Assembly: GCF_000383915.1 (NCBI RefSeq)
Contig: NZ_KB912942.1
Coordinates: 2,773,195-2,837,194 of the forward strand
DNA from: Amycolatopsis benzoatilytica AK 16/65
GTDB lineage: Bacteria; Actinomycetota; Actinomycetes; Mycobacteriales; Pseudonocardiaceae
DNA length: 64,000 bases
Direction of reading: 5' to 3'
Shown: positions 1-64,000 of the stretch, piece by piece
Numbering within the stretch: the first letter of the stretch is position 1
Layout of the letters: every line of letters starts with the position of its first letter
Made by a program: the position numbers and the translations under genes
The notes under the pieces: generated by a model
What the model saw: only the letters and a program-made list of their open reading frames with translations
Told to the model about the DNA's origin: nothing
Databases searched by the model: none

Positions 1-962
1 ATCGGCAGCAGCCGAACGCCGGACGTCGTCGCTGTGACGCCCTGGACGTACTGCATGTACGTCGGAAGGTAGGACAGCGCGCCGAGCATCGCGAATCCGA
101 CCACGAAGCTCATGATCCCGGCGACGGTGAAGACCGGATTCCGGAACAGTCGCATCGGCAGCATCGGCTCCGGCGCGCGCAGCTCCACCGCGACGAACGC
201 GCCGACAAGCACGAGCGAGCCGACCGCCATGCCGATGATCACCGGTGAGCCCCACGGGTAGGTGGTGCCGCCCCAGCTCGTGACGAGGATCAGGCCGGTG
301 GAGGCGAGGCCGATCAGCAGGATGCCGAGGTAGTCGATCACCGGTTTGACCGCCGCCCGCACGCTCGGCATCGCGGACGCGGCGACGGCCAGCACCACCA
401 CGGCGAGCGGGATGTTGACGTAGAACGCCCACCGCCAGGAGAGATGGTCGACGAACAGCCCGCCCAGCATCGGCCCGGCGACGGTCACCACGCCGAACAC
501 CGAGCCGAGCGCGCCCTGGTACTTGCCGCGTTCGCGCAGCGGGACGACGTCGGCGATCAGCGCGGTGGAGGTGACCATCAGCCCGCCGCCGCCGAGGCCC
601 TGCACCGCGCGCCAGACGATCAGCCAGGTCATGCTGTCGGCGAAGCCGCAGAAGAACGAGCCGGCGCCGAACACGATCACCGAGAGCTGGAACATCAGCT
701 TGCGGCCGAACAGGTCGCCCAGCTTGCCGACGACCACCGTCATGATCGTCTCGGCCAGCAGGTACGCGGTCACCACCCAGGACAGGTGCCCGGCGCCGCC
801 GAGGTCGCCGACGATGGTGGGCAGCGCGGTGCCGACGATCGTCTGGTCGAGAGCGGCGAGCAGCATGCCGAGCAGGACCGCGCCGAACACCGCGTGCACC
901 TTGCGCCGGGACAGCCCGGCCGGCGCGGACTGGTCGCGGACTGCCTCCGCCGTGGCCGTCAT
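1..962 (-). CDS. MFS drug-efflux transporter (DHA2/EmrB-QacA family), C-terminus cut by window edge
   Basis: Proton-driven multidrug exporter of the inner membrane with probably 14 TM segments. Reading the minus strand from ATG at 962 gives MTATAEAVRDQSAPAGLSRR, then TM1 with LGMLLAALDQTIVGTALPTI, the DHA2 signature. Later come the loop GKLGDLFGRK, a WRAVQGLGGGGLM segment (motif C-like) and the WRWAFYVNIP block. About 320 residues are visible. The frame stays open to base 3, so the last third of the protein lies outside the window. A strong GGAGGAG ribosome site sits 5-6 bases before the ATG. The family is certain. The substrate cannot be told from sequence. Confidence 0.92.
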   Translation of the reverse strand, partial: MTATAEAVRDQSAPAGLSRRKVHAVFGAVLLGMLLAALDQTIVGTALPTIVGDLGGAGHLSWVVTAYLLAETIMTVVVGKLGDLFGRKLMFQLSVIVFGAGSFFCGFADSMTWLIVWRAVQGLGGGGLMVTSTALIADVVPLRERGKYQGALGSVFGVVTVAGPMLGGLFVDHLSWRWAFYVNIPLAVVVLAVAASAMPSVRAAVKPVIDYLGILLIGLASTGLILVTSWGGTTYPWGSPVIIGMAVGSLVLVGAFVAVELRAPEPMLPMRLFRNPVFTVAGIMSFVVGFAMLGALSYLPTYMQYVQGVTATTSGVRLLP

Positions 963-1343
963 CCGGCTCCTCCTCGCGCCTCGCCGGGCCGCCCCCGGCC
1001 GGTCCACGTAAGCACTTCCGTCCACTGTGGAATAGCCGCCCGGCCGGGGCGTCGCCCGTTCCGGTGAACCGCCCTCCCCCGACCGGGCGGCCGGACGACG
1101 CGGGGATCGTCGTTCCGGTCGCCGGGAACCCGAATGGGCCGCCGCCGGTGCCCGAAAGTCACCGTCCCGTCCCTCCACAGTGGAGCTTCCGCGGGTTCGG
1201 CCCGCAGGTCCAGGGCGATTTTCGGGCTGTCAAATCGAAAACGCCCGATTCGCCGGATTCGATCATGGTGATCTGCGGCACACCTTAAGTTCTTCCTAGG
1301 TGTGCTGCGTCACGCGCCGCGGTGCCGCTAGCGTCTCGCAACC
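963..1343. other. Intergenic region between divergent MFS and amino-acid permease genes
   Basis: About 380 bases without a convincing gene. It must hold the promoters of both flanking divergent genes. Short GC-rich frames here show no domain and no coding-type third-position bias. The last 60 bases before 1344 are less GC-rich (around ACACCTTAAGTTCTTCCTAGG) and are the likeliest promoter stretch for the permease. No clear operator dyad was found. Confidence 0.5.
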
Positions 1344-2735
1344 ATGGAATCCACAGTGGTCGCCAAAGAGGGCGACAACTACACGAAGGCACTCGGCAAC
1401 CGCCAAGTGCAGATGATCGCGATCGGCGGGGCGATCGGGGTCGGGCTCTTCCTCGGCGCGGGCGGCCGGCTCCACGACGCGGGGCCGTCGCTGGTCCTTT
1501 CCTACGCGCTGTGCGGCGTCGCGGCGTACTTCGTGATGCGGGCGCTCGGCGAACTCGTGCTGCACCAGCCCAGCTCCGGCAGCTTCGTCACCTACGCCCG
1601 GAAGTTCATCGGGCCGTGGGCCGGTTTCGTGTCCGGCTGGATGTACTGGCTGAACTGGGCGATGACCGGGATCGCGGAGATCACCGCGGTCGCGATCTAC
1701 GTGCACAAGTGGCTGCCCGGCCTGCCGCAGTGGATCACCGCGCTGGTCGCGCTCGGCGTGCTGATGGCGGTGAACCTGCTCAGCGTCAAGCTGTTCGGCG
1801 AGCTGGAGTTCTGGTTCTCCGTCGTCAAGGTGCTGGCGATCATCGTGTTCCTGGTGACCGCGATCGGCCTGGTGCTGGCCGGCGCGAACATCGGCGGCAC
1901 CACCGCGGGCGTGCACAACCTCACCGACCACGGCGGGTTCTTCCCGGCCGGAGTCGGCATCGCGCTGATGACCCTGCAGGCGGTCGTGTTCGCCTACTCC
2001 GCCATCGAGGTCGTCGGCATCGCGGCCGGCGAGACCAAGGACGCGCGCAAGGTGCTGCCGAAGGCCATCAACGGCGTCGTGTGGCGGATCGGCGTCTTCT
2101 ATGTCGGTTCGGTGCTGCTGCTGGCGATGCTGATGCCGTGGCCGTTCTACAACGGCAGCGAAAGCCCGTTCGTCACGGTCTTCTCGCGGCTGGGCATCGG
2201 CGGCATCGGCGACGTGATGAATGCGGTCGTGCTCACCGCGGCGCTTTCGTCGTGCAACTCCGGCCTCTACTCCACCGGCCGCATCCTGCGCGCGCTCGCC
2301 GACAACGGCGAGGCGCCGAAGTTCGTCGGCAAGATGAACTCGCACCACGTCCCCTACGGCGGAATCCTGTTCACGTCCGTCGCCTACGTGCTCGGCGTGG
2401 TGCTGAACTACCTGGTGCCGAAGGAAGCCTTCGACATCGCGACCGCGGTCGCGTCGCTCGGAGTGGTCGCCACTTGGGCGACGCTCGTGTACTCGCAGAT
2501 GCGGATGCGCCAGGCGGCGCTGCGCGGCGAACTCGAACGACCGAGCTACCGGATGCCCGGCGCGCCGTACACCGGCTGGGCCACGCTCGGATTCCTGGCA
2601 CTGGTCATCGTGCTGATGGGCTTCTCGGACGGTGCCGAGAAGATCGCGTTCTACTCGATCCCGGCGATCGTCGTGGTGCTGGCGATCGGCTGGCGGATCG
2701 TGTCCCGCAAGCAGCAGGCGCGCACCAGCGCCTGA
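1344..2735 (+). CDS. ansP: Amino-acid permease, AnsP (L-asparagine) / AAT family
   Basis: Secondary amino-acid:proton symporter of the APC superfamily, AAT subfamily, with 463 residues and 12 predicted TM helices. The N-terminal block IGGAIGVGLFLGAGGRL, followed by MRALGELVLHQPSSGSF and WMYWLNWAMTGIAEITA, matches the pattern of mycobacterial and enterobacterial AnsP more closely than CycA or GabP. The substrate is therefore probably asparagine, but related neutral amino acids are possible. The start ATG at 1344 has no good ribosome site. It fits the short cytoplasmic N-tail normal for this family. The gene is monocistronic and ends in a strong terminator at 2775-2816. Confidence 0.85.
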   Translation: MESTVVAKEGDNYTKALGNRQVQMIAIGGAIGVGLFLGAGGRLHDAGPSLVLSYALCGVAAYFVMRALGELVLHQPSSGSFVTYARKFIGPWAGFVSGWMYWLNWAMTGIAEITAVAIYVHKWLPGLPQWITALVALGVLMAVNLLSVKLFGELEFWFSVVKVLAIIVFLVTAIGLVLAGANIGGTTAGVHNLTDHGGFFPAGVGIALMTLQAVVFAYSAIEVVGIAAGETKDARKVLPKAINGVVWRIGVFYVGSVLLLAMLMPWPFYNGSESPFVTVFSRLGIGGIGDVMNAVVLTAALSSCNSGLYSTGRILRALADNGEAPKFVGKMNSHHVPYGGILFTSVAYVLGVVLNYLVPKEAFDIATAVASLGVVATWATLVYSQMRMRQAALRGELERPSYRMPGAPYTGWATLGFLALVIVLMGFSDGAEKIAFYSIPAIVVVLAIGWRIVSRKQQARTSA

Positions 2736-2774
2736 CCGGACGGGCGCGCTCCTACCCCGCATGCGCGCCCCCTC

Positions 2775-2816
2775 CCGGCAGGTCGCTCCGATACCCCGGA
2801 GCGGCCTGCCGGTTTT
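2775..2816 (+). terminator. Rho-independent terminator of the permease gene
   Basis: Arms 2775-2790 and 2797-2812 pair over 16 positions with a single G-U, around a 6-base loop, followed by TTTT. It lies 39 bases after the ansP stop and directly before the stop of the convergent gene at 2820, so it may act on both strands. Confidence 0.85.
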
Positions 2817-2819
2817 GCT

Positions 2820-3281
2820 TCACCAGAGCGGGAAGTCGACGCCGCGCTCGGACTCCGGGCGCGGCCCGAAGATCCGCCGCTCGGCTTCCCCGATCCGCCG
2901 GTCGTTGATCGACGCCTCGCGCCTGCTCATCAGCCCGTTCGCGTCGAACTCCCACAGCTCGTTGCCGTAGCTGCGCCACCACTGGCCTTCGCCGTCGCGG
3001 CTTTCGTACTGGAAGCGGACCGCGATGCGGTTCTCCCGGAAGCCCCACAACCCCTTGCGCAGCGCGTAATCCCGCTCGCGTTCCCACTTCGCGGTGAGGA
3101 ACTCGACGATCGCCTCCCGGCCGGCGATGTGCACATCCCGATTCCGCCACACCGAATCCGGCGTGTAGGCCAGCGAGACTTTCCGCGGGTCCCGGGTATT
3201 CCATGCGTCCTCGGCGACCTGGACTTTCCGCAACGCCGCCTCCAGGTCGAACGGGGGAAACGGCGGGCGCGATTCGGTCAT
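2820..3281 (-). CDS. NTF2-like/SnoaL-fold protein of the DUF1348 family
   Basis: A 153-residue protein that spans the whole cone-shaped NTF2-like fold. The motifs [32 protein letters not shown] and [21 protein letters not shown] are characteristic of DUF1348 proteins. These are soluble and of unknown reaction. Relatives in the fold are small-molecule isomerases or hydrolases. It starts 12 bases after the stop of the upstream PPOX gene (3294-4202), so the two form an operon. Both face the CGNR regulator across a shared promoter region. The family is secure. The function is not known. Confidence 0.88.
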
Positions 3282-3293
3282 GATCAGGTCCTT

Positions 3294-4202
3294 TCAGCTG
3301 ACGAGCGCGGGATTGCGCGGATCTGGCGTATGCGCCCTCTGCCGGGCCAAGGTCCGTCCGGAAGCGACTTCCCGCACGGCGAACCGGACGATCCGGCCGG
3401 TGCTTCCGTCGTCGCCGGGCCGGCCCGGCTCGCCCCACTCGATCGCGGCAGTGCCGGAAAGCTGCACGATGCGACCGGTCTCGAAGTCCGGGAAGAACAA
3501 CGCGGCCTCCGGGTTGGCGGCGATGTTGCCGAGGCTGTTGAACAGGTTGTTGCCCGGATAGTCGGGCCACCACACCGAATCACCGTCGACGCGGACGAAA
3601 CCGGGCGCGCCGCCGCGATGCGACGCATCCGCGCCATAGCCGGGGTTGATGGTGCCCAGGAAGAACGTGTCGGCGGCGCGGATGCGCTCGCGATCCGCCG
3701 CGCTCAGCGCCGTGTCCCGTCTCGTGGCGGCCGGCTCGGCTTCGAAGCTCAGTGTGCGCTGCTGGATGTATTGCGGGCAGTTCCCGTACGCCTGCTCGAC
3801 CTCCACGAGCAGCTGCTCGTCGGTGGCTTCGCGAAGCTCGCCGTTGATCCGGACCCGGCGGCGCGTGGCGAACTCGACGCTGATCAGGCCCAGCTTCTGC
3901 CCGGCCGCGAGCCCGTGCAGCGGATCACCGGCCGGAAGCCCGGCGCGCACCGAGAGCGTCGTCGCCGAGCGCGGCTCGAGGAAGCCGGGCGGACCGGCCA
4001 GCGGCGAAGTCCACAGCCGTCCGTCCACGGCACGGCCGGTGACCGCCAGGAAGGTCCGCTCCAGCAGGAATCCGGCCATGCCCGGGGAAAGCCCGGCCGG
4101 CTCGGCCATCTTGGACAGTCGCGCCGCCTGCTTCTCCACCCCCGCCGCGCGCTGGACGGCCAGCTCACCCGCGTGGAATCCCGCATCGGCCCGGATGCTC
4201 AT
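3294..4202 (-). CDS. Pyridoxamine 5'-phosphate oxidase (PPOX)-like flavin protein
   Basis: A 302-residue protein related to predicted FMN-binding split-barrel oxidoreductases. It reads as two barrel halves: residues about 50-150 (FLLERTFLAVTGRAVDGRLWTSPL) and about 180-290 (FFLGTINPGYGADASHRGGAPGFV ... NNLFNSLGNIAANPEAALFFPDFETG). The second half has the classic PPOX pattern of a substrate strand followed by N-N-x-F-N-S-x-x-N-I. I chose ATG 4202 because GGAGG lies 8 bases upstream. The longer open frame begins inside the divergent regulator gene. It is first gene of a two-gene operon with the DUF1348 gene and probably controlled by the CGNR protein. Substrate unknown. Confidence 0.85.
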   Translation of the reverse strand: MSIRADAGFHAGELAVQRAAGVEKQAARLSKMAEPAGLSPGMAGFLLERTFLAVTGRAVDGRLWTSPLAGPPGFLEPRSATTLSVRAGLPAGDPLHGLAAGQKLGLISVEFATRRRVRINGELREATDEQLLVEVEQAYGNCPQYIQQRTLSFEAEPAATRRDTALSAADRERIRAADTFFLGTINPGYGADASHRGGAPGFVRVDGDSVWWPDYPGNNLFNSLGNIAANPEAALFFPDFETGRIVQLSGTAAIEWGEPGRPGDDGSTGRIVRFAVREVASGRTLARQRAHTPDPRNPALVS

Positions 4203-4215
4203 GGACAACCTCCAT

Positions 4216-4294
4216 TTCTCACGGTACTCAGCGGGTTTTCCCGTGAGAAGCCTACGCGGGTGCTTCTCACGGATGCAAGCCGATTTATCCGTGA
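4216..4294. promoter_or_regulatory. Array of TTCTCACGG / ATCCGTGA operator-like repeats
   Basis: Between the divergent PPOX and CGNR genes the 9-mer TTCTCACGG (4216-4224) is followed by its exact inverse CCGTGAGAA (4241-4249). A third copy, CTTCTCACGGAT (4263-4274), pairs with ATCCGTGA (4287-4294). These are two inverted pairs built from one unit, sitting where both promoters must be. The likely ligand-sensing regulator is the adjacent CGNR protein, but this is inference. Confidence 0.6.
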
Positions 4295-4306
4295 TACGGT
4301 TCCAGG

Positions 4307-4873
4307 ATGGGGATGCTTCCGGACGAGGTCGCGCCGATCCGCCTGATGGCGACGGTCTGGGCCGACACCTCCGGCCTTCACGACGACCTCGCCAGCCGGG
4401 AGGGGCTCGACGCCTGGCTGTCCGAGGCCGGCGTTGGGAGCGAACCCAGTTCAGCCGCCGAACTCGCACTGGCGCGTCGGCTTCGCGATGCCGTGCGCCG
4501 CCTGGCCGCGCAGGTCACCGGGGACGAGCGGCAGACCGCGCATTCGCCGACCCGGGAACTGGCCGCCGCCCTCGGCGATCTGAACGACCTGGTCGCTCAC
4601 CTGCCGGTCCCCCAGTTGGCCTTCGTCGACGGAGCGCTCCGCGAAACCTCTTCGGCCGACAGCTCCGCCGTGGTCACCGCCTTAGCGCGCCTCGCCCGCG
4701 AATCGATCGCTCTTCTGGGCGGCCCGGACGCGGCGAAACTCCGCGCCTGCTACGCCCCGGGCTGCGTGCTGTACTTCATGAAGACGCATCCACGCCGCGA
4801 ATGGTGCTCGGTCACCTGCGGAAACCGGGCACGCGCCGCGCGGCATTACGAGAAGGTCCGTTCGACCCGCTGA
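4307..4873 (+). CDS. CGNR zinc-finger transcriptional regulator (ABATE domain)
   Basis: A 188-residue predicted DNA- or RNA-binding regulator. The N-terminal helical ABATE/DUF1470 region covers about residues 15-130. The C-terminal CGNR finger has Cys148, Cys153, Cys167 and Cys171, in the pattern CYAPGC ... REWCSVTCGNRARAARHYEK. It is divergent from the PPOX/DUF1348 operon across 104 bases that hold a repeated palindromic unit, so autoregulation and control of that operon are likely. ATG 4307 and ATG 4313 are both possible starts. Its last 62 bases overlap the end of the convergent TetR gene. Confidence 0.88.
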   Translation: MGMLPDEVAPIRLMATVWADTSGLHDDLASREGLDAWLSEAGVGSEPSSAAELALARRLRDAVRRLAAQVTGDERQTAHSPTRELAAALGDLNDLVAHLPVPQLAFVDGALRETSSADSSAVVTALARLARESIALLGGPDAAKLRACYAPGCVLYFMKTHPRREWCSVTCGNRARAARHYEKVRSTR

Positions 4874-5438
4874 CGGATCGGTCCAGCAGCTCCACCGCCG
4901 TCTCCGCGGCGCGGGTGAAGATGTCGTCCGCGATCCGCATTCCGGCCATCACCGCCGCACCCTCGTGCAGCAGCATGATTCGTTCCGAGGTCCGCTGCGG
5001 ATCGGCGCTTCCGGCATCCTCGGCCAGCTGGGCGAAGAATCCGAGCATCCAGCGTTTGCTGCCAGTCACCACCGCATACGCCGGATGCGCGGGATCGCTG
5101 ATCTCCGCGTGCGCGTTGATCATGCTGCAGCCTTTGCCGCCGTACTCCTTCGCCCACGCCGCCGAGGCGTCGAACGCTGCCCGCAGTCTCTCTTGCGGCA
5201 CCGGGCCGACATCCTCGAGCCTTTTGGCGAGAAACTCACGCCATCTCGCGTCGCGCGCCGACAGGTACTCGACGACCAGCCGCTCCTTCGAGCCGAACCG
5301 GTCGTAGAGCGTCTTCTTCGTGACGCCCGCCCGCGCGGCGATCACGTCAACGCCGACCGCGTGGATCCCGTTCTCGTAGAACAGCTCCTCGGCGGCCCGC
5401 AGCACCGCATATGCCTTGGGCGTCCAGTCGATGACCAT
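4812..5438 (-). CDS. TetR-family repressor of the adjacent EamA exporter
   Basis: A 208-residue repressor. The HTH lies at about residues 12-55 (LRAAEELFYENGIHAVGVDVIAARAGVTKKTLYDRFGSKE), followed by a ligand-binding domain with GKGCSMINAHAEISDPAHPA. That block resembles the C-terminal domain family of YxaF/LmrA-type repressors. ATG 5438 is used because the HTH begins right after it. A TACACT -10 box ends 6 bases upstream, so the mRNA may be leaderless. Two near-identical palindromes lie between it and the divergent transporter, so it probably represses both genes. It overlaps the CGNR gene tail by 62 bases. Confidence 0.9.
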   Translation of the reverse strand: MVIDWTPKAYAVLRAAEELFYENGIHAVGVDVIAARAGVTKKTLYDRFGSKERLVVEYLSARDARWREFLAKRLEDVGPVPQERLRAAFDASAAWAKEYGGKGCSMINAHAEISDPAHPAYAVVTGSKRWMLGFFAQLAEDAGSADPQRTSERIMLLHEGAAVMAGMRIADDIFTRAAETAVELLDRSVSGSNGPSRNAARRVPGFRR

Positions 5439-5448
5439 GGCCAGAGTG

Positions 5449-5495
5449 TATACCGATCTGTATAGTCCGCGCTTGTGAGTACACCGATCGGTATA
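5449..5495. promoter_or_regulatory. Paired TetR operators and divergent leaderless promoters
   Basis: TATACCGATCTGTATA (5449-5464) and TACACCGATCGGTATA (5480-5495) are two copies of the palindrome TATAC-N-GATC-N-GTATA with centres 31 bp apart, about three helical turns. The first covers the -10 region of the TetR gene and contributes the TATAGT -10 (5461-5466) of the exporter. The second lies inside the first codons of the exporter gene, so repression would work by roadblock as well as by promoter occlusion. Confidence 0.82.
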
Positions 5496-6602
5496 GTCGG
5501 CCGGGCCGCAGTGGGCGCGTTGTTCGTCGGATGCTGGTCGTCGGGCTTCGTGGGCGCGAAGCTCGGGGCCGCCGACGCCGCGGCGCCGACCGTGCTGATG
5601 TGGCGGTTCGTGCCGCTCGCCCTGCTGCTGGCCCCGTTCCTGCGGCGGATCCCGGCGCGCTCGGCGGCCCGGCACGTGGTGATCGGACTGCTTTCGCAGT
5701 CCGGCTACCTGCTCACTGTCTACTGGGCGATCGGCCAAGGCGTCAGCACTGGGACAACCGCGTTGATCGACGGCGTGCAGCCCTTGGTCGCCGCCGCGGT
5801 GGCAGGTCCGCTGCTCGGCGCCGCCGCGACCGGGCGGCAGTGGACCGGGCTGGTGCTGGGGCTGGCCGGGGTAGCACTGGTCAGCTGGTCGGATGCTGGA
5901 TCGTCCGCGCCGGGCTGGGCTTATCTGATCCCGTTCGCCGGCATGGCGGGTTTGGTCGGTTCGACCGTGCTCGAACGGCGGTCCGAGGTCCCGGTGGCCC
6001 CGGTGCAGGCACTGGCGGTCCATTGCGGCGCGTCGGCGGTCGTGTTCACCTTGCTGGCAGTCGTTTCCGGGACGGCGGCGCCTCCGTCGTCCGGCAGGTT
6101 CTGGTTCGCCCTGGCATGGCTGATCGTTCTGGCGACTTTCGGCGGGTACGGGCTGTACTGGCTGCTCGTCGCCCGGCTGGGGATGACCGCGGTGAACGGT
6201 TTGATGTTCCTGATCGCACCCGTGACGTCAGTGTGGGGCGCGGTGTGGTTCGGCGAACCGTTCACACTGCTGACCGGGGCGGGGCTGGGACTCGCGTTGA
6301 TCGCCGCGGGCATCGCGTCGGGCAGATCCCGCGGTGATGCGGAGGCGGGGCCTTCGGATTCTGACCGTTCCGCTGCCGCCGAGCCGGATCGCCCGCCGCG
6401 CGAGCCGCGGCAGCGACCGCTGCTCAACTGCCGTACCGCTGCTGCACCACCGACGGCGTCTCCAGGTTCTTCCCCGCCGCCATGTTCTGCGCGAGCCGCA
6501 GGTACTGCCCCTCCGCCCACATCAGCGGCGCCGCGCTCCCAGTCGGCCGCCCAAGCCCGAAACAGGACACGTCCGCGCGGTCCCACACCTGCTCGGGAAT
6601 GA
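5475..6602 (+). CDS. EamA/DMT-superfamily transporter (RhaT/YdcZ-like exporter) with run-on C-terminus
   Basis: A ten-TM drug/metabolite transporter. The two EamA repeats cover about residues 10-140 and 150-285, with [13 protein letters not shown] near the start, [20 protein letters not shown] in repeat one and [19 protein letters not shown] in repeat two. The start is GTG 5475. TATAGT lies 8 bases upstream and no ribosome site is present, so the transcript is probably leaderless. After the last helix (about residue 287) some 90 residues of Arg/Pro/Ala-rich low-complexity sequence follow. The last 60 are antisense to the convergent GH15 gene. This tail looks like a lost stop or run-on, not a domain. 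Substrate unknown, exporter of a TetR ligand likely. Confidence 0.85.
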
Positions 6603-8700
6603 AGTACCCGTCGTTCGCCGAGTCCGCCATCGACTTCAGGTAGACCCCCGCCGGGCGGTTGTTCGCGAGTTCGTACTCGCCGCGCTCACCGGACAGGACC
6701 GGCCACAGCCGGCCGAACCGTTGCGGCCCGTTCGCCGGCCAGCCGGTGCACGCGGTGGTGCTTTCGCCGTAGTTGTCGTGCGGGTAGCGGTGGAAGTAGA
6801 CGTCGCCGTTCGGCAGGGTGACCTGCACCGGCGAGTTGCCGTCCGCGGCCGCCGCGGTCGGGGCGAGCGACTCGGACACTGCCGGGTCCGCGGGTCCGCG
6901 CACGCCGAGGCGGACCAGTTCGAGGTACCCGAAGTCGGTCACGTCGTGCTCGTAGTAACAGCCCTCGTCGAAGCAGATCTGCCCGGTGTCGTTCGGGTCG
7001 GTGCCCTTGTCCAGCCGCTCGTAGTAGGTGTGCCCGCCCCAGTAGCCGGACTTCGTGAGCGTCCAGGAGTCCAGCTGCGAGCGCCACGAATCCGCCGTCG
7101 ACTCCCACTGCTGCGCGGACGCGGTGTCGCCGTTCGCCCGCGCGATCGCCCCAGCGGTCACCAGCCCGGCCACCTCCGCCGCGATCGACGACGGCGACCG
7201 GCCGTACTGCTCCTCCCACCTCTCGGTGGTGGCGGGGCCGCTCGTGCGGATGTGCTCGGCGGTCACCTTCACCCGCGCGTAGGTCGACGCGTCGGTGAGG
7301 CCGGTCAGCCAGGCCAGCATGATCGCGTCGGAGTCCTGGTCGAGCTGCTCGCAACAGCCGAGCTGCTGCGGCGTCGCGCCCTGGACCCCGCTCACCGGGC
7401 TGTACCGCGGGAACGCGCCTGCCGGGTACGTGGTGCCATCTCCTTGTGTGGGCGCGGAAATCCACTGCGAGGCCCAGAGAAACTGCGCCATCCGCTTCGC
7501 CTGCGCCGCGTCGCCAGCCGCGAGCAACCCGGTCGCCTGTTGGTAGAGGTCGCGTCCCCAGACGCGGTGGTACCCGTCGTTGAGCGCGTCGCCGTTCACG
7601 ACGTCGCCCCACGGCGTGGACAAGCCCGCGACGCTCGCGCCGCGATGCGTTTTGTCCTCCGCCGCGTGCAGTGCCATCGCTGCGACGTAGTACGCGCGCC
7701 GCTGCTGGGTGTCGCCCGAAACCGTGCCGGGAGCCGGCTTCAGGCCGCCGAGATATCCCTCCCACCCTTGCCGGTACGCCTGTTCCAGCTGATCGAATCC
7801 GGCGCCCAGCGAGCCGTCCGCGGCCGCCGATGCCGCCTGCGCACTGTCTCCGTAGCCGAGCGCGACGGTGAACGTCGAGTCCTGGCCGACCGGAACCTGG
7901 CCGCACTGAACGACATTGCCCTTGGCGGTGGAGTCGAATTGGTTCGCGAGCGTCTTGTGGGCCCGCAAGTCTGCCAGGCAATCGCTGGCCGCTCCGGAGT
8001 ATCCGTTGTCGTGCGCCACGAACCCGGTCGACGCCCGCAGCGCCGAAGCCACGGTTTGCCGGGCCCCGAACAAGTCTTCGGTGTCGCTGGCGGTCAGCCC
8101 GGTGCCGTCCCAGGCCGCGGTGTCGTTCGCCGCGCCGCCCGCCATCGAGGGGTTCGCGAGCAGGTAGACCTGGTACTGACCCCCGTCGAGCGACTGGAAC
8201 CGGGTCCGGGTGACCAGCGTCGCGCGAGCGGAGTCGGTGACATAGGTCGTGGTGAGCCGGTAACGGCCGTTCTTCGCGGTGTTCGTGACGGTGTACTCGA
8301 GTGCTTTCTCGTCCGGCATCGAGACCGCGTGCGCCGTGTCGTCGCGTTCGAGGTCCACAAAGGACTTCCCGTCCGTGACGACGTACTGCATGTCCTGCAT
8401 GTTGGGCACGTCCGCCCGCGGATAGAACACTTCGGACGTGACTCCCCCGGCGACGGTGAACCACAACGGGCTCCCGGTGCCGGCCGCGGTCCCGAGCGCG
8501 GCCTTGTCGCCGGTGGTCCAGGAGGACGGCCCTCCGCAGCAGTCGCCCGGACTCCCGCCGGTCGCAGCCTGGTCCGCGACCGGTCCGCCCGCGCGATCCT
8601 GTCCCGCGGCGGAGCCGATGCCCTGGCCCGCCACCGAAATCCCGACCACCGCGACCACTGCCGCCGCCCAGCCCCACTTCCCAGCGCACATTGCGCACAT
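6424..8700 (-). CDS. Secreted GH15 glucoamylase/glucodextranase-like glycosidase
   Basis: An exported exo-acting alpha-glucan hydrolase of 758 residues. A signal peptide ([18 protein letters not shown]) is followed by a Glucodextranase_N/beta-sandwich domain (about 45-290), then the (alpha/alpha)6 GH15 domain. Hallmarks are [22 protein letters not shown], the [15 protein letters not shown] block with the general acid Glu, and IPEQVWD with the catalytic base Glu. It has several Cys near the N-terminus (MCAMC, DCCGG). Start ATG 8700 puts the hydrophobic core right after the N-region. ATG 8754 is an alternative with a longer N-terminus. It is divergent from ssb. Its 3' end overlaps the EamA run-on. 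Glucosidase class is secure, exact glucan is not. Confidence 0.9.
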
Positions 8701-8874
8701 GGTGCCCGGGCCCCCGTCGCCGGACAACAGCCGAACGGCGGGAACCGGACGCATCCGACACGTCCCACCCGATGGAGTGAGCGAGAAGCCCCGGAAACTG
8801 TCGTACCCGGATGGTCCCCTGATTCCCGGAAGCGGCGCCCGCCCCTGGGCCCGCCCGGAACCGAGGAGCGCCCC

Positions 8875-9327
8875 ATGGCCGGAGAAACCGTCGTCACCGT
8901 CGTCGGCAACCTGACCGCCGACCCCGAACTCGCCTTCACCCAGTCCGGTTCGGCGGTCGTGAATTTCACCGTCGCGAGCACGCCGCGCGTCTACGACCGG
9001 CAAACCAGCGAATTCAAGGACGGCGACCCGCTGTTCCTGCGCTGCAGCTGGTGGGGCGGCCCCGCGGAGAACGTCGCGGAAAGCCTGATGCGAGGTGCGA
9101 GAGTCGTGGTCCAGGGAAGATTGCGGCAACGCTCGTACGACACGAAGGAAGGCGACCGGAGAACGGTGGTGGAGTTGCAGGTCGACGAGGTGGCCGCGTC
9201 ATTGCGGTACGCCACCGCCAAGATCACGAAAGTCTCGCGCAACGGCGGGCAGGCCGCGCCGGCCGGAGACGGCTGGGCGACGGATGCGCCCGCCCCCGCA
9301 CTGGCGGGGGATGCGCCACCGTTCTAA
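8875..9327 (+). CDS. ssb: Single-stranded DNA-binding protein (second-type, SsbB-like)
   Basis: A 150-residue OB-fold protein. It begins [21 protein letters not shown], followed by [30 protein letters not shown] and [33 protein letters not shown], all classic SSB strands. The C-terminal tail is short and ends GDAPPF. It keeps the PPF tip used to recruit partners but is much less acidic than the usual DDEPPF tail. It stands alone, not between rpsF and rpsR, so it is probably the accessory SSB of actinomycetes (natural competence, sporulation or repair roles are known for such paralogues). GAGGAG is 8 bases before ATG 8875. Confidence 0.9.
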
Positions 9328-9399
9328 GGGCGTGTCCCACCTGGCGCGGTCGGGCGACCGGCGTGCGCGGGCGGTCCGTCGGCGCGGGCGGGCGGGCGG

Positions 9400-9452
9400 T
9401 CCGTGAAGGGCCCCTTGAGGGAATCTAAGTCCCGGAAGAGGCCCTTCACGGA
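9400..9452. repeat. Dispersed hairpin repeat, copy 1 (GTGAAGGGCCCCTT type)
   Basis: TCCGTGAAGGGCC at the left pairs with GGCCCTTCACGGA at the right, with GGAATCTAAGTCCC in the loop region. It lies 72 bases after the ssb stop and probably ends ssb transcription. Related copies are at 47865-47949 and 50625-50675. Confidence 0.8.
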
Positions 9453-9599
9453 CGTCCAGCCGCTCGCGATCCCAGCCGCTCGCGACCTCGGCCGCTCGCA
9501 GCCCGGCTTCCCCAGTCGCGACCGTCCGCAGTCCCGGTTAGCCCGACTCAGCCTGCCCCCAGGTCGCGTGCCGGCGACCGTCTCAAGAGAGGTTCAGAC

Positions 9600-9615
9600 C
9601 ACCGATCGATCGGTG
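9600..9615. promoter_or_regulatory. Perfect 16-base palindrome, possible operator
   Basis: CACCGATCGATCGGTG is its own reverse complement. It lies in non-coding DNA 215 bases before the secreted-protein gene. No regulator gene adjoins it, so its role is open. Confidence 0.35.
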
Positions 9616-9830
9616 AGCCTGAGCAGCCGACAGGTCGGTGCCGGTACGCAGAAGTCCACAGCGGCAAGGGAATTCGCGGCACCGGTCACCTGAAACCCCT
9701 GCTCACCAATCCGATCCGGCTCGCACCCGGCGATCCGTTCGCGGGAAACCCCGGCGAAGGCGGTAACCGGCCCCGGAAAGCCAACGAAAGGAGCTGACTC
9801 ACGTTCGAGAGCGCTGGTAGCTTTCGCTCC

Positions 9831-10460
9831 ATGCGCGCACGCCGCCGGAAGACGACAAGAATGTCGATTCTCGCTGGGCTTTCCGCCTTGCTGCTGGCAA
9901 CAGTTTCCGGACCGGTCGCGGATGCCGCGCCGTCCCAGGCTTCCCGACCGCACCGCGAATGCAGCACCCCCTCGATCAACCGGTTTCAGCAGTGGCTCGC
10001 GAGCGGCGAAGGCACGACCGTCCCGCCGACCGGCAGCCTCCTGGTCAAGGAGGGCGCCGGATATGCGGCCAAGGTCGTGTTCCAGAACAACGAGTGGCAC
10101 GTGGCCGTCGTCTGGCTCGGCAACAAGTTCGACGCACAGGCCGACCTCAGCCGGTCCGCCGGCTTCTGGCTCGCCTATCGCGCCGACGAGGACCTCTACG
10201 TCCAGCTTCGCCCCGCCTCGCACTGGAGCGGCGGCGACAAATGGCTGACCAAGATCCCCGCCACCGGCGGGCAGCTGGTCCGCAGGTACTTCTCCTTCGA
10301 CCCCGGAAACTGGACGTGGCTGCCCGAGCTGGGCCAGCCGTCGTACTCGTTCCGGTCCGCGCTGGCCGAAGCCCGCGGCCTGGTCTTCGTCGGCAAGACC
10401 CCGAACGCCCTCGACTTCCGCGAACTCCGCGTCGACGGCTATCAGCCACCGTGCCTCTGA
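9831..10460 (+). CDS. Secreted protein of unknown function
   Basis: A 209-residue protein with an Arg-rich N-region, hydrophobic core (ILAGLSALLLATVSGPVADAA) and likely cleavage after AxA near residue 33. The mature part is a single compact domain without recognised family. It is rich in aromatic residues (WHVAVVWLGNKFDAQ, FWLAYRADEDLYVQL, YFSFDPGNWTWLPELGQ) and has two Cys, one near each end (ECSTP and PPCL-stop), which could form a disulfide joining the termini. I do not recognise it. Third-position GC is normal for the genome, so it is a real resident gene. ATG 9861 is an alternative start. Confidence 0.7.
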   Translation: MRARRRKTTRMSILAGLSALLLATVSGPVADAAPSQASRPHRECSTPSINRFQQWLASGEGTTVPPTGSLLVKEGAGYAAKVVFQNNEWHVAVVWLGNKFDAQADLSRSAGFWLAYRADEDLYVQLRPASHWSGGDKWLTKIPATGGQLVRRYFSFDPGNWTWLPELGQPSYSFRSALAEARGLVFVGKTPNALDFRELRVDGYQPPCL

Positions 10461-10475
10461 GCGGTGCGCCGCTCG

Positions 10476-11228
10476 CTAGTTCTGCACAGTCGGCCGAATG
10501 GTGATGTCCCCGATCTCCACGTCGTCCGGCTGCTCGATCGCGAACGCGATCGCCCTCGCCACCGCCGCCGGGTCCAGCGCGATCGCCGCGAGCCGCTCCC
10601 GCACCTGCGCCCGCTCGGCCGGATCGTCGATCGAGTCCGCCAGTTCCGTCCGCACGAAGCCGGGCGACACCGAGGTCGTCCGGAGCACTCCGTCCGTCGA
10701 TTCCTGCCGCAGCGCCTCCAGCACCGTGCGCACCGCGTTCTTCGTCCCGGCATACACCGCCTGACCAGGCACGATCTTCAAGCCGGAAGTCGACACCGTC
10801 GTCACCAGATGCCCTCGCCCCTGCCGCCGGAACACCGGCATCGCCGCGGCGATCCCGTGCAGCACTCCACGGACGTTGACGTCGATCATCGCCGCCCAGC
10901 CGGTCACGTCGCCGTCCGCGACCGGGCCGAGCTTGCTGATCCCGGCGTTGCCGACGAGGACGTCCAACCGGCCGAACTCCTCGACGGCACAGGCTACGAG
11001 CCGTTCCATCTCCGCCAGCCGGGTCACGTCGGTGGCGACCGCGACCGCCTGACCGCCGCCCGCCCGAATCTCTTCGACCAGTGCGCCCAACCGGTCTTCG
11101 CGTCGTGCGCCGAGGACCACTGCACAGCCTCGCGCCGCGAGCAGGCGCGCGGTCGCCTCGCCGATGCCGCTGCTCGCCCCGGTGATCGCGACGACCTTGG
11201 CCATCTGCGCCCTGTTCATCTCTGACAT
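10476..11228 (-). CDS. SDR-family NAD(P)-dependent oxidoreductase
   Basis: A 250-residue classical short-chain dehydrogenase. It has the Rossmann loop TGASSGIGEATARLL, the NAGIS motif, catalytic Ser in VSTSGL, Tyr and Lys in VYAGTKNAV, and PGFVRTEL after it. NADP is suggested by ARRED after beta-2. The open frame offers ATG at 11228, 11219 and 11204. MAKVVAITGASSG from 11204 is the most usual SDR N-terminus and has AGGG upstream, but I keep the longest form. Two copies of a palindromic operator lie just upstream, so the gene is tightly repressed by a TetR-type protein encoded elsewhere. Substrate unknown. Confidence 0.88.
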   Translation of the reverse strand: MSEMNRAQMAKVVAITGASSGIGEATARLLAARGCAVVLGARREDRLGALVEEIRAGGGQAVAVATDVTRLAEMERLVACAVEEFGRLDVLVGNAGISKLGPVADGDVTGWAAMIDVNVRGVLHGIAAAMPVFRRQGRGHLVTTVSTSGLKIVPGQAVYAGTKNAVRTVLEALRQESTDGVLRTTSVSPGFVRTELADSIDDPAERAQVRERLAAIALDPAAVARAIAFAIEQPDDVEIGDITIRPTVQN

Positions 11229-11253
11229 GTCCGGAATCCCCGATCCTCGCTAT

Positions 11254-11302
11254 GCGGACACTTGTCCGCTTACCTGGTCCAGTGTAGCGGACAAGTGTCC
11301 GT
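11254..11302. promoter_or_regulatory. Two inverted copies of a 16-bp palindromic operator
   Basis: GCGGACACTTGTCCGC (11254-11269) and GCGGACAAGTGTCCGT (11287-11302) are reciprocal copies of one dyad, centres 33 bp apart, ahead of the SDR gene. The form is typical of TetR-family operators. No TetR gene is next to them. Confidence 0.75.
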
Positions 11303-11516
11303 TTAACTTCGGGAACATCAACATCCGCTTCGGGCGAGTCAAGGATGCGTGCGGACGGGCCGCCGAGCAGGCGACGCGGCGGCATGCTCGAACGGACCGA
11401 ACGACCGTCCGAGAAAGGCCCGAGGTGAGTGATCTAGCGGCAGCGCTGGCATTGGTGGGCACGTTCATTGCCCTGGCCATGACCTTGCGCGCCATCCAGC
11501 GGAACTTGCTCCGCGG

Positions 11517-12170
11517 TCAGCAGCAGTGCTCGCCGCGCCAGGCTTCGCGGCCTTCCTTGACCGCCACCGCGGCGATCACCAACGCCGCGGCCGGATCCGC
11601 CCAGTACCAGCCGAACAGCGTGTTGACCAGCAGTCCGACGAGCAGCACGCCAGAGAGGTAGGTGCAGAGCAGCGTCTGCTTGGAGTCCGCGACCGCGCTC
11701 GCCGAGCCGAGTTCCCGCCCGGCTCGGCGTTGCGCGCCAGAGAGAACCGGCATCACTGCCAGCGACACCGCGGCGAGCACGATCCCGGCCGTCGAATGCT
11801 CCGCTTCTCCGCCGCCGAACAGCGACCACAGCGCGTCGCCCGTCACGTATGCGGCCAGCAGGAAGAACGACACCGCGATCGCCCTGAGCGCGGCCCGTTC
11901 CCGATGCTCCGGATCGGCTCCCGAGAACTGCCACGCCACCGCGACCGCGGAGAGCACCTCGGCGACCGAATCCAGGCCGAAAGCCACCAACGCTGTCGAA
12001 GATGCGATTGTGCCGGCGGACACCGCCACGACCGCCTCGACGACGTTGTAGGTGATCGTCGCGGCGACCAGCCAGCGGACCCGCCGGTGCAACACCGCGC
12101 GCCGCGCACCGGTCACGACCGGCCCCGCGCCGCGGCCCTCCGCCCCTGACCCGCAGCAGGAGTCAGTCAT
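11517..12170 (-). CDS. Cation diffusion facilitator (CDF) metal exporter
   Basis: A 217-residue inner-membrane metal/proton antiporter with five to six TM helices. Metal-site Asp residues sit in VAFGLDSVAEVLSAV and YVTGDALW, with the paired helix ADSKQTLLCTYLSG. It lacks the usual long cytoplasmic C-terminal domain and instead ends EHCC, with CC also near the N-terminus (MTDSCCGSG). These cysteines suggest a soft metal such as Cd, Pb or Zn. Its ATG overlaps the cmtR stop by 4 bases (ATGA), so expression is coupled to that Cd/Pb sensor. Metal identity is inferred from this partner. Confidence 0.87.
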   Translation of the reverse strand: MTDSCCGSGAEGRGAGPVVTGARRAVLHRRVRWLVAATITYNVVEAVVAVSAGTIASSTALVAFGLDSVAEVLSAVAVAWQFSGADPEHRERAALRAIAVSFFLLAAYVTGDALWSLFGGGEAEHSTAGIVLAAVSLAVMPVLSGAQRRAGRELGSASAVADSKQTLLCTYLSGVLLVGLLVNTLFGWYWADPAAALVIAAVAVKEGREAWRGEHCC

Positions 12171-12499
12171 CGCGTCGCCGGCGTTTCGTCAATGCACGCC
12201 TCGGAAGGCGCGACCGCCAACACGACCCGCGTCAGCTCCGCCAACGCGCGGCCGAGGTGCGGATCCGCGATCGCATACCGCACCTGCCGCCCCTGGTACG
12301 TCGCGACCACCAGCCCGCATCCGCGCAGGCAGGCGAGGTGGTTCGACACGTTCGACCGGCTCAGCTCCAGCCGCGCGGCGAGCTGAGCCGGGTAGACGAT
12401 CCCGTCCAGCAATGCCACGAGGATCCGGCACCGAGTCGGGTCCGCCAGCGCGCGGCCGAGCCGCGCGAGCGCCAGTTCCCGGGTCTCCGATGTCAGCAT
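12167..12499 (-). CDS. cmtR: ArsR/SmtB-family Cd(II)/Pb(II) sensor CmtR
   Basis: A 110-residue winged-helix metal-sensing repressor. It follows mycobacterial CmtR almost residue for residue (LARLGRALADPTRCRILVAL, RSNVSNHLACLRGCGLVVAT). The three metal ligands defined for CmtR fall at the same numbers here: Cys57 and Cys61 in helix 4 and Cys102 in the C-terminal tail. Metal binding should release it from the operator and switch on itself and the CDF exporter. It is the first gene of a two-gene operon and divergent from an HTH regulator. Identity is strong because both spacing and cysteines match. Confidence 0.92.
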   Translation of the reverse strand: MLTSETRELALARLGRALADPTRCRILVALLDGIVYPAQLAARLELSRSNVSNHLACLRGCGLVVATYQGRQVRYAIADPHLGRALAELTRVVLAVAPSEACIDETPATR

Positions 12500-12509
12500 G
12501 GACGGAATA

Positions 12510-12527
12510 GTACAGCACTCACTGAAC
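12510..12527. promoter_or_regulatory. Probable CmtR operator
   Basis: GTACAG and CTGAAC form an imperfect dyad separated by 6 bases, 10 bases upstream of the cmtR start and 16 bases before the divergent HTH gene. It is the only dyad in the 44-base gap, so it probably regulates both directions. Confidence 0.5.
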
Positions 12528-12543
12528 TAAGTAGACTGGCCAA

Positions 12544-13347
12544 GTGGACAACCTTCTCGGCGATTTCCTCCGCGCCCGGCGGGAGCAGATCTCTCCCTCG
12601 GACGTCGGCTTGCCCGCCACCGGGCGCCGGCGCGTCCCGGGGCTCCGCCGGGAAGAGCTGGCACTGCTGGCGGGCATCAGCAGCGACTACTACGTCCGGC
12701 TCGAGCAAGGCCGCGACCACAACCCGTCCGCGCAGATACTCGAGGCGCTCGCCCGCGTCCTCGACCTGGACGACGCCGCCCGGAGGCACCTGCACCAGCT
12801 CGCGGCTCCGTTCCGCTCCGAACCGATCGAAGCGCGGGCCCCGGCGAGCATCGTCGAACTGATCGGCACCTGGCCGGCCACCCCGGCCTACGTCCAGGAT
12901 CGGCTGACCAACGTGCTCGCCGCGAACCCCGTCGCGGCAAGGGTTTCGCCGAACTACGCGGTCGGCCGGAACTTGCTGCGCGCGGTCTTCCTCGATCCCG
13001 CCGAACGCGCGCTCCGCCGCGACTGGGACCAGCTGACCGCGGACGGCGTCGCCGGTCTGCGCGCCGCACTGGGGCCGGACGTCAACGACCCGTCCGCCGC
13101 CGACCTGATCGCGGAACTCGGTGCCAGCGAACGCTTCCGCGAACTCTGGGCGCGGCACGACGTCCGGCCGCGGACCGGGCACCCGGTGCGATTCCGCCAT
13201 CCCGCCGCCGGGGACCTTGACCTGCACAGCGACAAGCTCGACATCCCCGGGCCGGGTTCGCTGCAGCTGGTGGTGTTCCACGCGACGCCGGGAACCCGGG
13301 ACGCCGAAACCCTCGCCTCGCTGTCCGCGCTGAGCCCGGCCCGCTGA
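12544..13347 (+). CDS. XRE-family HTH regulator with MmyB-like ligand-binding domain
   Basis: A 267-residue regulator. The HTH_31-type domain covers residues about 5-80 (FLRARREQISPSDVGLP, LRREELALLAGISSDYYVRLEQGRDHNPS), followed by the MmyB-like PAS-related domain (about 105-265: NVLAANPVAARVSPNY, NLLRAVFLDPAER, FRHPAAGDLDLHSDKL). This family is widespread in actinomycetes, and its members often control a neighbouring oxidoreductase. GTG 12544 is the start: TAGACT at 12532-12537 leaves 6 bases, so a leaderless mRNA is likely. Target genes and ligand are unknown. Confidence 0.9.
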   Translation: MDNLLGDFLRARREQISPSDVGLPATGRRRVPGLRREELALLAGISSDYYVRLEQGRDHNPSAQILEALARVLDLDDAARRHLHQLAAPFRSEPIEARAPASIVELIGTWPATPAYVQDRLTNVLAANPVAARVSPNYAVGRNLLRAVFLDPAERALRRDWDQLTADGVAGLRAALGPDVNDPSAADLIAELGASERFRELWARHDVRPRTGHPVRFRHPAAGDLDLHSDKLDIPGPGSLQLVVFHATPGTRDAETLASLSALSPAR

Positions 13348-13394
13348 CCGGCAGGGCCTGCCGTCGAGCCGGGATCCGCCAGCCGAGCGCGAAA

Positions 13395-13428
13395 CCGGGC
13401 CGCAGCGGGCGTCCCCGCTCCGGCCCGG
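13395..13428. terminator. Bidirectional hairpin terminator
   Basis: A 15-bp GC-rich stem with one mismatch (13395-13409 with 13414-13428) and a 4-base loop, between the convergent HTH and gcl genes. There is no T-run. Confidence 0.65.
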
Positions 13429-13435
13429 CCGCCGG

Positions 13436-15130
13436 TCAGTCGACCGGCTCGAACTCGCGCACCGCGTCCAGCGCGGCGCCCATCGCGGCGTTCCCTTCCC
13501 GCTCGATCATGATCTCCACGAGGACCGGACGGCGGGTGCGCTCCGCTTCCTTCCGCGCCCATTCCAGCGACGACCGGATCTCGCCCGGATCCGAGACCCG
13601 GGTGCCTGCGCAGCCGTAGGCCTCCATGATCTTCACGTTGTCCGCGCCGTGGTCGTCGTAATGGATGTCGACCTGGTAGTTCATGTCGTAGGGCAGTTCG
13701 GACTGCCGGATCAGGCCGAGGTACTCGTTGTTCAGCATGACGAGCACGAACCCGACGTCGTACTGCGCGGCGACGGCGAGCTCCTCGACCAGGAACTGGA
13801 ACGAGTAGTCCCCGACGACGCCGACGACCTCGGCCTCCGGCCGCGCCTTCTTGACGCCGATCGCGGCCGGGATCTCCCAGCCCAGCGGGCCGGCCTGGCC
13901 GCACACCTGGTAGTGCCGCGGCAGGTGCGCGCGCTGGAACTGGCCGGACCAGATCTGGTAGAGCCCGATCGCGGTGACGAAGTACGTCTCCGGTCCGTAA
14001 AAGTCGTTGAGCTCCTTGAACACCCGCGGCGCCTTGATCGGCGTGCAGTCGAAGTCCTCCTTGCGCGGCAGCTCGGCCTTGAGGTCGCCGAGCCGCTTGA
14101 CCCACGTGCGGTCCCGGGCCGGCGCCTCGCGCGCGTCGAGCGCGGCCAGCAGCGCCTCCACGAACTCGCGGGTGTCGGACACGACGCCGAGATCCGGGCC
14201 GAACACCTTGCCCAGCTGCGTGGGTTCGATGTCGACGTGGATGAACTTGCGGTCGCCGCGGTACACCGACAGCTCGCCGGTGTGCCGGTCGCCGAACCGC
14301 GCACCCAGCGCCAGGACCAGGTCGGACTCCAGGAAAGCCGCGTTCGCCCAGCGCTGCGACGTCTGGATGCCCGCCATGCCGGCGAACAGCTCGTGGTCCT
14401 CGGGGAAGCTGCCCTTGCCCATGAGCGTGACGCCGACCGGGACGCCGAGCCGCTCGGCGAGCCGGCGCAGCGGTTCGCTCGCCTCGCCGAGCACCACGCC
14501 GCCACCGGCCAGGATCAGCGGCCGTTCCGCGGCGAGCAGCATGTCCAGCGCGCGCTCGACTCGCGCCGGGGACGGTTTGACGGCGCTCACCGGCAGCGCC
14601 GAGTCGATGCTGGAATCCCACTCGATGATCTGCTTCTGCACGTCGATCGGCAGGTCGATGAGGACCGGGCCGGGACGGCCGGACCGGGCGATCCGGAACG
14701 CCTCGCGGAAGATCCAGGGCAGCTGCGCGGCTTCCTTGACCTGCACCGCCCACTTGGTGACCGGACGGGCGATCTCGACGATGTCGACCGCCTGGAACGC
14801 TTCCTGGTGCAGCTTCGTCGTCGCGGCCTGGCCGGTAATGCACAGGATCGGGACGGAGTCGGCGTGCGCGGTGTAGAGCCCGGTGATCATGTTGGTGCCG
14901 GCCGGGCCGGAGGTGCCTATCGCGACGCCGACGTTGCCGGTGGTGCGCGCCCACCCGTCGGCCATGTGCGTGGCGCCTTCCTCGTGGCGGACCACCAGGT
15001 GGTCGATGCCGCGGCCCTGCATCGCGTCGTACAGCGGCAGGATCGCCGCGCCGGGGCAGCCGAACGCGACGTCGATCCCCTCGTCGACCAGCACGTCGAC
15101 GACTGCCTGCATAGCGGGGACTCGGGCCAT
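13436..15130 (-). CDS. gcl: Glyoxylate carboligase (tartronate-semialdehyde synthase), divergent type
   Basis: A ThDP-dependent enzyme that joins two glyoxylates to tartronate semialdehyde and CO2. It has 564 residues, against 593 in E. coli. PYR domain at about 1-170 (GCPGAAILPLYDAM, CITGQAATTKLHQEAFQAVDI), middle domain at about 190-330 (GARFGDRHTGELSVY), PP domain at about 370-540 (CGQAGPLGWEIPAAIGV, VVGDYSFQFLVEELAV, LNNEYLGLIRQ). Position 50 is Glu in VRHEEGATHMADG. E. coli Gcl has Val51 here, a well-known loss of the ThDP-activating Glu. It ends an operon hyi-glxR-gcl, 2 bases after the glxR stop, which fixes the pathway. The sequence is far from the standard actinobacterial Gcl. Confidence 0.85.
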   Translation of the reverse strand: MARVPAMQAVVDVLVDEGIDVAFGCPGAAILPLYDAMQGRGIDHLVVRHEEGATHMADGWARTTGNVGVAIGTSGPAGTNMITGLYTAHADSVPILCITGQAATTKLHQEAFQAVDIVEIARPVTKWAVQVKEAAQLPWIFREAFRIARSGRPGPVLIDLPIDVQKQIIEWDSSIDSALPVSAVKPSPARVERALDMLLAAERPLILAGGGVVLGEASEPLRRLAERLGVPVGVTLMGKGSFPEDHELFAGMAGIQTSQRWANAAFLESDLVLALGARFGDRHTGELSVYRGDRKFIHVDIEPTQLGKVFGPDLGVVSDTREFVEALLAALDAREAPARDRTWVKRLGDLKAELPRKEDFDCTPIKAPRVFKELNDFYGPETYFVTAIGLYQIWSGQFQRAHLPRHYQVCGQAGPLGWEIPAAIGVKKARPEAEVVGVVGDYSFQFLVEELAVAAQYDVGFVLVMLNNEYLGLIRQSELPYDMNYQVDIHYDDHGADNVKIMEAYGCAGTRVSDPGEIRSSLEWARKEAERTRRPVLVEIMIEREGNAAMGAALDAVREFEPVD

Positions 15131-15132
15131 GG

Positions 15133-16023
15133 TCAAACCTCCTCGGACGAGCGGCCGGACAGTTCTTCGACAACCTTGAGCAGCGCGGAGTGGTCCAGCG
15201 AGCCGTAGCCCATCGCCCGCCCGGCCGCGACCAGCTGCGCGACCAGACCGGTCAGCGGGAGCGCCACGCCGGACTGCCGCGCCGCGGCGAGCGCGATGCC
15301 CATGTCCTTGTGGTGCAAGTCGATCCGGAAGCCCGGCCGGAACTGGCGCGCCACCATGGACTTCCGCTTCAGCTCCAGGATCCGGCTGCCGGCGAGCCCG
15401 CCGGCCAGCACGTCGAGCCCGGTGCCCGCGTCCACTCCGGACGCTTCCAGCAGCACGATCGCCTCGGCGACCAGCCCGTAGATCCCGCCGACCACCAGCT
15501 GGTTGGCGGCCTTGACGACCTGGCCCGCACCGTGCGGCCCGACGTGCACGACGGTTTTGCCGAGCGCGTCGAACACCGGCTTGGCGGCGGCGAAGTCGGC
15601 TTCCTCGCCGCCGACCATGATGGACAGCGTGGCCTGCTCGGCCCCGGCCTGCCCGCCGGAGACCGGCGCGTCCAGCACCCGGATTCCCTTGGCGGCACCG
15701 GCTTTCGCGACCTCGATCGAGGTCTCCGGCCGGATGGTGCTCATGTCCGCCAGCAGCGTGCCCGGGGCGAGCGAGTCGAGGACGCCGCCCGGGGCGAGCA
15801 CGACCTGCTCGACCTGCGGGTGGTCCGGCAGCATGGTGATCACGACTTCCGCGCCGGCCACCGCGTCCGCGACGTCGGCCGCCGCGCGCCCGCCGGCGGC
15901 TTCCAGCTTCGCCAGCGCGTCCGCGTTGAGGTCGAAGCCGCTCACGTCGTGCCCGGCGGCGGCCAGGTGCGCGGCCATCGGCGTGCCCATCACGCCGAGT
16001 CCGATGAAGCCGATCTTGCTCAT
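15133..16023 (-). CDS. glxR: 2-Hydroxy-3-oxopropionate (tartronate semialdehyde) reductase
   Basis: A 296-residue beta-hydroxyacid dehydrogenase that reduces tartronate semialdehyde to D-glycerate with NAD(P)H. The Rossmann start IGFIGLGVMGTPMAAHL, the substrate loop LDAPVSGGQAGAEQATLSIMVGG, the catalytic Lys in GAGQVVKAANQLVVGG and the cofactor-domain helix HKDMGIALAAARQSGV are all in place. Its ATG overlaps the hyi stop by one base (TGATG), and gcl starts 2 bases after its own stop, so the three are translationally coupled. The Gcl partner supports GlxR/GarR over 3-hydroxyisobutyrate dehydrogenase, which is the main alternative in this family. Confidence 0.9.
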   Translation of the reverse strand: MSKIGFIGLGVMGTPMAAHLAAAGHDVSGFDLNADALAKLEAAGGRAAADVADAVAGAEVVITMLPDHPQVEQVVLAPGGVLDSLAPGTLLADMSTIRPETSIEVAKAGAAKGIRVLDAPVSGGQAGAEQATLSIMVGGEEADFAAAKPVFDALGKTVVHVGPHGAGQVVKAANQLVVGGIYGLVAEAIVLLEASGVDAGTGLDVLAGGLAGSRILELKRKSMVARQFRPGFRIDLHHKDMGIALAAARQSGVALPLTGLVAQLVAAGRAMGYGSLDHSALLKVVEELSGRSSEEV

Positions 16024-16847
16024 CACTTTCCCCTTCGCTCGTACGGCAGCCAGGCCAGCGAGTCCACTGTGGACCCATCCGGTTTGTACTCGACGCCCAC
16101 CGGCCCGGCGTAGCCTGCTGCCTGCAGCTTCTGCAGGTATCCTTCGAGATCCAGCTCCCCCGTGCCCGGCTGGTGCCGGCCCGGCGCGTCGGCGATCTGC
16201 ACGTGCCCGGTGCGCGGGGTGTAGCGGGCGATCACGGTGTCGAGGTCGTCGCCGTTGACCGCCAGGTGGTAGAGGTCGGCGAGCAGCCGGACGTTGCCCA
16301 GGCCCAGCTCGTCGAGCACCGCGACCGCGTCGGCCGCGGTCTTCAGCGGGTAAGCCGGGGTACCCGACAGCGGTTCGAGCACCAGCTGTGCGCCGATGCC
16401 CTCGGCCGCTTTCGCCGCGGTGGCCAACTGCGTGCGGGCGAGATCGTCCTGTTCGGACGGGGAAACGCCGTCGACGCGGTTGCCGTACAGCGCGTTGAAG
16501 CTGCGGCAGCCGAGCCGCTCGGCGAGCCCGAGCGCCACGGTCAGGCCGGTCGCGAACTCCGCCTCGCGGCCGACCCACGACACGAGCCCGCGCTCGCCCG
16601 CGGCCATGTCGCCCGCGAAGAAGTTCAGCCCGGTGAGCTGCACGCCGGCGTTCTCGATCGACCGCGCGAACCGGTCGACCTCGGCCCCGGAAGGGTCAGC
16701 GCTGCCGAACGGCCACCAGTACTCCACCTTGGTGAAGCCCGCTGCCCGAGCGGCCTGCGCGCGCTCGAGCAGCGGGAGCTCGGTGAACAGGATCGACAGG
16801 TTGGCGGTGTAGGGCAGCGAGTGCCGCTCCCCGGCGGGACCGGTCAT
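16023..16847 (-). CDS. hyi: Hydroxypyruvate isomerase family protein
   Basis: A 274-residue TIM-barrel enzyme of the AP-endonuclease-2 superfamily that interconverts hydroxypyruvate and tartronate semialdehyde. Visible metal-site and barrel motifs are ANLSILFTELPLLERA near the N-terminus, KVEYWWPF, LVLEPL with the metal Glu, LLADLYHLAVNGDDL with Asp and His, GHVQIADAPGRHQPGTGEL, and the last metal Glu in GVEYKPDG. The start ATG 16847 has GAGGAG about 12 bases upstream. It is the first gene of the gcl operon. A GGAAG-TTTT-CTTCC dyad lies 38 bases upstream. Role assigned from family plus operon. Confidence 0.9.
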   Translation of the reverse strand: MTGPAGERHSLPYTANLSILFTELPLLERAQAARAAGFTKVEYWWPFGSADPSGAEVDRFARSIENAGVQLTGLNFFAGDMAAGERGLVSWVGREAEFATGLTVALGLAERLGCRSFNALYGNRVDGVSPSEQDDLARTQLATAAKAAEGIGAQLVLEPLSGTPAYPLKTAADAVAVLDELGLGNVRLLADLYHLAVNGDDLDTVIARYTPRTGHVQIADAPGRHQPGTGELDLEGYLQKLQAAGYAGPVGVEYKPDGSTVDSLAWLPYERRGK

Positions 16848-16884
16848 GATGCCTCGGCTCCTCACGTTACTAATTTCGCTTTGT

Positions 16885-16898
16885 GGAAGTTTTCTTCC
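16885..16898. promoter_or_regulatory. Operator-like dyad upstream of the gcl operon
   Basis: GGAAG (16885-16889) and CTTCC (16894-16898) flank TTTT in an unusually AT-rich patch 38 bases before hyi. The shape is like IclR-family operators (TGGAA...TTCCA), and IclR proteins control gcl operons in other bacteria. No IclR gene is in this window. Confidence 0.5.
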
Positions 16899-17131
16899 GT
16901 AAAACGAGAATAGCTGGCGGCGGAGGCTCCGGTCAACGGGCAGCGGGGACTTCGCGTGCCGGACGCGCGGTCGTCCGGCAGATCGCCGGCGCAGTCGTCC
17001 GGGCAACGAAGAGCGCCCGGCGCACCCCTTCTCAGGTTGCGCCGGGCGAGCCCGTTCGACTGACCACAGTGGACTTTATTTACTCCCATGTGGACAGTCG
17101 ACGATCATATTTTTCCGTTATCGAAAAGCAT

Positions 17132-18118
17132 TCAGCCAACCGGGACCGCCGACGCGGTGCGATCGAGCAACCGGACCGCCGCGTGCACATGCCGCAGCGC
17201 CGGGGCGGCCGTCCCCGTGAGGTCGGCAAGCTCCACGACCGCACCGATGATGGCGTCGATCTCGAGCGGTTTCCCCGCTTCGAGGTCCTGGAGCATCGAC
17301 GTCTTGTGGTGCCCGACGCGCCACGCGCCGTCGATCCGCTTCTCTACCGACACCTGCGGGTCCGCCCCCGCCGCGCGAGCGATCGCGAGGGTTTCGGTCA
17401 TCATCGCGGCGACCAGAGCCCGGGTTTCGTCGTGCTCGCACATCTGCGCCATGGTCGCCCGGGTGAGCGCGCTGAGCGGGTTGAACGCGACGTTGCCCAT
17501 CAGCTTGACCCAGATGTCGTCCCGCACCCGCAGCTCGACCGGAGCCTTCAGCCCGCCCGCGATCAGCGCGTCGGCGAACGCGGCGCAGCGAGCCGAGCAG
17601 CCGCCGCCCGGCTCGCCGAGGGAAAACCGGGTCCCCTCGAGATGCCGGATGACGCCCGGTTCCTCGATGACGGTCGAACAGTAGACGACGCATCCGATCG
17701 CCCGCTCGACGTCGAGCACACGGCTCGTCGCACCGCCCGGATCCACGGCCTCCACGCGGTGACCTTCCAGCGGATGCCCGGCCAGGCCGTGGAAATACCA
17801 CCAGGGAATGCCGTTCTGAGCCGCGACGAGCGCGGTGTTGCGGCCGAGGAGGGGTTCGAGAAGCGGGCCGCAGTCCGGATACGAGTGCGCCTTGAGTCCC
17901 AGGAAGACGTAATCGACTGGGCCGACTTCGCGCGGATCGCTGGTCGCGTGCGGGCGCGCGGTGAAATCGCCGCGCGGACTCCGCACCCGAACGCCCCGTT
18001 CCCGCATCGCCGCGAGATGCGGGCCGCGGGCGATGAGGTGAACGTCGACGCCGGCCCGGTGCAGCGCCGCGCCCACGTACGCGCCGATCGCTCCCGCGCC
18101 CAGAACCGCTACCCGCAT
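17132..18118 (-). CDS. 2-Dehydropantoate 2-reductase (ApbA/PanE) family oxidoreductase
   Basis: A 328-residue NADP-dependent ketopantoate-reductase-like enzyme. N-terminal Rossmann domain with VAVLGAGAIGAYVGAAL, a FLGLKAHS segment, AAQNGIPWW and the catalytic Lys in RDDIWVKLMGNVAFNPLSAL, then the helical C-terminal domain with RTSMLQD-type block (HHKTSMLQDLEAGKPLEID). It stands alone, divergent from the GntR regulator and behind that regulator's putative site, next to the oxalate/glyoxylate island. A 2-oxoacid of that pathway is thus as likely a substrate as ketopantoate. AGGAGG is 7 bases before ATG 18118. Confidence 0.85.
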   Translation of the reverse strand: MRVAVLGAGAIGAYVGAALHRAGVDVHLIARGPHLAAMRERGVRVRSPRGDFTARPHATSDPREVGPVDYVFLGLKAHSYPDCGPLLEPLLGRNTALVAAQNGIPWWYFHGLAGHPLEGHRVEAVDPGGATSRVLDVERAIGCVVYCSTVIEEPGVIRHLEGTRFSLGEPGGGCSARCAAFADALIAGGLKAPVELRVRDDIWVKLMGNVAFNPLSALTRATMAQMCEHDETRALVAAMMTETLAIARAAGADPQVSVEKRIDGAWRVGHHKTSMLQDLEAGKPLEIDAIIGAVVELADLTGTAAPALRHVHAAVRLLDRTASAVPVG

Positions 18119-18155
18119 GACGCCTCCTGCTCGGTGTCACCTTGCTCAATGGATT

Positions 18156-18168
18156 GCATACAGTATCC
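18156..18168. promoter_or_regulatory. GntR operator, site A (GCATACAGTATCC)
   Basis: It matches GCATAC-N-GTATGC with one base changed and lies 38 bases upstream of the PanE-like gene. A perfect version is at 26293-26305 and a wide-spaced version at 18469-18488. Confidence 0.68.
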
Positions 18169-18468
18169 ATAATGCGATGTTGGGAATCCAGGATGTTGTC
18201 ATCGGGAATGGCGATGACCGGCCTGGCGGATATCGGCTGCCGCGGGCGAGGAGACCCGGCCCACGGCAAACGGCCCTCGCCTGCCCGCCCCGTCCGCCGC
18301 GCCACGAACGAGCCTCGCCGGTCAGCCATGCCGGGAACGACCCCTCGCCTGCCCGCCGCGCCGCACAAACAATCCCCTCGACCGCCGCCGCGCACCGCAG
18401 ACAAGCCAGCCGCCCCGGCACGCGGGCCGGGAAGATCGCCGACACAAACGATGGAAGCCCGGGATTTT

Positions 18469-18488
18469 GCATACTAAAAGCTGTATCC
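18469..18488. promoter_or_regulatory. GntR autoregulatory site, site B (GCATAC-N8-GTATCC)
   Basis: The same half-sites as sites A and C, but 8 bases apart instead of 1, located 48-67 bases upstream of the GntR gene. CATACT at 18470-18475 could serve as a -10 box, in which case the left half-site sits on the promoter. Confidence 0.5.
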
Positions 18489-18535
18489 TGAGAGCTGATT
18501 CCTCGATTCCTGCCACATCCCACCCGAGGTGCACC

Positions 18536-19273
18536 GTGACCGAGACCGTCTCCCCCCTGCCCGACCGCGGGCCGACCGGCCGGCGCACGGCCAAGGGGTC
18601 CCTCGCCGGCAAGAACGCCAAGCGGGTGGAGCGGCCCGCACCGTTGCGGCAGGTCGTCTACGACGCGCTCGCCGAGCTGATCATCAACCGCACTCTTGAA
18701 CCCGGCCAGCACCTGGTCGAAGCCGACCTGGCCGAGTACCTGGGCGTCAGCCGCCAGCCGGTCCGCGAGGCGCTGCAGCGGCTGCAGACCGAGGGCTGGG
18801 TGGATCTGCGGCCCGCACAGGGCGCGTTCGTCCACCTCCCCACCGACGAGGAAGCCGACCAGCTGCTCGGCGTCCGCGCCGTGCTGGAGACGCACTCCGC
18901 GCAGCTCGCCGCCGCCTGCGCGACCGAGGAAAACATCAAGCGGCTTTGGGAACTGCAGGACGTCGGCATGAAAGCCCTCGCCGCCGACGACGCCGAGCGG
19001 CTCGTCGCCGCGAACGCCGACCTGCACTCCTACATCACCGAACTCACCGGAAACGCCGTTCTCGCCGAACTGATCGGACTAGTCGACCGCCGGGTGCGCT
19101 GGTACTACACGCCGATCGCCCGTCCTCGCGGCCGCGACGCCTGGCAGGAGCACGCCGAACTGATCCAGGCGATCGCCGCGCACAACGTCGAGAAGGCGCA
19201 GCAGATCATGGCGCAACACACCGAACGGACCCGGAAGGCGTTCCACGAGCACCCCGAGACCGCAGCGGAGTAA
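18536..19273 (+). CDS. GntR-family (FCD/FadR subfamily) regulator of the oxalate/CoA-thioester island
   Basis: A 245-residue regulator. Winged HTH at about residues 35-105 (LRQVVYDALAELIINRTLEPGQHLVEADLAEYLGVSRQPVREAL in parts, then GWVDLRPAQGAFVHLP). The all-helical FCD effector domain follows (about 110-235: RAVLETHSAQLAAA, HSYITELTGNAVLAELI, WQEHAELIQAIAAHNVEKAQQIM) with the usual metal-binding Asp/His residues. Such domains bind small carboxylic acids. Start GTG 18536 is preferred over an upstream TTG because GAGG precedes it and the TTG lies within the operator. It is divergent from the PanE-like gene and convergent with the OFA transporter. Confidence 0.88.
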   Translation: MTETVSPLPDRGPTGRRTAKGSLAGKNAKRVERPAPLRQVVYDALAELIINRTLEPGQHLVEADLAEYLGVSRQPVREALQRLQTEGWVDLRPAQGAFVHLPTDEEADQLLGVRAVLETHSAQLAAACATEENIKRLWELQDVGMKALAADDAERLVAANADLHSYITELTGNAVLAELIGLVDRRVRWYYTPIARPRGRDAWQEHAELIQAIAAHNVEKAQQIMAQHTERTRKAFHEHPETAAE

Positions 19274-19317
19274 GCACCCCGACCCGGACCGTCCTGCCCC
19301 GGATCCGAAGAGCCAAA

Positions 19318-19380
19318 ACCCGGGTCGAGGCACCTTGCCAGGGCATCCTTCGTGCCTTGACCAGGTGCCTCGACCCGGGT
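19318..19380. terminator. Long perfect inverted repeat between gntR and the OFA transporter
   Basis: Eighteen bases (19318-19335, starting ACCCGGGTCGAGG) are exactly repeated in inverse at 19363-19380 around a 27-base spacer. It lies between convergent stops at 19273 and 19414 and should end transcription from both sides. Confidence 0.75.
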
Positions 19381-19413
19381 GGCGATCAGATTTCAGCGCG
19401 CCGCCAGGCGGTC

Positions 19414-20811
19414 TCACCCACCAGCGCTACCCGCTGCCGGCGCGGCGGACGGAACGACCACCCCTTCCCCCACGCCCGGCCCGGACCGTCCGGGCTGTCG
19501 CAGGAACAACGTCATCCCCGCCGACAGCAACGCGATGCACCCGGCCAGCACGTAAGCCCCGGTGTATCCCCAAGCCGCGATGACCCCGGCGGCCAGCCCT
19601 CCCCCGCCGACGCCGCCGACCAGCTTCGCGCTGTACACGATCCCGTAGTTGGTCGCGTTGTAATTCTCCCCGAAGTAGTCCGGCACCAGCGCCGCGAACA
19701 ACGGATAGAACGCCCCGCTGCCGAATCCGGTCAGCACCGCGAACACCATGAACCAGAACAGACTGTGCGTCTTCCCCGACCACAGCACCCCGAATTGCGC
19801 GCCGGCAGCGATCACCAGCACCCAGAACAGCGTGGCCTTCCGCCCGATCCGGTCCGACGCCCAGCCGACAATGCCGCGCCCGACCCCGTTCACCACCGCG
19901 AGCACGCCCGCCGAGGACGCCGCTACGAACGCCCCGAATTGGCTCTCCTTGGCGAAATCGACCTGGAAGTTGATCCCGAACAGCGAAACTCCGCCGATCA
20001 CCACCAGGGTCGCCCACATCAACGGCAGCATCCCGCTCCGGATCGCTTCCATCGGCGTGAACTGGCGCACCGCGGGCGGGTTCTTCGCCAGGCTCCGTGC
20101 CTTGCCCGCCGCGTTTCCCTTCCCCCACGCGATCGGGTCGACCTCGGCCGGCCACCAGTTCTTGGGCGGATCCTTGAACACGAAGCCGCACAGCCCGACC
20201 ACCACCAGCATGTACAGCCCGATGGCATCCAGCGTGATCGTCACGTTCTCGTGGCCGAGAAACGCGCTGAACAGGTAAATGAACGGCACCGACCCGTAAG
20301 CGAAACCGCCGTTCACGAACCCGGTCCGCGCTCCCCTTTTCTCCGGATACCATTTCCCGACCATGTTGATGCAGGTCGCGTAAACCAGCCCGGCCCCGAT
20401 GCCGCCGAGCACCGAGTAGCCGGCGAAGGCCACCACCAGGTTCCCGCTGTGCGCGATGGAGAAGTACCCGATCCCGGAGCAGAGCGCCCCGACGAGCATC
20501 GCCGTCTTGGCCGACACGATGTTCTTCTCCCGCAGCCGCCCGGCCGGGAACGCCACCCCGGCCTGGAAAACTGCCCAGATGCTGGCCAGCCAGAACGCGT
20601 CCGTCAGCGACCAGCCGTACTTCTCCTCCAGCGTCCCCTCCACGGCTCCCCAGCCGTATTCGAAGACGCTCACCGCCATCATGGCCACCCACGGCAGCCA
20701 CACCATCCAGCTGCGGGACCGTCCCATCAGGTCCCGCGGGCTCTCCCCGATCCGGTAAGTCCGCCCGTTCTCGTCGACAATCTCCTGGTAAGTCGGTTGG
20801 GCTGCGGTCAT
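19414..20811 (-). CDS. OFA-family MFS transporter (oxalate:formate antiporter type)
   Basis: A 465-residue, 12-TM carrier of the oxalate/formate antiporter family. The family features are the N-terminal WMVWLPWVAMMAVSVFEYGWG, LGGIGAGLVYATCINMVGKWYPEKRG after TM4-5 (the OFA signature with G-x-G-x-G and KWFP-type loop), and GFGSGAFYPLFAALVPDYFGE. Its place at the distal end of an frc-containing gene run supports import of oxalate or a related dicarboxylate/carboxylate in exchange for formate. It lies 160 bases downstream of the acyl-CoA synthetase gene, so it may have its own promoter. Substrate inferred. Confidence 0.85.
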   Translation of the reverse strand: MTAAQPTYQEIVDENGRTYRIGESPRDLMGRSRSWMVWLPWVAMMAVSVFEYGWGAVEGTLEEKYGWSLTDAFWLASIWAVFQAGVAFPAGRLREKNIVSAKTAMLVGALCSGIGYFSIAHSGNLVVAFAGYSVLGGIGAGLVYATCINMVGKWYPEKRGARTGFVNGGFAYGSVPFIYLFSAFLGHENVTITLDAIGLYMLVVVGLCGFVFKDPPKNWWPAEVDPIAWGKGNAAGKARSLAKNPPAVRQFTPMEAIRSGMLPLMWATLVVIGGVSLFGINFQVDFAKESQFGAFVAASSAGVLAVVNGVGRGIVGWASDRIGRKATLFWVLVIAAGAQFGVLWSGKTHSLFWFMVFAVLTGFGSGAFYPLFAALVPDYFGENYNATNYGIVYSAKLVGGVGGGGLAAGVIAAWGYTGAYVLAGCIALLSAGMTLFLRQPGRSGPGVGEGVVVPSAAPAAGSAGG

Positions 20812-20971
20812 GAGAATTCTCTTTCGTCACCGTTGACTTCGGTTCCCGTGCCGGGCTTTCTCCGTTCTTCCCCCGAGCCGGGACGCGTCCGCGCCCCGAC
20901 GCCCTTCCCTGTCCCACTCCGCTGACCTGCGGTTACGTGCCGGGCAACTTACGCCTCCCTCTCCGAGTCGA

Positions 20972-23101
20972 TCAAGACAGCAATCCGGCCGAACGCGCCC
21001 AGCGGTACTTCGCGCCGAGCACGGCCACCGGCTTCTCGGTCGTGTACGGATAGGCCACGATCCCGTGCGCGTACAGGTGCTCGCTGGCCTGCTCGACCTC
21101 GACATCCCCGGACAGCGACGCCACCACCGGTTTCTCGATCCCCCGCCGGCGAAACTCCTCGACCACGTCCACGACGAGCTCCGCGAACACCATCGGCGGA
21201 GTGACGATCGTGTGCCAGTAGCCGAGAACCAGCGAGTGAATCCGATCGTCGGACAGGCCGAGCGCGATCGTGTTCCGGTAGGTCGACGGCGGTTCGCCGC
21301 CGGTGATGTCCACCGGGTTGCCCGCCGCGCCGAACGGCGGGATGTACTGGCGGAACGCCGCGTCGAGGTCGTCCGGGATGTCCATCAGCGACAGTCCGTT
21401 GTCGACGCAGGCGTCCGAGAGCAGGACGCCGGAACCGCCCGCCCCGGTGATGATCACGACGTTCTCGCCCTTCGGCGTCGGCAGCCTCGGCACTCCGCGC
21501 GCGTATTCGAGCAGGTCGTTGAGGCCCGGCGCGCGGATCACCCCGCTCTGGCGCAGGATGTCGTCGTAGACCCGGTCGTTTCCGGCCAGCGCACCGGTGT
21601 GCGAGCCCGCGGCTTTCGCGCCCTGCGAGGTCCGGCCGGCCTTCAGCACGACGATCGGCTTCTTCGCCGACACTCGCTTCGCCGTCTCGGCGAAGGCGCG
21701 GCCGTCCTTGAGATCCTCCAGGTGCATCGCGACCAGCTCGGTGTTCTCGTCGTGCTCGAAAAAGGTGAGCAGGTCGTCCTCGTCGATGTCCGCCTTGTTC
21801 CCGACACCGACAATCGCCGAGACGCCCATGCCGGCGGACCGGCTGAATCCCAGAATGGCCATGCCGATTCCGCCGCTCTGCGACGAAAGCGCGACGCCGC
21901 CCTTGACGTCATAGGGCGTGCAGAACGTGGCCGACAGGTTCTCCGGCGTGTAGTAGTAGCCGTAGATGTTCGGGCCCAGGATCCGTACGCCATGCTTGCG
22001 CGCGACGGCCAGAACCTCGTTCTGCAGCTCGATGTTCCCGGTCTCGCCGAAGCCGGACGGGATCAGGATCGCCCCGGCGGCCCCCTTCGCGCCGACCTCT
22101 TCCAGCGCGGCGGGAACGAATTTGGCCGGGATCGCGAAGATCGCCACGTCCACGTCGCCCGGGACGTCGGCGATGCTCGGATACGCCTTGCGGTCCAGTA
22201 TCTCCGCGGCCTTCGGGTTGATCGGGTAGATGTCGCCCGCGTAGCCGCCGTTGACGAGGTTCTTCATCACGGAATTGCCGATCTTGCCGTCCTCGGCGGA
22301 CGCCCCGATCACCGCGACCGCGGCCGGTTTCATGATCCGGTTCATCGCGGCCAGGATCTCCTCCTGCCCGAACCGCATCGGCTCCGCGGCCGCGGCCGGG
22401 TCGACCAGCATCCGGACGTCGACCGCGGTGGCCCCGGATCCGGTCGCCAGCACCGGGTTCAAGTCCGCTTCGGCCAGTTGCGGGAAGTCCGTGACCAGCT
22501 GTGACAGCCGGTGCACGATCTCCGCCAGCGCGGCCTTGTCCACCGCCTCGGCGCCGCGCACGCCGTCGAGGATTTCCGCCGCGGCGATGCCGTCCACCAT
22601 GGACAGTGCTTCCTCGGTGCTGGTGGGCGCGAGCCGGAAGGTCACGTCCTTCAGCACTTCGACCAGCACCCCGCCGAGCCCGAACGCGACGATCTTGCCG
22701 AAACTCGGATCGGTGACCGACCCGATGATCACCTCCTGGCCGCCGGTCAGCATCTGCTGTATCTGCACGCCAGTGATCCGCGCGGAGGCGTCATAAGCCT
22801 TGGCGTTGGCCAGAATCGCCCGATAGGCGTCCGCCACCGCCTGCTCGTCGCCGAGGCCGACCAGCACGCCGCCGGCCTCGGTCTTGTGCAGGATGTCCGG
22901 CGACACGATCTTCGCGACCACCGGGAATCCGATCTCCGCGGCCTGTGCCGCCGCCTCGTCCGCAGACGTGGCCAGCCGTTCCTGTGGGGTCGGAATCCCG
23001 TACGCCTCGCAGACCGCGCGGCCTTCCGGCGCGGTCAGCACCGACCGGCCCTCCGCCGCGACCCGCGAGAGGATCTCCTCCACCGCCGCCCGATCGGCCA
23101 T
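20972..23101 (-). CDS. Fused ADP-forming acyl-CoA synthetase (acetate-CoA ligase type), beta-alpha order
   Basis: A 709-residue ligase/synthetase that interconverts acid + CoA + ATP and acyl-CoA + ADP + Pi. The ATP-grasp (beta) domain comes first, residues about 8-230 (FPVVAKIVSPDILHKTEAGGVLVGL, GGQEVIIGSVTDPSFGKIVAFGLGG). The CoA-binding Rossmann domain is at about 245-370 (AVAVIGASAEDGKIGNSVM, PINPKAAEI), and the ligase domain at about 395-700 with the phospho-His near 501 in GSHTGALAGND. PatZ-type fusions run alpha then beta, so this is the reverse order. Its ATG overlaps the frc stop by one base. The substrate is probably a product or feed of the neighbouring CoA-transferase reaction. Confidence 0.85.
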   Translation of the reverse strand: MADRAAVEEILSRVAAEGRSVLTAPEGRAVCEAYGIPTPQERLATSADEAAAQAAEIGFPVVAKIVSPDILHKTEAGGVLVGLGDEQAVADAYRAILANAKAYDASARITGVQIQQMLTGGQEVIIGSVTDPSFGKIVAFGLGGVLVEVLKDVTFRLAPTSTEEALSMVDGIAAAEILDGVRGAEAVDKAALAEIVHRLSQLVTDFPQLAEADLNPVLATGSGATAVDVRMLVDPAAAAEPMRFGQEEILAAMNRIMKPAAVAVIGASAEDGKIGNSVMKNLVNGGYAGDIYPINPKAAEILDRKAYPSIADVPGDVDVAIFAIPAKFVPAALEEVGAKGAAGAILIPSGFGETGNIELQNEVLAVARKHGVRILGPNIYGYYYTPENLSATFCTPYDVKGGVALSSQSGGIGMAILGFSRSAGMGVSAIVGVGNKADIDEDDLLTFFEHDENTELVAMHLEDLKDGRAFAETAKRVSAKKPIVVLKAGRTSQGAKAAGSHTGALAGNDRVYDDILRQSGVIRAPGLNDLLEYARGVPRLPTPKGENVVIITGAGGSGVLLSDACVDNGLSLMDIPDDLDAAFRQYIPPFGAAGNPVDITGGEPPSTYRNTIALGLSDDRIHSLVLGYWHTIVTPPMVFAELVVDVVEEFRRRGIEKPVVASLSGDVEVEQASEHLYAHGIVAYPYTTEKPVAVLGAKYRWARSAGLLS

Positions 23102-24330
23102 CAGATGACCCCCGCGGCGCGGAACTGCTCGACGTCTTCCCTGCGGTAGCCGAGTTCGCCGAGCACCTGGTCGCTGTGTTCGCCCAGCAGCGGCGGACGC
23201 TCGACCTCCACCGGCGAATCCGACAGCTTCAGCGGGCAGCCCACAGTCTTGAACGCGCCGCGCTCCGGGTGCTCGACCTCGACCACCGAGCCCAGTTCGG
23301 CCAGCGTCTCGTCCTCGATCAGCTCCTTGGTGGACAGGATCGGCCCGCACGGGATGTTGCGGGCGTTGAGCAGCTCCATCACCTCCCATTTCGTCAGCTG
23401 CTCGGTCCACTCCTCGACGAGCGCGAACACCTTGTCCAGTTTGGACAACCGGGCCTCCGGGGTGGCCCAGTCCGGGTCCTCGGCCAGTTCCGGCCTGCCG
23501 ATCAGCTCGGTCAGCGGGGCCCAGCCGACCGGCTGGACGATCACGTAGATGTAGTCGTTCGGCCCGCCCGGCGCGCAGCGCACCGCCCAGCCGGGCTGGC
23601 CGCCGCCGGACGCGTTGCCCGAACGCGGCACCTCGTCGCCGAACCGCTCGTTCGGGTACTCGCCGAGCGGCCCGTGCGCCAGCCTCTGCTGATCGCGCAG
23701 CTTCACCCGGCACAGGTTCAGCACCGCGTCCTGCATCGCGACCTGCACCCGCTGGCCGCGCCCAGTGGCGGTGCGCTGGTACAGCGCGGCGAGGATCGCC
23801 GCGACCAAGTGGATGCCGGTGCCCGAATCGCCGATCTGCGCGCCGGTGGCGGTCGGCGGGCCCTGCTCGAATCCGGTGGTGCTCATCGAGCCGCCCATCG
23901 CCTGCGCGATCACCTCGTAGGCTTTGAAGTTCGCGTACCGACCGGGGCCGAACCCTTTGATGGACGCGTAGATCAGCCGGTCGTTCAGCTCGTGCAGCCG
24001 CTCCCAGGAGAACCCGAAGCGGTCCACGACGCCGGGTCCGAAGTTCTCCACCAGCACGTCCGCCGAGGACACCAGTTTGGCGAAGACCTCCTTGCCCTGC
24101 TCGCTTTTCATGTTCAGCGTGATGCTGCGCTTGTTCGCGTTGAGCATGGTGAAGTAGAGACTGTCCGCATCGGGCAGATCGCGCAGCTGGCCGCGGGTGA
24201 TGTCGCCGCGGCCGGGCGCTTCGAGTTTCACGACGTCCGCGCCGAGCCAGGCGAGGATCTGCGTCGACGACGGTCCGGATTGGACGTGGGTCATGTCGAG
24301 GACGCGGACGCCCTCCAGTGCCTTGCCCAT
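23101..24330 (-). CDS. frc: Formyl-CoA:oxalate CoA-transferase
   Basis: A 409-residue class III (CaiB/BaiF) CoA-transferase that moves CoA from formyl-CoA to oxalate. It parallels the Oxalobacter enzyme through most of its length: [66 protein letters not shown]. The catalytic Asp is Asp168 in QIGDSGTG. The mobile glycine loop ([11 protein letters not shown], residues 238-248) is present and separates Frc from most other family III transferases. It lies 17 bases after the ThDP-enzyme gene and overlaps the synthetase start, so all three are one operon. Confidence 0.92.
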
Positions 24331-24347
24331 CTTCAGGTCCTCCCGAC

Positions 24348-26162
24348 TTACTTGTACATCGTCTGATTCATGGTTCCGGGGGCGTAGGCGTCCGGGTCGA
24401 CCCAGACGTTGATCAGCGACGGCTTGCCCGATTCCCGCGCCCGGCGCAGCGCCGGCGCGATGTCCGCCGGGTCGCGGACCTCCTCGCCGTAGCCGCCGAG
24501 CATCCGGGCGAACTGGTCGTAGGGCACGTCGCCGAGGGTGTTGCCGATCCGTTCCCGGGCCAGTCCGTACTTCTGCGCCTGGCCGTAGCGGATCTGGTTC
24601 ATCGACGAGTTGTTGCCGACGATCCCGACGAACGGCAGGTCGAACCGCACCAGCGTCTCGAAGTCCCAGCCGGTGAGGGAGAACGCGCCGTCGCCGAACA
24701 GCGCGACGACTTCCTGGTCCGGCCGGGCGTGTTTCGCGGCCAGCACGAACGGGATCCCGACGCCGAGCGTCCCGAGCGGGCCGGGATCCATCCAGTGCCC
24801 CGGCGACTTGGGCTGCACCACCTGGCCGGAGAAGGTCACGATGTCGCCGCCGTCGCCGATGTAGATGGAGTCCTCGGTGAGAAACTCGTTGATCTCGTGC
24901 ACCAGCCGGTACGGGTGGATCGGGTTCGCGTCGGAGTGCTGCAGCGGCAGCCGCTTCAGCTTCGCCTTCTCCTCGACCGCGCGCAGTTCCTCCAGCCACG
25001 GCTTCCGGCCGACCGCTCCGGTGTCGACCCGCCCGGACGCCGCCTGCGCGACCGCCGCCAGGATCTGGCCGGGATCGCCGACGAGACCGAGGTCGATGTC
25101 GCGGTTCTTGCCGACGGTCCGGTAGTCGAGATCGACCTGGACCACCGTCGCGTCGGCGGAAAGCCTTTTGCCGTAACCCATCCGGAAGTCAAACGGCGTG
25201 CCGACGATGACGATCACGTCGGCGTTGTCGAACGCGTACCGGCGGGACAGCTGGAAATGGTGCGGGTCCCCGGGCGGGAGTGTGCCGCGCCCGGCGCCGT
25301 TCATGTACGCCGGGATGTTCAGCGCGCGGACAAGTTCGGTCGCCGGTTCGGTGGCCCTGGCGGTCCAGACCTGGCTGCCCAGCAGAATCGCCGGTTTGCG
25401 GGCGTGCACCAGCAGATCCGCCAGCCGCTCGACGTCCGCCGGGTCCCCGGCACTGCGCGTCGACGCACGATAGCGGCCCGGCTCCGGGATGCGCGCGTTC
25501 TCGAGCGGCACGCGGGCGTCCAGGACGTCGCGCGGAATTTCCAAAAAGGACGGTCCGGGCGCTCCGGCGAACGCCTCGCGGAACGCCATCGACACCAGGT
25601 CGGCCGCCCGGGAGGTATGCGGAACGGTGGCGGCGAACTTGGTGATCGGCGTCATCATGTCCACGTGCGGGAGGTCCTGCAGGGAGCCCATCTTGTGCTG
25701 GCTCAGCGCGCCCTGGCCGCCGATCAGCAGCATCGGGCTCTCCGCGCGCAACGCGTTCGCCACGCCGGTGACCGCGTCGGTCGTGCCCGGCCCGGCCGTG
25801 ACGACCGCGCAGCCGGGGCGGCCGGTGATCCGTGCGTAGCCGTCCGCCGCGTGCGCCGCGACCTGCTCGTGGCGCACGTCGATGACGGCGATGCCTTCGT
25901 CGACGCAGCCGTCGTAGATGTCGATGATGTGGCCGCCGCAGAGGGTGAAGATGGTGTCCACGCCTTCGGCTTTGAGAGCCTTGGCGACCAGGTGGCCGCC
26001 GGAGATGGTCTGCGGAGCGGACTCGTCGACGGTGGCTGGCCCGGCCGGCTTCGCGTTGGCCTCCTCGCCGGCGAGCGATCCGGGCTGCTCGCCGGAGGCC
26101 GGCTCCTCGGCGCGTCGGGTGGCCGGTTCGCCGGCGTGCCGGCCGGTCGTGGTTGGCGACAT
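24348..26162 (-). CDS. ThDP-dependent oxalyl-CoA decarboxylase / 2-hydroxyacyl-CoA lyase-like enzyme
   Basis: A 604-residue enzyme. An Ala/Glu/Pro-rich leader (about 1-50) precedes a PYR domain with the catalytic Glu99 in [16 protein letters not shown], a middle domain, and a PP domain with GDG at 490-492 and NN at 517-518. The tail ends [11 protein letters not shown]. As first gene of the operon with frc it would cleave oxalyl-CoA to formyl-CoA, or cleave/form 2-hydroxyacyl-CoA using formyl-CoA. At 159-168 it has [10 protein letters not shown], like the G-A-F-Q-E-F-P-Q block of 2-hydroxyacyl-CoA lyase. Oxalyl-CoA decarboxylase has Tyr-Glu there. Databases often call such genes acetolactate synthase. 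ATG 26162 follows AGGAGGAG. Confidence 0.75.
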
Positions 26163-26290
26163 GCGCAACTCCTCCTGTCCCGCGGCGGACCTCTCTGATC
26201 CGCGCGTTCGTCCCGGCCCGCTGCCGTCGGCTGCGCCGGGCGGGTGACCTGTCACCGCAGGTCAGCGGACTGTCGGCGGTGAACTGTAGA

Positions 26291-26320
26291 TTGCATACCG
26301 TATGCGGTAGGCATTAGACT
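26291..26320 (+). promoter_or_regulatory. Promoter of sucCD with perfect GntR operator, site C
   Basis: TTGCAT (26291-26296) and TAGACT (26315-26320) are -35 and -10 boxes 18 bases apart. The perfect 13-mer palindrome GCATACCGTATGC (26293-26305) overlaps the -35 and spacer. The site lies in the 397-base gap between the divergent ThDP-enzyme and sucC genes. The rest of the gap shows no gene. Confidence 0.7.
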
Positions 26321-26559
26321 TACTCCTCGATCGGCCCGCTGTCCAGGGGCAGCGGCGGGTTTGTCCGAAGGCCGGTCCGCAGTCGCCGGGGCGGGTGCGG
26401 ACCCGGGTCGGCACGGCATCGGCGGCAGCTGATTGCGGCTTCGAGCTGGCAAGACCGCCGCAGCGCCTCATCGGACCGGGCCGACAAGGCGGCGCACGGA
26501 ACCGGGCGGCCCCGCCGCTTCCCCTCCCCCTAGCTCACTCAGCGCAGGAAGGACCCCCG

Positions 26560-27714
26560 ATGGATCTCTTCGAACACCAAGCGCGCGACCTCTTCGCCGC
26601 GCACGGCGTGCCGGTCCCCCGCGGCCGCGTCGCCGACACTCCCGAACAGGCGCGGTCGGCGGCGGCCGAGATCGGCGGTGCCGTCGTAGTGAAGGCACAG
26701 GTCAAAACCGGCGGCCGAGGCAAGGCGGGCGGTGTCAAGATCGCCGCCTCGCCGGATGCGGCCGAGCAGGTCGCCGACGACATTCTCGGCATGGACCTCA
26801 AGGGCCACCGGGTGCAGCGCGTCCTCGTGACCGAGGCGAGCGACATCGCCGACGAGTACTACGTCTCCTATCTGCTCGACCGCGCGGACCGGACGTTCCT
26901 CGCCATGGCGTCGGCTGCCGGCGGAATGGACATCGAAGAAGTCGCCGCGACCCGGCCCGAATCGCTCGTGCGGGTGCCGGTCGACGCGCGGACCGGGATC
27001 ACCCGGGCGAAAGCCGGCGAGATCGTCGACGCGGCCCGGCTTCCCGGCGAGGTCGCGGACGTGCTGGTTCGGCTGTGGCAGGTCTTCGCGGCGGAGGACG
27101 CCACTCTGGTCGAAGTGAATCCGCTGGCGCGTACCGGTACCGGGGAGATCGTCGCGCTCGACGGCAAGGTCACCCTGGACGACAACGCCGCGTTTCGCCA
27201 TCCGGACCGGCCGGAGGACGCCGCCGGCGGCGATCCGCTGGAGCGCCAAGCCGCGGAGCAGGGCCTCAACTACGTGAAACTGCAGGGCGACATCGGCGTG
27301 ATCGGCAACGGCGCCGGACTGGTGATGTCCACTTTGGACGTCGTCGCGGCAGCCGCCCAGCAGGCGGGTGCGGCCGGTCCGGCCAACTTCCTCGACATCG
27401 GCGGCGGTGCGTCGGCCGAGGTGATGTCGGCGGGGCTCGGCGTGATTCTCGGGGATCCGGCGGTGCGGAGCGTTTTCGTGAACGTCTTCGGCGGCATCAC
27501 CGCCTGCGACGCGGTGGCCGACGGCATCGTGAAAGCGCTCGCGCTGCTGGGCGATCGCGCGACGAAGCCGCTGGTGGTGCGGCTCGACGGAAACAATGTC
27601 GCGCAGGGCCGGCAAATCCTGGCCGAGGCAGCGCATCCGCTGGTCACGGTGGTCGAAACGATGGACGACGCCGCTCGCGCAGCGGCCGAGCTGGCAGCGA
27701 CGGGGAAGGACTGA
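26560..27714 (+). CDS. sucC: Succinyl-CoA ligase (ADP-forming) beta subunit, catabolic-cluster copy
   Basis: A 384-residue ATP-grasp subunit. [39 protein letters not shown] (ATP lysine and glycine loop), [27 protein letters not shown] (metal Glu/Asn) and [17 protein letters not shown] are all SucC hallmarks. The gene begins with AGGAAGGA 7 bases ahead of ATG 26560, and sucD follows after 3 bases. Its setting among frc, a ThDP lyase and a fused ADP-forming synthetase, not near TCA genes, suggests a dedicated pair. Malate-CoA ligase (MtkAB) is an alternative specificity. Confidence 0.9.
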
Positions 27715-27717
27715 CCG

Positions 27718-28602
27718 ATGGCGATCTTCCTGGACCAGAACAGCCGCATCGTCGTCTCCGGCATCACCGGAGCCGAGGGCCTCAAACACACCCGGCGGAT
27801 GCTGGCCGCGGGCACGAACGTCGTCGGCGGGGTGAACCCGCGGAAAGCGGGCCAGCTGGTGCCGGTCGACGACCGCGAGCTGCCGGTCTTCGGCAGCGTG
27901 GCCGCGGCGATGTCGGAAACCGCCGCGGACACCGTGGTCTTGTTCGTGCCGCCGCCCTTCGTCAAAGACGCCGTGATCGAGGCGGTCGACGCCGGAATCG
28001 GCCTCGCCGTCGTGATCACCGAAGGCGTTCCGGTGCACGACGCAGCCGCGTTCTGGGCGCATGCCCGAGGCAGCCGCACCCGGATCATCGGCCCGAACTG
28101 CCCGGGCATCGTCTCCCCGGGCCGCTCGAACGCGGGCATCATCCCCGCCGACATCACCGGGCCGGGCCGGATCGGGCTGGTGTCCAAGTCCGGCACGCTC
28201 ACCTACCAGCTGATGCACGAACTGCGCGACATCGGCTTCTCCAGCTGCGTCGGCATCGGCGGCGACCCGGTCATCGGCACCACGCACATCGACGCGGTCG
28301 AGGCGTTCGAAAAGGACCCGGACACCGATGTGATCGTCCTGATCGGCGAGATCGGCGGCGACGCCGAAGAACGCGCCGCGGAGTACGTGCGAGAGCAGGT
28401 CAGCAAGCCGGTCGTCGGATACGTCGCCGGGTTCACCGCGCCGGAGGGCAAGACAATGGGGCACGCGGGAGCCATCGTGTCGGGCTCGGCCGGCACCGCG
28501 ACCGCCAAGAAGGCGGCGCTCGAAGCCGCCGGAATCCGAGTCGGGCGCACGCCCAGCGAAACGGCCCGGCTGGTGCGGGAGGTGCTGACAGAGGCGGACT
28601 AG
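27718..28602 (+). CDS. sucD: Succinyl-CoA ligase alpha subunit
   Basis: A 294-residue CoA-binding subunit. The nucleotide-binding fold carries [44 protein letters not shown] and [12 protein letters not shown]. The phosphorylated His is His249 in [10 protein letters not shown]. The length matches normal SucD (about 290). It pairs with the sucC gene 3 bases upstream to form the alpha2beta2 or alpha-beta enzyme, which acts in the cytoplasm. The EVLTEAD C-terminus is complete. A second sucCD set for the TCA cycle is expected elsewhere in the genome. Confidence 0.92.
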
Positions 28603-28659
28603 CGGCCGCGACTCTGCCACTGGGAAATCCTCGAAGAACGGTGCCACTCAGGAGGACGG

Positions 28660-29517
28660 ATGGACCTGCGGCAGCTGGAAACCGTGATCGCGGTGGCCGA
28701 GGAGGGCGGTTTCACCGCTGCCGCGCAACGGCTGCACACGGGACAGTCGACAGTGTCCACCGTGGTCCGCGCGCTGGAACGCGACCTCGGCGTCGAGCTG
28801 TTCGAACGCACCACCCACCGGGTTTCGCTCACCCCGGCGGGCAAGGCGTTCCTGCCGGCCGCCCGGACCGCGCTGGAAGCGGCCGACCTGGCGCGGGCCA
28901 CTGTGGACCGAGCGAGGTGGGAAATCGCCGGCGAGGTGCGGATCGGCGTCATGCCCGGGGCGTGGCCCGAGCCGCACCGCGCGCTCAGCACGTTGCGCCG
29001 CGATCACCCGGGCGTCCGGGTGCAGGTGCGGTCGGCGCCGCCGGGACGGCTGCGATCTGCCGTTCTCGAATCCGCGGTGGACGTCCTGGTGGCGGTGTCC
29101 GGCAGCGTCACCGGCGACGGGCTGGTGAGCCGGCCGCTCGGGCGCGAAGACATGGTCTTGCTCAGCTCGACGGGACAGCGCGCGGCCGATCGCCCGGTGC
29201 CTGCGGCGGAAGCCGCGCGCGCCGCGGTGATCGATTTCGCACCGGGGTGGGCGATCCGGGAAGCCACCGACCGCGCTTTTCGCGCCGCCCGGGTGCGCCG
29301 GACCGTGCTGCACGAGGTCACCGACGTCGCGGCGGCGGCCGAGCTGGTCCGGCACGACCTGGGCGCCTGCGTGCTGCCCGCCTCGGCGGCGGCGAAGTTT
29401 CCTGACCTCACCGGACGCCGGTTCGCCCACGGCGGTCCGGCCTGGGAGATCGAGGCGACCCATGCGGCCGGAGACCCGGCACCGGCGGTAGCCGCGCTAT
29501 TGCGCTGTCTGGGCTGA
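28660..29517 (+). CDS. LysR-family transcriptional regulator
   Basis: A 285-residue LTTR. The HTH covers residues 1-60 (MDLRQLETVIAVAEEGGFTAAAQRLHTGQSTVSTVVRALERDLG in parts, then LFERTTHRVSLTPAG), followed by a periplasmic-binding-protein-like effector domain (about 90-280: VRIGVMPGAWPEPHRALSTL). AGGAGG lies just before ATG 28660. It is 57 bases downstream of sucD on the same strand, so it may be co-transcribed with sucCD and feed back on the island. Effector unknown. Confidence 0.88.
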   Translation: MDLRQLETVIAVAEEGGFTAAAQRLHTGQSTVSTVVRALERDLGVELFERTTHRVSLTPAGKAFLPAARTALEAADLARATVDRARWEIAGEVRIGVMPGAWPEPHRALSTLRRDHPGVRVQVRSAPPGRLRSAVLESAVDVLVAVSGSVTGDGLVSRPLGREDMVLLSSTGQRAADRPVPAAEAARAAVIDFAPGWAIREATDRAFRAARVRRTVLHEVTDVAAAAELVRHDLGACVLPASAAAKFPDLTGRRFAHGGPAWEIEATHAAGDPAPAVAALLRCLG

Positions 29518-29915
29518 GGCCCGGCGGCGCTCCCGCGGCCGGGAAAGACATGCTGGCCGCACCGCGGCGGAGTCCGGTTCAGGCGACGTCGGCTGCCCCG
29601 CGATCGCGACACGCGAGCGGCTCGCCGTCGTCCGTCCGGGCGGTTGCGTCCTGATAGTCTCCTCGCTTTGCCAGACTACGGAGGATCTGCCCGCTCTCGG
29701 ACCCTGTCAGCATTCGCCACCCGATGGACCTCCGTCGCCCGCGCACCCGAACCGGCTTGCCCGGGCTTCCCGAACCCCGCTCTGAGACCCGCGACCGCCG
29801 CCCGCGGAGTCCCCCGGAACGGGCAGAACGGAACCGTTCAGCGGAACCGGCCGGAATGCTGGCCCGCGTCCGAACCGCCGGGCGATTCCCGGAACAGACG
29901 ACAGGAGTTGTGCCC
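29518..29915. other. Intergenic region upstream of the Rhs toxin gene
   Basis: About 400 bases with no convincing gene on either strand. An immunity gene was looked for here and not found. Open frames show antisense-type composition (Arg/Pro/Ser) and no start with a ribosome site. The region should contain the Rhs promoter. The relatively AT-rich stretch near 29655-29680 is a candidate. Confidence 0.5.
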
Positions 29916-32900
29916 GTGTCCAACCCGTTGGTGGCGGACAAGAAGGACTCGACCACAGCCTTCTCCGGAATCACCATTCTGGAGAGCGGCCAGGCCATCA
30001 AGGACGGCATCGAGTCCGGCAACTGGGCCTCGGTCGCGATGGGCGCCGTGGGCGCCGGGATGGACGCCATCGGGATCGCGATGGACCCGTTCGGGTCGAT
30101 CCTGGCCGCCGGCGTGGGCTGGCTGATGGAGCACGTCGGGCCGCTCAAGGAGGCGCTCAACTCGCTCACCGGCGACCCGGACCAGATCGCGGCGTGCGCG
30201 GAGACCTGGAAGAACGTCGCGAAGGAAGTCGGGGACGTCTCGGCCGAACTGGCGAACCAGGTCAAGACCGACCTGCAGTCCTGGACCGGCACCGCCGCGG
30301 ACGCCTACCGCAAGCAGGCCGAGGACATGGCGAAGACGCTGGAAGGCGCCAGCAAGGCGTGCGAGGGCGCGTCGAAAGGCGTGAAGACCGGCGGCGAGGT
30401 CGTCGGCGCGGTGCGGATGCTGGTGCGGGACATCATCGCCCAGGTCGTCGGGCACATGATCTCCTGGGCGCTGCAGGTGCTGTTCACCCTCGGCATCGGG
30501 CTGACCTGGGTGGTTCCGCAGGTGGTCAATCTGGTGGCCAAGACCGCCAAGCAGATCGCCGAACTCTGCAAGAACCTGATCAAGGCGATCAAGTCGCTGG
30601 GCAAGCTGCTGGGCGAGGCGGGCAAGCTGTTCGCCGACGCCGCGAAGTCCCTGAAGAACCTCAAGTCCGGGCCGAAGGGCCCGAAGCCCAATCCGGGCAA
30701 GATCGACACGATGCACCCGTCCGGAGCCAAGGGCGGCGACGCGCCGCACGGCGGAGACGGCACGACGCCGTCCGGGGCGAAGGACCACCCGTCCGGCGGC
30801 AAGGACCATCCGCCCGCCAACGAGCACAAGGGCGGCGACGGCCCGGACTCGACCGGCGGCAAGGACGGCGACGGAACCACGGCGTCGGGCGCCGGCGGCA
30901 AGACCGGCGAGCGCGGCGGTCCCGACGGCCCGGGCACCCGCGACGGCGACAACTCGATCAAGAAGAACAACCAGCCGCCGGAGGAGAACTCCACCCCGGG
31001 CGAATGCCGTCCCGGCAGCGGCGACCCGATCGACATGACCACCGGCCGGATGATGCTGCCCGAGACCGATGTGGTGCTCGCCGGCGCGCTGCCGCTGGTG
31101 CTGACCCGCATGCACTTCTCCACCTACCGCGCCGGGTTCCGGTTCGGCCGCAGCTGGGCGTCCACTCTGGACCAGCGGCTCGAGATCGAGGACGGCGAGA
31201 TCGGCTTCGCCGCCGAGGACGGCACCTTCCTGGTCTACCCGGCGACCGGCGATCCAGTGCTCCCGGTCAGCGGTCCGCACTGGCCGCTCAAGCGCTCGCC
31301 CGAGGGCGGTTACGTCATCGAGCAGCCGGACCTGGAGCGAATGCTGTACTTCGCGCCGGACGGCAACGGACGGCTGCCGCTGACGGCGATCTTCGACAAC
31401 GACGGGCACCGGATCCACTTCTGCCACGACGAGGCGGGCGTGCTCGCCGAGATCCGGCACTCCGGCGGCACCCGCATCGGCGTGGAGACCTTCGAGGGCC
31501 TCGTCACCGCGCTCACGCTGCTCGGCGAATCGGACCAAGACGAGCGGACCGAGCTGGTCCGCTACCGCTACGACCGCGACCTGCGGCTGACCGACGTGAC
31601 GAACTCGTCTGGCCAGTCGATGCGCTACGGCTACGACGAACTGGGCCGCGTCGTGCGCTGGACCGACCGCAACGGCCGCTCCTACGAGTTCGTCTACGAC
31701 GAGCACAGCCGCTGCGTCTCGGGGACGGGAGCCGACGGCCACCTGTCCTACACCTTCGCCTACGACCGCGAGGCGCGGGTCAACACCGCGACCGATTCGC
31801 TGGGCAACACCACCGAATTCCACCTGAACGCCGACTTCCAGCTTGTGCGCGAGGTGAGCCCGCTCGGCGGCGTCACGCTCTTCGAGTGGGACCGCTTCGA
31901 CCGGATGGTCGCGCGGACCGACGAACTGGGCCGTACCACGCGGTGGGAGTACGACGAGCAGGGCGACCTGGTGGCGCACACGTTCCCGGACGGCGCCCGC
32001 CGCCTGTTCGAATACTCCGAGCACCGGCTGGTGTCCACTGTGGAACCGGACGGTGCCGTGTGGCGCCGGGAATACGACGAAGACGGCCGCCTGGCCGCGA
32101 TCCACGGCCCGCTCGGCGCGACCCTGCGCTACGTCGTCGGCGAGGACGGCGCGGTGCGCGAGGTCGTCGACGAGCTGGGCAACCGCACGCACATCGAATC
32201 CGACTCCTTCGGCAGGCCCGTCGCGATCACCGACCCGCTGGGCGCCACGAGGCGCACCGCCTACGACGCGCTGGGCCGGATCGCCGCCGAGACCGACGAG
32301 CTCGGCGGCACCTACGAGTACGCGTGGACCGTCGAGGGCGCCGGCTGGCGGCGGACCGCGCCGGACGGGTCCGTGCAGCGCCGGGTCTACGACGGCGAGG
32401 GCAACGTGCGCGAGGAGGTCGACGAGCTGGGCGGAACCACCCGTGTCGACTACGGCGCGTTCGACCTGCCGGTCACCCAGATCATGCCGGACGGCAGCCG
32501 CTTGCGCGTCGAGTACGACGCCGAGCTCCGGATGACTGCCGCCACCAACGGCGAGGGCCGGACCTGGCGGTTCGAGTACGACGGCGAAGGACGGAAGGTC
32601 CGCGAAGTCGACTTCGACGGGCGGGTGCTGACCTACGCCTACGACGCCGCGGGACAGCTCGTCGCGCGCACCAACGCGCTCGGCGAGGTCACCGCCTACG
32701 CCTACGACCTGCGGGGCAATCTCGTCGAGAAGCGCACTGCCGACGACGTCAGCAGCTACTCCTACGACGCGGCCGGCCGCCTGGTGCGCGCCGTGAACAG
32801 CAGTGCCGACGTGTCGTTCGCGCACGACCCGCTCGGCCGGGTCGTGTCCGAGACCTGCAACGGCACGACGGTCGCCACCGGCTACGACCTCGCCGGCAAT

Positions 32901-34502
32901 CTCCTGAGCCGGCGGACTCCGGCCGGAGTGGAAAGCCGCTGGGACTACGACGGCCGGGGCAGGCCCACCGCGTTGGCGGCGGGCCCGCGAGCGCTCCGGT
33001 TCCGCCACGACGCGGCGGGCCGGGAGATCTGGCGCGGGTTCGGCGCCGCCGAGCTGACGCAGGAATGGGACCCGCGCCACCGGTTGCGCAGCCAGACCGT
33101 CGCCACTGGGCCGGATTCCGTCGCGCAGCGCCGCGGGTACGAATTCCGGGCCGACAACGCCATTTCCGCGGTCGAGGAGCTGGTGGGCGGCCGGCGCGAG
33201 TTCGCGCTCGACCGGATGGGCCGCGTCGTCGGCGTGCGCGGCCCGGGCGATCCGGAGCAGTACCGGTACGACCGGACCGGGACGGTGACGCTGCCGCGTC
33301 AGCGAGCCGGCCAGTTCGACGCGCAGGGACGGCTCGTGCACCGCGAGGGCTGGACGTACCGCTGGAACGGCGAAGACCGGCTCGTCGGCGTCACCACCCC
33401 GGCCGGGCAGCAGTGGCGATACCACTACGACGCGCTCGGCCGCCGGGTCGCGAAGCAGCGCCTCGAAGGCGAAACGGTCGTGTCCGAGACCCGCTTCGTG
33501 TGGAGCGGCGACCTGCTCGTGGAGCAGATCGAGTCCACCCCGGCGGGCCGGACGCGCAGCACGACCTGGGAGTGGCATCCGGGCGACGAAACCCCGGTGG
33601 CGCAGACCGATCGCGCGTACGACGGGGCCGCGTGCGTCGACGAGCGCTTCCACGCGATCGTCGCGGACTTCCTGGGAGCGCCGGCGGAACTCGTCGACGA
33701 GGCCGGGCAGATCGCCTGGCGCCGCGACGAAACGCTGTGGGGCGCGCCCCGCACCGTGCAATCCGGCCCGTCGACGCCGTTGCGGTTCCCCGGCCAGTAC
33801 CTCGACGCCGAGACCGGCCTGCACTACAACCGCCACCGCTACTACGACCCGGGCAGCGCCTCCTACCTCAGCGCCGACCCGACCGGGCTCGACGGCGGGC
33901 TGGACACGCACGCGTACGTGCCGAACCCGCTCACCTGGAGCGACCCGTTCGGCCTCAAGGGCGGCTGCAAGGACCCGCTCAAGCTGAAGGGCAACGAGAA
34001 GAAGGGGCAGACCGGCACCTCGAAGCAGGGCCTGCGCTACGGCAAGATGGAAGGCAAGAACGGCGAGAAGAGCCGGGTCGACCACGTCGACCTGCACACC
34101 GACATGGTCCCGGGCAAGAGCGAGCACGGCATTTTCGGCACGCCCAACGGAAACCCGTGGACCAAGGAGAAGGTCGTCAAGGTGACCGACAACGCCTGGG
34201 CGAAGGTCAAGAACGGCGACAAGGGCATCACGAAGGAAGTCCAGGGCGACCGCACGGTCTACACGGTCCCGATGGACAAGAAGGTCGGGTTCATCGACGA
34301 GCGGATCCCGGAGCGCGGGCCGTTCGACCACAGCACCGGCAAGGCGGACATCGTCCGGGACCGGCAGGGCAACATCGTCTACCAGCGGGACGCGAACGGG
34401 AACTACGTCCGGGAACGGTTCGACCTCGACCACCTCAAGATCGTGGTCGACAAGAACAACAACATCGTCACCTCGTTCCCGGACCGCATCCGCGAGTACT
34501 GA
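29916..34502 (+). CDS. Rhs/YD-repeat polymorphic toxin with WXG100-like N-terminus
   Basis: A 1528-residue secreted toxin. Residues 1-135 form a helical WXG100-like region (W123-T-G125 in QSWTGTAADAY), followed by hydrophobic helices (about 165-200) and a Gly/Pro/Lys linker (about 245-365). Next are DUF6531 (GDPIDMTTGRMMLPETDVVL, about 370), some twenty YD repeats (about 540-1280) and the Rhs core-end (FPGQYLDAETGLHYNRHRYYDP ... DPTGLDGG, about 1290-1340). The last 180 residues after DPFGLKG are the variable toxin. It is Lys-rich and ends LDHLKIVVDKNNNIVTSFPD, a pattern like BECR-fold RNases. GTG 29916 has GGAG 8 bases upstream. No immunity gene adjoins it. Type VII export is inferred. Confidence 0.88.
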   Translation: MSNPLVADKKDSTTAFSGITILESGQAIKDGIESGNWASVAMGAVGAGMDAIGIAMDPFGSILAAGVGWLMEHVGPLKEALNSLTGDPDQIAACAETWKNVAKEVGDVSAELANQVKTDLQSWTGTAADAYRKQAEDMAKTLEGASKACEGASKGVKTGGEVVGAVRMLVRDIIAQVVGHMISWALQVLFTLGIGLTWVVPQVVNLVAKTAKQIAELCKNLIKAIKSLGKLLGEAGKLFADAAKSLKNLKSGPKGPKPNPGKIDTMHPSGAKGGDAPHGGDGTTPSGAKDHPSGGKDHPPANEHKGGDGPDSTGGKDGDGTTASGAGGKTGERGGPDGPGTRDGDNSIKKNNQPPEENSTPGECRPGSGDPIDMTTGRMMLPETDVVLAGALPLVLTRMHFSTYRAGFRFGRSWASTLDQRLEIEDGEIGFAAEDGTFLVYPATGDPVLPVSGPHWPLKRSPEGGYVIEQPDLERMLYFAPDGNGRLPLTAIFDNDGHRIHFCHDEAGVLAEIRHSGGTRIGVETFEGLVTALTLLGESDQDERTELVRYRYDRDLRLTDVTNSSGQSMRYGYDELGRVVRWTDRNGRSYEFVYDEHSRCVSGTGADGHLSYTFAYDREARVNTATDSLGNTTEFHLNADFQLVREVSPLGGVTLFEWDRFDRMVARTDELGRTTRWEYDEQGDLVAHTFPDGARRLFEYSEHRLVSTVEPDGAVWRREYDEDGRLAAIHGPLGATLRYVVGEDGAVREVVDELGNRTHIESDSFGRPVAITDPLGATRRTAYDALGRIAAETDELGGTYEYAWTVEGAGWRRTAPDGSVQRRVYDGEGNVREEVDELGGTTRVDYGAFDLPVTQIMPDGSRLRVEYDAELRMTAATNGEGRTWRFEYDGEGRKVREVDFDGRVLTYAYDAAGQLVARTNALGEVTAYAYDLRGNLVEKRTADDVSSYSYDAAGRLVRAVNSSADVSFAHDPLGRVVSETCNGTTVATGYDLAGNLLSRRTPAGVESRWDYDGRGRPTALAAGPRALRFRHDAAGREIWRGFGAAELTQEWDPRHRLRSQTVATGPDSVAQRRGYEFRADNAISAVEELVGGRREFALDRMGRVVGVRGPGDPEQYRYDRTGTVTLPRQRAGQFDAQGRLVHREGWTYRWNGEDRLVGVTTPAGQQWRYHYDALGRRVAKQRLEGETVVSETRFVWSGDLLVEQIESTPAGRTRSTTWEWHPGDETPVAQTDRAYDGAACVDERFHAIVADFLGAPAELVDEAGQIAWRRDETLWGAPRTVQSGPSTPLRFPGQYLDAETGLHYNRHRYYDPGSASYLSADPTGLDGGLDTHAYVPNPLTWSDPFGLKGGCKDPLKLKGNEKKGQTGTSKQGLRYGKMEGKNGEKSRVDHVDLHTDMVPGKSEHGIFGTPNGNPWTKEKVVKVTDNAWAKVKNGDKGITKEVQGDRTVYTVPMDKKVGFIDERIPERGPFDHSTGKADIVRDRQGNIVYQRDANGNYVRERFDLDHLKIVVDKNNNIVTSFPDRIREY

Positions 34503-34504
34503 GG

Positions 34505-34550
34505 CCGAACCGGCCGGCGGGCTTGACGAACGGCCCGCCGGCCGGTTCGG
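34505..34550 (+). terminator. Perfect 18-bp hairpin right after the Rhs stop
   Basis: CCGAACCGGCCGGCGGGC (34505-34522) is fully complementary to 34533-34550 around a 10-base loop, 2 bases after the stop. There is no T-run. It ends only 7 bases before the AraC-type start, so it leaves no room for an ordinary promoter. Confidence 0.75.
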
Positions 34551-34557
34551 TACGAAG

Positions 34558-35385
34558 ATGGTCGAGTACCTCGAACGTCCGCCGCTGCCGGAACTGGCCG
34601 GCGTCGTTCGCACGGTCTGGCTGCAGCGCACCGGGGGCGAGCCCTACGTGCAACGGCATCTGCCGACCGGCGGCGTCGAAATCCATTGGCCGGTCGGGGG
34701 CGCTCCGCGGCTGCTCGGGCCGTTGACCGCGCCCCAGGTCGAGGTCATCCCGCCGGATACGACCATCGTCGGGGTCCGGTTCCGGCCGGGGGCGGCTCCG
34801 CCGTTGCCCGCCGGGCTGGACGAACTCGCCGATCAGCACCTCGGGCTTGCCCAGCTGTGGGCAGCGGACCCGGTCGAGGAAGCCGTCGCGCTCGCGCGAA
34901 CGCCCGCCGAAGCGCTGACGGCGCTCCAGCGGCACCTCGTCCGCGAGTTTCGCCGGGCGGGTGGTCCGGACCGGCTGGTCGGCGAAGCGGTGCAGGTGCT
35001 GATGCCGTGGCACCCGCTCGGGGTCGACGCGGTGGCGGAGCATCTGTCGCTTTCGGTCAGCCAGCTCCGGCGGCGGTGCCTGCACGCGGTGGGGATGAGC
35101 CCGAAAGTCCTTCAGCGGACCTTGCGGTTCCAGGGCTTTCTGGCGCTGGCGCAGTCCGGTGCCGTCGCGTCCGGACGTCGCGGCGCCGACGGCACCGCCG
35201 GGCTGGCGATCGACGCCGGGTACGCCGACCAAGCGCACCTGAGCCGAGAGTGCCTCCGGCTGACCGGGCTGACCCCGAGCCGCCTACTCGGCGGCGATCT
35301 CGACCGGTGCGCGTGCGGCCACGACCATTTCGCGTCCTACGCCCCGTTCCTCGCCGGCCGGCGACGGCCGCCGCCGCGCCGCTGA
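34558..35385 (+). CDS. AraC-family transcriptional regulator
   Basis: A 275-residue regulator. A DUF6597-type N-terminal cupin-like region (residues 1-120: LPELAGVVRTVWLQ, HLPTGGVEIHWPVGG, IVGVRFRPGAAPPLPAG) precedes the double HTH (about 165-255: LGVDAVAEHLSLSVSQLRRRCLHAVGMSPKVLQRTLRFQ, then DAGYADQAHLSRECLRLTGLTPSRLL in parts). The tail CACGHDHFASYAPF has two Cys and two His. It follows the Rhs gene closely but it is not an immunity protein. It may depend on read-through of the hairpin at 34505-34550. Targets unknown. Confidence 0.88.
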   Translation: MVEYLERPPLPELAGVVRTVWLQRTGGEPYVQRHLPTGGVEIHWPVGGAPRLLGPLTAPQVEVIPPDTTIVGVRFRPGAAPPLPAGLDELADQHLGLAQLWAADPVEEAVALARTPAEALTALQRHLVREFRRAGGPDRLVGEAVQVLMPWHPLGVDAVAEHLSLSVSQLRRRCLHAVGMSPKVLQRTLRFQGFLALAQSGAVASGRRGADGTAGLAIDAGYADQAHLSRECLRLTGLTPSRLLGGDLDRCACGHDHFASYAPFLAGRRRPPPRR

Positions 35386-35408
35386 CCCGTTCGGCGCAAG
35401 CGAACCGG

Positions 35409-37580
35409 TCAGCGCCCCGCGCGGGCGGGTCCGGCCGTGTTCCGGTCTCCGCCGGATCCGGGCAAGGACCCGTATCGTTCCATCCGCTGCCAGCGCAGCC
35501 TCGCCCCGGCGACCGCGGTCACCGCGGACTGGATGACAACGAGGTACATCAGCTGCCGGTAGACGAACTGCTGCAGCGGCAGGCTCCACAACGGACCCGG
35601 TCGCTCGCCGTCCAGGCGGAACGCGTACAGGCCCATGAACAGCTGCAGCAGCAGGAACCCGAGCCACACGCCGAGCACCCGGACCGGGTCGAGGAAGATC
35701 AGGCCGTACAGCGCGAACACGTCGACCGCCGGGGCGAGCAGCGGCAGCAGCACCTGGAACAGCAGCAGGTAGCCCAAACCTCGACGGCCCAGCTTCCCGG
35801 CCTGGCCGCGCTGCCGCAGCGCGGCCCGGTGCTTCCACATCGCCTGCATGGTGCCGTAGCACCAGCGGTAACGCTGGCGCCACAACGCGCCCAGCGAAGC
35901 CGGCGCCTCGGTCCAGGCGATCGCCTCCTCCTGGTAGACGACGCGCCAGCCGTCGCGGCTCAGTGCCATCGTCAGGTCGGTGTCCTCGGCCAGGGTGTTG
36001 TCCGGCACGCCGCCCGCGCGACGCAGCGCCGAGCGGCGGAACGCGCCGACCGCACCGGGGACGGTCGGCATGCATTCGGCGAGGTCGAACAGCCGGCGGT
36101 CCAGGTTGAAGCCGACCACGTATTCGATGTGCTGCCACCGCCCGAGCAAGCCGCCCCGGTTGATCACCTTCGCGTTGCCCGAAACCGCTCCGACCCGTCG
36201 GTCGGCGAACGGCTGCACCAGCTTCCGGACCGTGTCCGGCTCGAAGACGGTGTCGCCGTCGACCATCACCACCAGCTGGCACGACGCGTGCGCGATGCCG
36301 GTGTTGAGCGCGGCCGGTTTGCCGCCGTTGCGTTGCCGGATCACTCGGACCCGAGGCAGCCGCAGCGCTTCGGCCAGGTCGGCGGTGCCGTCGGTGGAGC
36401 CGTCGTCCACGACCAGGATCTCGACCGGATGGTCGGACGCCGCCAGCGAACGGACCGCGGCCTCGATCCCGGCGCTCTCGTTGTAGGCGGGCACGATCAC
36501 GGTCACCGGCTCGGTCACCGGCCCCGCGCTCTGCCAGGGCTGCGCTGTCCGCTTGTGCCGCCGTGCGGCCGCCAGGGTCACCGCCGCGCGGAGCACGCTC
36601 AACGCTCCGGCTGCGTAGAGCAGCCAGTTCAGCACGTTCAAAAGCCAGCCGCTGCCGGTCAGGATCCAGATCAGCGCGAGCCCGAGCCAGTGCTCGGCCC
36701 AGGACGCCGGTTTCATCGCCCCGGTCAGCCCGGTCGCGGAGCTGACCGTGCCCACCGCGATTCCCTGCCGCTGGTACTCGGTGAGCAGCCGGTCGAGCGC
36801 CGCCACCGACTGCGACCGGTCGCCGCCGGCGTCGTGCATCAGCACCACCTGGCCGGCCTTCGCGTCCGCCAGGCCGCCCGCCACGATCCGGTCGACGCCC
36901 GGGCGCTGCCAGTCCTCGGTGTCCCGGGTGGTCAGCACCGTCAGGTAGCCGTCGGCACCGGCCTGCTGGACAGCGGCCCAGTCGGCGTCGTCCAAGGCGT
37001 CGTTGACCGAGGAGTACGGCGGCCGCAGCAACGTGGTGGTCCGGCCGGTGGCACCGGCCAGCGCGAGCTGCGTTTCGCGCAGCTGCACCGTCCGCTGCCA
37101 AGCGGGGATCAGGCCCAGGTTCGGATGGGTGAAGGTGTGCACGCCCACCTCGTGGCCGTCGCCGACGACCTGCTGGACCAGTCCGGGCTCGGCGACCACC
37201 TGAGTGCCGACCATGAAGAACGTCGCATGGACCTGGTGCTTGCGCAGCACTTCGAGGATCTTCGGGGTCCACTCCGGGTCCGGCCCGTCGTCGAAGGTCA
37301 GCGCGACGGTCCCGGCTCGCGGCCGGGCGGTCCGCGGCTGCCCGTTCTCCAGCGAAACCACCGGCCCGCCCGCGGAGACCGACGCGGGAACCTGGCCCGA
37401 GCTGCCCTGGGACTGGCCCGCCCCGTCCGGTGTGCTGCCGAACCGGTGCTGCGTGTACCCCTCGATCAGCAGCGCGCAGCTGAGCGTGACCACGAGAACG
37501 GCCAGCAGCAGCCAATGCGTCCGCGGCGGCACGTCGCGCACGCGCACATGACGCCCGCTCGGTCGGCGAGTTCTGTTCAT
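35409..37580 (-). CDS. Bifunctional polysaccharide deacetylase / family 2 glycosyltransferase
   Basis: A 723-residue membrane enzyme resembling MatB of Streptomyces, which makes an extracellular poly-N-acetylglucosamine-type polymer. After an N-terminal TM (about 22-42), a NodB deacetylase domain (about 85-285) has TFDDGPDPEWTP with the catalytic Asp pair, HTFTHP with metal His, and RPPYSS. A TM hairpin follows (about 310-345). The GT2 domain (about 365-600) has VIVPAYNES, VVDDGSTDG, DGDTVFEPD, LAEDTDLTMAL and the processive QRYRW motif. Four C-terminal TM helices form the channel. The gene starts 10 bases after the small membrane protein gene. Confidence 0.9.
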   Translation of the reverse strand: MNRTRRPSGRHVRVRDVPPRTHWLLLAVLVVTLSCALLIEGYTQHRFGSTPDGAGQSQGSSGQVPASVSAGGPVVSLENGQPRTARPRAGTVALTFDDGPDPEWTPKILEVLRKHQVHATFFMVGTQVVAEPGLVQQVVGDGHEVGVHTFTHPNLGLIPAWQRTVQLRETQLALAGATGRTTTLLRPPYSSVNDALDDADWAAVQQAGADGYLTVLTTRDTEDWQRPGVDRIVAGGLADAKAGQVVLMHDAGGDRSQSVAALDRLLTEYQRQGIAVGTVSSATGLTGAMKPASWAEHWLGLALIWILTGSGWLLNVLNWLLYAAGALSVLRAAVTLAAARRHKRTAQPWQSAGPVTEPVTVIVPAYNESAGIEAAVRSLAASDHPVEILVVDDGSTDGTADLAEALRLPRVRVIRQRNGGKPAALNTGIAHASCQLVVMVDGDTVFEPDTVRKLVQPFADRRVGAVSGNAKVINRGGLLGRWQHIEYVVGFNLDRRLFDLAECMPTVPGAVGAFRRSALRRAGGVPDNTLAEDTDLTMALSRDGWRVVYQEEAIAWTEAPASLGALWRQRYRWCYGTMQAMWKHRAALRQRGQAGKLGRRGLGYLLLFQVLLPLLAPAVDVFALYGLIFLDPVRVLGVWLGFLLLQLFMGLYAFRLDGERPGPLWSLPLQQFVYRQLMYLVVIQSAVTAVAGARLRWQRMERYGSLPGSGGDRNTAGPARAGR

Positions 37581-37590
37581 GTCGGTGCGG

Positions 37591-38094
37591 TCACGCCTTC
37601 TTCGTCGGAGTCGCGCGTTTTGTCTGCCCCGGCGGGGTGAATGTCGGATTCCGGCCCGGTGCTGACGCCGACGGTGCGGTGCTCGGCGGAGCGGGCGCGG
37701 TGGTCAGCGCCGGTGCGCCCGCGGGCGTCGTCCCGACCGCGGCCGGCCGGGTGGTGCGCGACGCTTCGGGCGCCCGGGAATGCACGGCCGGACTGCTCGT
37801 CGGCGCGGTCGAGCCCGGCGCTTCGGTCTGTTCCGGCGCAGCATGGTTGCCGGGCAGCGCCGAGTCCGGCAGCGGCAGGATTGCGCGCGGCAGTCCTGGT
37901 CCGCCGAGCAACGTGCTGACCAGCAGAACGAGGTAAGCGAGCGCGGGCGCGGCCAGGAACCATCCGAATCGCCGCACGCGGCTGCGCCGCTGTCCGCTGC
38001 CGTCGACGAACACCGGGCCCTCCTCCGGAGACCCTGCTTCCGGGGAAAGCAGGACCACAGTGGGTCTGTCCGGGTCGGTCGGCGCATCGTGCAT
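37591..38094 (-). CDS. Single-pass membrane protein with Pro/Ser/Thr-rich tail, partner of the polysaccharide enzyme
   Basis: A 167-residue protein of unknown function. It has a cytoplasmic N-terminus with a basic RRSRVRRFG patch, one TM helix (about residues 47-67, LAAPALAYLVLLVSTLLGG), then about 95 extracytoplasmic residues that are mostly Ala, Pro, Ser and Thr and end KRATPTKKA. No enzyme motif. It is directly upstream of, and surely co-transcribed with, the deacetylase/GT2 gene, so a role in polymer export or surface attachment is plausible. ATG 38094 is used. GTG 38106 is possible. Confidence 0.75.
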   Translation of the reverse strand: MHDAPTDPDRPTVVLLSPEAGSPEEGPVFVDGSGQRRSRVRRFGWFLAAPALAYLVLLVSTLLGGPGLPRAILPLPDSALPGNHAAPEQTEAPGSTAPTSSPAVHSRAPEASRTTRPAAVGTTPAGAPALTTAPAPPSTAPSASAPGRNPTFTPPGQTKRATPTKKA

Positions 38095-38414
38095 GGCGTC
38101 AGACACTAATCGGCGCGCCCCCTTCGCGCGACGGTGGCCTCGCCCACGACCGGCCGGTGGGAACTTGACGTTCGGCGGCCGGATCCGGTCGGGAAATCCC
38201 GTCGATGCGCGGCCGAAGATCAAGAACCGCAACCGGATCCGTCGATCCGACACCGGCTGCGGGGTCCACATCGGACAGTCTGGCTCGCGGGCGGACGGCC
38301 GCGCGAGCGAAGGACGCCATGGAATCTGGTGCCCGGCAAAGAAGAAAGTTTCCGACCGGGGCGAGTACCGTTGCCCGGGACGGGTATCCGGCCGGGCGAG
38401 GAGGTGCGTTGACG
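38095..38414. other. Divergent promoter region, no gene seen
   Basis: 320 bases between the small membrane protein gene and the permease gene. Frames that cross it are out of phase with both neighbours and show no domain. A GGCGAGGAGG ribosome site at its end serves the permease. No clear operator dyad was found. Confidence 0.5.
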
Positions 38415-39596
38415 ATGTCCGCGATAGGGCACGCGCTGGCGGTGGCCGGGTCCATGACCTGGGAGATCCTCTGGGCCCTGATCCTGGGATTCCTGCTGTC
38501 CGCGGTGGTGCAGGCGGCGGTGCGGAAAGCCACGATCGTCCGGCTGCTCGGCGACGACCGGCCGCGCACCCTCGCGGTGGCGTCCCTGCTCGGCGCGGCG
38601 TCCTCGTCGTGCTCCTACGCGGCGGTCGCGCTGGCGCGGTCGCTGTTTCGCAAGGGCGCGCACTTCACCGCGGCGATGGCGTTCGAAATCGGCTCCACCA
38701 ATCTGGTGGTCGAGCTGGGCGTCATCATGGCGCTGCTGCTGGGCTGGCAGTTCACCGCCGCGGAGTTCGTCGGCGGCCCGCTGATGATCGTCCTGGTCGC
38801 GGTGCTCTTCCGGGTGCTGGTGCGGAAGCGGCTGCTCGCGCAGGCCCGGGAGCAGGCGGAGCGAGGGCTGGCCGGTTCGATGGAAGGGCACGCCGCGATG
38901 GACATGTCCGTGCCGGGCGAAGGCTCGTTCCGGCGGCGGCTGTTCTCCCCGGCCGGATTCACCTCGGTCGCGCACGTGTTCACCATGGAATGGGCAGCGA
39001 TCCTGCGGGATCTGGTCGTCGGGCTGCTGATCGCCGGCGCGGTCGCGGCGTGGGTGCCGGATTCGTTCTGGCAGGCGTTCTTCTTCACCGGGCACCCGCT
39101 GGCGTCCGCGCTGTGGGGGCCGCTGATCGGGCCGGTCGTCGCGATCCTCTCGTTCGTCTGCTCCATCGGCAACGTCCCGCTCGCGGCGGTGCTGTGGAAC
39201 GGCGGCATCAGCTTCGGCGGCGTCGTCGCGTTCATCTTCGCCGACCTGCTGATCCTGCCGATCCTCGCGATCTACCGGAAGTACTACGGCATCCGGATGA
39301 CGCTGGCGCTGCTGGGGATCTTCTACGCCGCGATGGTCGGCGCCGGCTATCTGGTCGAGCTGCTGTTCGGCACGTTCGGCCTGATCCCGCGGGAACGCTC
39401 GGCGACCGTGCTGTCCGAGGGCATCTCCTGGAACTACACCACCTGGCTCAACATCGCGTTCCTGCTTCTCGCCGCGGTGCTGCTGGTCCGGTTCTTCCGC
39501 ACCGGCGGCAGGGAAATGCTGCGGATGATGGGCGGTTCGCCGGACGCGATGGCCGCGCACGACTCGCCGGGACGCGACGACCGCCCCGCGTCCTGA
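38415..39596 (+). CDS. Permease of the DUF318/ArsP (YraQ-like) family
   Basis: A 393-residue protein with 8-10 TM helices in two homologous halves. Each half has the family's cysteine-containing loop: GAASSSCSYAAVALARSL in the first and SFVCSIGNVPLAAVLWNGG in the second. ArsP proteins of this fold export trivalent organoarsenicals, but most YraQ/DUF318 members have no known substrate. The hydrophilic loop at about 135-175 carries HAAMDMS, a possible soft-metal site. ATG 38415 is 10 bases after GGAGG. The gene stands alone. Confidence 0.85.
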   Translation: MSAIGHALAVAGSMTWEILWALILGFLLSAVVQAAVRKATIVRLLGDDRPRTLAVASLLGAASSSCSYAAVALARSLFRKGAHFTAAMAFEIGSTNLVVELGVIMALLLGWQFTAAEFVGGPLMIVLVAVLFRVLVRKRLLAQAREQAERGLAGSMEGHAAMDMSVPGEGSFRRRLFSPAGFTSVAHVFTMEWAAILRDLVVGLLIAGAVAAWVPDSFWQAFFFTGHPLASALWGPLIGPVVAILSFVCSIGNVPLAAVLWNGGISFGGVVAFIFADLLILPILAIYRKYYGIRMTLALLGIFYAAMVGAGYLVELLFGTFGLIPRERSATVLSEGISWNYTTWLNIAFLLLAAVLLVRFFRTGGREMLRMMGGSPDAMAAHDSPGRDDRPAS

Positions 39597-39620
39597 TCCT
39601 CGCCATGCCTGATTCTCGCC

Positions 39621-40931
39621 ATGCGCGATTCGTTCAAGAAAGGGCTCCGGCGAATCCGTAGCGTCCGGTCCGTGACCGACCTGAGTGCGCTCGACGTCCT
39701 CGCCCCCGGCGACCCGGCCTACGAGGCCGGCCTCCCCGCCGTCCGGTGTGCGCGGCCGCGGCTGGTCGTGCGATGCCACTCGGTGTCGGACGTCCGCACT
39801 GCGATGGCGTACGCCGCCGCGACCGGGGAGCGCGTCGTGCCGCGCGGGGGCGGGCACTGCTTCGCCGGCCGGTCGTCGACCGACGGCATCGTGCTCGATC
39901 TTTCTCCGCTGGACCGGATCAGCGTCGCCGGCGGAACCGCTACGGTCGGCGCGGGTGCCCGGCTCGGGCCGCTGTACACGGCGCTGCACCACGTCGGCCA
40001 GACCATTCCCGCGGGGTGCGGGGACACCGTGGGCGTCGCCGGAGTGACGCTCGGCGGCGGCATCGGAATGCTCGGCCGCCGTTACGGGCTCACCTGCGAC
40101 CGGCTCGTCGGTGCGCAGGCGGTGCTCGCGGACCGCAGCGTCGTCGCCTGCGACCAGGAGCGCGAACCCGACCTGTTCTGGGCGCTGCGCGGTGCCGGCG
40201 GCGGCCAGTTCGGCATCGTCACGGAGTTCCGGTTCGCCACGGTGGCGGAGCCGAGCGCGTACCGGATCCACGGCAGCTGCGCCGGTACCGAACGGCTCGT
40301 CGCAGCCTGGCAGGACTGGGCTCCGGACGCGCCCGACTGGCTCACGCTGAACCTCACGCTCGACTCCGGCAGCGCGACACTGTTCGGAGCCGCCGTCGCT
40401 CCCCCTGGCACGCCCGAAGCGGTCGCCGCACTTCTTCGCGACTTCGCCGCGCTCGCCGGTCTTCCGCATGCGATCAGCTTCAGCCCGAGCACGCCCTACA
40501 GCACGGTGAAGTCCTCCTTTGCCGGCCTCGATGCGGACGACGAGCCGCGGCGGATCCGGTCGGAGTTCTTCTCCCGACCGATGTCCGGCTGTACTGTCCG
40601 GACGCTTCTGCAGCGGCTAAGCGGCGACCGGCGACTCGCGTTCACCGCGATGGGCGGCGCGTACAACCGGGTGGCCGAAGAGGCCACCGCGTTCGCCCAT
40701 CGGAGTACCCGGTACCTGCTCGAGCACATCGCCGAGCCGGGCGATCCGTGGGTGGACGAGTCCTGGGCGGTCGCGCACGCCGAAGGCACCGGCCGCGTGT
40801 ACCCGAATTTTCCCGACCTCGCGCTGCGCGACCCGGCGGCGGCGTACCACGCGGCCAACCACCGACGGCTGGCCGAGATCAAGCGCACCTACGACCCCGG
40901 CCGCGTTTTCGATTTTCCGCAGGCTGTCTGA
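39621..40931 (+). CDS. FAD-binding berberine-bridge-type oxidoreductase
   Basis: A flavoprotein oxidase/dehydrogenase of 436 residues (419 if GTG 39672 is the start). PCMH-type FAD domain with VVPRGGGHCFAGRSS, whose His is the usual 8-alpha FAD attachment site, then PAGCGDTVGVAGVTLGGGIGMLGRRYGL, with a Cys close to where bicovalent members have one. The substrate domain (about 210-380) and a C-terminal BBE motif (YHAANHRRLAEIKRTYDPGRVF) complete it. TAGCGT at 39659-39664 lies 7 bases before GTG 39672 and favours that shorter leaderless start. First gene of a three-gene redox operon with DHFR-like and PPOX-like genes. Confidence 0.88.
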   Translation: MRDSFKKGLRRIRSVRSVTDLSALDVLAPGDPAYEAGLPAVRCARPRLVVRCHSVSDVRTAMAYAAATGERVVPRGGGHCFAGRSSTDGIVLDLSPLDRISVAGGTATVGAGARLGPLYTALHHVGQTIPAGCGDTVGVAGVTLGGGIGMLGRRYGLTCDRLVGAQAVLADRSVVACDQEREPDLFWALRGAGGGQFGIVTEFRFATVAEPSAYRIHGSCAGTERLVAAWQDWAPDAPDWLTLNLTLDSGSATLFGAAVAPPGTPEAVAALLRDFAALAGLPHAISFSPSTPYSTVKSSFAGLDADDEPRRIRSEFFSRPMSGCTVRTLLQRLSGDRRLAFTAMGGAYNRVAEEATAFAHRSTRYLLEHIAEPGDPWVDESWAVAHAEGTGRVYPNFPDLALRDPAAAYHAANHRRLAEIKRTYDPGRVFDFPQAV

Positions 40932-40947
40932 GCAGAAGGACTTCGGA

Positions 40948-41550
40948 ATGACCAAAGTGTTCAGCGCACTGTCCGTTTCCGTCGACGGCTACATCAGTGG
41001 CCGCCGCCCCGAAGGAGCCGACGAAACCGGCAGTGGGCTCGGCGACGCGGGAACGCTCTTCGACTGGTACTTCACCGGCGACACCCCGAGCACTGTCTTC
41101 GACGGCTTCAAGCTCGCCGCGCCCAGCGCGAAGGTGTTCGACAGCCTCGCGAGCCGGGTCGGGGCTACCGTGGTCGGGCATGCGACCTACACCCACTCCA
41201 GCCATTTCGCGGGCGGCGGGCCGCATCCGAGCGCGCCGTTGTTCGTTGTCAGCCACCAGAAAGTGCCCGAGCTCAGCGGAACCCAGACCTGGGCCGCGAC
41301 CGTGCAGGAGGCCGTCGAAAGCGCTCGGGCGGCGGCCGGCGAGAAGGACGTCGCGCTGATGGGCGGCGTCTTGGTCACCGAGGCGATCAAAGCCGGGCTG
41401 GTCGACGAAGTGATCCTGCACCAGGTGCCGCTCCTGCTCGGCGGCGGACGCGCGTTCTTCCGCGAACTCCCCGAGCAGGTCCGGCTTCGGCTCGTCGACG
41501 CCGTGCCGGCACCCGGCGTCACGCACCTGCACTACGAAATCCTCCGCTGA
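40948..41550 (+). CDS. Dihydrofolate reductase-fold (RibD C-terminal) protein
   Basis: A 200-residue NADPH-type reductase of the RibD_C/DHFR superfamily. It has VSVDGYISGRRP, VVGHATYTHSSHF, PLFVVSHQKVPE, KDVALMGGVLVTEAIKAGLVDEVILHQVPLLLGGG. It lies 16 bases after the FAD oxidoreductase and 12 before the PPOX gene, with its own AGAAGGA ribosome site. True folate or pyrimidine substrates are unlikely. These proteins are common stand-alone reductases of unknown substrate in actinomycetes. Confidence 0.88.
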   Translation: MTKVFSALSVSVDGYISGRRPEGADETGSGLGDAGTLFDWYFTGDTPSTVFDGFKLAAPSAKVFDSLASRVGATVVGHATYTHSSHFAGGGPHPSAPLFVVSHQKVPELSGTQTWAATVQEAVESARAAAGEKDVALMGGVLVTEAIKAGLVDEVILHQVPLLLGGGRAFFRELPEQVRLRLVDAVPAPGVTHLHYEILR

Positions 41551-41562
41551 AAGGACGAAAGA

Positions 41563-41943
41563 ATGCTCGATCCCCGAATCCGCCCGATCCTCGAAGGCGC
41601 CCCGATCGCCCACCTCGCCACCGTCCTCCCGGACGGCGGACCGCACGTCGTTCCGGTGTGGATCGGCACGCACGACGAGCGCATCGTCTTCCTGACCGGA
41701 CCGGGCAGCCGCAAGGCGCGCAATCTCCAGCGCGACCCGCGAGCGGCGATTTCGCTTACCCCGCCGGACAACCCGTTCGAGCCGATCCTCATTCGCGGGC
41801 GAGTCGCGCAGTGGCTCGACGGCGACCCGGCGTGGGAGATCATCGACCGGGTGGCCGTGAAGTACATCGGACAGCCCTACTCGCGGGAGCTGGACCGGGT
41901 CGTCGGGCTGATCGAACCCGAGTGGCAGCACGCCGGGATGTGA
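41563..41943 (+). CDS. PPOX-class F420-dependent oxidoreductase
   Basis: A 126-residue split-barrel protein, full length for the F420/FMN single-domain class. AHLATVLPDGGPHVVPVWIGTHDERIVFLT, SRKARNLQRDPRAAISL and YIGQPYS follow the family pattern with the basic cofactor-phosphate residues K-x-R-N. Last gene of the FAD-oxidase/DHFR-like/PPOX operon. F420 is available in actinomycetes, so a deazaflavin reductase is the best guess. FMN cannot be ruled out. Confidence 0.85.
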   Translation: MLDPRIRPILEGAPIAHLATVLPDGGPHVVPVWIGTHDERIVFLTGPGSRKARNLQRDPRAAISLTPPDNPFEPILIRGRVAQWLDGDPAWEIIDRVAVKYIGQPYSRELDRVVGLIEPEWQHAGM

Positions 41944-41953
41944 ACGGCCGCGC

Positions 41954-42796
41954 TCAGAAGACGACGGACTCCGCCACGTCGCGTTGTGCTTCGAGCTGGC
42001 CCAACCGGTTCGTCAACGCGGCATGGACGATCTCGTAGGTGTCCGGGCCCAGTGCGAGGCGCAGTGGCGGGTCCGGCCGCAGGGTGGTCTCGTACAGCAC
42101 CGCGGCGATCTTGGCGGGATCGCCGGTCAGCTCACTGTCTTCAATCGACTCCAGGTACCGGCGCATCCGGCCGACCGGGTTGTCGCGGTACGGGCCGGTT
42201 TCGGTCGTGTACTGCAGCGCGGCGGCGAAGCCGGTCCGGGTCGCGCCGGGCTGCGCGATGGTGAGATGGATCCCGAACTCGGCGACCTCCCGCGCGACGC
42301 TCTCCGAGTAGCCTTCCAGCCCCCACTTCGCGGCGTGGTACGCGCTGTGCGTCGGCGCGCCGATCTGGCCGCCCAGGCTGGAGATCTGGATGATCCGGCC
42401 GCCGCCGCGGGCCCGCATCGGGGCCAGGAACGCCTTCGTGATCAGGATCGGCGCGATCAGCAGCACCTCGAGCTGGTCGCGGATCTGCGCGGCGGTCATT
42501 TCCTCGGCGGCGCCGACGACGGCGTAACCGGCGTTGTTCACTACGACGTCGACCGGCCGGTTCCGCTGGACCCGGCCGATCACCGCTGTGACGTCCTCCG
42601 GGTTCAGCAGATCGAGCCGTTCGACGGTCAGTTGCGCGCCGAAGGCAGCGGCGAGATCGCGCAGCGCGTCCGGCCGTCTGACCGTGGCGGTGACGTACTC
42701 GCCTCGGCGAAGGGCCTCGCCGACCAGATGGCGGCCGAGGCCGCCGGACGCTCCGGTGACGAACCAGTGCCGCGCGGCGCTGGACGGTGCAGACAT
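41954..42796 (-). CDS. SDR-family oxidoreductase (TetR-controlled)
   Basis: A 280-residue classical short-chain dehydrogenase. TGASGGLGRHLVGEAL, NNAGYAVVGAAEE, catalytic Ser in ISSLGGQ, Tyr and Lys in YHAAKWGLEGYSE, and QPGATRTGFA. Arg residues after beta-2 (TVRRPD) favour NADP. It is transcribed away from the TetR gene at 42893 across a gap with two matching palindromes, so it is the main target of that repressor. Its 3' end is 10 bases from the convergent PPOX gene. Substrate unknown. Confidence 0.9.
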   Translation of the reverse strand: MSAPSSAARHWFVTGASGGLGRHLVGEALRRGEYVTATVRRPDALRDLAAAFGAQLTVERLDLLNPEDVTAVIGRVQRNRPVDVVVNNAGYAVVGAAEEMTAAQIRDQLEVLLIAPILITKAFLAPMRARGGGRIIQISSLGGQIGAPTHSAYHAAKWGLEGYSESVAREVAEFGIHLTIAQPGATRTGFAAALQYTTETGPYRDNPVGRMRRYLESIEDSELTGDPAKIAAVLYETTLRPDPPLRLALGPDTYEIVHAALTNRLGQLEAQRDVAESVVF

Positions 42797-42823
42797 CGAG
42801 GGCCTCCCACGGGTTAGAGTTAA

Positions 42824-42871
42824 GCGGAACCCATTCCGGTTAACCTCGAAGATATCCGGAATGGATTCCGG
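42824..42871. promoter_or_regulatory. Two TetR operators between SDR and tetR
   Basis: CCGGAATGGATTCCGG (42856-42871) is a perfect 7+7 dyad. GCGGAACCCATTCCGG (42824-42839) is the same site with one arm base changed. The centres are 32 bp apart, so both lie on one face of the helix. Confidence 0.8.
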
Positions 42872-42892
42872 TTAGCAACCCGGGAGGAACCC

Positions 42893-43444
42893 ATGGCCGA
42901 CGCTCCACGCCGCACCAGGCGCGACGCGCTCGAGAACCGGGCGCGGCTGCTGGAGGTCGCCGCCCAGGCGTTCGCGGAGCACGGGCTCGCCACCGCGCCG
43001 GCGGCGATCGCGAAGAAGGCCGGCGTCGGCGTCGGCACTCTCTACCGGCACTTCCCCACCCGGGAAGCACTCATCGACGCGGCCTACCGCCACCAGCTCG
43101 CCGCGGTCTGCGAACGCGCACCCGCCCTGCTGGCGGAACACCCGGCAGAGGAAGCGTTCCGCCGATGGCTGACCGGTTTCCTGGACTACGTCCGCGCGAA
43201 GCACGGCATGTCCGAGGCCCTCAACGCGGTGATCGCCTCCGGCGTCGACCCGTACTCGGACAGCCGGACGATGCTGCTGCACGCGATCGGCACGTTCCAG
43301 GCCGCGGACGGCGCGCTCCGGGCCGACGTCCCGTCCGAGGACGTCCTGCTCCTCATCGGCGGGGTCGCCTACTCCGCGCAGCACTGCGAAGAGCCGCAGG
43401 CGAGCCGGCTCATCGACCTCGTACTGGCCGCGCTGGCCCGCTGA
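42893..43444 (+). CDS. TetR-family repressor
   Basis: A 183-residue repressor. HTH at about residues 15-60 (ENRARLLEVAAQAFAEHGLATAPAAIAKKAGVGVGTLYRHFPTRE in parts). The C-terminal domain belongs to the SbtR-type group (FRRWLTGFLDYVRAKHGMSEALNAVI, MLLHAIGTFQAADGALRADV). It is divergent from the SDR gene and flanked by two palindromes. GGGAGGA is 7 bases before ATG 42893. Its stop abuts the stop of the convergent LysR gene with no spacer. Confidence 0.9.
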   Translation: MADAPRRTRRDALENRARLLEVAAQAFAEHGLATAPAAIAKKAGVGVGTLYRHFPTREALIDAAYRHQLAAVCERAPALLAEHPAEEAFRRWLTGFLDYVRAKHGMSEALNAVIASGVDPYSDSRTMLLHAIGTFQAADGALRADVPSEDVLLLIGGVAYSAQHCEEPQASRLIDLVLAALAR

Positions 43445-44359
43445 TCACCGGCCGACCATCGAACTCATGCCCGGCGGCAGCTGCCCGCCGAGATAACGGA
43501 TCACGGCGTCCTGCAACGCTCGCGCCGCCCGCGGCTGTTCGACGTCGCGCCGGTAGGCGAGCCGGACCACCCGGCTCAGCCCGGGTTCGGTGAACCTCGT
43601 CCGCCGGAACCGGTCCCCCACCACGGTGCTCGGCACGACCGCGAGCCCCAGCCCGGCCTGCACCAGCTCCAGCACCGCGTCCATCTCGCCGCCTTCGATC
43701 GCGAAGAGCGGGTCGAACCCCTCGGCGCGGCAAGCGTTCACCGTCGCCTCCCGCAAGTCGTAGCCCTGCCGGAACATCACGAGCGGCCGGTCCCGCAGCG
43801 CGGCGATCGGCATCCGGCCGCGTACCGGGGCGGGCGCGCCCTTGGCCGAGATCACCACCAGATCCTCGACGAACAACGCACGGCTCTCCAGCCGGGGATC
43901 GTCGTGCACCCGGCTGTCGACGATCATCGCCAGGTCGAGAGCGCCTTCCGACAAAGCGGTCTGCAGATCGCGCGACCCGCTTTCGTGCAGCACCAGCTCG
44001 ATGCCCGGGTAGTCGCGGCGGAACGCGGCGAGCATCGCCGGCAGCAGGCCGGTGCACAGGCTGGGCGTCGCGCCGAGCCGCACGCGGCCGCGGCCCAGCT
44101 CGTCCAGCTCGCGGATCGCCCGGTACGCGTTCTCCGTTTCGGCGAGGATGCGGCGCGCGATCGGCAGCAGAGTCTCGCCCGCTTCGGTGAGCGTGACGTT
44201 GCCCCGGATCCGGTTGAACAACGCCGCGCCGACATCGCGTTCCAGCGCGCGGATCTGTTGCGACAGCGAGGGCTGCGCCACTCGCTCCTGTTCCGCGGCC
44301 CGGGTGAAGTGCCGCGTCTCGGCCACGGCCAGGAAGTACGCCAGCTGCTGGAACTGCAT
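43445..44359 (-). CDS. LysR-family regulator, divergent from sdhCAB
   Basis: A 304-residue LTTR. The HTH is [40 protein letters not shown], then [16 protein letters not shown]. The effector domain is at about 92-295 ([34 protein letters not shown] block, [12 protein letters not shown]). ATG 44359 gives the usual LTTR N-terminus. ATG 44371 is possible. It is divergent from the succinate dehydrogenase genes with about 80 bases between, the standard layout for a LysR that controls its neighbour, so it probably controls sdhCAB. Confidence 0.87.
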
Positions 44360-44442
44360 ACCTCTAAGCATAGGCGCTGCCTATCATGTCCAGAGAAAGC
44401 ATGTGTTTGCCCTCTCGTCAGCCGCGACCTACCGTCGACGGC

Positions 44443-45150
44443 GTGGCACTCGCACCCGCACCGCCGCGCCGTCGCCCGGCGCTCGTGACGTTCTGGCATT
44501 CGACCATCGGCAAGAAAGCCGTGATGGCCGTGACCGGCCTGATGTTCGTCGCGTTCCTGTTCGTGCACATGGCCGGGAACCTCAAGGTTTTCCTCGGACC
44601 ACAGCACTTCGACGACTATTCGGCCTGGCTGCGCACCATCGGCGAGCCGGTGCTGCAGCAGACCTGGTATCTCTGGGCGCAGCGGATCGTGCTGCTCGTC
44701 GCGTTGGCGCTGCACGTGACCGCGGCGGTCCAGCTGTCCAAACGGGACCGTCGCGCCCGCCCGGTGAAGTACGCGCACGGCCGGCGACGCAAAGCCAGCT
44801 TCGCCACGCACACCATGCGCTGGGGCGGCGCCACACTCGCGCTCTACCTCGGGTGGCACATTCTCGATCTCACCGTCGGCGTCGCCAACCGGGACTTCCA
44901 GGACGGGCATCCTTACCACAACGTCGTCGCCGACTTCCAGGTCTGGTGGGTCAACCTGATCTACATCGTCGCGCTGCTCATGCTCGGCCTGCACATCAAC
45001 CACGGCTTCTGGAGCGCCGCGCAGACCCTGGGCATCGCGGGCAAGGCCCGGGACCGTGCCCTGAAAACCGTCGGAACCGTGCTCGCCGTCGTGATCACCG
45101 GCGGTTTCCTGATCGTGCCGATCGCCGTCATGGCGGGATGGGTGGCCTGA
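44443..45150 (+). CDS. sdhC: Succinate dehydrogenase/fumarate reductase cytochrome b subunit
   Basis: A 235-residue membrane anchor with five TM helices, the single-subunit dihaem type (B-type SQR/QFR). Haem-ligand histidines are visible in [36 protein letters not shown] and [13 protein letters not shown] 44443 is preferred because TACCGT at 44430-44435 leaves 7 bases (leaderless) and the protein then begins like other actinobacterial SdhC. An ATG at 44386 would add 19 residues. It is followed 2 bases later by sdhA. It sits in the cytoplasmic membrane and passes electrons to menaquinone. Confidence 0.88.
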
Positions 45151-45152
45151 CC

Positions 45153-47077
<1,925 letters not shown>

Positions 47078-47081
<4 letters not shown>

Positions 47082-47821
47082 AACTCACCTTGCGCGTGTG
47101 GCGGCAGGCCGGCCCGGACGACGCCGGGCGGCTGGTCGAATATCCAGTGGACGACGCCAGTCCGGACATGTCGTTTCTCGAACTGCTGGACGTGGTGAAC
47201 CAGCGGATCATCGAGGACGGCGGCGAGCCGGTCGCGTTCGATCACGACTGCCGGGAAGGGATCTGCGGGTCGTGCGGGGTGGTGATCAACGGACAGGCGC
47301 ACGGACCGGAGCGCACGACCGCCTGCCAGCTGCATCTCCGCTCGTTCTCCGACGGCGACGTGGTGGACGTGGAACCCTGGCGGGCCCGGGGTTTTCCGGT
47401 GATCAAGGATCTGGTGGTGGACCGGTCCGCGTTCGACCGGATCGTCGGGGCAGGCGGGTACGTGAGTGTCGCCACCGGGAGCGCGCCCGAGGCACACGCG
47501 ACACCGGTGGCCAAGCCGGTCGCGGATCTGGCCTTCGACAACGCCATCTGCATCGGGTGCGGGGCTTGTGTCGCGGCTTGCCCGAACGGGTCGGCCACGT
47601 TGTTCACCGCGGCCAAGGTGGCGCATTTGAATTCCCTGCCGCAGGGGGAAGTCGAGCGGGAGCGGCGCGTGCTGGGGATGGTGGCGGCGATGGATGCGGA
47701 AGGGTTTGGCGGGTGCACCAACACCGGGGAGTGTGTTTCGGTGTGTCCTCAGGGGATTCCGCTGGCGAGCATCGGGTCGCTCAACCGGGAGTTCCTTCGG
47801 GCCAGCCGACGGGTTCGATAA
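47078..47821 (+). CDS. sdhB: Succinate dehydrogenase/fumarate reductase iron-sulfur subunit
   Basis: A 247-residue electron-transfer subunit. The [2Fe-2S] site is [16 protein letters not shown]. The [4Fe-4S] and [3Fe-4S] sites use [14 protein letters not shown] and [15 protein letters not shown]. Start GTG 47078 overlaps the sdhA TGA by 4 bases, and AGCGGA lies upstream. It links FAD in SdhA to the haems in SdhC. All cluster cysteines are present, so it should be functional. Last gene of the operon, followed by the hairpin repeat at 47865-47949. Confidence 0.93.
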
Positions 47822-47864
47822 GGGATCGTCGCGGCTTCGGATCAGCCCCGCCGGCTGGGGCGTG

Positions 47865-47949
47865 TTCCGTGAAGGGCCCCTTCGGGGAATCTAGGTCCGT
47901 CAGGGGCCCCTTCAGGGAATCCAAGTCCCCCAAGGGGCCCCTCACGGAC
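47865..47949. repeat. Dispersed hairpin repeat, composite copy 2
   Basis: Outer arms TTCCGTGAAGGGGCC-type and GGGGCCCCTCACGGA enclose a tandem duplication of GGGGCCCCTTCxGGGAATC, so three GGGGCCCC blocks occur in 85 bases. It sits between convergent sdhB and the methyltransferase gene and probably terminates both. Confidence 0.75.
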
Positions 47950-47981
47950 TTGGCCGGGTGGTCCCGCAGCCAAGTGCGGCT

Positions 47982-48836
47982 CTAGATCTTGCGGCCGACG
48001 ACGCCCGCGACGCACTTGGCCGCGTCGCTCAGCGGGCGCAGCCTGGGCCCGTCCTGCCACCATTCGTCGGCGACCGACAAGCCCGGGCCGTCGGTGCGGT
48101 TCGGCGGGAGCAGGTCCAGCCCGGCCAGCATGTCCTCGATCTCGGCGCGGGTGCGAAACCGCCCGGCGCCGAGCGGGCCGGCTACCAGGATGCCTTCGAT
48201 CCGCTTCGCGACGGCGGTCAGCTCGGGGATCTCGGGGTCGTAGAAGTGCGCCATCGCGACGAAAGAGCCAGGCGCGAGCGCGTCGAGGTACTGGCGCATC
48301 ACGGCGGACGCGCCGTCGCCCTCGTAGTGGTGCATGGTGCCGATGTGCAGCAGTGCCACCGGCTCCGAGAAGTCGAGGCACTCGCGCACCGTCTCGTGCT
48401 GCAGCACGTCCTGCGGCTCGAAGATGTCCGCTTCGACCATGTGCGTGAACTCGTTGTCCTCCAGCAGCGCGCGCCCGGTCGCGAGGACCACCGGGTCGTT
48501 GTCGACGTAGACCACCTGCGCGTCGCGGCGGTAGCGCTGCACGATCTGGTGGGTGTTCTCCGCGGTCGGCAGGCCGGAACCGCAGTCGAGGAACTGGCGG
48601 ATGTCGGTCTGGCTGGCCAGCATCCGCAGCACGCGGTTGTGGAAACCGCGGTTGCCGCGGGCGATGTGCACCGCTTCCGGAACCGCCGCGCTGATCTTTT
48701 CCATGACCGCGCGGTCCACCTCGTAATGGTGGTTTCCGCCGAGGAAGCCGTCGTAGATGCGGGCGATGCTCGGCCGGTTCGGGTCCACCCCCACCGGCAC
48801 CTGGCTGGGCGACAACGGGGACGACGAGCCGGTCAT
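47982..48836 (-). CDS. SAM-dependent methyltransferase of the Methyltransf_19 (DUF574) family
   Basis: A 284-residue protein of an actinobacteria-specific family. N-terminal VDPNRPSIARIYDGFLGGNHHYEVDR, SAM-binding FLDCGSGLPTAENTHQIVQ, acidic loop VVYVDNDPVVLATGRALL, and LHIGTMHHYEG are its usual blocks. Members are often present in dozens of copies per Streptomyces or Amycolatopsis genome, and most have no known target. ATG 48836 is 5 bases after GAGG. A GTG at 48842 would add two residues. Monocistronic. Confidence 0.9.
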   Translation of the reverse strand: MTGSSSPLSPSQVPVGVDPNRPSIARIYDGFLGGNHHYEVDRAVMEKISAAVPEAVHIARGNRGFHNRVLRMLASQTDIRQFLDCGSGLPTAENTHQIVQRYRRDAQVVYVDNDPVVLATGRALLEDNEFTHMVEADIFEPQDVLQHETVRECLDFSEPVALLHIGTMHHYEGDGASAVMRQYLDALAPGSFVAMAHFYDPEIPELTAVAKRIEGILVAGPLGAGRFRTRAEIEDMLAGLDLLPPNRTDGPGLSVADEWWQDGPRLRPLSDAAKCVAGVVGRKI

Positions 48837-48895
48837 GGACACCTCGGGGAGCAGTCAGGTCGGCAGTGACCCGCTCACAGTAGTACTCCGGCCGG

Positions 48896-49552
48896 TCACC
48901 CGCGCCAGTGCTCGGGCACCGGGTAGCCCGCTTCGCTCCATTGCTGCAGATAGGAACTGACCGCGGCTCCGAACGAGTCGCCGCCGGGGCCGGGCGGCTG
49001 GTTCGCGCCGTCCGGCGGGCCCTGCGTCGGCTGGGTGCGCCGCGGCGCCGGGCGGCTGGTCGGCCGGACCGACGTGTCGCGCACCTGACCGGTGATCGCG
49101 GGCGGGGCCGGAGACGCGCTGAGCGTGCTCACCGCGGGCGGTGCCTCGGACTGCCGGGTCGGCGCCGGCGGCACCACCGGTTGCCCGTCCGATCCGCCGG
49201 GCGACGGCCACAACGCCCACGCGCCCAAGCCGGCGCACAGGACCACGGCGGCGCCGGCGACGACGCTGTAGCGCATCGGTCGCCGCGTGACCGGCGGCGC
49301 GGTTTCCCTCGGCGGCGCGGTGGCTTCGACGGCGGGTGCCGGGCCGCGCGCCGCGAGCTGCTCGGCCGCCGAGCCGGTGGACCCGTCGAGCACGCCGCCG
49401 AACGCCGAGGACGTCGCTTCGGCCCGCTGAACGCGGGGCCGCACGAGCGGCGGGGGTTCGGTGCCGTCGATCCGGGGCATCGGGGCGGTTTCGGACAGCC
49501 GCACCAGATTGGCGACCGACTCCAGGTCGCTGCCGGACTCCGGGTTCCCCAT
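48896..49552 (-). CDS. Single-pass membrane protein of unknown function
   Basis: A 218-residue protein. Residues 1-90 are acidic and Pro/Ala-rich. One TM helix (about 96-114, YSVVAGAAVVLCAGLGAWAL) follows the basic patch VTRRPMR. The extracytoplasmic part is Pro/Thr-rich (about 115-190) and ends in a short folded-looking helix DSFGAAVSSYLQQWSEAGYPVPEHWRG. The topology is like anti-sigma factors, but no zinc motif or sigma gene is present, so I do not assign that role. GGAGG is 5 bases before ATG 49552. Divergent from the aminopeptidase gene. Confidence 0.72.
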   Translation of the reverse strand: MGNPESGSDLESVANLVRLSETAPMPRIDGTEPPPLVRPRVQRAEATSSAFGGVLDGSTGSAAEQLAARGPAPAVEATAPPRETAPPVTRRPMRYSVVAGAAVVLCAGLGAWALWPSPGGSDGQPVVPPAPTRQSEAPPAVSTLSASPAPPAITGQVRDTSVRPTSRPAPRRTQPTQGPPDGANQPPGPGGDSFGAAVSSYLQQWSEAGYPVPEHWRG

Positions 49553-49678
49553 CCAGACCTCCAGCCCGTTCGCGCGCCCGACGCCGCCAGATCCTAGGGA
49601 CCCCCGGCTGGCGCTGTAAACCCGGTCCGTGCGTGATCCAGTACTGTCTGCCGGGCCGATGCGACGGGAGGGTCCGCC

Positions 49679-50599
49679 ATGGCGGGTTATTCGGCGGAAA
49701 TCACCGATTCGGGCCTGCTCGACGTCGGCGACGGGCAGCGGATCTGGTGGGACGCCTCCGGCGCGCCGGACGGCAAGCCGGTGCTGACCGTGCACGGCGG
49801 CCCCGGCGGAGGCGGCACCCAGTTCGGCCGGCGGGGCTTCGATCCGGCGAAGTTCCGCGTCGTGTCCTTCGACCAGCGCGGCTGCGGGCGGAGCACGCCG
49901 AACGTCGCGGACCCGTCAGTCGGCCTCGACCGCCACACGACCGACCGGCTGATCTCCGACATGGAGCGGCTGCGCGTCCGCCTCGGCATCGAAAAGTGGC
50001 TGCTGTACGGCGGTTCCTGGGGCACGACGCTGACGCTGGCCTACGCGCAGCGGCATCCGTCGCGGGTGAGCGGCCTCGTGCTGCTCTCGACGTTCACCTC
50101 CACCGCCGACGAGGTCGAGTGGCTCTACGGCGGTCTCCGGCGGCTGCTGCCCGCGCAGTGGGCGGAGTTCCGGGCTGTCGGCGACCTGGCCGGGTACTCG
50201 CGGCTGCTGGCGAGCCCGGACCGGAACGTCCAGCTGCGAGCCGCGCGCGCTTGGTGCGCTTGGGAGGACGCGGTCGTCGCGCACGAGTCCGGCGGCGGGC
50301 ACAGCGACCTGCCGGACGACGACCTGATCGCATTCGCCCGGCTTTGCGCGCATTACTACCGGCATCACGCGTGGCTGGACGACGATCAGCTGCTGCGCGG
50401 ACTCGACCGGCTGGCCGGGATTCCGGCGGTGCTGATCCATGGGGCGCTGGACTGGGGCGCGCCGTTGGCGAAGGCGTGGCAGCTGGCGCAGGCTTGGCCC
50501 GAGGCGGAGCTGATCGTGATCGAGGACGCGGGGCACCTCGGGAACGCTGCGTTCGGGAAGGCAGTGCTGGAGACGATCGCGCGGTTCGAGGACCGCTGA
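49679..50599 (+). CDS. pip: Prolyl aminopeptidase (alpha/beta hydrolase, S33)
   Basis: A 306-residue cytoplasmic peptidase that removes N-terminal proline. The oxyanion loop HGGPGGGGTQ, FDQRGCGRSTPN and the nucleophile elbow GGSWGTTLTLAYAQRHP (Ser113) are diagnostic for the S33 proline iminopeptidase family. Acid and His follow in LIHGALDWGAPL and DAGHLG. GGAGG lies about 8 bases before ATG 49679. The convergent neighbour is separated by a strong hairpin repeat. Confidence 0.9.
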   Translation: MAGYSAEITDSGLLDVGDGQRIWWDASGAPDGKPVLTVHGGPGGGGTQFGRRGFDPAKFRVVSFDQRGCGRSTPNVADPSVGLDRHTTDRLISDMERLRVRLGIEKWLLYGGSWGTTLTLAYAQRHPSRVSGLVLLSTFTSTADEVEWLYGGLRRLLPAQWAEFRAVGDLAGYSRLLASPDRNVQLRAARAWCAWEDAVVAHESGGGHSDLPDDDLIAFARLCAHYYRHHAWLDDDQLLRGLDRLAGIPAVLIHGALDWGAPLAKAWQLAQAWPEAELIVIEDAGHLGNAAFGKAVLETIARFEDR

Positions 50600-50624
50600 G
50601 CTCCCGCGCGGCCGGGCGAGTATG

Positions 50625-50675
50625 CCGTGAAGGGAACATTGGCGGACTCAGAGTCCCTCAATGTTCCCTTCACGG
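50625..50675. repeat. Dispersed hairpin repeat, copy 3
   Basis: CCGTGAAGGGAACATT (50625-50640) is a perfect 16-base inverse of 50660-50675. A second inner dyad GGACTC-A-GAGTCC (50644-50656) fills the loop, giving a double-stem shape. The arms differ from copies 1 and 2 (GGGAACATT, not GGGCCCCTT) but the ends are the same. It separates convergent genes. Confidence 0.8.
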
Positions 50676-50701
50676 ACAGAAAAGCGACACCGGGCGATCC
50701 C

Positions 50702-51226
50702 TCACGGCACCACCCGATACCGCAGCGTCGTCCCCCGCTGCCAGCTCAATTCCAGCCCGACCGGCGGACCAGAGCGCGAGAACAACCGCACCCCGTCCCC
50801 CAGCAGCACCGGCATCACCATCACCTCGACCTCGTCCAGCAACCCCGCCCCGACACACGCCAGCCCCACGCTGGCCCCCAGCACGTTCACTGTCTTCTCC
50901 CCCGCGGCGGCCTGCGCCAACGCGACTCCCTCAGCCAGCGAAGCGCAGTACGTCACCCCCGCCGCCGCAGGCAACGGCTGCCGCGTCAGCACTACCTGCG
51001 GACCGTCCCAGCCGCAGCCGAACGCTTTTCCCTCGCCTTCGGTCCCGCGATACGGGTCGTCCCCACAGAACGTGCGCCGGCCCACCAACAGCGCACCGGT
51101 CTCCGCGGCCAGTGCATCCGCGGCGGGGTTCGGCCCGGTGTAGGCGGCCAGCCAGCTCATGTCCCCGCCCGGGCCGGCGATGAAGCCGTCCAGCGACATC
51201 GCCGCCGAGTACAGCAGTGTGCCCAT
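50702..51226 (-). CDS. Dihydrofolate reductase-fold (RibD C-terminal) protein
   Basis: A 174-residue stand-alone reductase. SAAMSLDGFIAGPGGDMSWL, LLVGRRTFCGDDPY, QVVLTRQPLP, VNVLGASVGLACVGAGLLDEVEVMVMPVLLGDGVRLF follow the RibD_C pattern. ATG 51226 is used because GGAAGG is upstream and the family starts there. It is a paralogue, not a close copy, of the protein at 40948-41550. It precedes no other gene of known pathway, and its substrate is unknown. Confidence 0.87.
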   Translation of the reverse strand: MGTLLYSAAMSLDGFIAGPGGDMSWLAAYTGPNPAADALAAETGALLVGRRTFCGDDPYRGTEGEGKAFGCGWDGPQVVLTRQPLPAAAGVTYCASLAEGVALAQAAAGEKTVNVLGASVGLACVGAGLLDEVEVMVMPVLLGDGVRLFSRSGPPVGLELSWQRGTTLRYRVVP

Positions 51227-51286
51227 GTCGAAAGCCTTCCGTGTCGGTTTCCGGTACCGACTCCCCACGGCCCGGAAACTCATCGG

Positions 51287-52912
51287 TCAGCCCGACAGCG
51301 CCCGCCAGGCTTCCCGCCGTTCCCGCTGCAGGTCCGGGTCCGCGACCGGAGCCGCGGCGACCAAGCGGCGCGTGTAGTCCTCCCGCGGCGCGCCGAGCAC
51401 CGATTCGACCGGGCCCTCCTCGACCACCTTGCCGTGGTGCAGCACGACCACCCGGTCCGCGACTCGTTCCACCACGGCCAGGTCGTGGCTGATGAACAGG
51501 CACGCGAAGGCCAGCTCCCGCTGCAGGTCGGCGAGCAGGTCGAGCACCGACGCCTGAACCGAAACGTCCAGCGCGCTGGTCGGTTCGTCGGCGATCAGCA
51601 GCCGCGGCCGCAGCGCCAGCGCGCGGGCGATGCCGACGCGCTGCCGTTGTCCGCCGGAAAGTTCGTGCGGGTACCGGCCGCTCCAGTCCGGGTCGAGCCG
51701 GACCGCGGACAGCAGCTCCGCCACGCGTGCTCGGTGGTCGCCGCGGTCGCCGTGCACTACCAGCGGTTCCGCGATGCTCGCGCCGATCGTCGCGCGCGGG
51801 TTGAGCGCGGACGCCGGGTTCTGGAACACCACCCCGATCTGCCGCCGGATCTCCCGCCGCTCGCGCGCCGAAGCACCGGCCAAGTCCACCCCGTCGACCT
51901 GCACTGTGCCCGACGACGGCGGGACCAGCCCGGTCAGCACCGACGAGATCGTGCTCTTTCCGGAGCCGGACTCGCCGACCAGGCCGAGGACCTCGTCGGA
52001 GCCGATCGTGAACGAAACCCCGTCGACCGCCCGCACCGCGGGAGCGCCGCCGCCGACCCGGTAGGAGACCGCCAGGCCGGTCACCGACACCAGCGGCGCC
52101 GAGGACGGCCGCACCGCCCCGGCCGGCGAGGAACCCAGCGACAGCACCGAATCCAGCAGCTCCCGGGTGTAGTCCGCCCGCGGCGCGGCGAACAGCCCGG
52201 CGACCGTGTTCTGCTCGACCACCTGGCCCTCGCGCAGCACCACCACCCGGTCCGCCACGTCCGCGACCACGCCCATGTCGTGCGTGACGAGCAGGATCGC
52301 CGTGCCGAGCCGGTCCCGCAGCGACCGCAGCAGCTGCAGGATCCCGGCTTGCACGGTCACGTCGAGCGCGGTCGTCGGCTCGTCCGCGACGAGCAGCGAC
52401 GGCTCGTGGATCAGCGCCAAGGCGATCACCACGCGCTGCAGCTGCCCGCCGGACAGCTCGTGCGGGTACGCGCGCAGCACCCGCCGGGCGTCCAGCTCGA
52501 CCAGCTCCAGCAGCTCCTGCGCCCGGGCCCGCGCCTGCGCGCGCGGCACCGTCCGGTGCGCCCGCACCGCGTCCACGAGCTGGGTGCCGATCCGGAACAC
52601 CGGGTTCAGCGCGCTCATCGGCTCCTGGAACACCATGCCGATCTCGCCGCCGCGCACCGCGCGCAGCGCCGGACCGTCCAATGTGTACAGATCGCGGCCG
52701 GCGAGCACCGCCGAGCCGGTCACCGTCGCGGTGTCCGGCAGCAGGCCGAGCAGCGACAGCGCGGTCACCGACTTGCCGGAACCGGACTCCCCGACCAGGG
52801 CGACGACCTCGCCGGGGTGCACGTCGAAACTCGCCTCGCGAACCGCGGTGGCGCCGGCGGCGCCGCTGAACCGGATCGAGACGTCGCGCAGGGACAGCAG
52901 CTGTTCGGACAC
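51287..52912 (-). CDS. Dipeptide/oligopeptide ABC transporter ATPase, DppD-DppF fusion
   Basis: A 541-residue protein with two complete ABC domains. Domain 1 (about 5-250): Walker A GESGSGKS, signature LSGGQ, Walker B LLVADEPT. Domain 2 (about 275-520): Walker A GESGSGKS, LSGGQRQ, LLIADEPT. Each ends with an OppD/F C-terminal extension (DYTRELL and DYTRRLV). One polypeptide therefore supplies both ATPase halves. It is the last gene of the operon, 4 bases after the binding-protein stop, and powers the DppB/DppC channel. Confidence 0.92.
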   Translation of the reverse strand: MSEQLLSLRDVSIRFSGAAGATAVREASFDVHPGEVVALVGESGSGKSVTALSLLGLLPDTATVTGSAVLAGRDLYTLDGPALRAVRGGEIGMVFQEPMSALNPVFRIGTQLVDAVRAHRTVPRAQARARAQELLELVELDARRVLRAYPHELSGGQLQRVVIALALIHEPSLLVADEPTTALDVTVQAGILQLLRSLRDRLGTAILLVTHDMGVVADVADRVVVLREGQVVEQNTVAGLFAAPRADYTRELLDSVLSLGSSPAGAVRPSSAPLVSVTGLAVSYRVGGGAPAVRAVDGVSFTIGSDEVLGLVGESGSGKSTISSVLTGLVPPSSGTVQVDGVDLAGASARERREIRRQIGVVFQNPASALNPRATIGASIAEPLVVHGDRGDHRARVAELLSAVRLDPDWSGRYPHELSGGQRQRVGIARALALRPRLLIADEPTSALDVSVQASVLDLLADLQRELAFACLFISHDLAVVERVADRVVVLHHGKVVEEGPVESVLGAPREDYTRRLVAAAPVADPDLQRERREAWRALSG

Positions 52913-52916
52913 GGGA

Positions 52917-54605
52917 TTACTTCGCCAAGCCCATCTGGAGGTAGTTCGGGTACGCCGGGAACGCGCCGATAACGAAGTCGCCGACCTTCGCGCCGTGCAG
53001 GAACGAGTTGCGCGTGTAGATCAACGGCACGACCGGCGAGTCCTGCATGATCCGCTTGTCCGCCTGTGCCCACAGCTTGCCGGCCGCGGCCGGGTCGACG
53101 GTGCCCTGTGCCTGCTGGATCAGCGCGTCGACTTCGGGCGCTGAGTAGCGGGCCTCGTTGTACCCGCCGTTGCCGATCTCCGAGGTGGCGAACAGCGGCT
53201 CGATGTTCGCGTTGGCGCTCGGGAAGTCCGGCTGCCACGAACCCAGCGTCAGGTCGTAGCTGCCGTCGTTGCCGGTCACCAGGGTTTCCCAGGCGTCCTC
53301 GTCCAGCGGGCGCAGCTTCGTGCGGATGCCGGCCCGCTCCAGCGCGGCCTGGATGGCCTGCGCCTTGTCCGAGTCGTTGTTGGCGGTCGACACCGGAAAG
53401 TCCAGATTGTCGATGCCGTTCGGGAAGCCGGCTTCGGCCAGCAACTGCTTGGCCTTCGCGACGTCGCCGGTAGGCGGCGCCTGGTACAGGTCGTACACCT
53501 CGCGCCCGGCGATGCCTTCGGTGATCAGCGTGGTGGCGACCGGACCGGCCAGGTCCACGCTGCCCGCCACGGCGACCTGGAACGCGGTCTTGTCCACCGC
53601 GTACTGGAACGCCTGGCGCACCTTCACGTTGGCCAGCGGGCCGCGCTTGGTGTTGAGCGCCAGGTACGCCAGCGCACCGGACTTCGACGTGACGAGCTGG
53701 TTCTTCGCCGCGGGATTGGTGCGGATCTGCGCCAGCTGCGCCGGGTTCACGAAGGCCGCGCCGAACGCGAACGCGTCGTTGCCCTGGCTGGCCAGCAGCC
53801 GCTTCGCGATGACACCGGTGTCCTGGCCCATCTGGATCACGATCGAGTCCGGCAGGCCGGTGCGCGCCAGGTCGGTCTTCACGTCCCAGTTCGGGTTGCG
53901 GACGAACTTGACCTGCACGCCCTTCTGGTAGGTCTCGACCTGGTAGGGACCGGAGGCGACCGGCCTCGAGTCGAAGGTCACGTCGGTGCCCTTGCCCTTG
54001 GGCACCGGGGCGAACGCGGGCATGCTCGCGATCCACGGCCAGTCGCCGTACGGGCGGGCGAGGTGGAAGACGATGGTCTTCGGGTCCGGCGTCTCGATCG
54101 AAGCCAGTTCGCCGTTCTTGAACGGCCCCTTGTAGTCGCCGCCTCCGACCAGCAGGTTCTTGTGGTAGCTCAGCCCGCCGGAGAACGCCGCGTCGAACGA
54201 GCGCTCGATGCCGTACTTGATCTCCGCGCTGGTGATCGGCGTGCCGTCGGCCATCTTCAGGCCGTCCTTGAGCGTGTAGGTCCACGTCTTGCCGTCGGCG
54301 CTGGCCCGGCCGGTGTCGGTGGCCAGGTCCGGGACCACGGTGGCCGGGCCGTCCGCGGAGGTCTTCCACGCGGTGAGCCTGCGGTGGATCAGGCTGATCG
54401 TGGTGATCGCCAGGTTCTGGCTCTTCGCCGGGTCGAGGTGCTGGCTGGTGGTGTCGGTGAGGATGTACAACGTCCCGCCGGACGCCACGGTCACCGCGCC
54501 CCCGCCGGAAGACTGCTCGTTCGCGTTGCACGCGGCGAGGAACGCCCCTGCCCCAGTGGCCGTGGCGGTGATGCCCAGCGCTTTCAGGAAGTCCCTGCGA
54601 TCCAT
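52917..54605 (-). CDS. Oligopeptide/nickel-type ABC substrate-binding lipoprotein (SBP family 5)
   Basis: A 562-residue extracytoplasmic binding protein. The signal MDRRDFLKALGITATATGAG carries a twin-arginine motif (RRDFLK) and a lipobox ending LAAC (Cys26), so it is a Tat-exported lipoprotein. The SBP_bac_5 domain follows: VPDLATDTGRASADGKTWTY, LKDGLKMADGTPITSAEIKY, GPYQVETYQKG, VRQAFQYAVDK, PLIYTRNSFL. It binds peptides or similar solutes and hands them to the two permeases. Ligand not predictable. Confidence 0.92.
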   Translation of the reverse strand: MDRRDFLKALGITATATGAGAFLAACNANEQSSGGGAVTVASGGTLYILTDTTSQHLDPAKSQNLAITTISLIHRRLTAWKTSADGPATVVPDLATDTGRASADGKTWTYTLKDGLKMADGTPITSAEIKYGIERSFDAAFSGGLSYHKNLLVGGGDYKGPFKNGELASIETPDPKTIVFHLARPYGDWPWIASMPAFAPVPKGKGTDVTFDSRPVASGPYQVETYQKGVQVKFVRNPNWDVKTDLARTGLPDSIVIQMGQDTGVIAKRLLASQGNDAFAFGAAFVNPAQLAQIRTNPAAKNQLVTSKSGALAYLALNTKRGPLANVKVRQAFQYAVDKTAFQVAVAGSVDLAGPVATTLITEGIAGREVYDLYQAPPTGDVAKAKQLLAEAGFPNGIDNLDFPVSTANNDSDKAQAIQAALERAGIRTKLRPLDEDAWETLVTGNDGSYDLTLGSWQPDFPSANANIEPLFATSEIGNGGYNEARYSAPEVDALIQQAQGTVDPAAAGKLWAQADKRIMQDSPVVPLIYTRNSFLHGAKVGDFVIGAFPAYPNYLQMGLAK

Positions 54606-54622
54606 GGTTTTCCGTTCCCTTT

Positions 54623-55624
54623 CTACGAACTGACCCGAGCCCGGGGGTCGAGCGCCCCATAGAGCACGTCCACCGCGAAGTTCGCGAGGACGACGAAGAA
54701 GGCGGCGAACAGGCTTACGCCCATCAGCACCGGCAGGTCCACCTGGTGCACCGCGTCGACGAGCAGACCGCCGAGGCCGGGCAGCGCGAACACCCGCTCG
54801 GTGATCACCGCTCCGCCGAGCAGCGCGCCGAGGTCCACCGCGAACACCGTGACCACCGGCAGCAGCACGTTGCGCAGCGCGTATTTCCCGACGACCGTCC
54901 GCTCCGGCAGGCCGACCGCCCGCGCGGTACGGATGAAGTCCTCGCCCATGATCTCCAGCATCTGGCCGCGCGAGAGCCGGGCGTACATCGCGGCGTTGAT
55001 GAACGCCAGCACCAGCCACGGCAGCACGAGGTGCCAGGCCCAGTCGACCGGACTCTGCGCGAACGGCACGTACCCGTTGACCGGGACCACGTCGAGCGTG
55101 AAACCGAACAGCAGGATCCCCAGCAGCCCCACCAGGTACGCCGGCGCGGACACCCCGGCCAGCGTCACCGTCATCGCGGCGCGGTCGGCGAACTTGCCGC
55201 GGCGCAGCGCGGAGAACACGCCGGTCGCGACGCCGGCGATCAGCCAGATCACCGCCGCGCCGACAGCCAGCGAAACGGTGACCGGAAGCCGGTCCCCGAT
55301 CAGCGCCAGCACCGGCTCGTTCTGCTGGAACGAGTAGCCGAAGCAGGGTGCCGAGCAGACGATCGCGGTCACGCCGGAGCCGAACGTGCGGCCGGTGAAG
55401 ATTCCGCCGAGGAAGTCGAGGTACTGCTGGGTCCACGGCTTGTCGAAGCCCATGAATTCCCGGGCCAGCGCCAGGTTTTCCGGCGTGCACGGCTTCCCGC
55501 AGGACATCTGCGCCGGGTCGGTGGGCAGCAGGTAGAACACCGCGAAGGTGGCGAAGCTGACCACGAGCAGGACGCCGAGCATCCCGAGCAGGCGGATGCC
55601 CACGAAACGCAGGGGCCGGTTCAT
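54623..55624 (-). CDS. ABC transporter permease, DppB type
   Basis: A 333-residue inner-membrane permease with six TM helices. VGIRLLGMLGVLLVVSFATFAVFYLLPTDPA is the usual DppB start, and the EAA loop reads FIRTARAVGLPERTVVGKYALRNVLLPVVT, followed by VFALPGLGGLLVDAV. An extra loop at about 40-110 has four Cys (SCGKPC, VCSAPC), outside the membrane, which may form disulfides. Its ATG overlaps the dppC stop by 4 bases. Confidence 0.92.
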   Translation of the reverse strand: MNRPLRFVGIRLLGMLGVLLVVSFATFAVFYLLPTDPAQMSCGKPCTPENLALAREFMGFDKPWTQQYLDFLGGIFTGRTFGSGVTAIVCSAPCFGYSFQQNEPVLALIGDRLPVTVSLAVGAAVIWLIAGVATGVFSALRRGKFADRAAMTVTLAGVSAPAYLVGLLGILLFGFTLDVVPVNGYVPFAQSPVDWAWHLVLPWLVLAFINAAMYARLSRGQMLEIMGEDFIRTARAVGLPERTVVGKYALRNVLLPVVTVFAVDLGALLGGAVITERVFALPGLGGLLVDAVHQVDLPVLMGVSLFAAFFVVLANFAVDVLYGALDPRARVSS

Positions 55625-56562
55625 CGGCGCACCGCCGTCTTCGGGTCGAGCGCGTCGCGAAGCCCGTCGCCGAGCATGTTGAACGCCAGCGTCGCGACGA
55701 ACAGCGCGGCCCCGGGGAAGATCAGGAACATCGGATCGGTCTGCACCCAGTTGATCGCGTCGCTGATGGACCGGCCCCAGCTCGGCGTGGGCGGCGGGAT
55801 GCCGACGCCGAGGAACGAGAGGGCGGCCTCCAGCCCGATGTTCGCCGGGATGGTCACGGTCGCCAGCACGATGATCGGCGCCCACAGGTTCGGCAGCAGC
55901 TCGTGCCGGAACACGTGCCCGCCGCCCGCGCCGAGCGCTCGGGCCGCCTTGACGAAGTCGCGGTTGCGCAGGCTGAGCGTCTGCGCGCGGACGACCCGGG
56001 CCACCTTCGGCCAGCCGAACAGGCCGATCACCGCGATCAGCAGCAGCGGACGAGGGATCGACTGCGGAGCGACCGCGCCGAGCGCGATCATGAAGATCAG
56101 CTGCGGGAATCCGAGGAGCACGTCGGTCACCCGGCTCACCACGGTGTCCCACCAGCCGCCGGCGTATCCGGCGCTCGCGCCGAGCAGCACGCCCAGCAGC
56201 ACCGAAACGACAGTCGCGGCGAGCCCGATCAGGAACGATGTGCGCGCGCCGTACGCGACGACCGCGAACAGGTCGCGTCCGGTCAGCGGCTCGACGCCGA
56301 ACCAATGGCTGCCGCTGATGCCGCCGAGAAATCCGGCTCCGGTTCCGTCCGCCGGATTCAGCAGTTCGGTGTGGTAGGTGTAGGGGTCCTGGCCCTCGAT
56401 CAGCGCGAGCAGCGGCGCGGCGAGAGCGGTGACGATCACCAGCACGATGACGACGGCGCTGGCCTGGGCCCAGCGGTCGTGCCGCAGCGTGCGCCACAGG
56501 TTCCGCGACGCCGGAGCGGCCGCCGGGACCGGGGCGCCGCCCGGCGACAGGATGTCGGACAA
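55621..56562 (-). CDS. ABC transporter permease, DppC type
   Basis: A 313-residue permease and the first gene of the operon dppC-dppB-SBP-dppDF. The N-terminal OppC_N helix (about 35-55), GVEPLTGRDLFAVVAYGARTS, and the EAA loop VKAARALGAGGGHVFRHELLPN identify it. TTG 56562 is the only start that fits. A nearby ATG at 56573 is out of frame. GGGGAA is 5 bases upstream. A TTG first codon may limit synthesis. Confidence 0.9.
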   Translation of the reverse strand: MSDILSPGGAPVPAAAPASRNLWRTLRHDRWAQASAVVIVLVIVTALAAPLLALIEGQDPYTYHTELLNPADGTGAGFLGGISGSHWFGVEPLTGRDLFAVVAYGARTSFLIGLAATVVSVLLGVLLGASAGYAGGWWDTVVSRVTDVLLGFPQLIFMIALGAVAPQSIPRPLLLIAVIGLFGWPKVARVVRAQTLSLRNRDFVKAARALGAGGGHVFRHELLPNLWAPIIVLATVTIPANIGLEAALSFLGVGIPPPTPSWGRSISDAINWVQTDPMFLIFPGAALFVATLAFNMLGDGLRDALDPKTAVRR

Positions 56563-56882
56563 CGGTTCCCCATGCAGATCAGCGTTACTTGACGACGTGA
56601 CAGTAAAGAACCTGAAGGAAATTCACCATGATGGCTTAGACCATCTCGCATCGTGAGATCCGGACGGCTTCTCTGCCACCGCCGCCGGTGATGCCGTTTA
56701 CGCAGGTCGCCGGCGACCCGGCGGTTCGGACAGCACGCCGGGCGAACGATCTTCCCGCCACCGTTGTCGTCACCCGTTCGGGCGCAGTCCCGGGACCGCG
56801 GGCTGACTCCGATTGTGCCGCCGCCCGTCCGGCGGTGGACTGGTCCACCTACCCAGTCTCATGCGGACGGAAGGACCCGCCG
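56563..56882. other. Divergent promoter region, no gene seen
   Basis: 320 bases between dppC and the protease gene. The part at 56585-56650 is clearly AT-richer than its surroundings and should hold the dpp operon promoter. It includes a short dyad TCTC-GCATCGT-GAGA at about 56643-56657. Upstream in-frame codons of the protease gene read through here but lack coding bias. Confidence 0.5.
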
Positions 56883-57545
56883 ATGTCTGGCTGCTCACCT
56901 CGCAAGCTGGCCGGGGTGCTGATTTCCTGGGCCGCGGCCGCCTTGCTGATCTGCCCGGTCGTGTCCGCGGCGCCGTTGCCGGCCGGTGCCGCGGTGCACG
57001 GCGGCGACGCGATGTACACCGTCTCGCCGGGACCCGGCCGCGAGCCGTACTACTGCTCGGCGGGGTTCGCGATCCTCGTCAACGGCGTCCGGTACCTCCT
57101 CACCGCCGGGCACTGCACCGAACACGGGCTCGACTGGAAAGACGTCGGCCCGAACGCGGACACCCATTTCCCCCTGACCGACTACGGCCGCGTGCGGTAC
57201 TCCGCCGGCTCCGGGCACACCCAGGTCGACCTCTACGACGGCCGCACCCAGCGGATCCTGCGCGCGGGCACCCCTCGGGTCGGGCAACTGGTGTGCAAGA
57301 GCGGCATGACCACGAAGAAGACGTGCGGGAAGGTACTCGGCCTCGATCAGACCGTGAACTACGGCGACGGGAAGCAGGTGGTCGGCGCGATCGCCACCGA
57401 CATCCCGGTCGGGAGCGGCGACAGCGGCGGTCCGTTGTTCTTCGCCGGCGTCGGCTACGGCGTGCTGTCCGGCGGGAACAGCCACGTCAGCTTCTTCCAG
57501 CCGCTGCCGCCCGTACTCACCGCCTACGGCGCCACTCTCGCCTGA
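56883..57545 (+). CDS. Secreted trypsin-like (S1 family) serine protease
   Basis: A 220-residue exported protease. The signal peptide is at about 1-30 (LISWAAAALLICPVVSAA). The chymotrypsin-fold triad is visible: His77 in LLTAGHC, Asp116 in QVDLYD and Ser181 in GSGDSGGP. Cys58-Cys78 around the His and Cys138-Cys148 are likely disulfides. It lacks the long pro-region of streptogrisins, so it is the short, S1-type form found in many actinomycetes. GGAAGGA precedes ATG 56883 by 7 bases. Monocistronic. Confidence 0.88.
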   Translation: MSGCSPRKLAGVLISWAAAALLICPVVSAAPLPAGAAVHGGDAMYTVSPGPGREPYYCSAGFAILVNGVRYLLTAGHCTEHGLDWKDVGPNADTHFPLTDYGRVRYSAGSGHTQVDLYDGRTQRILRAGTPRVGQLVCKSGMTTKKTCGKVLGLDQTVNYGDGKQVVGAIATDIPVGSGDSGGPLFFAGVGYGVLSGGNSHVSFFQPLPPVLTAYGATLA

Positions 57546-57637
57546 AGGTCGCCGTCGCCCAGGTCCGGGCGGGGAACGACGCCGCTCCGCCTTGGGCTCC
57601 TGATGTTGCGCTCAAAACGGCGGAGAGGTCCGGGACG

Positions 57638-59221
57638 TCACGACCGCGCTAGGTCCGCGTGCCCTTCCCGCAGCGCCCGTTTCACGATCTTCCCGCTCGG
57701 GTTCTTCGGCAGCGCGTCGACGAACACCACGTACTTCGGGCACTTGTACCCGGCCAGGTGCGCGCGGGCGTGCGCGAGCACCTCGGCCTCGGTGAGCGTC
57801 ACGCCATCGCGCGGCACGACCGCCGCCGTGACCGCCTCGATCCAGTGCGGATGCGCGACCCCGAACACCGCGACCTCGGCGATCCCGTCGAGGAGGTACA
57901 GCGCTTCCTCGACCTCGCGGCTCGCGACGTTCTCGCCGCCGGTCTTGATCATGTCCTTCTTGCGGTCCACCACGGACAGATAGCCCTCGTCGTCCAGCAC
58001 GCCGAGATCGCCGGAGTGGAACCAGCCGCCCTCGAACGCCGCGGCGGTCTTCTCCTCGTCCTCGTAGTAGCCGAGCGTCGCGTGCGGACTGCGATGCACG
58101 ATCTCGCCGACCTCGCCGGGCGGCAGCTCGCGGCCGGTCTCGTCGACGATCCGGGTCTCCACGTTGATCGACGCGCGCCCGGCCGAGCCCGCCTTCGCCA
58201 TCTGCTCGTGCGGACGCAGGATGGTGGCCAGCGGGGCCATTTCGGTCTGGCCGTAGAAGTTCCACAGCTGCACGTCGGGCAGCCGGCGGGAAAGTTCGCG
58301 CAGCACCTCGGCGGGCATCGGGGACGCGCCGTAGTAGCCCTTGCGCAGGCTGGACAGATCGGTCGTGTCGAACGCCGGGTGCCGCAGCAGCGAAATCCAC
58401 ACCGTCGGCGGCGCGAACAGCTTCGTCGCCCGCTCCCGCTCGACCGCGGCGAGCAGCGCGGCCGGGTCCGGACCGGGCAGGATCACGCTGGTGGCGCCGA
58501 GGTAGACGTCGACGGACAGGAAGCAGTCCAGCTGCGCGCAGTGGTAGAGCGGCAGCGAGTGGACTTCGATGTCGTCGCCGGTCATGCTTCCGTCGATCGC
58601 GCAGGAGACGTACTCGGCGATCAGCGACCGGCTGGACAGCATGACGCCCTTCGGCCGCGATTCGGTGCCGGAGGTGTACATCAGCCGCAGCGGGTCGTCG
58701 TCGCCGACCGGCACGTTCGGCGCGGTTTCGTCGCCGGGCTGATCGATCCACGCCGAGATGTCCTCCCAGCCGTCCCGGCTGCCGCCGATCCGGCCCCGGA
58801 ACGCCTCGGCGCGGCCCGCGAGCGCCGCCGAGGCGGTGTCCAGCAGCGCGTCCTCGGCGATCAGGCCGGACACTCCGGCGTGGCCGAGAATGAACGCGAT
58901 TTCCTCCGCGCCCAGCATGAAGTTGACGGGCACCAGGACGACACCCAGTTTGGCGGTGGCGTAGACCAGGACCGCGTACTCCCAGCAGTTGTGACTGAGC
59001 AGCGCGAGCCGGTCGCCCTTCGCGAGACCGTGCGCGGCGAGCCGGTTGGCACACCGGTTGACTGCGGCGTCGAAGTCGCGATAGCTCACCCGGCGCTCGC
59101 CGGCGACGATCGCGAGCTTGTCCGGATGCCGCAACGCGGTACGGCGCAGGAGATCCCCGACGGAATGCTGACGGGCGTGCTGGATCGCGTCCGCCGTTTC
59201 GGCGCTGAACGGGCTCGGCAT
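57638..59221 (-). CDS. AMP-forming acyl-CoA synthetase (fatty-acid CoA ligase, FadD-like)
   Basis: A 527-residue ANL-family ligase. The ATP-binding P-loop-like motif is YTSGTESRPKGVML. Others are FYGQTEMAPLA, FHSGDLGVLDDEGYLSVVDRKKDMIKTGGENVASREVEEAL and the catalytic Lys in NPSGKIVKR. The opening FSAETADAIQHARQHSVGDLLRRTALRHPDK resembles medium- and long-chain acyl-CoA synthetases of actinomycetes. ATG 59221 has a poor ribosome site. Substrate chain is not predictable. No fatty-acid genes adjoin it. Confidence 0.9.
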   Translation of the reverse strand: MPSPFSAETADAIQHARQHSVGDLLRRTALRHPDKLAIVAGERRVSYRDFDAAVNRCANRLAAHGLAKGDRLALLSHNCWEYAVLVYATAKLGVVLVPVNFMLGAEEIAFILGHAGVSGLIAEDALLDTASAALAGRAEAFRGRIGGSRDGWEDISAWIDQPGDETAPNVPVGDDDPLRLMYTSGTESRPKGVMLSSRSLIAEYVSCAIDGSMTGDDIEVHSLPLYHCAQLDCFLSVDVYLGATSVILPGPDPAALLAAVERERATKLFAPPTVWISLLRHPAFDTTDLSSLRKGYYGASPMPAEVLRELSRRLPDVQLWNFYGQTEMAPLATILRPHEQMAKAGSAGRASINVETRIVDETGRELPPGEVGEIVHRSPHATLGYYEDEEKTAAAFEGGWFHSGDLGVLDDEGYLSVVDRKKDMIKTGGENVASREVEEALYLLDGIAEVAVFGVAHPHWIEAVTAAVVPRDGVTLTEAEVLAHARAHLAGYKCPKYVVFVDALPKNPSGKIVKRALREGHADLARS

Positions 59222-59338
59222 AGCGGGAGTGTCATCCACCGCGGCGCGCGGCGCAAGCAGCGCGGGCGCGGGTCGCCCGGTGCCGCGCCGCACCGACCGG
59301 ATCTGCCCGGCACCCTCGGTAAGCTCTCCGCCACGCCC

Positions 59339-59763
59339 GTGGACAAGAGCGTGGACGAGGCCGAAGCCGTCGTCGTGCTGCTCGTCGTGTGGCTGGGGAC
59401 CTGCGGCCCTGGCGGGTTCGACGAGACCACGGTCGCGGGGCGCCGCGGAGACAATCACCTGCCGAGGCGCGTCGGGCCGCTCAGCCACCAGCCGCTCTAC
59501 CGCGAGCCGAAGCAGGCTGCGGACTCCTGCTTCGGCTGCGTGACCGCAGCCGGAGCAGCGACCGACCAGGGCTGCTGCGCCGCCGCGACTGGCGCGGAAC
59601 ATCGTTACCCGGCAACCGGTCCCGCGCTCGACCGCACCTTCTGCGAGGTCCGGGATGGACTGTCCACTGTGGTCGGGAGGGACGCCTCCGCTCCCGACCT
59701 CAGCACCGCGACCGCTCCAGCGAGCGAACGGATGACCCGCTGGCGTTCGGCGAACCGGACTGA
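59339..59763 (+). CDS. Possible coding region of unknown function, uncertain 3' end
   Basis: From GTG 59339 the plus-strand frame shows strong G/C third positions, G-rich first positions and balanced residues (VDKSVDEAEAVVVLLVVWLG, then a Cys-rich part DSCFGCVTAAGAATDQGCC). No family is recognised. The frame has no stop until 60148, and its last 125 codons run antisense to the YrdB-like gene with composition typical of non-coding frames. A stop at 59761-59763 in the +1-shifted frame follows a natural-looking end (DDPLAFGEPD), so a frameshift near 59735 is possible. TAAGCT at 59320-59325 could be the -10. Confidence 0.4.
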
Positions 59764-59769
59764 GCCGGC

Positions 59770-60135
59770 TCAGCCGTCCTTGGCCCACACCCGCACGGCG
59801 ACCGCCACCGCGATCCCGGCGACGCCCAGGACGATGCCCGGCACCAGCAGCCCGGAAGCGATCAACCCGAGCGCCGCCACCCCGAACAGCCCTGCCTCGA
59901 GGAAGAACCGCGTCGGTTCCGGGCTGCGCCGCTTCGCCCGCGGCGCGATCACCAGTCCCCAGATCACCCCCGCGAGCGTCGGCCACAACACGGCCGCCAG
60001 GATGTTCAGGAACACACCGCCGCCGAGCCGCGCGCCGGCTACCGCGAGCCCGGCCAGCAGCGCCAGCTCGGTCAGGAAGCGAACGACGAGCACTACGCCG
60101 GGGAAGCCGCGCAATTCGGGCCGAGTGGTGGTCAC
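59770..60135 (-). CDS. YrdB family (DUF2568) small membrane protein
   Basis: A 121-residue protein with four TM helices: FPGVVLVVRFLTELALLAGLA, GVFLNILAAVLWPTLAGVIWGL, FFLEAGLFGVAALGLIASG and LVPGIVLGVAGIAVAVAV. The conserved W-G-x-x-x-A-P-R-x-K-R segment between helices 2 and 3 is the DUF2568 mark. Function unknown across the family. It is monocistronic, with a hairpin of the next gene right upstream. Confidence 0.85.
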   Translation of the reverse strand: MTTTRPELRGFPGVVLVVRFLTELALLAGLAVAGARLGGGVFLNILAAVLWPTLAGVIWGLVIAPRAKRRSPEPTRFFLEAGLFGVAALGLIASGLLVPGIVLGVAGIAVAVAVRVWAKDG

Positions 60136-60157
60136 CCGGCGAGCCTAACGGCCGGGC

Positions 60158-60181
60158 CCGCACTCCGTACGCGGAGTGCGG
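60158..60181 (-). terminator. Hairpin terminator of the GH25 gene
   Basis: CCGCACTCCG and CGGAGTGCGG pair perfectly around TACG, 14 bases after the muramidase stop and before the next minus-strand gene. Confidence 0.7.
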
Positions 60182-60194
60182 AACCCGGATTCGC

Positions 60195-61466
60195 TCAGCG
60201 CCGCGAGACGACTCGCGACAGCGTCATCAGGATCATTCCGAACACCAGCAGCGCCGCGCCGAACACGGCCAGCCGCGGGGTGTTGGCGTTGGTGCCGGTT
60301 TGCGCCAGCGCCTTGGTCTGCGCAGTGGCCGCCGGTGCGGCCGCCTTCGCTGGCTTGCTGGTGACGACCTTCTGCGGCAGGGACTTAGGCGTCACGTTCG
60401 CGACGTCGTGCACCCGCGCGGTCAGCAGGTCCTGGCGCTTCGCGTCGGACAGCGAGGCCGGCGGGTTCGCCTGCTTGCCGCCCGCCCAGACGAGACCGCT
60501 GATGTCCTTCGGCTTCGCCGTGGAGGTGGCCGGCTTCGCCACCGCCGAAGACGGGCCAGCCGTCGTGGTCGGGCTCGCCGTCGGCGTGCTCGTCGGAGTC
60601 TTGCTCGGCGTCTTCGTCGCGGTGCTCGACGAACTGCTCGGCGTCGTGGCCGGCGTCGACGGCTCGGTGCTCGTCGGCTTCGCCGAGGTCGGCGTCGTGA
60701 CCGGCGGCGCCTCGCTCTTGGGGGCGTCGCCGCCGGCGAGCTTCAGCAGCTGAGCCATCGAGCCGTTGAACGAGTCCTGGTCGCCGGGCTTGTTGCCGGA
60801 GTCCGAGTACTGCCAGATCGAGTAGTACCGCCAGCCGGCGGGCAGCGGGCCGGCGCTGCTCGCGTACCGCGCGATGAACAGCGGGTGCGTGTCGCCGAAC
60901 GCCGCCGAGTTGCCGGTGCAGGTCTTCCACCAGTCCGTGGTGGTGTAGAGCATCGGCCAGCGCGTGGTCTTCGCGTGCACCCGTTCGGAGAACGACCGCA
61001 CCCACGACACCATGTCCGGCTGCGACAGGCCGAAACAGGTCGAGCCGTGCGGGTTGTACTCGATGTCGAGCATCGGCGGCATCGTGCGGCCGTCCGCGGA
61101 CCAGCCCCCGCCGTGCGCGACGAAGTAGTCGGCCTGAGTCGCGCCGTCGGACACGTCGGGGCGCGCGAAGTGGTAGGCGCCGCGGACCATCCCGACGTTG
61201 TAGGAACCGTTGTACTGCTGCGCGAAGTACGGGTTGCGGTAGCCGGTGCCCTCGGTCGCCTTGACGTACGCGAAGCGCGCGCCGGCGTTCCAAGCCGCCT
61301 GCCAGTCCACATTGCCCTGATACCCGGACACGTCCATGCCCGGCACGTCGGCAGGCGCTGCCGTCGCCTGGGGCGCGTTCAGCAGCCCCAATGCTCCGCC
61401 GGCGACCACTGCCGCCGCCGCGACGACCGAACCCACCCGAGCCGCAATCCGCCTGGAGCGCCTCAT
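60195..61466 (-). CDS. Cell-wall-anchored GH25 muramidase (lysozyme)
   Basis: A 423-residue exported peptidoglycan hydrolase. Signal peptide at about 1-37 (RVGSVVAAAAVVAGGALGLL). The GH25 domain is at about 40-235: GMDVSGYQGNVDW with the first acid, YVKATEGTGYRNPYF, MLDIEYNPHG with the catalytic Asp/Glu pair, YTTTDWWKTC. A Ser/Thr/Pro-rich stalk (about 250-330) leads to a conserved-looking block (DISGLVWAGGKQANPP). A sorting signal ends the protein: LAQTG (387-391), a TM helix and SRVVSRR. LAxTG is the class E sortase motif of actinomycetes. GGGAG is upstream of ATG 61466. Probably acts in wall remodelling. Confidence 0.9.
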   Translation of the reverse strand: MRRSRRIAARVGSVVAAAAVVAGGALGLLNAPQATAAPADVPGMDVSGYQGNVDWQAAWNAGARFAYVKATEGTGYRNPYFAQQYNGSYNVGMVRGAYHFARPDVSDGATQADYFVAHGGGWSADGRTMPPMLDIEYNPHGSTCFGLSQPDMVSWVRSFSERVHAKTTRWPMLYTTTDWWKTCTGNSAAFGDTHPLFIARYASSAGPLPAGWRYYSIWQYSDSGNKPGDQDSFNGSMAQLLKLAGGDAPKSEAPPVTTPTSAKPTSTEPSTPATTPSSSSSTATKTPSKTPTSTPTASPTTTAGPSSAVAKPATSTAKPKDISGLVWAGGKQANPPASLSDAKRQDLLTARVHDVANVTPKSLPQKVVTSKPAKAAAPAATAQTKALAQTGTNANTPRLAVFGAALLVFGMILMTLSRVVSRR

Positions 61467-62161
61467 CCTCGAACTCCCTCTTTCCGTCCTTGCCCGACGG
61501 CGCTCCGGTCCTCCGCGTCTCTTCCCCAAGAACGGCTCCGGATCGCCTGGGCGCGACCAGTGTGTGTGACAGTTGGGACGCCTGTAAACCACTGAGTGTG
61601 ATGTGACAAGTGAGGCAGCTGGGATCTCCGCAGGTCAGCCACGGTTTCCGGAGAGCCGGGGCGGGGGAAACTCACCCACCCCGGGGTGCTGCCGGTTACT
61701 CCGGCCAGTCCGGCGGCAGTGTCGCGACAGTTCGGCGGACGTCCGGCCGCGAGCTCGCGGGGTTCGCCGGCAACGCCGAAGCGAGGCACCGGAGCACGGC
61801 TTCGGCAGACCCGCGGTCGCCAGCGAGAAGGCGGATTCCGGCACGACCCCTCTCTGACAGGCCAGAGTCCGGGAGAACCCCGCTTCCCCGCCGGCGAAGC
61901 TCTAGGCACCACCCCATTCGCCGCCAGACGAAGCTCCGGCACGACCCCCGCGCGCCGGCAAGCCGGTCGGCAGGACCGCGCCAGGCACCGCGACACGGCA
62001 AGCCGTTCACGAACAACCGGATCGCCCCGGAAACCGCTGCCCGCTTCGAGAATCCCCTGGCCACCGGCGCTGTTCCGCCGAGCGCCGGTAACCGTCCGGA
62101 CACTCAGCGTCAATCCCGCTGGCTCGTAGACAACAACTTGGCAACCGGCTTGACACCAGCT
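61467..62161. other. 700-bp intergenic region with degenerate direct repeats
   Basis: No supported gene. TGTGACA occurs at 61565-61571 and 61602-61608 in the AT-richer stretch before the GH25 gene and may be part of its control. At 61831-61850, 61889-61915 and 61922-61947 a degenerate unit like GAAGCTCCGGCACGACCCC is repeated three times. The open frames here have antisense-type composition. TTGACA at 62150-62155 is a -35 box for the sugar-transporter operon. Confidence 0.5.
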
Positions 62162-62199
62162 GTGGTCCGGACCACTCTGCAGGACATTGGTCTACACCA
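62162..62199. promoter_or_regulatory. Two DasR/NagR-type operators (dre sites)
   Basis: GTGGTCCGGACCAC (62162-62175) is a perfect 14-base palindrome, and TGGTCTACACCA (62188-62199) is a second copy. Both match the dre consensus core TGGTCTAGACCA recognised by DasR-type GntR proteins. The first lies just downstream of the TTGACA -35 and the second further downstream, 48 bases before the start codon of the binding-protein gene. Confidence 0.78.
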
Positions 62200-62247
62200 T
62201 TTGGCACCGGCCCCGCCGACGGCGGCCGGGCACGGAAAGGACGACAC

Positions 62248-63540
62248 GTGAAGCGCTGGCTCAAGCTGGCGGCGGGCGCCGCCGCCATCACGCTCGCGAC
62301 AGCCGGGTGTGCCGGCTCCGGCGGGAGTGACAACGCCTCGAGCGCTGGGGGCGCGCAGGACGGCAAGCTGACGGTCTGGCTGATGACCGGCTCCGCCCCG
62401 GACGCCCTCACCGCCTCGCTGAACAAGGAGTTCGAGGCGGCCCACCCGGGGGTCAAGGTCGACTACCAGATCCAGCAATGGAACGGCATCCAGCAGAAGC
62501 TGACCACCGCACTGGCCAGCGACACTCCGCCGGACGTAATCGAAGTCGGCAACACTCAGACCCCGGCCTTCGCTTCGCAGGGCGTGCTGGCGGATCTGAG
62601 CGGGGACGTGAACAACCTCAACGGCGCGCAGTGGCTCAAGGGCCTCAAGGCGTCCGGAGAGTACGACGGCAAGACCGTCGGCGTGCCGTTCTACGCCGCG
62701 AACCGCGAAGTGCTCTACCGCAAGGACATGTTCGAGCAGGCGGGCATCGCGAAGACGCCGGCGTCGAACGACGAATGGCTCGACGCGATCGGCAAGCTCA
62801 AGACCAAGTTCGGCAGCGACCCGCAGTTCCAGCCGCTCTACCTGCCGGGCCAGAACTGGTACGCGCTGTCCTCGTTCATCTGGGACAACGGCGGTGACAT
62901 CGCCAAGGCGGACGGCAAGAAGTTCACGTCGACGCTGAACACCCCGCAGGCCAAGGCCGGGCTGGAGTTCTACAAGAAGCTCGTCGACACCTCCGGCACC
63001 ACCGCGCCGAAGGACAACGACGAAGCCACGCCGCAGCAGGCGGGCATCTACGGCGGCGGCAAGGTCGCGATGTTCATCGGCACTCCGAACGAGGTCGCGA
63101 CCGCGGCCAAGACGGACCCGAGCATCACCGCGAAGACCGGTGCCTTCCCGATCCCGTCGAAGAACGCCGGCCAGTCCGCGCCGGTGTTCCTGGGCGGCTC
63201 GAACCTGGTCGTCCCGCTCAACAGCAAGCACCAGGACCTGGCCAAGGACTACCTGAAGCTGCTGACCAGCACCAAGTACATGACCCAGATCGCGGCGAGC
63301 GGCTTCGTGCCGGGCACCTCGACCGATCTCACCGCGCTGGACAAGGACCCGTTGGGCTCGGTGATGGCGAAGGCGTCGCAAAACGGCCACGCGATGCCGA
63401 CCAGCCCGAAGTGGGGCGAGGTCGAGTCCGGCCAGAACCCGCTGAAGGACATGCTGACCGCCTACCTGACCGGGAAGAAGACCCTGGACCAGGCCACGGC
63501 CGACGCGAACACCGCCCTCGACAAGATCATCGGCGGATGA
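62248..63540 (+). CDS. dasA: Sugar ABC transporter binding lipoprotein, DasA-like (N,N'-diacetylchitobiose)
   Basis: A 430-residue binding protein (SBP family 1). The lipoprotein signal ends LATAGC (Cys21). The mature part begins KLTVWLMTGSAPD and continues EFEAAHPGVKVDYQIQQWNG, LTTALASDTPPDVIEVGNTQ, LKASGEYDGKTVGVPFYAANR, LYLPGQNWYALSSFIWDNGG, FLGGSNLVVPLNSKHQD, in close parallel with Streptomyces DasA. Two dre-like operators in front support GlcNAc/chitobiose regulation. GGAAAGGA is 7 bases before GTG 62248. The permease gene overlaps its stop by 4 bases (ATGA). Confidence 0.82.
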   Translation: MKRWLKLAAGAAAITLATAGCAGSGGSDNASSAGGAQDGKLTVWLMTGSAPDALTASLNKEFEAAHPGVKVDYQIQQWNGIQQKLTTALASDTPPDVIEVGNTQTPAFASQGVLADLSGDVNNLNGAQWLKGLKASGEYDGKTVGVPFYAANREVLYRKDMFEQAGIAKTPASNDEWLDAIGKLKTKFGSDPQFQPLYLPGQNWYALSSFIWDNGGDIAKADGKKFTSTLNTPQAKAGLEFYKKLVDTSGTTAPKDNDEATPQQAGIYGGGKVAMFIGTPNEVATAAKTDPSITAKTGAFPIPSKNAGQSAPVFLGGSNLVVPLNSKHQDLAKDYLKLLTSTKYMTQIAASGFVPGTSTDLTALDKDPLGSVMAKASQNGHAMPTSPKWGEVESGQNPLKDMLTAYLTGKKTLDQATADANTALDKIIGG

Positions 63541-64000
63541 CCGCGACGAAGGACAAGCCGATGCCGGCGGGGGCGACTCCGCCGGCATCGGCGCGCGCCG
63601 GGGCGGCGCGGCAGCGGACCGGATGGTTCAGCGAACGAGTCATGCCGTACCTGCTGATCCTGCCCGCGCTCGCCGCCGTGCTGGTCCTGCTCGGCTGGCC
63701 CACCGTCCAGATGCTCGGCATCAGCCTGCGCCAGCTCGACCTGCGCGAACTGGTCACCGGCAAGATGGTGTGGATCGGCCTGCGGAACTACACCGACGTG
63801 CTGTCCGACCCCGAGTTCTGGTCCGTGGCGATCCGCACGGTCGTCTTCACCGGTGCGCTGGTCGCCGCGACGCTGCTGGTCGCCCTGTTCGTCGCGGTGC
63901 TGATGCGGCACCTGCCGCCCGCGCTGCGGATCTTCCTGCAAATCTCGCTCGTGCTCGCCTGGGCGGTGCCGGTCATCGCCACCACCACGGTGTTCCAGTG
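63537..64000 (+). CDS. dasB: Sugar ABC transporter permease, DasB-like, cut by window edge
   Basis: The first 154 residues of a MalF-type permease: a basic Ala/Pro-rich N-tail, TM1 MPYLLILPALAAVLVLLGWP, the loop GISLRQLDLRELVTGKMVWIGLRNYTDVL, then TM2 and TM3 (VAIRTVVFTGALVAATLLVAL, FLQISLVLAWAVPVIATTTV). Start ATG 63537 overlaps the dasA stop. The frame is open at base 64000. A second permease (DasC-like) should follow outside the window. Confidence 0.88.
   Translation, partial: MTATKDKPMPAGATPPASARAGAARQRTGWFSERVMPYLLILPALAAVLVLLGWPTVQMLGISLRQLDLRELVTGKMVWIGLRNYTDVLSDPEFWSVAIRTVVFTGALVAATLLVALFVAVLMRHLPPALRIFLQISLVLAWAVPVIATTTVFQ

Follow-up and report, generated by a model that had tools for sequence, protein, structure and literature searches.

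Most ThDP enzymes carry a Glu at N1' of the cofactor, which promotes the imino form and the ylide. The requirement for this residue has its standard exception in the glyoxylate carboligase (Gcl) of E. coli, an FAD-containing enzyme. Amycolatopsis benzoatilytica AK 16/65 encodes a protein of the Gcl clade in which Glu is found where E. coli has Val. The gene lies in a stretch of 64,000 nucleotides that was analysed here as a whole (the window), and it raises the question whether the Glu was restored, as the initial annotation had proposed, or was kept from an ancestor. The comparisons described here favour the second answer. We consider it likely that the gene encodes a Glu-type glyoxylate carboligase with an inherited ThDP-activating Glu50, and that Val arose later and only once.

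The gcl gene and its surroundings

The gcl gene, identified as a Glu-type glyoxylate carboligase (tartronate-semialdehyde synthase, EC 4.1.1.47) by its translation, the family model NF008431 and Foldseek, occupies 13436..15130 on the minus strand. Its reading frame is uninterrupted, gives a protein of 564 aa and contains VVRHEEGATHMADGW. Residue 50 is Glu, specified by the codon GAG at 14981..14983 (minus strand, read 14983-14981), and in the alignment it shares a column with Val51 of the E. coli K-12 Gcl (gene from NC_000913.3); translation, codon and alignment thus all agree with what had been read from the letters at the outset. A sequencing accident or a lone aberrant codon at this place was ruled out, since the motif VRHEEGATHMADG is shared by 120/120 of the best homologues listed of 8000 scored. 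The nearest homologues in this list are Amycolatopsis proteins with an identity of up to 97%.

Directly upstream of gcl and on the same strand lies glxR (15133..16023), coding for a 2-hydroxy-3-oxopropionate (tartronate semialdehyde) reductase that scores 351 bits on TIGR01505, over the cut-off of 340.75. It is preceded by the hydroxypyruvate isomerase-like gene hyi (16023..16847, minus strand; start set at an ATG within its ORF), for which TIGR03234 is the best family with a full-length match of 279.3 bits, below the cut-off of 353.45. The stop of glxR and the start of gcl are only 2 bases apart, and one base is shared by the hyi stop and the glxR start (TGATG); hence hyi, glxR and gcl very probably form a single transcript. 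The gene is therefore found in an operon with a tartronate semialdehyde reductase and a hydroxypyruvate isomerase, the latter under the cut-off of its own model. Glycerate kinase has three matches elsewhere in the source genome, all over the TIGR00045 cut-off. Upstream of hyi, a PanE-like gene (2-dehydropantoate 2-reductase-like, 17132-18118, minus strand, over the NF005089 cut-off) may encode an alternative tartronate semialdehyde reductase. On the other side, an MmyB-like regulator (PF17765; 12544-13347, plus strand) is convergent with gcl.

An oxalate-like cluster is located near the operon at 19414-26000 on the minus strand. It contains an MFS carrier, on which the models for the oxalate/formate antiporter family and for an L-lactate carrier tie, both under cut-off, an ADP-forming CoA ligase, a class III CoA-transferase and a ThDP enzyme (24348-26000) that is nearest to PRK05858 and 2-hydroxyacyl-CoA lyase, again under the cut-offs. 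Beyond it, on the plus strand, follows a pair of genes for an ADP-forming succinate-CoA ligase (26395-28602), with a beta subunit over its model cut-off and then an alpha-like gene. Oxalate may be one source of glyoxylate for the operon.

Membership in the Gcl clade

The best NCBIfam model for the protein is NF008431 (PRK11269, glyoxylate carboligase, equivalog), on which it reaches 880.5 bits and passes the cut-off of 791; the nine acetolactate synthase rows that serve as outgroup score 422-496 bits on the same model. A reading of the protein as an acetolactate synthase or a relative misfiled as Gcl could appeal to TIGR00118 (acetolactate synthase large subunit), where its 524.7 bits stay close to, but below, the cut-off of 538.35. 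The acetohydroxyacid (acetolactate) synthase large subunits also share with the window protein the canonical Glu together with Asp at position 283 (E. coli numbering here and below) in 9/9 rows. Against this, all Gcl groups share 36 columns that the outgroup lacks, L421, L478 and I479 among them, and the outgroup has M421, M478, V479 and T420 where the window protein has L, L, I and P. The phylogeny with acetolactate synthases and the mapped residue, which had been suggested as a check, places the protein outside the outgroup, parted from the nine rows by a branch with 100/100 support. In addition, a separate acetolactate synthase large subunit is encoded elsewhere in the source genome (a single contig of 8.7 Mb). 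This protein (L002; 1079 bits on PRK07789, over cut-off) is the next-best match to the gcl protein in this genome at 36% identity. Family models, tree and Gcl-wide columns led us to reject a misassigned acetolactate synthase, a reading that is barely credible.

Structure comparison gives the same picture. The six top-scoring solved sequences for the protein are Gcls from E. coli, its mutants or Deinococcus metallilatus. The AlphaFold model (mean pLDDT 80.6) is weak at 391-393, 412-415 and 483-492 and was used for the fold only; in Foldseek its top matches are E. coli Gcl structures, and seven Gcl chains rank above any acetohydroxyacid synthase. With the E. coli Gcl (b0507, P0AEP7; PDB 2PAN, 8I01) the protein shares the fold (Foldseek TM 0.91 to 2PAN), 49% identity, the adjoining hyi and glxR genes and the residues A28, A29, I30, Q115, R284, I393, L421, L478, I479 and R480. 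It differs from it (window/E. coli) in Glu50/Val51, Leu31/Asn31, Asn80/Asp82, Tyr391/Ser396, Ser443/Asp448, Glu478/Gln483, Asp281/Asn283 and Leu479/Arg484, and in the gene order, which is hyi-glxR-gcl in the window and gcl-hyi-glxR in E. coli. The Gcl of D. metallilatus (PDB 7CT6) is alike in fold and 51% identical, and differs by its Val-type motif ARHVEGASHMADG. Because family model, hyi-glxR-gcl operon, fold and Gcl-specific residues concur, the window protein is, as judged from its sequence, to be placed in the Gcl clade and not among the acetolactate synthases. The view that the operon marks a true Gcl therefore stands in the form of a Gcl-clade member inside a hyi-glxR-gcl operon.

A second Gcl equivalog model, TIGR01504, gives the protein 675.1 bits, below its cut-off of 711.2. 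Among 9 other Glu-type proteins 5 pass this model and 4 fail (688-708 bits), while the E. coli Gcl scores 1283. TIGR01504 would thus seem to have been modelled on the Val type and not to mark a functional boundary. Its curated cut-off (711.2) shuts out several actinobacterial Glu-type Gcls that NF008431 admits.

Distribution of Glu and Val and direction of the change

Glu is common at this position. Among 530 aligned Gcl rows, 479 have Glu and 51 have Val; this alignment was restricted to proteins longer than 540 aa, which removed P0243 among others, and to locus segments longer than 500 aa, and the 51 Val rows correspond to 40 distinct aligned rows, some genes being present twice (e.g. L036 and L176). 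Three protein searches, with queries that lie far from each other within the clade, returned Glu in 120/120, 120/120 and 119/119 readable proteins of the best 120 of 8000 each, one of the 120 in the third search being a fragment without the region. This third list includes Inquilinus, Propylenella, Sulfuricaulis and a Methylomirabilis bin. The proteins named glyoxylate carboligase from Inquilinus, Sulfuricaulis and Methylomirabilis (P0262, P0297, P0330) have Glu in the same column as the window protein, to which they are 56-59% identical, and differ from it in a tree position nearer the Val clade.

Within 296 sampled Actinomycetes genomes, 49 have a Gcl match, and all of the 51 matches were read: 31 are Val and 20 are Glu, the window's own included. 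A sample of 150 genomes from the family to which the window belongs contains 97 with a match and 101 matches altogether; the 27 above 1030 bits were all read as Val, and of the 74 below 920 bits the 14 that were read (13 and the window's own) are all Glu. Both types are thus ordinary in actinobacteria. The initial annotation had taken Val to be the usual actinobacterial motif, which holds for 31 of the 51 Actinomycetes matches and not for the other 20. Plasmid records (60 of 142 and 40 of 133 listed) yielded no non-actinobacterial Glu-type gene in the 8 loci read, of which 7 are Val and 1 is Glu (Nonomuraea).

A survey from 2012 (PMC3534367) gives Glu51 for 94% of decarboxylase sequences and Val for 3%; among Gcls it describes Val as 'characteristic of the entire family', 'which indicates a different mechanism'. 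The window protein, with Glu50, lacks this proposed hallmark. Family-wide Val is contradicted by the present sample, where Val marks a single subclade in both trees described below.

To read the direction of the change, a careful maximum-likelihood tree was computed from 84 rows (57 with Glu, 18 with Val and 9 of the outgroup) after removal of the trait column; only 6 of the 18 Val rows come from outside Actinomycetota. Every Val row falls into a single clade (100/100), which the tree places inside the Glu diversity. This clade joins the Inquilinus-like Glu rows with a support of 99/94, and the two together join L164/L165 with 99/100; outside this group fall the lineage of the window protein and the remaining deep actinobacterial Glu rows. 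The protein thus belongs to a Gcl lineage distinct from the E. coli type, as had been supposed. Two pairs of deep Glu-type Gcls from actinobacteria, L164/L165 (G524, G335) and L210/L211, group with Inquilinus-like and Val rows; at these four loci glxR lies downstream and hyi was not found within 6 kb. On the careful tree a single change, from Glu to Val, is needed. A FastTree built from 539 rows, of which 51 have Val and 488 have Glu (the 9 outgroup rows included), gives the same number; here long branches that meet at the outgroup row L002 were flagged. Both trees were built without loci L196-L266.

The careful tree has weak points: the outgroup sits on a long branch, and support is low for the exact sister of Val (48/7) and for the deep actinobacterial join (52/21). 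In an AU test, an all-Glu clade with Val as its sister had a log-likelihood 17.05 lower and was not rejected (p 0.136). Given this test and the long outgroup branch, the nesting of Val inside the Glu rows is less sure than the polarity. Glu would be ancestral under either topology, nested or Val-as-sister, because the outgroup has Glu: all nine acetolactate synthase rows, each over the TIGR00118 cut-off, carry it.

These data bear directly on the claim that Glu was restored, i.e. that the Gcl ancestor had Val and the window lineage reverted. The claim has in its favour that the E. coli Gcl and the solved 7CT6 and 8I05, both aligned here, have Val. However, one Glu-to-Val change fits both trees with an outgroup that is Glu in 9/9 rows, and 21 other columns switch together with Val. 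The Val rows are also the less diverse: their pairwise identity has a minimum of 66% and a median of 75% in the 51 rows from Deinococcus, actinobacteria and Proteobacteria, compared with 54% and 68% in 120 random Glu rows. A restoration is thus very unlikely and was rejected, a single Glu-to-Val change being enough. Because one such change suffices and the outgroup is Glu throughout, Glu appears to have been retained, and Val to be derived with a single origin in our sample. The lower diversity of the Val rows together with their host range across Deinococcus, actinobacteria and Proteobacteria suggests that the Val type spread late by horizontal transfer.

Linked residues, substrate scope and mechanism

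Columns that follow the trait were defined as those in which one letter makes up 95% or more of the Val rows and 12% or less of each Glu group. There are 22 such Val-diagnostic columns (31, 48, 51, 55, 82, 178, 188, 389, 396, 404, 412, 414, 424, 444, 448, 468, 483, 517, 521, 555, 577 and 584), so that 21 columns accompany position 51, with 577 and 584 sitting in the gappy C-terminal end. In 40 further genes, columns 31, 82, 396, 448 and 483 carry the Val-type letters in 27/27 Val genes and in 0/13 Glu genes. Columns 31, 82, 396 and 448 lie, as we take it from ThDP enzyme structures, in or beside cofactor-binding motifs.

The Glu-type proteins might still be Gcl-clade carboligases with another substrate pair, for example with pyruvate or a mixed 2-oxoacid as donor, whose product is processed by Hyi and GlxR. 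Position 283, which is Asn in all Val rows, is Asp in the window's group as it is in the nine outgroup rows, and position 484, Arg in E. coli, is Leu in the window protein. The E. coli double mutant 8I05 has altered letters at both 283 and 484, and these positions may for that reason matter for substrate scope. Position 484, however, varies among the Val rows too, with Arg in 75%, and residues 28-30, 115, 284, 393, 421, 478, 479 and 480 are invariant in Glu- and Val-type rows, I393, L421, L478, I479, Q115, R284 and R480 among them. The missed TIGR01504 cut-off would also fit another substrate pair, but the Glu-type P0244, P0262, P0297 and L164, which stand nearer the Val clade, pass both Gcl models. 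The wider donor range proposed initially thus found no positive support in the ten cofactor and pocket residues, all of which match E. coli, yet the window protein does differ at 283, with Asp for Asn, and at 484, with Leu for Arg.

Gene context bears on the same question. Both hyi and glxR were found within 3 kb of gcl and on the same strand in 77/80 named Glu-type loci, in 20/20 further actinobacterial Glu loci and in 11/11 Val loci. Other classes of the phylum contributed 17 Glu loci, two of which come from one genome. At 11 of these both genes are present, at 3 one of them is, and at the other 3 both lie nearby on the opposite strand. Among 8 further loci viewed, the Val-type L218 has glxR, and hyi was not seen. 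The three named loci without hyi and glxR (L133, L138 and L147), all from Micromonosporaceae, could again speak for another substrate pair. At each of them the Glu-type gcl is accompanied by a PanE-like reductase that shares 71-72% identity with its counterpart at 17132-18118 in the window. At L138 (8590-11715, minus strand; Actinoplanes italicus), the Glu-type gcl has as neighbours an aldehyde dehydrogenase and an oxalyl-CoA decarboxylase that exceeds the TIGR03254 cut-off with 979 bits, L147 has a gene 91% identical to this oxalyl-CoA decarboxylase, and L133 has a ThDP gene 84% identical to the window gene at 24348-26000.

Both types occur together in four related genomes (G569, G633, G671, G747), and in 0 of the 49 Actinomycetes genomes with a match. 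In G569, the one of the four whose neighbourhoods were viewed, the Val-type and the Glu-type gcl each stand in the order hyi-glxR-gcl-glxK, which argues against a different substrate pair. These equal operons are the best sequence evidence that both types would catalyse the same reaction, and a different substrate pair for the Glu type seems unlikely. Five genomes (G055, G259, G479, G598, G674) have two Glu-type gcl genes apiece; in G598 hyi and glxR lie by both copies, and in G479 the copies are nearly identical and on small contigs.

For the Glu-type carboligase with an inherited Glu50, we propose the following course. The enzyme would convert two glyoxylates to tartronate semialdehyde and CO2 and thereby supply GlxR and Hyi of its own operon. 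ThDP would attack the first glyoxylate, CO2 would be lost and the carbanion-enamine would add to the second glyoxylate. Glu50 would act as the ordinary ThDP-activating Glu that came down from an acetolactate-synthase-like ancestor, protonating or hydrogen-bonding N1' of the aminopyrimidine, so that the imino form is favoured and the ylide is formed faster. By alignment, Glu stands at the standard position 51 for such activation, and it is reasonable to suppose that the mechanism differs from that of the E. coli Gcl in being ordinary Glu-assisted activation. The Val of the E. coli type would have had one later origin on one branch, along with about twenty other fixed substitutions, and these co-changing positions may compensate for the loss of Glu. 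In E. coli Gcl, V51E reportedly speeds up the first step and harms later ones; Glu-type Gcls would escape this penalty via their partner residues.

We lean, with some reserve, towards a broader reading. Glyoxylate carboligation may never have required the loss of Glu, and most of the Gcl diversity would be Glu-assisted. Val would have evolved once and spread horizontally, enabled by linked changes (31, 82, 396, 448 and 483 among the 22), and the poor performance of V51E would reflect missing partners and not the chemistry. The available portions of PMC6270654, PMC6350894, PMC5020499, PMC5727371, PMC12247030, PMC12927642, PMC12214560 and PMC13327070 contain no mention of Glu-bearing Gcls, and no report or assay of one was found among the top-ranked open-licence papers, as judged by title or opening of the abstract.

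By its sequence, the window gene appears to be an ordinary member of a large Glu-type Gcl branch. The interest therefore lies in this branch and in the single Glu-to-Val switch, and not in the window gene alone. If many Gcls keep Glu, the exception among ThDP enzymes becomes an evolutionary switch of which both states are still living, sometimes in one genome. What lets a ThDP enzyme dispense with Glu would then be testable by swapping few residues between natural enzymes. Glu-type Gcls would likewise offer themselves for structure work, the six solved sequences found being only those of E. coli, its mutants and D. metallilatus.
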